Source of the DNA: a virus
Reading direction: 5' to 3' (one strand)
IMG/VR virus record: IMGVR_UViG_3300042390_000739
Span: 1-21,258 of that record
Length of the DNA: 21,258 nucleotides
In this document: positions 1 through 21,258 of the stretch, one piece after another
Layout of the letters: the number at the start of each line of letters is the position of its first letter
Numbering within the stretch: position 1 is the stretch's first letter
Notes under the pieces: model-generated
What the model was told of the DNA's origin: nothing
Seen by the model: the letters and a program-made list of their open reading frames with translations, nothing else
Databases searched by the model: none
Position numbers and translations under genes: made by a program

Positions 1-110
1 CATTCTTTCACAATCAACTCGGCGAACTTTTCTAACTTAGTTGGAATACCTTCTGGATTGTATGTAGGCAATCCAGCCTCGTGAGCAAGTTCTCTAATTC
101 GTTCGTTCAT
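1..110 (-). CDS. Small phage protein, 3' part missing at window edge
   Basis: The ATG at 108-110 overlaps the TGA of the upstream endonuclease gene (ATGA), so translation is probably coupled. The visible product starts MNERIRELAHEAGLPTY and continues PTKLEKFAELIVKEC, then runs off the left edge. I recall this MNERI..LA..AG...LEKFAELIV.EC pattern from short hypothetical proteins of marine T4-like phages. No enzymatic motif is visible and the function is unknown. The start is well supported by the overlap and by the lack of stops up to the edge. The remaining length cannot be seen. Confidence 0.7.
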   Translation of the reverse strand, partial: MNERIRELAHEAGLPTYNPEGIPTKLEKFAELIVKE

Positions 111-778
111 TTCGTTTCCTTACAGTTATCAAAGTGCCACCTTGTCATAGAACCGCCACTACCTACTTTACCGCAATGAGGACAAGTAAAAGTTTCCTTC
201 TTACCCTGATTAGCCTGGCGTAGTTTTTCTTTAGTTTCCTCGCTTGGTGTTTTACCATAACTTGGATTATTACTACCTAACTTTGCATGCCTAATCTTGT
301 CTCTTGTCTGCTCTGTGAATGGTTTGCGTTTCTTCCCTAACTTTGCTTCACTTTGCTTCTTACGAGTTTCCTCTGATGCTACTTTGCCTCTATTAGGACT
401 TGGCTTGCCTCTATTAGGATGAACCTTTTTGATAGACTCGCTTTGTTTCTTACGAGTGTCCTCTGATACTTTTACACCTGTTCTGGTAAACTTACCATCG
501 CCGTTATGTTGGTTAAAACTCATTGGATTGTGTTTAGCATCTAATGACTCCAACAAAGTAGTTTCCAGTTTAATCATCTCTTCTGGGCTACCAGTTTTGA
601 TGACTTCTCGTTTCCACTCTGTTGGATTTTGTTTTATCAACGGTTTAATAAGTTGGCTTGAACTAATGTAGCCATCTTGGGGATGACATCCTTTAGCGGT
701 TCTACAACCAATGTACCACTTGCCCGTAGGCAAGTGTGTCCATTTATAAACGAATGATGTATGAGTGATAGTTTCCAT
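107..778 (-). CDS. GIY-YIG homing endonuclease with NUMOD3 repeats and C-terminal zinc finger
   Basis: This is a probable site-specific DNA endonuclease of the Seg-like, free-standing class. Near the N-terminus VYKWTHLPTGKWYIGCR is a GIY-YIG core variant (VYK for GIY, YIG intact). The middle carries several NUMOD3-type DNA-binding repeats (S-E-E-T-R-K-K-Q-S and relatives, then GKxxSEET). The C-terminus has CPHCGKVGSGG followed by WHFDNC, a likely zinc finger. I chose the ATG at 778 because GIY-YIG domains begin close to it; an in-frame GTG at 793 would add five residues. There is no Shine-Dalgarno, but a late-promoter-like GATAAATAC ends four bases before the ATG. The stop overlaps the next gene. 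Such genes spread themselves between related phage genomes, so this is the likely mobile item here. Confidence 0.88.
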   Translation of the reverse strand: METITHTSFVYKWTHLPTGKWYIGCRTAKGCHPQDGYISSSQLIKPLIKQNPTEWKREVIKTGSPEEMIKLETTLLESLDAKHNPMSFNQHNGDGKFTRTGVKVSEDTRKKQSESIKKVHPNRGKPSPNRGKVASEETRKKQSEAKLGKKRKPFTEQTRDKIRHAKLGSNNPSYGKTPSEETKEKLRQANQGKKETFTCPHCGKVGSGGSMTRWHFDNCKETK

Positions 779-782
779 ACAA

Positions 783-791
783 GTATTTATC
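783..791 (-). promoter_or_regulatory. T4-late-promoter-like octamer before the GIY-YIG gene
   Basis: GATAAATAC on the minus strand differs from T4 late TATAAATA only in its first base. It ends four bases before the chosen ATG, so a transcript starting 6-7 bases downstream would be nearly leaderless. This is inference from motif and position. Confidence 0.45.
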
Positions 792-814
792 ACTCATTAC
801 ATTATTCTGTGCCA

Positions 815-1369
815 TTATAGAGTCTCACCACCGACTGTACGGTTGCAAGCACACAGTTCACCTGTTTGCAATGCATCCAATACACGAAGTGTTTCTTCTG
901 GGCTACGACCAACATTCAGGTTGTTCACTGTGACATGTTGGATAACATTGTCTGGATCCACAATAAATGTGGCACGAAGTGCGGCGCCTGCTGGAGCATA
1001 GAATACGCCCAACTGTTCGATCAAACTTAGATTACCGGTTACCTCATTCCATCGCTGTGTATCAGCAAACTGTGTATGAGTGATTTTCTTCAAATCGGCA
1101 TGTGCTGTCTGCCATGCTACTTTACAGAACTCATTGTCTGTTGATCCTGTGAGCAATACTGCATCGCGATCGGCAAAGTCCTGTGCTAACTTGTCGTAGG
1201 CCACAATTTCTGTAGGACATACAAATGTAAAGTCCTTTGGATAGTAAACGATTACTTTCCACTTGCCTGGAAAGCTCTCATCTGTAATTGTGAAGAATGC
1301 ATCTTCTGGTTGTCCCGGCTTAACACCTGTGACTGCAAATTTTTCTAATTTATCACCAACTGTTTTCAT
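815..1369 (-). CDS. ahpC: 2-Cys peroxiredoxin, AhpC/Prx1 family
   Basis: The product would reduce hydrogen peroxide and organic peroxides through a cysteine thiol in the cytoplasm. At 184 aa it is full length. The active-site signature P44-xxx-T48-xx-C51 (YPKDFTFVCPTE) and the supporting Arg132 (LRATFIVDP) are present. The C-terminus has two close cysteines, C173 and C175 (ELCACN), as I recall from mycobacterial-type AhpC, and ends GGETL. A Shine-Dalgarno AAAGGAAA lies just before the ATG. A sigma70-type promoter at 1423-1451 suggests early expression by host polymerase. No ahpD or other reductase partner lies beside it, so it would draw on host thioredoxin-like reductants. A peroxiredoxin is unusual cargo for a phage; protection of the infected cell from oxidative stress is an inference. 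Confidence 0.93.
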   Translation of the reverse strand: MKTVGDKLEKFAVTGVKPGQPEDAFFTITDESFPGKWKVIVYYPKDFTFVCPTEIVAYDKLAQDFADRDAVLLTGSTDNEFCKVAWQTAHADLKKITHTQFADTQRWNEVTGNLSLIEQLGVFYAPAGAALRATFIVDPDNVIQHVTVNNLNVGRSPEETLRVLDALQTGELCACNRTVGGETL

Positions 1370-1422
1370 ATTTTTCCTTTGTGTGTGAAATGAATATTAA
1401 GAACATCCTGTTCTATGCTGTT

Positions 1423-1451
1423 ATTATACATTTATTTACGCTATAAATCAA
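1423..1451 (-). promoter_or_regulatory. Sigma70-type promoter for the peroxiredoxin
   Basis: On the minus strand TTGATT (1446-1451) and a perfect TATAAT (1423-1428) are separated by exactly 17 bases. Transcription would start near 1416, about 45 bases before the ATG at 1369. The spacer also contains GTAAATAA (1432-1439), a late-promoter-like octamer, so the gene might be read early and late. Confidence 0.7.
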
Positions 1452-1512
1452 TGGTTTTCCATTAGTTTTGCCTAATATTTTTTAATGGCAGTAATAGGAA
1501 AAACTAATAATG

Positions 1513-1532
1513 AAAGGCCCCGAAGGGCCTTT
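1513..1532 (-). terminator. Rho-independent-type hairpin after the DUF4214 gene
   Basis: This is an eight-base-pair stem AAAGGCCC/GGGCCTTT with a four-base loop that reads UUCG on the minus strand. It lies 17 bases past the stop of the 1549-2448 gene, with a loosely T-rich stretch after it. The UUCG orientation and position indicate minus-strand termination. Confidence 0.75.
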
Positions 1533-1548
1533 ATTAAATCAAAATTGA

Positions 1549-2448
1549 TTATCCAACTACTGGAGTATACTCAATACCAGTGGTTGCAAGACCTACTAAC
1601 CCAATAGTAGTTTCAAATGCTGCCAACTCACTAGCAGCAACCAGTACATCAGCCTGACTCAACTTGCTGTTGGTCATCCATGCAGTGTAGTCTGTAACCT
1701 GTGTCAAGGTAGCATCAGTGCCGTAGACATTTTTGTAAACGTGCTTGATGAATGTTTCATCGCTAACACCACCAGCATCTGCTTTGTAAACGGCTGTGGT
1801 CAAGAGGGCTTCTGCTAGTTGTTTGTTTGTCCAACCTTTGTCGGCGAGATCAATACCAATGCCTTTGTATGCGTTGGTAACATCTGCTGTGCCAAGTGCG
1901 GCTGCTAACAATGCGTAGACATCACCTGCACGACCTGTGGCATCATAAGCAATGGCCTTGTCGGTGAACACCACACGCTCGTGGTTGGCAAGGTTAAACT
2001 CCATGTTGCTAACCAATGTGCTGGCTAACTTTACGTTGTCAGCAGTTTTAGTAACTGTGAATTCTGTACTCTTGCCGCCCATAGTGTAAGTGTCAATACC
2101 AGTAGTGCCAGTGACGTCGACTGTGATATCCACTGTGCCATCACCTGCACGACCTGTACCCACTACACCAAAGGTAGCAACTTTACCAGCAGTACCAACT
2201 GTGGCCACTGTGACAATCAAGTTGTTGGCAACTGTACCGCCTAATGCAGTACCAGCAAGAGTGATAGTGTCACCTGCAACATAGCCAGTACCTGCACTTG
2301 CGGCCACTGAATCTAATACAACAGAGTATACTCCGTCTGTTTTAGTAACATCAAAAGCAGCACCTGTTCCGGTTCCGCCGGTCAATCCAGTAACATTTTG
2401 GTATGTAGCGTTAATTGGTTTATCTTTGATTGTAATTGTTGTTGTCAT
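1549..2448 (-). CDS. Surface/virion-type protein with Gly-Thr-rich N-terminal repeats and C-terminal DUF4214-like region
   Basis: The product has 299 aa and no signal peptide. Residues about 15-120 are Gly/Thr/Val-rich beta repeats of the GTGYVAGDTITLAGTALGG type, which I recall from phage tail-fibre and structural proteins. Residues about 140-290 follow a recognisable bacterial surface-protein pattern: NHERVVFTDKAIAYDATGRAG, then ETFIKHVYKNVYGTDATLT, then SQADVLVAASELAAFE, matching DUF4214 and the segment that normally precedes it in RTX/S-layer proteins. It could be a virion attachment protein or a protein placed on the host surface; the sequence does not decide. Shine-Dalgarno AAAGGAAAA is present, a TATAAT lies upstream at 2480-2485, and a hairpin terminator follows, so it is probably its own transcription unit. 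Confidence 0.75.
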   Translation of the reverse strand: MTTTITIKDKPINATYQNVTGLTGGTGTGAAFDVTKTDGVYSVVLDSVAASAGTGYVAGDTITLAGTALGGTVANNLIVTVATVGTAGKVATFGVVGTGRAGDGTVDITVDVTGTTGIDTYTMGGKSTEFTVTKTADNVKLASTLVSNMEFNLANHERVVFTDKAIAYDATGRAGDVYALLAAALGTADVTNAYKGIGIDLADKGWTNKQLAEALLTTAVYKADAGGVSDETFIKHVYKNVYGTDATLTQVTDYTAWMTNSKLSQADVLVAASELAAFETTIGLVGLATTGIEYTPVVG

Positions 2449-2479
2449 AATTTTCCTTTTCTAGTAATATGATTTTATG

Positions 2480-2485
2480 ATTATA
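2480..2485 (-). promoter_or_regulatory. Possible -10 box (TATAAT) for the DUF4214 gene
   Basis: TGTATAAT on the minus strand lies 32 bases before the ATG at 2448. I see no convincing -35 at 16-18 bases, so this is a weak call based on the perfect hexamer alone. Confidence 0.35.
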
Positions 2486-2534
2486 CACGATTTGTCTAAT
2501 AAAACTTGTGCGCACACGCACAACTTCGACAAGA

Positions 2535-3005
2535 TTATTCAATTTCTAACCAGGTATGGTCGCCCATATATTTTACCTGTATTTGATATTCATAATCTAC
2601 AGGCACTCCAGTTGCCCAATCATTGGGTCCAGTTAAAACTAACAGAGTTTTTTCTTTGCGTCGATCCCATACTACCCAATAACAGTTTCCCATTACTACT
2701 TGGAACTGGTATTCGGCTGCATGAACTGCATCAGTTACTGCTAACCTGCGTTTTATCTGTTGTGCCTGTTTTTCTAACACTGCTACTAATTCCATGATAC
2801 GATCATATTCTTGCTGGGCATACATCCTAGCATGATTAATCATAATGTCTTTTTGTTTTGTAACAGGAATAAGGTCAAACTTTGGACCACCAGCTTCGGT
2901 GGCATAAGGAGTGACATTCCTATTAAAAAATGGAATCATCGAACCGGTGGACGTAGAATCGTAGCTGTCACGTCCTTTGGCAATATTAGACTTTTTTTCG
3001 GTCAT
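2535..3005 (-). CDS. DUF2452 family protein
   Basis: The 156-aa protein has the DUF2452 pattern I recall from marine T4-like phages: VTPYATEAGGPKFDLIPV, then KQKDIMINHARMYAQQEYDRI (helical), a basic helical stretch QQIKRRLAVTD, then YQFQVVMGNCYWVVWD and GPNDWATG, and the ending MGDHTWLEIE. The biochemical role is unknown. It has no membrane segment or signal peptide. It lies directly downstream of the tmRNA terminator; a late-promoter-like GTAAATAC ends three bases before its ATG and no Shine-Dalgarno is visible, so a leaderless late mRNA is possible. Confidence 0.85.
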   Translation of the reverse strand: MTEKKSNIAKGRDSYDSTSTGSMIPFFNRNVTPYATEAGGPKFDLIPVTKQKDIMINHARMYAQQEYDRIMELVAVLEKQAQQIKRRLAVTDAVHAAEYQFQVVMGNCYWVVWDRRKEKTLLVLTGPNDWATGVPVDYEYQIQVKYMGDHTWLEIE

Positions 3006-3008
3006 CGG

Positions 3009-3016
3009 GTATTTAC
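3009..3016 (-). promoter_or_regulatory. Late-promoter-like octamer before the DUF2452 gene
   Basis: GTAAATAC on the minus strand lies three bases from the ATG at 3005 and abuts the T-tract of the tmRNA terminator. It separates tmRNA transcription from that of the downstream gene if both act as proposed. Confidence 0.4.
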
Positions 3017-3045
3017 AAAATAAAATAGGACCCGAAGGTCCTATT
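3017..3045 (-). terminator. Rho-independent terminator of the tmRNA unit
   Basis: A perfect nine-base-pair stem AATAGGACC/GGTCCTATT (3024-3032 with 3037-3045) encloses a loop that reads UUCG on the minus strand. TTATTTT follows at 3017-3023. It lies about 45 bases after the tmRNA tag stop codon. Confidence 0.88.
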
Positions 3046-3385
3046 GACTATTGAGTTACAAGGTGGTCAACCCCGGAGTTGCAGTTTCTTAGGCTGCTAG
3101 CGCAAATGCTTCTTCGTTAGCGGCGCTAACGGTGAAGTTGATCTGTGCATACTCGAATGTATTTGCGTTTGCATTTACGTTTTTTGCTTGATTAACGGTC
3201 ATCGCCTACCGTGTTGCCGTCTCTACTATCTCACCCAATCGATTACCGGAGCAGGCCCATTATAAAGTATACTAGCGGCTATGCCATCTTACTATCCCAG
3301 TATGTCGGGTGTTGGCTAATGTACTTTATGGTGGACCTGGCGAGATTCGAACTCGCGTCTTGAATGCCTTCGCTTTGAAGGGATT
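3046..3385 (-). ncRNA. ssrA: tmRNA, circularly permuted (two-piece)
   Basis: tmRNA rescues stalled ribosomes and tags the nascent peptide for proteolysis. Read on the minus strand, the acceptor piece comes first: P2 strand 3360-3366, T arm GCGAG-TTCGAAT-CTCGC, then CAGGTCC-A-CCA ending at 3329. An intervening segment (3259-3328) carries ATAAAGTA and TACTTTAT, which would extend the acceptor helix in the precursor. The coding piece starts at 3258 with GGGCCTG, which pairs fully with CAGGTCC and includes a G3-U70 wobble, the alanine identity element. D-loop-like GGTAATCGA follows, then TTGGGTG (3232-3238), which pairs with CATTCAA of the acceptor piece, and a stem ACGGT/ACCGT. The tag frame (3172-3089) has resume codon GCA, 27 sense codons, and ends AANEEAFALAA-stop. 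Outer boundaries are approximate. Confidence 0.93.
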
Positions 3386-3396
3386 ACAACAATTTC

Positions 3397-3600
3397 TTAA
3401 GCGGGCTGAATGTTACTTGCCTGCTGTCCTTTTTGACCCTGAGTTACTTCAAATCTTACACTTTGTCCTTCTTGTAGGCTTTTGAAGCCTCCTGAATTAA
3501 TTTGTGAAAAATGTGCAAATAAGTCTGCGCCACCATTGTCCGGTGTAATAAAACCAAAACCTTTGGTGTCGTTAAACCATTTTACTTTTCCTGTTACCAT
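3397..3600 (-). CDS. cspA: Cold-shock-domain protein, CspA family
   Basis: The 67-aa single-domain protein is full length. RNP1 (KGFGFITPD) and RNP2 (LFAHFSQI) are both intact, and the protein starts [18 protein letters not shown]. It is a small cytoplasmic RNA/ssDNA-binding protein, probably an RNA chaperone. The Shine-Dalgarno TAGGAAA is close to the ATG. The gene sits only a few bases upstream of the tmRNA acceptor piece with no terminator between, so the two are likely co-transcribed and the tmRNA released by processing. An exact TATAAATA lies about 70 bases upstream, and the long leader contains an inverted repeat (3642-3656). Confidence 0.95.
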
Positions 3601-3641
3601 GTTACTTTTTTCCTATTTTCGATTGATTGTGTGAATTACAT

Positions 3642-3656
3642 CAATAACTGTTATTG
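3642..3656. repeat. Short inverted repeat in the divergent cspA leader
   Basis: CAATAAC and GTTATTG are separated by one base. It lies between the cspA start (3600) and the divergent promoters near 3669-3696. It could be an operator or, in RNA, a weak five-pair hairpin; there is no further support. Confidence 0.35.
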
Positions 3657-3668
3657 TACAGTCACAAG

Positions 3669-3676
3669 TATTTATA
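3669..3676 (-). promoter_or_regulatory. Exact TATAAATA late promoter for cspA and tmRNA
   Basis: On the minus strand this matches the T4 late consensus exactly. It lies about 70 bases before the cspA ATG, in a 114-base divergent intergenic region. The following bases ACTTGT match those after the octamer of the GIY-YIG gene (ATAAATACTTGT in both). Confidence 0.6.
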
Positions 3677-3688
3677 TGCAACTCGTTT

Positions 3689-3696
3689 GGTAAATA
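3689..3696 (+). promoter_or_regulatory. Late-promoter-like octamer for the plus-strand operon
   Basis: GGTAAATA on the plus strand lies 18 bases before the ATG at 3715 and is followed by TAGGAG as ribosome binding site. It would drive the six-gene operon ending at 5773; no other promoter candidate stands out. Confidence 0.45.
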
Positions 3697-3714
3697 TGAT
3701 TGTAGGAGCGAACA

Positions 3715-3993
3715 ATGGGCGATTTCTTTAAATTAGTAGCAGAATTAGGGTTCCCAATAGCAGGAGCAATGGCTGCGGGTTATTTTGTGTTCTTAACACT
3801 AAAATTCATTCTTGCTGGAGTAACCAGCAGTGTAAACGGTATGGGCGGTATTATCAAAGGGCTAGACAGCCGAGTTGATACTATGACAAATCAATTGCAA
3901 CGGATTGATGTTAAAGTAAGTCACGCTCTAGGTTTACAACCAGATTATGACAGGATTAGCCGAGCAGAGCAAGCGGATCAAAGGAAAGACTAA
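3715..3993 (+). CDS. Small one-TM protein with C-terminal helical tail, paralogue of the 4172 gene
   Basis: The 92-aa protein starts with a short cytoplasmic stretch (LVAELGFPIAG), followed by a hydrophobic segment at about residues 13-36, then a probable amphipathic or coiled-coil helix (GLDSRVDTMTNQLQRIDVKVSHAL). The layout resembles the BhlA/UviB holin-like family, but assignment as a holin is only a possibility. It shares GFPI, GYF, an I.-I/L-D-R segment and a final YDRI/YERI-AEQ with the product of the 4172 gene, so the two are paralogues. A clear Shine-Dalgarno TAGGAG precedes it. Its TAA shares one base with the next ATG (TAATG). Confidence 0.8.
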   Translation: MGDFFKLVAELGFPIAGAMAAGYFVFLTLKFILAGVTSSVNGMGGIIKGLDSRVDTMTNQLQRIDVKVSHALGLQPDYDRISRAEQADQRKD

Positions 3994-4172
3994 TGAAGTA
4001 CGTTGATTACGAATGGGATCTACATAAAGATAAGATTGTACTAGATCGAGAACTTAATATCGACAAGTTAGAATGGCGAGCAGGCGATCATTTTGAAATT
4101 AAGAATATAGATGGCAGGGTAGAGTTAGTTAAAGTTGACCCTATAGTAAAATTTGTAAAAGGATACAAGTAA
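3993..4172 (+). CDS. 59-aa conserved phage protein
   Basis: This frame runs MKYVDYEWDLHKDKIVLDRE to VKVDPIVKFVKGYK, joined by TAATG on both sides to its neighbours. It is soluble, acidic and Trp/Tyr-containing, with no membrane segment. I recall similar short MKYVDYEWDL...FVKGY proteins from marine T4-like phages, always without a known function. The tight coupling between the two paralogous membrane proteins suggests it is made in step with them. Confidence 0.8.
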   Translation: MKYVDYEWDLHKDKIVLDRELNIDKLEWRAGDHFEIKNIDGRVELVKVDPIVKFVKGYK

Positions 4173-4525
4173 TGGATCCGGTAGAACTAGTAAACAAATA
4201 TGGTTTTCCTATTGTGGCAGCAGGCGGCATGGGATATTTTATCTACTACGTGTGGACTTGGGTGACCACAGAAATCAAGCCCGTTATAGGACAAGCCAAT
4301 GGAACTCTTATTGCTCTTATTGATCGTATTCGTATGCTTGATAACGATCTTATCAGGTTGAATCAAAAAGTTGAAACGGTCATGGAACTTCGTGGCAAGA
4401 CCATTGAGTATGAGCGTATCAAAGCTGAGCAACAAATTAATAAAGTTTCAGAAGAAGATGATACGCCAATCGGTAAACGTAAGGCTAATAAGCAAGAAAT
4501 TAAAGATGCGTCAGGAGACGATTGA
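4172..4525 (+). CDS. One-TM protein with coiled-coil tail, paralogue of the 3715 gene
   Basis: The product has 117 aa. It starts MDPVELVNKYGFPIVAAGG, then a hydrophobic segment through about residue 34 (MGYFIYYVWTWV), a helical region with heptad-like leucines and isoleucines (ANGTLIALIDRIRMLDNDLI), and a charged tail rich in Lys, Glu and Asp. No catalytic motif is seen. The pattern is common in T4-like marine phages, without assigned function. The membrane topology and neighbours (paralogue and lipoprotein) would suit a membrane-disruption or envelope role, but this is conjecture. Its TGA overlaps the next ATG (TGATG). Confidence 0.8.
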   Translation: MDPVELVNKYGFPIVAAGGMGYFIYYVWTWVTTEIKPVIGQANGTLIALIDRIRMLDNDLIRLNQKVETVMELRGKTIEYERIKAEQQINKVSEEDDTPIGKRKANKQEIKDASGDD

Positions 4526-4884
4526 TGAAAAAATTAATTATCATAGCAAGTATACTATTGTCAGGATGCTCCACTATTCAAGATATTAAACAGTATTGGC
4601 CCAGAGTTCATGATCCAGTGATGTTTAATCAACTGGTTGCCGCTGATATTGCCATAGCACACCAGAACTGCGATACACCAACCTGGACCACAGTTGCTCC
4701 TATTACCGAGCAATTGGCAAAATATACAGAATGGCGTAAAGATCCTCAAGCCGCTAATCTTAGAGGCCTACATGCACACATAGAACGCATGAGCAAGGGT
4801 GGTTCAAAAACCTTTTGCGAAATAGGTAAAAAGACAGCACAACAAAGAATAGAAGCAGCCAAGTCTGCGTGGGAAGGAAGATAA
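4525..4884 (+). CDS. Small lipoprotein, possibly spanin-like
   Basis: The 119-aa protein has a lipoprotein signal sequence: MKKLIIIASILLSGC with lipobox LLSG-C, lipidated Cys15. The mature part contains QYWPRVHDPVMF, two further cysteines (NCDTP and TFCEIG), and the ending KSAWEGR. I chose the ATG at 4525 over an in-frame TTG three bases earlier because it overlaps the previous stop (TGATG) and has AGGAG eight bases upstream. The product should sit in the outer or inner membrane facing the periplasm. A u-spanin or Rz1-like lysis role is possible given the adjacent one-TM proteins, but the protein is larger than typical Rz1 and the role is not shown. Confidence 0.82.
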   Translation: MKKLIIIASILLSGCSTIQDIKQYWPRVHDPVMFNQLVAADIAIAHQNCDTPTWTTVAPITEQLAKYTEWRKDPQAANLRGLHAHIERMSKGGSKTFCEIGKKTAQQRIEAAKSAWEGR

Positions 4885-5072
4885 TGCATCCACTAGAAGT
4901 TGAAATACAAACAATTATTGAACAATGTCAAATGGGCAATCTTACTGTAGGCGAACGCAATTATCTCCTACAAGAGATTAGAGATATCCGTGCTGCTCAA
5001 GAGTGTGCAGGTAACGAACAACTTTTTAGATATGTAGTACAGGCTTGCAATATTGCAATGGCTGTAGTTTAA
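4884..5072 (+). CDS. 62-aa conserved phage protein
   Basis: The start ATG is part of a TAATG junction with the lipoprotein gene; an upstream in-frame GTG (4869) is less likely. The product is a small, mostly helical acidic protein: VEIQTIIEQCQMGNLTVGER, NYLLQEIRDIRAAQECAGNE, then QLFRYVVQACNIAMAVV. It has no signal or TM segment despite the hydrophobic end. The pattern is familiar from T4-like marine phages as an unnamed protein. It is coupled to the desaturase by another TAATG. Confidence 0.8.
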   Translation: MHPLEVEIQTIIEQCQMGNLTVGERNYLLQEIRDIRAAQECAGNEQLFRYVVQACNIAMAVV

Positions 5073-5773
5073 TGTCGGCTGTTTTAGCAACGTTGGTAAT
5101 GACGCATATTACAATAGTGTGCGTTACACTATACCTACATAGATGCCAGGCACACAGGGGTCTTGAATTTCACCCGGTACTAAGTCATTTTATGCGACTA
5201 TGGTTGTGGCTGACTACTGGCATGACTACCAAAGCATGGGTAGCAGTACATCGCAAACATCACCAAAACACAGATCAAGAAGGCGATCCACATAGCCCAC
5301 ACGTATTTGGTATTAAAAGATTATTACTAGGCGGATGGAGTTTATATCACGAAGCAACTAAAGATCCTAACATGGTTATCAAATACGGAGCAGGCACTCC
5401 CAAGGACCGTGTTGAAGTTTTCTACACTAGATATCACCAATATGGCATTCTTGTAATGCTGGTCATAGACCTATTGTTATTTGGGCTCTGGGGATTTCTA
5501 GTGTGGGGTGTACAAATGATATGGATCCCATTCTGGGCTGCAGGCTTTATTAACGGTGTTGGACACTGGTGGGGATATCGTAACGGCGAAACTAAAGATC
5601 ACAGTCGCAATGTAATGCCTTGGGGCATACTAATCGGTGGTGAAGAACTACACAACAACCACCACTTAGATCCTGCTAATCCTAAACTAAGCCGTCGCTG
5701 GTTTGAGTTTGACGCTGGCTGGATGTGGCTTACACTATTTAGAACGGTAGGGCTGGCAAAGATTAGATCTTAA
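5072..5773 (+). CDS. Acyl-lipid/acyl-CoA fatty acid desaturase (delta-9 type)
   Basis: This is an integral-membrane di-iron enzyme that would put a double bond in membrane acyl chains. All three histidine boxes are present: H23-RCQA-H28 (HX4H), H60-RK-H63-H64 (HXXHH) and H194-NN-H197-H198 (HXXHH), plus the extra His165 in NGVGHWWGYRN. Hydrophobic segments lie at about residues 4-22, 38-52, 123-148 and 150-165. At 233 aa it is short relative to bacterial desaturases (often 270-380) but contains the whole catalytic core. The start at 5072 forms TAATG with the previous gene. Its TAA directly abuts the stop of the convergent cyclase. Its likely role is to raise membrane fluidity of the infected cell; electron donors would come from the host. 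Confidence 0.92.
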   Translation: MSAVLATLVMTHITIVCVTLYLHRCQAHRGLEFHPVLSHFMRLWLWLTTGMTTKAWVAVHRKHHQNTDQEGDPHSPHVFGIKRLLLGGWSLYHEATKDPNMVIKYGAGTPKDRVEVFYTRYHQYGILVMLVIDLLLFGLWGFLVWGVQMIWIPFWAAGFINGVGHWWGYRNGETKDHSRNVMPWGILIGGEELHNNHHLDPANPKLSRRWFEFDAGWMWLTLFRTVGLAKIRS

Positions 5774-7837
5774 TCACTTGCTTGTAGCCCTGTAAGTGCC
5801 ATCCCAGTCTGCGGCTAGATTTCTACTACGCATTTCAGCAATACGTGCTATCCACAGTTCGTAGTAATGATCCATATTACCATAGAACTCGCCCGTTAAT
5901 TCGTGGCATAGTTCAATAGCCTTGTCCCAGTTTTGTTCACGATAGTATTGTAACATTAGTTCGTGATGCTCTTTGGCACTATGCCATTCTGCTGCCACAG
6001 TCTCATCTGGATTATAGAACACTGTAAAGATATTAACACCTATACTTTTACCTTTAACCGCAATACAATCTAAGGGCAATGTAAAGTAAGCATCACCTAT
6101 TCTACTCTGTGTTGATTCACTGATGATAATCAACACACCGTAGTTCTTAGTCTGTCCTTCTAAGCGAGCAGTTAAACTGACTGAATCACCTAGAACGTCA
6201 TATCCGAATCGATCCTTAGATCCAATGTTACCAATCAGTGTTGGTCCAGTGTTAATACCTAGACCACAGCCTACTTTTGGTTTGCCTTCTTTCTCTAGTT
6301 CAATGTTAAACAATTCAACAGCGTGTAACATTTCAAGTCCTGTGCGAACAGCGGCCAACACATGATCCGGATCTTGTTCTTCTTGAATAGGAGCACCGTG
6401 AACGTGCAATGACGCATCACCAATGAATTTGATTAAACAACCATTGTTGCGTAGTATAGGCTCGGCAATGGCAGTCATGTAACGATTCATTGTTTGTGTA
6501 AATGCTACAACGTCATCACCATAGGTCTCACCTAGGCCAGTAAAGTTACGCATATCACTCATAATGACTGTGAGATCTTTCTTTTCACCACCTAGTTTAA
6601 TAAAGGATGGATCTTTTTGTAATCGTTCCACAATCACAGGATTAACATATGATCCAAACTGTTTCTTGATCTGTGACTTCTGTAGGTACTCGCTTAGAAA
6701 TTTGACACTATAAGCGTGAATGTATACCAAACTACAACCAACAACAAACCAAGTGGCGTCCAATAAGATTCTGGAGTTTTCATATAGATAAGATATAGCG
6801 AAATGACTGCCGCCGAGAAAGACAACAACAGGAATAAAAGCATAAGTCCACCTTGATAAAAATAACATTAACAAGCCTGCGGCCAACAAGGCAATGATCT
6901 CAGCCTGATCAGCCCAACCTGGTCGTTGTATGTTGCTCTGTGTCATCATTGTGCCTATAACAGCGCCTTGTAGGTACTGCGGCCATACTTCACCTTTAGC
7001 AGTACTAACTGGATTAGCAAGGCCGGCAGCACTTAGTCCAACAATAACAATGCCACCGTCAAAACTTTCTGGCATGTTCATATAACTGTATTCTCTAGGA
7101 GTGGCGCTCCAATCAATCCAAACACGGCCTTCGTTGTCTGTTGGTACTTTACCAAACTTAGGAACACGCACGGCCTCCACACCCATGTCCGAAATCTTAA
7201 CTTGGAACTTAGGATCTTTAGCAGCAACACGTAGGGTCTCTAAGGCCAGTGCAGGATGCAGTTGTTCTTGACTTAGTATTACCATGGGCATACGACGAAC
7301 AACACCATCAATCTCTGGAAATGTATTGACAATGCCAACGCCTGCTGCAAGACTTTCTTGTGGCTCAACGTTGTTAATCAATCCCGGATACTCAACTACC
7401 ATTCCGGCAGGATCAGCACCTACTACCTGTGCAGGCGTACCGTGATTAGTGTTCTTTTGTCGATCACTGCCTAATGCAGGTAGCACAACAGGATACTTTT
7501 TAAGAGTTTCACCTAGTACGGTATCTTTACCAAAGCGATCCTTTTCTGGCATTAGCACGTTGAATACAACCAGTCCAGCATCACGCTTGTATAAGTCTTT
7601 GATGATATCAGCATACATGTCTCTAGGGAACGGAAACTGTCCTAACTTGTCTAATGTTGCTTCGTCAATGTTGACCGTGTAAACAGGAACATCTTTGGCC
7701 TGTTGACTTGTGATTAGTTGATCAAAATAAGTAAGTCTTACTCGTTCTACAAATGCAGGATCTACAAGTCGGACTAACAACACTAGGGCTAGTGTAGCCA
7801 GTGCTGTCCAAGGGGATAATAATATTTTCTTCATCAT
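5774..7837 (-). CDS. CHASE2-domain class III adenylate cyclase
   Basis: A 687-aa inner-membrane sensor cyclase. Residues 10-24 are one TM; about 30-300 form an extracytoplasmic CHASE2 domain (YFDQL, VYTVNIDEATLDKLGQFPFP, LVVFNVL); about 312-378 hold three TM segments; QFGSYVNPVIVERL is the linker; about 415-600 are the cyclase. Metal-binding Asp428 (SDMRNF) and Asp474 (FIGDA) are present. Lys470 and Asp547 match the adenine-specifying pair, and Arg558 is kept, but the usual catalytic Asn is Ser554 (DSVSLTARLE). The C-terminus (610-687) has the tail typical of these proteins (EQNWDKAIELC, DWDGTY). It would make cAMP in response to an external or periplasmic signal. It is last in a minus-strand run with curli and FecR genes, seven bases after its neighbour. 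Confidence 0.92.
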   Translation of the reverse strand: MMKKILLSPWTALATLALVLLVRLVDPAFVERVRLTYFDQLITSQQAKDVPVYTVNIDEATLDKLGQFPFPRDMYADIIKDLYKRDAGLVVFNVLMPEKDRFGKDTVLGETLKKYPVVLPALGSDRQKNTNHGTPAQVVGADPAGMVVEYPGLINNVEPQESLAAGVGIVNTFPEIDGVVRRMPMVILSQEQLHPALALETLRVAAKDPKFQVKISDMGVEAVRVPKFGKVPTDNEGRVWIDWSATPREYSYMNMPESFDGGIVIVGLSAAGLANPVSTAKGEVWPQYLQGAVIGTMMTQSNIQRPGWADQAEIIALLAAGLLMLFLSRWTYAFIPVVVFLGGSHFAISYLYENSRILLDATWFVVGCSLVYIHAYSVKFLSEYLQKSQIKKQFGSYVNPVIVERLQKDPSFIKLGGEKKDLTVIMSDMRNFTGLGETYGDDVVAFTQTMNRYMTAIAEPILRNNGCLIKFIGDASLHVHGAPIQEEQDPDHVLAAVRTGLEMLHAVELFNIELEKEGKPKVGCGLGINTGPTLIGNIGSKDRFGYDVLGDSVSLTARLEGQTKNYGVLIIISESTQSRIGDAYFTLPLDCIAVKGKSIGVNIFTVFYNPDETVAAEWHSAKEHHELMLQYYREQNWDKAIELCHELTGEFYGNMDHYYELWIARIAEMRSRNLAADWDGTYRATSK

Positions 7838-7845
7838 ATATTTAC
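7838..7845 (-). promoter_or_regulatory. Late-promoter-like octamer directly before the cyclase
   Basis: GTAAATAT on the minus strand overlaps the stop of the upstream gene and touches the ATGATG start. No Shine-Dalgarno is visible. It may be chance in an AT-rich gap of seven bases. Confidence 0.25.
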
Positions 7846-8327
7846 TATCTAACTATCATAGCAAAACTAAACATTACTGTGGGGACCGCTATTACCATAA
7901 AACTTGTACCTATAAGTACTCTGTCTATCATGTCAGACTGTGCTTGAATCCTAGCATTTTTTATGTCTGCTTCTAGTTTAGCACGTTCCTTGTACATACG
8001 CACACGTTCAGCCATCATCTCGTCCCAGACGTCTTTATTACCGGACCATATCAACATCTCTTTTAGTTCTTTTTCAGCATCACGTAGAGCCTTGCTCTGC
8101 ATGGCAATCTGTATAGACATGGCTCTAATCTGACCGTCGGTGAGAATTTTTTTACTAGTTTGTGCCTCTGCGCTGGCAGCGTGAATTTTATCGCTGTTTT
8201 CAAAGAACTTGGCAAACTGTCCATAGAGACTGTTGACGTCTTTGCCTAGGGCGATGGCTTTTTTAATGTAGCCTACTGACTGTTGTGCGGCTGTGAAGGC
8301 AATACCAAGGGTGATAGGATCAATCAT
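7845..8327 (-). CDS. Phage protein with C-terminal membrane anchor
   Basis: The 160-aa protein starts MIDPITLGIAFTAAQQSVGY, is helical and charged through residue 130 (ALRDAEKELKEMLIWSGNKD, then WDEMMAERVRMYKERAKLEA), and ends in one TM at about residues 136-158 (VLIGTSFMVIAVPTVMFSFA). I recall this MIDPI...WDELLRER type from marine T4-like phages near curli-type genes; the function is unknown. Its start overlaps the stop of the 52-aa gene (ATGA), and the cyclase starts seven bases after its stop, so all three are probably in one transcript. Confidence 0.78.
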   Translation of the reverse strand: MIDPITLGIAFTAAQQSVGYIKKAIALGKDVNSLYGQFAKFFENSDKIHAASAEAQTSKKILTDGQIRAMSIQIAMQSKALRDAEKELKEMLIWSGNKDVWDEMMAERVRMYKERAKLEADIKNARIQAQSDMIDRVLIGTSFMVIAVPTVMFSFAMIVR

Positions 8328-8482
8328 GTTTTCTTAGGATCCTTATCCTTAGGCGGGGGTTTAGTCCACTCTAAGCATACAACTCGACGATTGTAGACAT
8401 CACCCGTCCATGTCCACTTTACACACCTTGGCTCTTGGGCTAGCATACCTGCTAACATTATTGAGCCTATGGCATTAAACAT
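8324..8482 (-). CDS. 52-aa small protein
   Basis: The reading frame starts one base after the TAG of the large curlin-repeat gene and ends in an ATGA overlap with the next gene. The product starts MFNAIGSIMLAGMLAQEPRC with a short hydrophobic N-terminus, then VKWTWTGDVYNRRVVCLEW with two cysteines, and a Pro/Lys/Asp tail (KPPPKDKDPKKT). The N-terminus could be a weak signal peptide (cut after MLA), leaving a small exported disulfide-bonded protein; this is not certain. I recall a similar WTGDVYNR-V-C-L-W peptide in marine phage genomes beside curlin-like genes. Confidence 0.75.
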   Translation of the reverse strand: MFNAIGSIMLAGMLAQEPRCVKWTWTGDVYNRRVVCLEWTKPPPKDKDPKKT

Positions 8483-8483
8483 G

Positions 8484-10328
8484 CTACTGCCCTTGTGTTA
8501 CTGAAACACTACACCCTGATAGTGTAGCACACTGTTGTGTGATATTGATATTTTGTGCTGTAGCACCCTGCTGAATTAAAGTAACCGTACTAGCACCACC
8601 ATTGTTGGTCAAGTTGACTGTGGCCTTGTGACTACCGGCATCCTTTTGGTTAGCAGAGACATTGTGTCCGTTGCCTGTTAGACTTAGGTCTAAGTAACTA
8701 CCTGAACCTTGTTGTGTAACATCAAATACATTAGTGTTACCATTTAGGATACCAAAGAATGTTTTCTCACCATTGCCCATTTGCTTTAGTGTGCCAGTGT
8801 TACCGTTACCAGTAACATCAACATAGGCAAAGTGTCCACTAGAGCTGCCACCGTCATTGCTTTGTTTCAACGATAGTGTGTTAGTGCTGCCTGTAATGTT
8901 TAGACCCATGTAGTGGCCGCCACTTTCACTGCCGTCTTGTAGGCCAGTTGTAGGATTACGTGCTTGCCATAGTGTAACATTATTAGTGTTGCCTGTAACA
9001 CTGAATTCGATCAAGTTCTTGCCCAAGGTGTCACCTTGCTTGATATTAACCGTATTGTTGTCACCGTCTATGACAGAATACGTGTTACCGGCCAGGCCTG
9101 CAATCTTATTGTAGTTACCAGTCTGTTCGATAGTTACTGAGTTACCACTGCTGCCAATCTTTTGTTCAAGATGTAGACTGTTGCCCAATACAATGTTTGA
9201 TACACGACTCTTTGCTGAATTCTTTTGTGCAGTCTGACCAACAGTGATATCACTAGTTGCTGGCCATGTAGGAGCACAGTCAGCACAGACACTGCCTGCC
9301 GTTCCTGGGTTACTAGGTGTTCCACCTGATCCAGAGTCGGTGCTAGTAACACCATCATTTAGATCATAGTAGTAAGTAACTTCACCAATCTGCATACTGT
9401 CACAGTTTAATCCACAGCCATCACCTGACTTAGTTGTGGGGAATAATATAAAGTAATAGACATAGGCAGTAGTGTTGCCTGTTGCTATTTCAGGACTGGT
9501 CCAATATCTAGATTCACTTAAACTTAGTGTGTCTTGTTTAATCAATGTCCAGTTAGTACCGTTATTACTGCCGTAGAGTTTGTAACTAGTAGGATCACGA
9601 CCACTAAAGTCATTGGCTGTAGTAATGGTAAACTTTTGAACCACACGACCTTGACTTAGTTTAACTGTAACACCAGCGTTCTTTTTATCAAAGTTTAAGT
9701 ATTTGGTGCTGGTATTTCCATCAAATGCGTTAGTGGCACCTTCACCTGGAGGACTGTTATAACTTGTTGGAGTAATAGCACTAATCACTACAGGTGTACT
9801 ATTAGTCTTGACAGTTTTCCAATCAATAGCCGGAGTTGCTGGTGCCGCTGTTTGCCCTGCTGCCAATGGAGTTGTGCTGGCATAGGTATAGTTGTTTAGG
9901 TCACTGCTGGTAACACTGGTATCCATATTAGTGAACTGGGCACTGGCACCATAGTTATAACCTTGTGCTGTTGTAATAACATTACCAAAGAATCCTGATC
10001 CAATATAGAAGATAGCGCCGTTACCCAAGGCAGTGATATCACCGTGGTCGTGAACAATACTATGCTGTGTGCCATTGCTGTTCATCAACTTTAATCCATA
10101 TGTTCCTGGATTAGTTGTGCTAGGGAAAAACTGAAAGTACTGCCCTGCACTAACTGTCACAGTTTGAAAGTTTTTATTATATGGTGCAATGAAGTTGCTG
10201 GCATTTAGTGTATTGCCGTTCCACCAGTACTGTACGTCAAATATTTGATTGATACCGAACTTGCCGTCAGTGATGGCTGCAAATGCATTAGAGCATAAGA
10301 ACATTAGGGCAAATAATATCTTTTTCAT
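8484..10328 (-). CDS. Secreted protein: discoidin-like (F5/8 type C) domain plus C-terminal curlin-like repeats
   Basis: A 614-aa exported protein. Residues 1-17 are a signal peptide (MKKILFALMFLCSNAFA). Residues about 20-170 are an unassigned beta-rich, Asn/Thr-rich region. About 195-325 resemble a galactose-binding/discoidin fold (ATNAFDGNTSTKYLNFD, KFTITTANDFSGRDPTSYKL, YGSNNGTNWTLI). A Gly/Ser linker with CADC follows, then from about 375 to the end repeats of the G-x-x-N-x-x-x-x-x-Q kind (SGNSVTIEQTGNYNKI, TGNTNNVTLWQ, TGNGHNVSANQ) resembling curlin repeats, and a final Cys pair. It fits a substrate of the CsgG channel that binds glycans and polymerises; this is inferred from domains and context. 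Its start overlaps the FecR gene stop (ATGA). Confidence 0.82.
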   Translation of the reverse strand: MKKILFALMFLCSNAFAAITDGKFGINQIFDVQYWWNGNTLNASNFIAPYNKNFQTVTVSAGQYFQFFPSTTNPGTYGLKLMNSNGTQHSIVHDHGDITALGNGAIFYIGSGFFGNVITTAQGYNYGASAQFTNMDTSVTSSDLNNYTYASTTPLAAGQTAAPATPAIDWKTVKTNSTPVVISAITPTSYNSPPGEGATNAFDGNTSTKYLNFDKKNAGVTVKLSQGRVVQKFTITTANDFSGRDPTSYKLYGSNNGTNWTLIKQDTLSLSESRYWTSPEIATGNTTAYVYYFILFPTTKSGDGCGLNCDSMQIGEVTYYYDLNDGVTSTDSGSGGTPSNPGTAGSVCADCAPTWPATSDITVGQTAQKNSAKSRVSNIVLGNSLHLEQKIGSSGNSVTIEQTGNYNKIAGLAGNTYSVIDGDNNTVNIKQGDTLGKNLIEFSVTGNTNNVTLWQARNPTTGLQDGSESGGHYMGLNITGSTNTLSLKQSNDGGSSSGHFAYVDVTGNGNTGTLKQMGNGEKTFFGILNGNTNVFDVTQQGSGSYLDLSLTGNGHNVSANQKDAGSHKATVNLTNNGGASTVTLIQQGATAQNINITQQCATLSGCSVSVTQGQ

Positions 10329-11494
10329 CTGAAGTTCTGATTAATAACAATCTGTCCTTGTGGTTTGCCAGCTGAGAAGTTCCAACTATTAGTCTGCATG
10401 TCTTGTGTAACTACCACTAGTGCCTGTGTATTCATTGGCATAACAACGTTGGCGTAGTTACGGCTGTTGGGACTTAGACTTTCGTATAACCATCCAACTT
10501 GCTGAGTTTCACTCTTGTCTTTGAATAGTTTTTTAACATAAGGATTTTCTGTTTCTCCTACACTGGCTACATCATTGGCTAGTGCATCTTTATTGGCGGC
10601 AATATCTACACCAACTTTAGTACCGTTAGCAGTATCTTCATCACCTTCATTAGCACTACGACCTTGTTTATAAGATCGATTATTGCTACCGCCTTCTTGT
10701 TTGCCAGCTACATGTTGTTTCTCAACATCTTTAGCATCGTCTTTGTCGTCTTTCTTATCTTTGTCGTCTTTCTTAGCATCACCTGTTTTTTCAGCAGCAG
10801 CACGAGCGGCAGCAATAACACTTACGCCTGTAGTAGTACGTGGAGGATTAACCATTAAGTTGTTGCCAATAGCCATACCATTTAAGGCTACAATAACAGC
10901 AGGGCTAGGAACACCATTCAGTGTTTCGACTAAGGTAGCTTGGTAAGGACGATTTAGTTTAACAATGCCTGCAGGTGTTTCTACATCGATAGCACCACTG
11001 CCACAGGTTAAACCTTTTAAGTTTACGTTCTGTTCAAGTTCACAAGTAGGCATCAACATGATCATACTGCTACCAGTTTCACTGACTGCCATAACAAAAT
11101 CTGTACCTCGAACAGCAATAGCTGCTGTGGGAGTGTTGATTTTTACATTCTTAGGGTCTTTGGCAATACTACCTGATACGTAGCGGACTGTACCTGCGGC
11201 TGCTTTAAGGCCTAGCTTGCCAGCTCCGCTTTTAGGATCATAAACAAAATCATCAATAACAAGAGTACTCGACTCAGTAACAGTAACATTTGTATCGTCT
11301 TTAAACACAATCTTAATCTTACCGTTTTTAGTTTCAACCTTGTCATTGGTTTTGATTTCCGTGCCTTTAACAATTTGAATTGTATCTTTACCGCGTTTGA
11401 TGACCGCAGTGCCAGCGGCTTCTGTGACAGACCCAATGTCCGCCCAAGATGAACTGGCTACTAGTAAGCCCGCGATAAGAGAGGCAACTCTCAT
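10325..11494 (-). CDS. Secreted FecR-domain protein
   Basis: The 389-aa protein has a signal peptide (1-18, ending SSSWA) and a periplasmic FecR domain at about residues 22-140: GTAVIKRGKDTIQIVKGTEI, VFKDDTNVTVTESSTLVIDDF and INTPTAAIAVRGTDFVMAV are characteristic. After it come a Cys pair (CELEQ, LTCGSG), a Lys/Asp-rich low-complexity stretch (236-260), and a Gln/Asn-containing C-terminus that ends GQIVINQNFR. There is no N-terminal anti-sigma segment or TM, so it is not a classical FecR regulator; it is more like secreted FecR proteins linked to surface structures or CHASE2 cyclases. It lies nine bases after the curlin-repeat gene and overlaps the next. The role as a scaffold or sensor is inferred. 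Confidence 0.87.
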   Translation of the reverse strand: MRVASLIAGLLVASSSWADIGSVTEAAGTAVIKRGKDTIQIVKGTEIKTNDKVETKNGKIKIVFKDDTNVTVTESSTLVIDDFVYDPKSGAGKLGLKAAAGTVRYVSGSIAKDPKNVKINTPTAAIAVRGTDFVMAVSETGSSMIMLMPTCELEQNVNLKGLTCGSGAIDVETPAGIVKLNRPYQATLVETLNGVPSPAVIVALNGMAIGNNLMVNPPRTTTGVSVIAAARAAAEKTGDAKKDDKDKKDDKDDAKDVEKQHVAGKQEGGSNNRSYKQGRSANEGDEDTANGTKVGVDIAANKDALANDVASVGETENPYVKKLFKDKSETQQVGWLYESLSPNSRNYANVVMPMNTQALVVVTQDMQTNSWNFSAGKPQGQIVINQNFR

Positions 11495-11503
11495 TGTTGC
11501 CCC

Positions 11504-12292
11504 TTAGTTCTTCTGTGTTATGTTGAATGTACCAGAGTTAGATACACTCTTAATATTGATAACATTATCAATAGTTCCAGTCTGACTCATTGTTAACGAG
11601 TTACTGTTACCTGTTAAGTCAACCCAGATACTGGATCCTGCTGCACCTGTTGAACGTTGATTGATATTAAATGTGTTAGTATCGCCTGCTACTTTAATAG
11701 TTTGTGTGTGCTTGTCACCAATAGCATCAATACGGAATATGTTTCCGTCACCTGTTACATCAATAGCACTCTTTAAGTCAGCACCTGTTCCACGGAACTG
11801 TAGTTCGTTGCTGTCGCCTGTGAACTTCCAGTTTAGGTCAGCAGCATTACATCCTGTTAGAGCTGTGCCACCTGTTGAGGCTGTACCATAACCGCAAGCA
11901 GCATCGACCTTGTTGCTGTCGCCGATCTGTTGGATTGTAACAGTAACACCTTTGCCCGAGCCGGTAGTGTCATTAACTGCTTCTAACATGATTTCATTGT
12001 TAACACCAATTTGGCGTGTAACAACTGTTTGATCAATACCACGTAGGTATACCGGACGAGCACTTGAACCTGCTTTGTTGCCAGTACCATCTTGTGTCAT
12101 ATTAACATTGGGATTGTCACCGCTTTGGTCAATAAAGATACGGTTAGTTGTAGCAATGGCCAATGCGGCTGTTGCGTTAGGGCTAACTGTAGCCATTGCG
12201 GGGATTGTTGGTGCAGCTGGTGCAGACACAGCAGTCTGAGCCATTGCTGGGAACGCTGCGAATAATGCTAATACTAATAATAATTGTTTCAT
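11504..12292 (-). CDS. Secreted curlin-repeat protein
   Basis: The 262-aa protein has a signal peptide (MKQLLLVLALFAAFPAMAQ) and an Ala/Pro/Thr-rich spacer to about residue 50. From there to the end run degenerate curlin-type repeats with the spacing G-x-x-N-x-x-x-x-x-Q: FIDQSGDNPNVNMTQDGTGN, VTIQQIGDSNKV, FTGDSNELQF, TGDGNIFRID, AGDTNTFNINQ, TGNSNSLTMSQ, ending GTFNITQKN. These resemble CsgA/CsgB units and suggest a beta-solenoid or amyloid fibre subunit exported by the CsgG/CsgF pore encoded just upstream. Repeat lengths are less regular than in E. coli CsgA, so it is a homologue in kind rather than a clear CsgA. A strong Shine-Dalgarno AAAGGAAA is present. It is separated from csgG by 149 bases holding an inverted repeat. 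Confidence 0.85.
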   Translation of the reverse strand: MKQLLLVLALFAAFPAMAQTAVSAPAAPTIPAMATVSPNATAALAIATTNRIFIDQSGDNPNVNMTQDGTGNKAGSSARPVYLRGIDQTVVTRQIGVNNEIMLEAVNDTTGSGKGVTVTIQQIGDSNKVDAACGYGTASTGGTALTGCNAADLNWKFTGDSNELQFRGTGADLKSAIDVTGDGNIFRIDAIGDKHTQTIKVAGDTNTFNINQRSTGAAGSSIWVDLTGNSNSLTMSQTGTIDNVINIKSVSNSGTFNITQKN

Positions 12293-12380
12293 AATGTTTC
12301 CTTTGGACTCGAATGTCCTTTGTGTATTTTATTTAAAGGCAACTTCTTATAGATAAACTACCGCTGTTATTTTTCTAACA

Positions 12381-12411
12381 TGTAAAAAAATTTACAGTAA
12401 ATTTTTTTACA
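12381..12411 (-). repeat. Perfect 15-bp inverted repeat between csgG and the curlin gene
   Basis: TGTAAAAAAATTTAC and its exact reverse complement lie either side of a single A (12396). In RNA the centre would open to a loop and leave an AU-rich stem of about 13 pairs. It may act as a weak terminator or attenuator limiting read-through from csgG, or as an operator for the curlin, FecR and cyclase genes. There is no GC-rich core, so the terminator reading is tentative. Confidence 0.55.
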
Positions 12412-12441
12412 CTCCAGTCTGGTTACTTTTCTTTATTCTTT

Positions 12442-13380
12442 TTATTTCCAGAACTGGATTCTTGTCCAGATACTCTTTTCTTTGCTTCCTTCAACACCTG
12501 CTCCGATATTGGGCTGCTGTGGTGCGGGTGTAGTTTTGGTGGATTCTTTAGTCTTGGTTTGTGCTTGAACCAACTCATTAGGTTTCTCCTTGAATTTCCA
12601 CAAGCCGCTACGTTCACCTTTATTGATCAACTCAACAACTGCTGTTTCAATCGCTGAACGTAGAGCATAGTTGCCCGGCTCGTTGAATGTCTGGCTCGAA
12701 TCAAATTCAAATGCTCGGGTTGCCTGGTTGAAAAACTTCAACGCGGTAGTACCGTCTGCGGTACTGAGCAAGTTCTTTTCTACTGTTACAGTAGTTAGGA
12801 CTTCTCCTGTTTGAACACTTACAAGACGTAAGCTGATAACAACTACATCTTGAGTATATGCTGTCTGTGCTCCAATGCCTAACCAACGTGCGCCTGTACC
12901 GCCTGTTAGTGTATTAGAGTTATAATCAATAATACCACCTTCTAAGATAACACCTGCCATCTGTAGTGGAGGTAACATCTTAGCATTTGCACCTTCATAG
13001 ATCTCACGTGTCTGTTTGATCATCTGACGCTCTTTCAATAAGTTGTCTAGGCCAACACGTTCAACAACTGTGAACCACTGGCGGTTGCCAACTTCTTGTA
13101 GACTCTTCATTAAGTATGCTTCAGCACCTTGAGTAACTGCTGTGCTGAATAAACTTAATGTTGAACTTGGTTTACGCTGTCCTGTTAGGTCTTTGAAACC
13201 ATAAACTGCTACTGTGACTGCTGGACCTGCTGGTGCAGGAACATTAACAAAGCTCTTGTTGATTGTTTCACTAACCTTGGCCTCTTCTTTGATCTGTGTA
13301 CTACCGAACGGTCGAACGGTTGAACAGCCTGCTAAGGCTACGACTGCTAGTGTAATTAAGGATAATTTAATTGCTTTCAT
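12442..13380 (-). CDS. csgG: CsgG-type curli secretion channel lipoprotein
   Basis: The 312-aa outer-membrane lipoprotein has lipobox ALAG-C19. The family pattern is strong: VAVYGFKDLTGQRKP, FSTAVTQGAEAYLMKSL, WFTVVERVGLDNLLKERQMI, VILEGGIIDYNSNTLTGGTG, ARWLGIGAQTAYTQD, SLRLVSVQTGEVL, SAIETAVVELI. CsgG forms a nonameric beta-barrel that exports curli subunits. The constriction-loop region (residues 72-77, SSTLSL) lacks the Tyr and Asn known in E. coli CsgG and is one residue longer, while the following Phe78 is kept. A Thr/Lys/Pro-rich C-terminal extension of about 35 residues is unlike E. coli CsgG (277 aa). Shine-Dalgarno TAAGGAG. It starts 10 bases after csgF. Confidence 0.95.
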   Translation of the reverse strand: MKAIKLSLITLAVVALAGCSTVRPFGSTQIKEEAKVSETINKSFVNVPAPAGPAVTVAVYGFKDLTGQRKPSSTLSLFSTAVTQGAEAYLMKSLQEVGNRQWFTVVERVGLDNLLKERQMIKQTREIYEGANAKMLPPLQMAGVILEGGIIDYNSNTLTGGTGARWLGIGAQTAYTQDVVVISLRLVSVQTGEVLTTVTVEKNLLSTADGTTALKFFNQATRAFEFDSSQTFNEPGNYALRSAIETAVVELINKGERSGLWKFKEKPNELVQAQTKTKESTKTTPAPQQPNIGAGVEGSKEKSIWTRIQFWK

Positions 13381-13390
13381 TCTTTACTCC

Positions 13391-13870
13391 TTAAAAACCA
13401 AAACTAGCAATCGGAACCACTACAGTAGTTTTGTTGCCTTTGGCATCTACTACTGTTAGTGTGACTTTGTCGTTGGCCTTAACCCAGGTAACAGTATTTC
13501 CGTCTAACACGAAAGTGCCTGTTGTAGGATTTACACAACCAGGAATAGATGAGCCGTCTGGTGCGGCACAGCGATTTTGAAATAAGTTGTTGCTCAACTG
13601 TGTTGCAAGTTGCGCATATACTTGGCTTTGGAATAGACTCATGAATCTATTCAAAGGTGTGTTCAGCAGTTCTGCTTCTGCTTTGGCAATAGCAGATTTT
13701 TTATCTGCTTCGATAGCATCACGACGTGACTTTTCAATACTGTCAATGGTTAAGACGTGGCTGCTAAATCCAATACCGTTAAATGCTGGATTTTTAAATT
13801 GATGTACTAGTTCGGCTTGTGCTAGGGTCGCTGATAATATCAGGCCTACTGATACTAGGATTTTTTTCAT
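13391..13870 (-). CDS. csgF: CsgF-type curli assembly protein
   Basis: The 159-aa protein has a 19-residue signal peptide (ending TLAQA). The mature N-terminus ELVHQFKNPAFNGIG matches the QFRNPNFGG segment by which E. coli CsgF plugs the CsgG pore. The middle is helical with NRFMSLFQSQVYAQLATQLS, equivalent to the CsgF TQAIQSQILGGLL helix, and the C-terminus is a beta region (TWVKANDKVTLTVVDAKGN). It is about 20 residues longer than E. coli CsgF, with an added Cys pair (RCAAP, PGCVN). CsgF couples secretion to nucleation at the cell surface. Shine-Dalgarno GGGAG; a late-promoter-like GTAAATAC lies 23 bases before the ATG, so it is probably the first gene of the cluster. Confidence 0.92.
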   Translation of the reverse strand: MKKILVSVGLILSATLAQAELVHQFKNPAFNGIGFSSHVLTIDSIEKSRRDAIEADKKSAIAKAEAELLNTPLNRFMSLFQSQVYAQLATQLSNNLFQNRCAAPDGSSIPGCVNPTTGTFVLDGNTVTWVKANDKVTLTVVDAKGNKTTVVVPIASFGF

Positions 13871-13893
13871 CGGTTCGCTCCCGGTTACGTAGT

Positions 13894-13901
13894 GTATTTA
13901 C
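13894..13901 (-). promoter_or_regulatory. Late-promoter-like octamer before csgF
   Basis: GTAAATAC on the minus strand lies 23 bases before the csgF ATG, with GGGAG as ribosome binding site between. The spacing fits a normal late-gene leader, and this would be the head of the curli gene run. Confidence 0.5.
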
Positions 13902-13932
13902 CGGCACTTGCGCTAGATTAAACTATGAGTTA

Positions 13933-14301
13933 TTAGAGACAGACAAAGGCCGCAATGGCCAAGTAAGATGCTTGGTGTGCCAATTGATCAAGACCGAATT
14001 GATTCCAGAATAAAGGTTTGGTATTGTCTTTGCAACCATACTTTACTTTAGTGTAGTCTATCACGTAATGATATACACCTTCAATGGCTGCAACAGATAT
14101 TATTTTAAAGGCACCAATTGGATGAAAGAAACTAAAAATTAACAATAATACTAATGTTCCCCAGACATGGTCTAATGTATGACTGATTCCAACAGGATCC
14201 AGCCATACACCTTTTTTAACGGTCTGCATGTAGGTCTGAATTTTGAAATCAGCATACCAATGCTTGATTTGCAATAATAGTAAAAGTGCTAGTATTTCCA
14301 T
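13933..14301 (-). CDS. DUF3307 membrane protein
   Basis: The 122-aa protein has several hydrophobic segments (1-12, 50-65, 66-80, 108-121). It carries the DUF3307 pattern: KHWYADFKIQTYMQ, GISHTLDHVWGT, GVYHYVIDYTKVKYG, FWNQFGLDQLAHQASYLAI. Conserved His and Asp residues in helices recall a membrane enzyme, but the family has no assigned activity. DUF3307 proteins occur in T4-like marine phages and in bacteria. An exact TATAAATA ends six bases before the ATG and no Shine-Dalgarno is visible, so a nearly leaderless late transcript is plausible. Confidence 0.85.
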   Translation of the reverse strand: MEILALLLLLQIKHWYADFKIQTYMQTVKKGVWLDPVGISHTLDHVWGTLVLLLIFSFFHPIGAFKIISVAAIEGVYHYVIDYTKVKYGCKDNTKPLFWNQFGLDQLAHQASYLAIAAFVCL

Positions 14302-14307
14302 GTAAGA

Positions 14308-14315
14308 TATTTATA
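14308..14315 (-). promoter_or_regulatory. Exact TATAAATA late promoter before DUF3307
   Basis: The octamer on the minus strand matches the T4 late consensus exactly and is separated from the ATG by TCTTAC only, in a 35-base intergenic gap. Confidence 0.6.
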
Positions 14316-14336
14316 TATCATTACAGCGTTGAAACT

Positions 14337-15887
14337 TTATTTTATACCAAAACCCATCTTGCCCACTGGAACTCTAGTGGCGTAATAGTTACTACCAGCA
14401 TCTAATCGTATGGTTCCTGTAAACACTGGTGGGTAAATCACTTGAAAATTGCTAAAATATGCTCCGTTGGTGTCTTGACCTTCAGCATTTTTGGCTGCGG
14501 CCTTTTTAAGAGTAGTTTTAACCTGAATCATGTTAGAACGTTCCAACACTGCTTTGAAAAATGCATCAATTTTATAAGTTTTATTGATTGCGTCGGCAGA
14601 GCCAGCAGCCACGGCTGCCAACAAATGCCAGCCAATTCTGTAATCTGGTCTAGTGTTGTCGTCAGTACCTTTTAGTGCCAACAATGGTGATAGGTCACCA
14701 AGTTCTTCATCTGTTTTATACTGTTGATCACTGTCAATAATTTCAACAATACGTTCAGCCTGTTCAGACGTAATGATACCTGAAATAATACCCACTTGCA
14801 GTGCTCCGGCGATAGATCCATTTCGACGCCAGCGTTTGCTGCTGGCCACAATGTTCATGTCAGGAGATTTGATTGTTTCAACTATTTCTAAAATTTTATC
14901 AAAACCGGGATTAACAGCAGGATCAAATACTCCTGCGTAACGATCTGGATATTTGGCAATGTCATCAACTAGTCCCGACACGCTGGCCTTGGCACCGCCA
15001 CCTTTGTCTTTACTGCTGACACGAATCAAGGTGTTGTCGTCCACTATAAGATAACTGTCATACAATTTTTCTGCAGGATCGTTAGGGAATTCAACTCCAC
15101 GTATGTTGGCAAATTGTATGCTCATACCTTCTTCAGCCTGGCGCCAATCACCAGACAAGAATTTTTGTTTGATCAATGCTATAGGAGCAGCAGTTTCTCC
15201 GAGATCAATTTCATAACTTTTAGCATAGTCTCCTGCACCTGGTACTGGATTGACACTACCTGCTGCTACTTCACCTAACAAAGCAACTACTTGTTGTTTT
15301 ATGTCATCGGTTAAATCTTCTCTAGTCTGTATAGTAGTTTGCACCTGTGACACAATATCATCTACACTTATTTCTGTATTGGTAGGAAGAATACCAACTG
15401 GTTTTAAATTGGTAAGAGCACGTTGTTGTACTCCTGCTACTTGATCTTCCTCACCTTTTTTACCACTCAGTTGAACATAGCCTGTTAAGTCTGAAAATAA
15501 TTTTGTCTGTAAAAATATAGGATATGCACCTTGTTTTTTACTGGCCTTCAACGCAATATAGGCAATCTTTTTATTACTGGTTTCGTCTTGAAAGGTCAAT
15601 ACTAATGCAGCGCCTGCTTTGTCAGGTGTGACCATGCCGGCTTCTGGTGGCAATGTCAATGCATCTGCTACAGCAATACCTTCACTGGCAACGTAATCAA
15701 TCACTTGTTGTACTAGATTAGGCGCTTCGTCTTGATCATCACCCGGCTCTGGTAGTACCATAGACGACAATATAGAAATTACATTGCCATCTGCATTTCT
15801 AAATCTTACGTTTTTGCCACGGCCTGCTTCTTCTGCACGACGAGCCATTCCGCCTTCAGATTCCCATAAAAATTCTTTTGCTCTCAT
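14337..15887 (-). CDS. Probable internal head protein with N-terminal capsid-targeting peptide
   Basis: The 516-aa protein starts MRAKEFLWESEGG. T4 internal proteins begin MKTYQEFIAEA, a capsid-targeting peptide cut by the prohead protease after Leu/Ile-x-Glu; here L7-W8-E9 fits that site. The rest has no recognised enzyme motif. It is mainly soluble, with segments such as YDSYLIVDDNTLIRVSSKDK, followed by GGGAKASVSGL, and a basic patch SSKRWRRNG. Large size and targeting peptide suggest a protein packed in the head and injected with the DNA; this is inference. Its ATG overlaps the metallopeptidase stop (ATGA). The metallopeptidase has a related N-terminus (MRAKHF). Confidence 0.7.
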   Translation of the reverse strand: MRAKEFLWESEGGMARRAEEAGRGKNVRFRNADGNVISILSSMVLPEPGDDQDEAPNLVQQVIDYVASEGIAVADALTLPPEAGMVTPDKAGAALVLTFQDETSNKKIAYIALKASKKQGAYPIFLQTKLFSDLTGYVQLSGKKGEEDQVAGVQQRALTNLKPVGILPTNTEISVDDIVSQVQTTIQTREDLTDDIKQQVVALLGEVAAGSVNPVPGAGDYAKSYEIDLGETAAPIALIKQKFLSGDWRQAEEGMSIQFANIRGVEFPNDPAEKLYDSYLIVDDNTLIRVSSKDKGGGAKASVSGLVDDIAKYPDRYAGVFDPAVNPGFDKILEIVETIKSPDMNIVASSKRWRRNGSIAGALQVGIISGIITSEQAERIVEIIDSDQQYKTDEELGDLSPLLALKGTDDNTRPDYRIGWHLLAAVAAGSADAINKTYKIDAFFKAVLERSNMIQVKTTLKKAAAKNAEGQDTNGAYFSNFQVIYPPVFTGTIRLDAGSNYYATRVPVGKMGFGIK

Positions 15888-16267
15888 TCTGCCGTCATCC
15901 TAAAATATTTGCCATTGCTTTGAGTGTAATCTCTCACCAACTTGCCGCCCACCGCGTTGGCAACATTCTCTATGTCTTTTCCAGGTAATCCTGTGTTGTG
16001 CGCTGCATCAATAGTTCCTTGATCTTGAGCGGCATGAACAAGTTCATGTGCTATTGTTCTCAGTACATCAACAAGATTTCGATTATTGATATTGACCGTG
16101 GTATGATCAGTGTCCGGCTCGTATTGTCCAAATGTTTTATTCGTATGACTAAACATGGGATCACTGATAAGTGATAACTTGGGGATTTCTAGTAAGTTTA
16201 ACTGTTTAGCACAATATTTGACAAAATCAGTTACAATACTCGAACGATCAAAATGTTTTGCTCTCAT
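15884..16267 (-). CDS. Zinc metallopeptidase-like protein (HExxH)
   Basis: The 127-aa protein has the motif H74-E75-L-V-H78 (TIAHELVHAAQDQG), and Glu100 in KDIENVANAVGG fits the third zinc ligand of gluzincin-type peptidases. Small HELVH...E-N-A-N-A proteins are common in T4-like marine phages; the substrate is unknown. The N-terminus MRAKHF resembles the start of the downstream protein (MRAKEF), which hints at shared localisation such as the prohead, but there is no L-x-E cleavage site. The start is set by ATG after an AATAAATA octamer six bases upstream; there is no Shine-Dalgarno. The stop overlaps the next start. Confidence 0.8.
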   Translation of the reverse strand: MRAKHFDRSSIVTDFVKYCAKQLNLLEIPKLSLISDPMFSHTNKTFGQYEPDTDHTTVNINNRNLVDVLRTIAHELVHAAQDQGTIDAAHNTGLPGKDIENVANAVGGKLVRDYTQSNGKYFRMTAE

Positions 16268-16273
16268 AGCACA

Positions 16274-16281
16274 TATTTATT
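16274..16281 (-). promoter_or_regulatory. Late-promoter-like octamer before the metallopeptidase
   Basis: AATAAATA on the minus strand lies six bases before the ATG at 16267 and overlaps the last codon of the upstream reductase gene. Confidence 0.4.
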
Positions 16282-16957
16282 GTATTTCAGGAAACAAACA
16301 TTCCTGAACAAACACCGCTATATCCTGCTCGTCTAACCCTAAACTAGCCATAACTTTAGGTGTGTGGGGGTTTTGTTTTTGATTCTGTGCATAATAGTTC
16401 TGCTGATCTTTTGTGCTTTCCGACATATTGTTAGTTTCACCTACACATTCTGTATAGTGATTTACTAAGATATTAGCAAGACTTGCAATTTGTGCTAATT
16501 CTGATTCATCACTAACATTGCCCGCTGCAATCATATGAGGACTAAAGATACGTTCAGCCCATTCAGGTAACTTACGTGGTTTATTCCAATCGTAGCGACC
16601 AACTTCATCGGCAAAATATTCAATCATAGGATGATCAAAATCACCGGTAGGACTGTAGTCAATAAAACAGCCAGTTATCTTATTTTTACCTGCTATTACA
16701 TCAAAGCCAAAAATAGGAGCAGGGTTGTGTGTATGTGGAAACACACAGCAGTGCATCATCCATAGACCTTTAGTTGCTCTAGCATCTACTACATCAATGT
16801 GAGCACGCCGATAGTTGTTGCTGGTCCACACACGATTGATCCAGCCTGGCTGATTAAATCGATCCATCCCGGGTTCAAAAATTTCTGTTCCCGTGGCTTC
16901 GAATCTACTTTCCAACAACTGTTGGATCTCTGTTAATGTATGCCAGACCTGACTCAT
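16277..16957 (-). CDS. pcyX: Ferredoxin-dependent bilin reductase, PcyX type
   Basis: The 226-aa protein would reduce biliverdin made by the neighbouring heme oxygenase; phage PcyX enzymes are described as yielding phycoerythrobilin. Family landmarks are YRRAHIDVVDARATKG, LWMMHCCVFPHTHNPAPIFG, FDVIAGKNKITGCFIDYSPTG, then YAQNQKQNPHTPKVMASLGL and the C-terminal end FVQECLFPEIQ. The His/Asp pair falls at His69 and Asp86, the numbering I recall for the catalytic pair of described PcyX; the PcyA glutamate position (HLELA) is Asp55 here. Electrons would come from host or phage ferredoxin. Its ATG overlaps the heme oxygenase stop, so the pair is translated together. A remote alternative is PcyA or PebS; the phage context favours PcyX. 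Confidence 0.85.
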   Translation of the reverse strand: MSQVWHTLTEIQQLLESRFEATGTEIFEPGMDRFNQPGWINRVWTSNNYRRAHIDVVDARATKGLWMMHCCVFPHTHNPAPIFGFDVIAGKNKITGCFIDYSPTGDFDHPMIEYFADEVGRYDWNKPRKLPEWAERIFSPHMIAAGNVSDESELAQIASLANILVNHYTECVGETNNMSESTKDQQNYYAQNQKQNPHTPKVMASLGLDEQDIAVFVQECLFPEIQ

Positions 16958-17490
16958 TTGTCTAATTCTTCAAATAGATCAATAGCAGAATCAAAGCATA
17001 AATTGGCCTCGGCAGCCATGTCGTCCGTGAGCAATGACCTCACTCGATCGATCAGTTCTTTTTTATTTTCAAATTCATAGTATTTGCAAAGACCTGGGCT
17101 AACTTTGGCAATCATGGCTCCACCAAACATATCTCCAAAGTGTCTTACATAAAGATGCGGAATCAGTTCAACAGCAGATTTTGTGTCAACGTATTCGATA
17201 TATGCTTTAGTGCTAGGTTGTAGTCTAACTGCGTTTCTGTCGAAACTGTATTCTATTTCTAACCAACCTATGTCTTCTACAATTTTTTCTGTTCTTAGAA
17301 TTTTTAAAAGATCATGATCTTTTAACCATTTTTCTAACTTTTTTTCTAATGCTTGATAACAGGCCAACTGATTCAGCAGATATTCATAATATCTTTTGGG
17401 TTCAAGTTGACCTTTGACTAGTTTGCCGGCAAACGATTGTCTTTCGGCTCTAGTATGTGCTTCTAATGTTAATTGTCTTAAATTATTCAC
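16954..17490 (-). CDS. ho1: Heme oxygenase
   Basis: The 178-aa helical protein would open heme to biliverdin, iron and CO. The proximal ligand is His12 in LTLEAHTRAERQSF. FAGKLVKGQLEPKRYYEYL matches the conserved second helix. HLYVRHFGDMFGG (112-124) matches the distal-helix signature YxRYLGDLSGG, with GDMFGG in place of GDLSGG. It is shorter than cyanobacterial HO1 (about 240 aa), in line with compact phage forms. Its start overlaps the clpS stop and its stop overlaps the pcyX start (both ATGA), giving a fixed clpS-ho1-pcyX unit. Heme comes from the host; iron release and pigment production are the two plausible benefits. Confidence 0.88.
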   Translation of the reverse strand: MNNLRQLTLEAHTRAERQSFAGKLVKGQLEPKRYYEYLLNQLACYQALEKKLEKWLKDHDLLKILRTEKIVEDIGWLEIEYSFDRNAVRLQPSTKAYIEYVDTKSAVELIPHLYVRHFGDMFGGAMIAKVSPGLCKYYEFENKKELIDRVRSLLTDDMAAEANLCFDSAIDLFEELDK

Positions 17491-17789
17491 TCTTCCTCCA
17501 TACGAATTTGCAATGGAAATCCATTTGAGCGAGCAAGATTAGTCGACTCAACTGCTTTGATTTCTGCAATTTCGTATGAATAAACACCTGCTACACCACT
17601 TCCACTATTATGTATCTGAAGTGTGATGTCACCAGAGGTCTCTTCTGAATGACGGAAGATTTCAATCAATATTTGTTTGACAAATTCCATCGGGGTTGAA
17701 TTGTCGTTTAGAAAAACAACTTTCCAACGTTTGGGTTCTTCAACACGAATTTTAATTTTTTCGTCTAATTTGATATCAGTATCCGACAT
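17487..17789 (-). CDS. clpS: ClpS adaptor of the ClpAP protease
   Basis: The 100-aa protein is of normal length. Core sequence WKVVFLNDNSTPMEFVKQIL and IHNSGSGVAGVYSYEIAEIK, and the end QIRMEEE, are typical ClpS. ClpS binds the ClpA N-domain, delivers N-degron substrates, and blocks degradation of SsrA-tagged proteins by ClpAP. Of the N-degron pocket residues, Asn28, Asp29 and His60 are kept while the second Asp of the usual NDD is Asn30. The leader has AAGGGAG and a late-promoter-like CTAAATAC 19 bases before the ATG. It overlaps ho1 by ATGA. A phage could use it to steer the host ClpAP; note that the phage also carries tmRNA. Confidence 0.93.
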   Translation of the reverse strand: MSDTDIKLDEKIKIRVEEPKRWKVVFLNDNSTPMEFVKQILIEIFRHSEETSGDITLQIHNSGSGVAGVYSYEIAEIKAVESTNLARSNGFPLQIRMEEE

Positions 17790-17808
17790 ATCGTTTCTCC
17801 CTTGTAAA

Positions 17809-17816
17809 GTATTTAG
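17809..17816 (-). promoter_or_regulatory. Late-promoter-like octamer before clpS
   Basis: CTAAATAC on the minus strand lies 19 bases before the ATG, followed by AAGGGAG. It sits directly after the hairpin that follows hsp20, as expected for the start of a new unit clpS-ho1-pcyX. Confidence 0.45.
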
Positions 17817-17817
17817 T

Positions 17818-17837
17818 GGGGGAGTATTATCTCCCCC
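17818..17837 (-). terminator. GC-rich hairpin after hsp20
   Basis: GGGGGAG and CTCCCCC (seven pairs) enclose a six-base loop, seven bases after the hsp20 stop. No T-tract follows on the minus strand, so it could be a processing or stability hairpin instead of a strict terminator. Confidence 0.5.
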
Positions 17838-17844
17838 GGGTTGA

Positions 17845-18270
17845 TTATTTAATTAAGATTTGTCGTGGTTTTAGTGCTTCAGGAACTACACGCTCGATTT
17901 CAATCACAAGCATGCCGTCCTTGACTTCTGCCGCTTTGACTTCCATATACTCAGCAAGAGTAAATGTTTGTTCAAAGTCTCTAGCGGCTAACCCACGATG
18001 TAGATATTCGAAACGACTATCTGCCTGATTTAGTCTGCGCCCTGTAACAGTGAGTTGATCTTGATCAACTTCCACTGTGATTTCTTCTTTACTAAAACCG
18101 GCTACGGCAATTTCGATGCCATAGTGTGTTTCATCGTATTTGACAATGTTGTGTGGGGGATAATTGCCATTGGTATTGGCAAAATGTCCGTTAAAATAAC
18201 GGTCAAATCCCACAAGTGCTCTGTTTAGATTGGCAAGATGTGCCGTGTCGATAGTTCTAAGTTGGTTCAT
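17845..18270 (-). CDS. hsp20: Small heat shock protein, Hsp20/IbpA type
   Basis: The 141-aa ATP-independent holdase has an alpha-crystallin domain at about residues 37-128. Key segments are YPPHNIVKYDETHYGIEIAV, AGFSKEEITVEVDQDQLTVT, FEYLHRGLAARDFEQTFTLA, and DGMLVIEIERVVPE, ending with the conserved KPRQILIK. It is typical of the class A bacterial sHSPs also seen in T4-like cyanophages. It would hold unfolded proteins for DnaK, encoded just upstream in the same direction. The leader shares a 17-base element with that of dnaK that can fold over the AAGGAG Shine-Dalgarno (18277-18293). Confidence 0.94.
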   Translation of the reverse strand: MNQLRTIDTAHLANLNRALVGFDRYFNGHFANTNGNYPPHNIVKYDETHYGIEIAVAGFSKEEITVEVDQDQLTVTGRRLNQADSRFEYLHRGLAARDFEQTFTLAEYMEVKAAEVKDGMLVIEIERVVPEALKPRQILIK

Positions 18271-18276
18271 AATTTT

Positions 18277-18293
18277 CTCCTTTATTAAGCAAG
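18277..18293 (-). promoter_or_regulatory. Shine-Dalgarno-sequestering hairpin in the hsp20 leader
   Basis: Minus-strand CTTGCTTAATAAAGGAG can pair CTT-(G bulge)-CTT with AAGGAG across an AAUA loop: six pairs, one of them U-G, covering the whole ribosome binding site. The same fold with U-G replaced by C-G occurs before dnaK. This is a candidate RNA thermometer. Confidence 0.45.
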
Positions 18294-18299
18294 AACCTT

Positions 18300-18322
18300 A
18301 CAGGGCCCGGATGGCGCCCTGT
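18300..18322 (-). other. Hairpin between dnaK and hsp20
   Basis: ACAGGGC and GCCCTGT (seven pairs) enclose a nine-base loop in the 84-base gap. No T-tract follows on the minus strand, so it is more likely a processing or attenuation structure than a full terminator. Confidence 0.45.
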
Positions 18323-18354
18323 GTTGTATGTATAAACTCTCTGTCTGTGTGTAA

Positions 18355-20226
18355 TTATTTGGTTTCTGTAAATTCTGCATCTACTGTGGGCGATGCCTGA
18401 TCAGTAGCAGATTTACGATTTTTTGCTTCATTGAGTGGTGCAGATTTTTCAAACAATTTGGTCAATGATTCTTGAATAGCATCTTTATCTGTTTGAGACG
18501 TAGTTGTCTCTACAGATTTAATAGCATCTTCAATTTCAGTTTTTTGTTCAGGAGTGATCAATGCAGCCACTTCTTCTAAATCTTTACGTACACTGTGCAA
18601 TTGAGATTCAGCAAGATTTCGTGTTTCGATAAGTTCACGTTGTTTTTTATCTTCTTCAGCATTTAATTCAGCATCTTTAATCATCTGTTGAATTTCTGCT
18701 TCATTTAAGCCAGAATCTGATTTGATAGTAATTTTATTTTCTTTACCTGTGCGCTCGTCTTTGGCAGACACATTTAAAATTCCGTTAGCGTCAATATCAA
18801 ATGTCACATTGATCTGTGGCATGCCGCGTGGTGCTGCCGCAATACCTTCAAGATTAAATTCACCCAATATTTTATTGTGTGTGCATAATTCTCTTTCACC
18901 CTGGAATACTTTGATAGTCACTGCTGGTTGATTGTCCTGCGCAGTACTAAACACTTGACTGGCCTTGGTTGGGATAGTAGTATTTTTAGTAATTAACTTG
19001 GTCATTACTCCGCCCAACGTTTCGATACCAAGACTCAATGGAGTGACGTCCAACAACAGCACATCTGTTTTGTCACCACTCAACACTGATCCCTGAATTG
19101 CTGCACCTACTGCTACTGCTTCGTCTGGATTAACATCTTTACGTGGCTGCTTACCGAACAGTTTTTCAACTGCTTCTTGCACTTTAGGCATGCGAGTCTG
19201 TCCACCAACAAGGATAACTTCGTCAATATCTGCGGCAGTAACACCTGCATCTTTCAATGCAATTTTACAAGGTTCCAAACTACGTGAGATCAACTCATCA
19301 ACCAACTGTTCGAGTTTGGCTCTAGTCAATTTAACATTCATGTGCTTAGGACCGCTGGTGTCAGCAGTGATGTAAGGTAAGTTGACATCTGTTTGAGCAC
19401 TACTTGACAATTCAATTTTTGCCTTTTCAGCAGATTCTTTTAGACGTTGTAATGCCAACATGTCTTTCTTAAGATCGATACCACTGTCTTTCTTAAACTC
19501 ATCAACCAAATAATCCATGATACGTTGGTCAAAGTCTTCACCGCCTAAGAATGTGTCGCCGTTAGTACTCAACACTTCGATCTGTTTGTCACCGTCTACA
19601 TTCGCGATTTCAATGATCGATACATCGAAAGTGCCGCCACCAAGGTCGTAAACAGCGATTTTACGATCACGGTTATCAGTTTTATCAACGCCATACGCAA
19701 GAGCTGCCGCAGTAGGCTCGTTAATAATACGGAGTACCTCCAAACCGGCAATTTTACCAGCATCTTTAGTTGCCTGCCTTTGGCTGTCATTAAAATATGC
19801 GGGAACTGTGATAACTGCTTGAGTAACTTCATGTCCTAGATAATCCTCTGCAGTCTTTTTCATTTTGCGAAGAACTTCTGCTGAAATTTGTGGAGGTGCT
19901 AATTTTTGATCTTTGGCTTCTACCCATGCATCGCCGTTGTCGGCTTTGATAATCTTGTAGGGCATTAGATCAATGTCTTTTTGCACAGCCTGTTCGTCAA
20001 ACTTACGACCGATTAGTCGCTTGCTGGCGTAGATTGTGTTTTTTGGATTTGTCACTGCTTGACGTTTTGCAGTAGCACCTACCAAGATCTCATTATCCGT
20101 ATAGGCTACGATTGAGGGGGTAGTTCTAGCACCTTCAGAGTTTTCAATAACTTTACTGATGCCGTTTTCTATAATGGCCACGCAACTGTTAGTGGTGCCA
20201 AGGTCAATACCGATGATTTTGCTCAT
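18355..20226 (-). CDS. dnaK: Hsp70 chaperone DnaK, full length
   Basis: The 623-aa protein is a complete ATP-driven chaperone. Nucleotide-binding motifs: [15 protein letters not shown] (phosphate 1), [14 protein letters not shown] (phosphate 2), [14 protein letters not shown] (adenosine). The linker is [15 protein letters not shown]; the substrate-binding part includes [20 protein letters not shown]; the lid is helical and the C-terminus ends [10 protein letters not shown], close to the bacterial VDAEFEEV tail. The close match to cellular DnaK suggests acquisition from a proteobacterial host. No dnaJ or grpE is in the window, so co-chaperones must come from the host or elsewhere in the phage. 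Promoter TATAAATA at 20288-20295; the leader has a Shine-Dalgarno hairpin; hsp20 follows. Confidence 0.98.
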
Positions 20227-20233
20227 TTATGTT

Positions 20234-20250
20234 CTCCTTAATTAAGCGAG
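20234..20250 (-). promoter_or_regulatory. Shine-Dalgarno-sequestering hairpin in the dnaK leader
   Basis: Minus-strand CTCGCTTAATTAAGGAG pairs CTC-(G bulge)-CTT with AAGGAG across an AAUU loop, hiding the full ribosome binding site seven bases before the ATG. It is nearly identical to the hsp20 leader element. The CIRCE inverted repeat of HrcA control is absent. Confidence 0.5.
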
Positions 20251-20287
20251 TTATATACAAACCCCATATGGGCGTGTTGTATAACTT

Positions 20288-20295
20288 TATTTATA
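20288..20295 (-). promoter_or_regulatory. Exact TATAAATA late promoter for dnaK
   Basis: The octamer on the minus strand matches the T4 late consensus exactly and lies 61 bases before the dnaK ATG, just after the stop of the tctC gene. The resulting leader of about 55 bases contains CCCATATGGG (20263-20272) and the Shine-Dalgarno hairpin. Confidence 0.55.
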
Positions 20296-20297
20296 TT

Positions 20298-21258
20298 TTA
20301 ATTGTTCCAACCAACTTCTTTGATGATCGGAATCCACTGTTTTCGTAAATCCATCATGCTTGCTTCAAAACCTTTGGGATTTTGCTCCCTAGGCTCTGCA
20401 AACATTAAATTATCTCTAATAAATTGCTTACCTTCTGGACTGTTAATTGCAGTCCTAAAATTTACAACATACCAGTCTATAATTTCTTTGTTTGTTCCCT
20501 TGGGGAATATAATACCCCATGCGGCATACACATTCATGCCCGGAACAAAGTCTTTCATTAAAGGCACATCTTTAAGACCTTCTAAGCGATATTCGCTAGT
20601 AAGTGCAATGATTTTAACCTTGCCTGATTTTACCAAGGTGTTAGCAACTGCAACAGGAATAATACCAAATTCTAAGTGGCCACCCGCAACATCCTGACCT
20701 GCTTGCGCAGGGCCTTTATAAGGTATAGTTTTAATAAGTGATCTGTTGCCTTTAATGTTATACATCATGTATTCGTAGGCAAGTTTGTGAGCACCAGAAC
20801 CTGCGGCGATACTGATTGGCTTTTGTGGGTTCTTCATACGGTCCATAAACTCTCTAGGAGTGTTCGTAGGACTTTCGTGATGGGCAATAATAGCCAGAGG
20901 GCTCTTTGCCAATGTTAATCCGTATTCGAAATCGTCAAGTTGGTATCTCTTGTTTTCTGGATTGGCAAACTCAGCAGTGACCCAAATACCTTGATGACTT
21001 GCAATATAGATGTGATGGCCGTCATTGGGCAATTTAACAAAGTGATTCATACCTATGGTGCCATCACCACCTGGACGATTTTCCACAATAAAACTAATCT
21101 TAGGATTAGCCTTTTCTATAAGACTGCTAAATCCTCTAAAACTTAGTTCATTACCTGATCCTGGAGCGAACCCAATAACTGTTGTTATGGGTTTGGTTGG
21201 CTCCCATGCGTGTGCCGCAACACTTATTAATAGCGATATTGCTATTAAAATTTTCTTC
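20298..21258 (-). CDS. tctC: TctC/Bug-family periplasmic solute-binding protein, start just outside the window
   Basis: About 320 residues are visible or implied. The frame is open to the right edge; the first full codons read KKILIAISLLISVAAHAW, a signal peptide, and the single preceding G is probably the last base of the ATG, so perhaps only two bases are missing. A GTG at 21086 is internal, not the start. Family landmarks are TTVIGFAPGSGNELSFRGFS, then VENRPGGDGTIGMNHFVKLP, KPISIAAGSGAHKLAYEYMM, IPYKGPAQAGQDVAGGHLEF, KIIALTSEYRLEGLKDVPLM and NVYAAWGIIFPKGTNKE. Bug proteins bind carboxylates for tripartite tricarboxylate transporters and are very numerous in betaproteobacteria. The TctA/TctB membrane parts are not in the window. 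Confidence 0.9.
   Translation of the reverse strand, partial: KKILIAISLLISVAAHAWEPTKPITTVIGFAPGSGNELSFRGFSSLIEKANPKISFIVENRPGGDGTIGMNHFVKLPNDGHHIYIASHQGIWVTAEFANPENKRYQLDDFEYGLTLAKSPLAIIAHHESPTNTPREFMDRMKNPQKPISIAAGSGAHKLAYEYMMYNIKGNRSLIKTIPYKGPAQAGQDVAGGHLEFGIIPVAVANTLVKSGKVKIIALTSEYRLEGLKDVPLMKDFVPGMNVYAAWGIIFPKGTNKEIIDWYVVNFRTAINSPEGKQFIRDNLMFAEPREQNPKGFEASMMDLRKQWIPIIKEVGWNN

Follow-up and report, generated by a model that had tools for sequence, protein, structure and literature searches.

A permuted two-piece tmRNA with a long, hairpin-bearing tag frame in a probable T4-like phage

The tmRNAs of mycobacteriophages Bxz1 and Wildcat and of Bacillus phage G are one-piece molecules. Like the locus described here they are carried by phages, and they have been listed as ssrA genes (PMC4131195). 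A two-piece tmRNA was reported in 2022 for Methylophilales phage Melnitz (MZ577097), in a survey that found tmRNAs in 402 of 18,146 phages and counted two-piece forms as 53 of the 133 unique phage tmRNA structures (PMC9004378). Tag lengths of 8 to 35 amino acids are on record in a review (PMC8012679), and in a 2025 database of 79 phage tmRNAs the commonest length is 10 amino acids (PMC11915505). Phage location, permuted form and tag length alone are already known, and the two-piece phage tmRNA with a long tag that an earlier note on this DNA had pointed out was anticipated on both points by this literature. What appears to be new is the build of the tag, a long frame with a selected internal hairpin that is common to many related phages; we found no description of such a frame in the open-licence PMC literature, and others may have listed such tags.

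The window, by which we mean the whole 21,258-base IMG/VR virus record analysed here, resembles Melnitz in carrying a permuted tmRNA in what is most likely a T4-like phage and in sharing the same CsgF-CsgG-curlin-FecR-curlin block with a CHASE2 cyclase, the cyclases being 38.6% identical. The tmRNAs themselves differ: the Melnitz tag has 14 amino acids (ANDNYVPVDYALAA) compared to 27 in the window, its authors placed it with the Alphaproteobacteria (PMC9004378) whereas the window's best model is beta_tmRNA, and its neighbors are different ones, among them a late-transcription coactivator. Xanthomonas phage XacN1 (AP018399), a jumbo phage of 384,670 bases, also has a permuted tmRNA, unannotated in its record, whose 12-amino-acid tag (ANANTFDYALAA) begins like the window's tag and lacks its insert. 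About 1 kb downstream of that tmRNA lies a GOLLD RNA (L481:2571-2984, 227 bits). The two-piece tmRNA of betaproteobacteria (RF01850) matches the window over its full length, including the 3' domain and terminator, but tags are only 10 to 11 amino acids long in 10 of the 11 clearly permuted Burkholderiales tmRNAs.

Anatomy and setting of the locus

Models and direct reading agree that the minus strand of the window, from 3391 to 3046, encodes a circularly permuted two-piece tmRNA, as the earlier note had claimed. In cmscan, RF01850 (beta_tmRNA) matched with 119.4 bits (E 3.2e-36, model positions 1-331 of 331) and RF04321 (tmRNA_permuted) with 119.4 bits (E 3.3e-23, positions 1-213 of 213), far above their curated cut-offs of 84 and 47 bits, so that the model check proposed in that note was passed over the full length of both models. 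ARAGORN called a permuted tmRNA with an identical 27-codon tag, ANANTFEYAQINFTVSAANEEAFALAA. The window contains an alanine-tRNA-like acceptor stem with G3-U70, a T arm and a CCA end, and a resume codon in conserved context followed by a tag frame with a hydrophobic degron end and a stop codon. The order is permuted, with the acceptor piece encoded 5' of the coding piece and an intervening segment between them. The features, all on the minus strand, are as follows.

3397-3600, minus: cold shock protein (csp) gene (PHROG 729, E 2e-22), ending 5 nt before the acceptor piece
3329-3391, minus: acceptor piece, comprising the P2 3' strand, T arm, acceptor 3' strand and encoded CCA (RF04321 match start at 3391; direct reading)
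3366-3360 and 3238-3232, minus: P2 strands CATTCAA and TTGGGTG (direct reading)
3356-3340, minus: T arm GCGAG-TTCGAAT-CTCGC (direct reading)
3333-3339, minus: acceptor stem 3' strand CAGGTCC, containing U70 (direct reading)
3332 and 3331-3329, minus: A and then CCA, following the acceptor 3' strand (direct reading)
3259-3328, minus: intervening segment of 70 nt with complementary ends ATAAAGTA and TACTTTAT (sequence; precursor fold)
3046-3258, minus: coding piece, comprising the acceptor 5' strand, a D-loop-like segment, the P2 5' strand (3238-3232), the tag frame and the 3' domain
3258-3252, minus: acceptor 5' strand GGGCCTG, pairing 7/7 with the 3' strand, with G3-U70
3178-3173, minus: GTAAAT directly before the resume codon
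3172-3170, minus: resume codon GCA
3089-3172, minus: tag reading frame, ANANTFEYAQINFTVSAANEEAFALAA-stop, 27 codons ending ALAA-stop (ARAGORN, cmscan, direct reading)
3096-3152, minus: long interrupted RNA hairpin within the tag frame (minimum free energy, recodings, covariation in relatives)
3131-3115, minus: apical part of that hairpin, with stem strands CGTTAGC (3131-3125) and GCTAACG (3121-3115) and loop GCC (3124-3122)
3091-3089, minus: tag stop codon TAA
3024-3045, minus: intrinsic-terminator-like hairpin AATAGGACCTTCGGGTCCTATT followed by TTATTTT, also within the beta_tmRNA match
17487-17789, minus: ClpS adaptor gene (Pfam PF02617, E 5.6e-25), context and part of the core of the phage lineage

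Every acceptor, G3-U70, T-arm, P2 and intervening-end element described in the earlier note was found, on a strand that it had left unnamed. Its position of 3046-3385 located the right place, with the acceptor piece starting near 3391, just past the upper bound. The predicted 27-codon frame ending in ALAA-stop was present at 3172-3089, and the tag was indeed long, though at about 2.7 times the usual bacterial 10 amino acids rather than about twice. In the predicted fold of the precursor, ATAAAGTA and TACTTTAT prolong the acceptor stem into one long hairpin. A sigma-70-like site at 3287-3259 overlaps this intervening stem and was judged to be chance. The locus is real, and it is probably a functional phage tmRNA of known kind in a variant form.

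The csp gene lies directly upstream on the same strand in 62 of 99 long-tag loci, and csp and the tmRNA are probably co-transcribed. A T4-type late promoter, TATAAATA, was considered 5' of csp and rejected, an exact copy being present in only 1 of the 58 loci checked, the window itself. This T4 late promoter consensus occurs in the window at 3669-3676, 14308-14315 and 20288-20295, in each case on the minus strand and 5' of minus-strand genes; three matches are not above chance (1.3 expected, 3 reached in 13 of 100 shuffles). The neighboring plus-strand genes at 3715-3993 and 4172-4525 both match phrog_18771, a phage family of unknown function.

No capsid, portal or terminase gene was recognized within the 21 kb of the window, which carries ClpS, Hsp20 and DnaK genes, and whose CHASE2 cyclase has 40 relatives in viral contigs. 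A 383-kb contig with a long-tag tmRNA (G002) has homologues of CsgF, ClpS, Hsp20 and DnaK in the window's order, together with homologues of T4-type terminase, major capsid, portal, prohead protease and sheath proteins; its capsid protein shares 72% identity with its counterpart in Sinorhizobium phage Phosso and 69% with those of PA5oct-type phages. Because of the Melnitz-like order of the block and the synteny and T4-type genes of this contig, we take the window to come, most likely, from the genome of a jumbo T4-like phage. The phage origin asserted in the earlier note is borne out by the virus record itself and by the match of the curli/CHASE2/ClpS/Hsp20/DnaK block to the same T4-type contig. 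Among cellular genomes the window's AhpC is nearest to Burkholderiales (68 to 69%), and a betaproteobacterium is the likely host.

The long-tag family

To sample phage tags without regard to their length, we scanned for the tmRNA T arm and CCA end and took unique permuted tmRNAs as called by ARAGORN. At least 63 were obtained among the matches listed, 43 with tags of 9 to 15 amino acids and 20 with tags of about 23 to 32, and among these 63 no tag length fell between the short class (9 to 15) and the long class (at least 22). Further scans, two of them directed at the tag, enlarged the long-tag set to 99 unique sequences, which belong mainly to two subfamilies: mod1, with TF[EK][YF], to which the window belongs, and mod2, with TFDFSAMSFTGNTV.

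The elements read in the window recur across this set. The acceptor stem pairs at 7 of 7 positions in 87 of the 94 core members, with G3-U70 in 84 of those 87, which supports the acceptor pairing that the earlier note had proposed examining in relatives; for the P2 pairing, the corresponding support comes through full-length model matches only. Six further long-tag tmRNAs tested also passed the RF01850 cut-off. GTAAAT stands directly 5' of a GCA resume codon in 76 of 94 core members, 91 of 94 tags end in AA, and the ends of the intervening segment are complementary over at least 7 nt in 31 of 87 relatives, compared to about 1.5% expected for random 22-mers.

Hosts were also surveyed. The cut-off of the permuted model was passed by 13 of 250 Burkholderiales genomes. 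Long tags were in excess in phages when all 36 host tmRNAs counted were taken for comparison (Fisher p 6e-4); with the 11 permuted ones alone the excess was not significant (p 0.16). The start pattern of long tags was found in 0 of 369 bacterial genomes of the class. When two long-tag tmRNAs and the window region were searched by blastn against deposited phages, the matches listed were short, of T-arm length or to csp, and no long-tag tmRNA was recognized among them.

Several individual loci depart from the common pattern. The one clearly permuted Burkholderiales tmRNA with a longer tag (L263:1410-1770, minus strand, genome G279) has 28 amino acids, GNQPSNLQVMQQFDVPTPANGDQYLNVA, in an uncertain reading frame, and this tag also folds strongly, at -27.1 kcal/mol. 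One relative of the window (L476, minus strand, about 1501-1840) has a main acceptor piece with CCACCT at its end and, within the intervening segment, another T-arm-like copy that is degenerate and ends in CCACCA (GCGAGGTCAATTCTCGCTATATCCACCA); this copy looks like the leftover of a tandem duplication. Five close CHASE2 relatives (L472, L473, L474, L475 and L477) have an unusual T loop lacking TTCGA (GGGGGCAGTGCCC); their tmRNAs were missed by ARAGORN, matched alpha_tmRNA where tested and have tags of 10 to 13 amino acids. The type of tmRNA seems to have been exchanged within one phage lineage.

Folding and covariation within the tag frame

Nearly every long tag frame folds into one long interrupted hairpin, in a region where the Rfam RF01850 model draws no pairs between the resume and stop codons. 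Minimum free energy per nucleotide is -0.243 in long tag frames compared to -0.136 in short ones. The window's hairpin has a minimum free energy of -20.8 kcal/mol, with z of -2.00 against dinucleotide shuffles and of -2.42 and -2.33 in two runs against synonymous recodings. Across the family, the synonymous-recoding z averaged -1.64 over 79 long-tag sequences (97% below 0) and -1.52 over 71 distinct tags (99% below 0), sequences that are related by descent, so that these counts are not independent. Fifteen divergent tags, picked by eye rather than by rule, also folded better than their recodings (Wilcoxon p 9e-5). One divergent long tag (L097) was without excess folding (z +0.72).

Covariation was found in both subfamilies. 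In mod2 the score was 0.272; shuffles gave 0.151, none of 500 reaching the observed score, and slid structures gave no more than 0.145. The mod2 signal rests mainly on one strongly covarying pair. This pair, in the apical stem, joins the third (wobble) base of a Gly codon to the base that opens the codon following Val, and it is A-U in 12 sequences, U-A in 12, C-G in 3 and U-G in 2. An RGAAN subtype of mod2 has a different apical hairpin. In the window's own subfamily the score was 0.241 compared to 0.131 shuffled (0 of 500) and at most 0.154 for slid structures, with six pairs changed on both sides, in a set of 8 related sequences to which the structure of one of them was applied. Computation places a covarying hairpin inside a frame that is itself open and conserved.

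Proposed working and alternative explanations

We favor the reading, at a probability of roughly 0.7, that the locus encodes a functioning two-piece tmRNA and belongs to a phage that is T4-like and probably jumbo, its tag frame being lengthened by a selected hairpin. The anatomy described above comes directly from computation; expression, processing, charging, tagging, proteolysis and the role of the hairpin at this locus are what we infer from it. Cleavage of a single transcript would give two RNAs, acceptor and coding, that remain joined by the acceptor and P2 helices, and the host's alanyl-tRNA synthetase would charge the molecule through G3-U70. During infection, host SmpB and EF-Tu would then deliver it to ribosomes that have stalled on broken mRNAs. 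No SmpB gene was found in 21 long-tag records, many of them fragments, so function would depend on the SmpB of the host. The ribosome would move to the resume codon at 3172 and add alanine plus 27 residues (predicted tag AANANTFEYAQINFTVSAANEEAFALAA) with an ALAA end, a putative Clp-type degradation signal, and on the way it would be obliged to read through the hairpin.

The tag frame would exceed the bacterial length because of the selected hairpin that it carries. In E. coli tmRNA, helix 5 sits close to the mRNA entry channel (PMC8012679). By analogy we suggest, tentatively and at less than even odds for this step alone, that the hairpin may serve as an RNA element, corresponding to a larger helix 5, that would shape or protect the coding RNA at this channel, and that the longer tag would be partly a by-product.

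A role for the hairpin as RNA is favored over one for the peptide, though the present data are compatible with either. If the extension were selected as peptide, its N-terminal part (TF[EK][YF].. or TFDFSAMSFTGNTV) would be where an adaptor or protease, of phage or host, docks, and the hairpin would be secondary. The earlier note's suggestion that the N-terminal half of the tag may alter recognition by a protease or adaptor belongs here, as one possibility among others. Amino acids of the mod2 extension core are indeed kept despite many synonymous changes (pN/pS 0.28, column bootstrap 0.16-0.48), and the other two frames of the core are free of stops in only 4 of 48 and 7 of 48 sequences. The same signal is weak in the window's subfamily, with pN/pS only 0.60, and there the first five tag codons are almost without synonymous change, which points to an RNA constraint near the resume codon. 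The stem pairing, through the covariation of the Gly wobble base with the post-Val codon, itself forces part of the amino acid pattern; the covarying hairpin explains part of the extension's conservation without any peptide function. Proteolysis genes at first seem to offer a partner: ClpS is present in 17 of 20 long-tag records, and several long-tag phages have ClpA and ClpP and one ClpX. But the 20 records were chosen for long-tag patterns, ClpS was about equally common (19 of 24) in CHASE2 relatives of mixed tag length, among them ones with short tags or no detected tmRNA, and we rejected a tie between ClpS and the long tag. Full-length ClpP, also considered as a partner, was not clearly enriched, no SspB adaptor occurred in 18 records, and a search of the PDB with one mod2 tag returned no credible similarity (best E 1.3). 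We consider selection on the peptide unlikely, though the strongest competitor.

It is a good deal less probable that the long tag arose from a short one, such as ANANTFDYALAA of XacN1, by tandem duplication or by insertion, and has been passively kept without a function of its own. Apart from a D/E difference, the window's tag equals the ANANTFDYA and LAA of XacN1 with an insert of 15 codons ahead of LAA. The insert closes with a tag-like stretch, ANEEAFA, and the later part of the whole reads like another tag (ANEEAFALAA). Tag length differs among close phage relatives. An origin of the window's tag by duplication is plausible. Passive retention, however, fits poorly with 99 unique sequences in which the frame is kept, with a conserved mod2 peptide and with a hairpin kept by covarying changes. 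Another rival is that the tmRNA serves as a decoy, sequestering the SmpB of the host and thereby blocking trans-translation there, as has been suggested for the tRNA-like-domain-only tmRNA of mycobacteriophage DS6A. This would agree with the lack of a phage SmpB among the records searched and with the presence of such a form in phages (PMC4131195, PMC11915505). The complete resume context and the tag frame with its C-terminal degron, both of which are conserved, would be superfluous in a decoy, and we regard this explanation as very improbable. Least probable of all is a host-derived tmRNA copy in decay: some relatives do look damaged, but the window's helices, G3-U70, CCA, frame and terminator are all intact, its scores are well above the cut-offs and the family is conserved. 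The damaged relative is L478, a decaying copy that has the start of a long-tag tmRNA (ANADTFEFGALNFT..) and has lost the normal end, apparently by deletion.

Clp proteins enter the favored reading, of a tmRNA with a selected RNA hairpin, as context. ClpA-like proteins in five large long-tag contigs reach 830 to 885 bits against TIGR02639, short of the curated 993-bit cut-off, ClpP is present in several large long-tag contigs, and ClpX exceeds its cut-off in one. Because neither ClpS nor ClpP goes with long tags in particular, and because annotations of PA5oct-type phages already include ClpA and ClpS, we treat these proteins as features of the lineage rather than as evidence of tag-specific partners. 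A wider proposal, doubtful but worth stating, is that these tmRNAs may form a phage-specific class in which the tag frame is a selected covarying hairpin that alters ribosome engagement or RNA survival, and that in some jumbo phages, with ClpA, ClpP and ClpS, they may make up in large part a tag-and-degrade pathway of the phage's own.

Tags of about 10 residues are almost the rule in the Burkholderiales sampled. A large phage lineage that repeatedly has tags 2 to 3 times longer, with RNA structure hidden in the code, offers a natural set of variants for asking about the limits of tag length, whether structure within the frame has a bearing on trans-translation and whether phages redirect rescued proteins. 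The locus is one more indication that large phages possess a set of protein quality-control genes (tmRNA, ClpS, Hsp20 and DnaK, with ClpA and ClpP in some). In the contig that holds L097 (G017), ClpX above its curated cut-off lies beside ClpS and Hsp20 at about 118312-120659, with ClpA and ClpP elsewhere in the contig.
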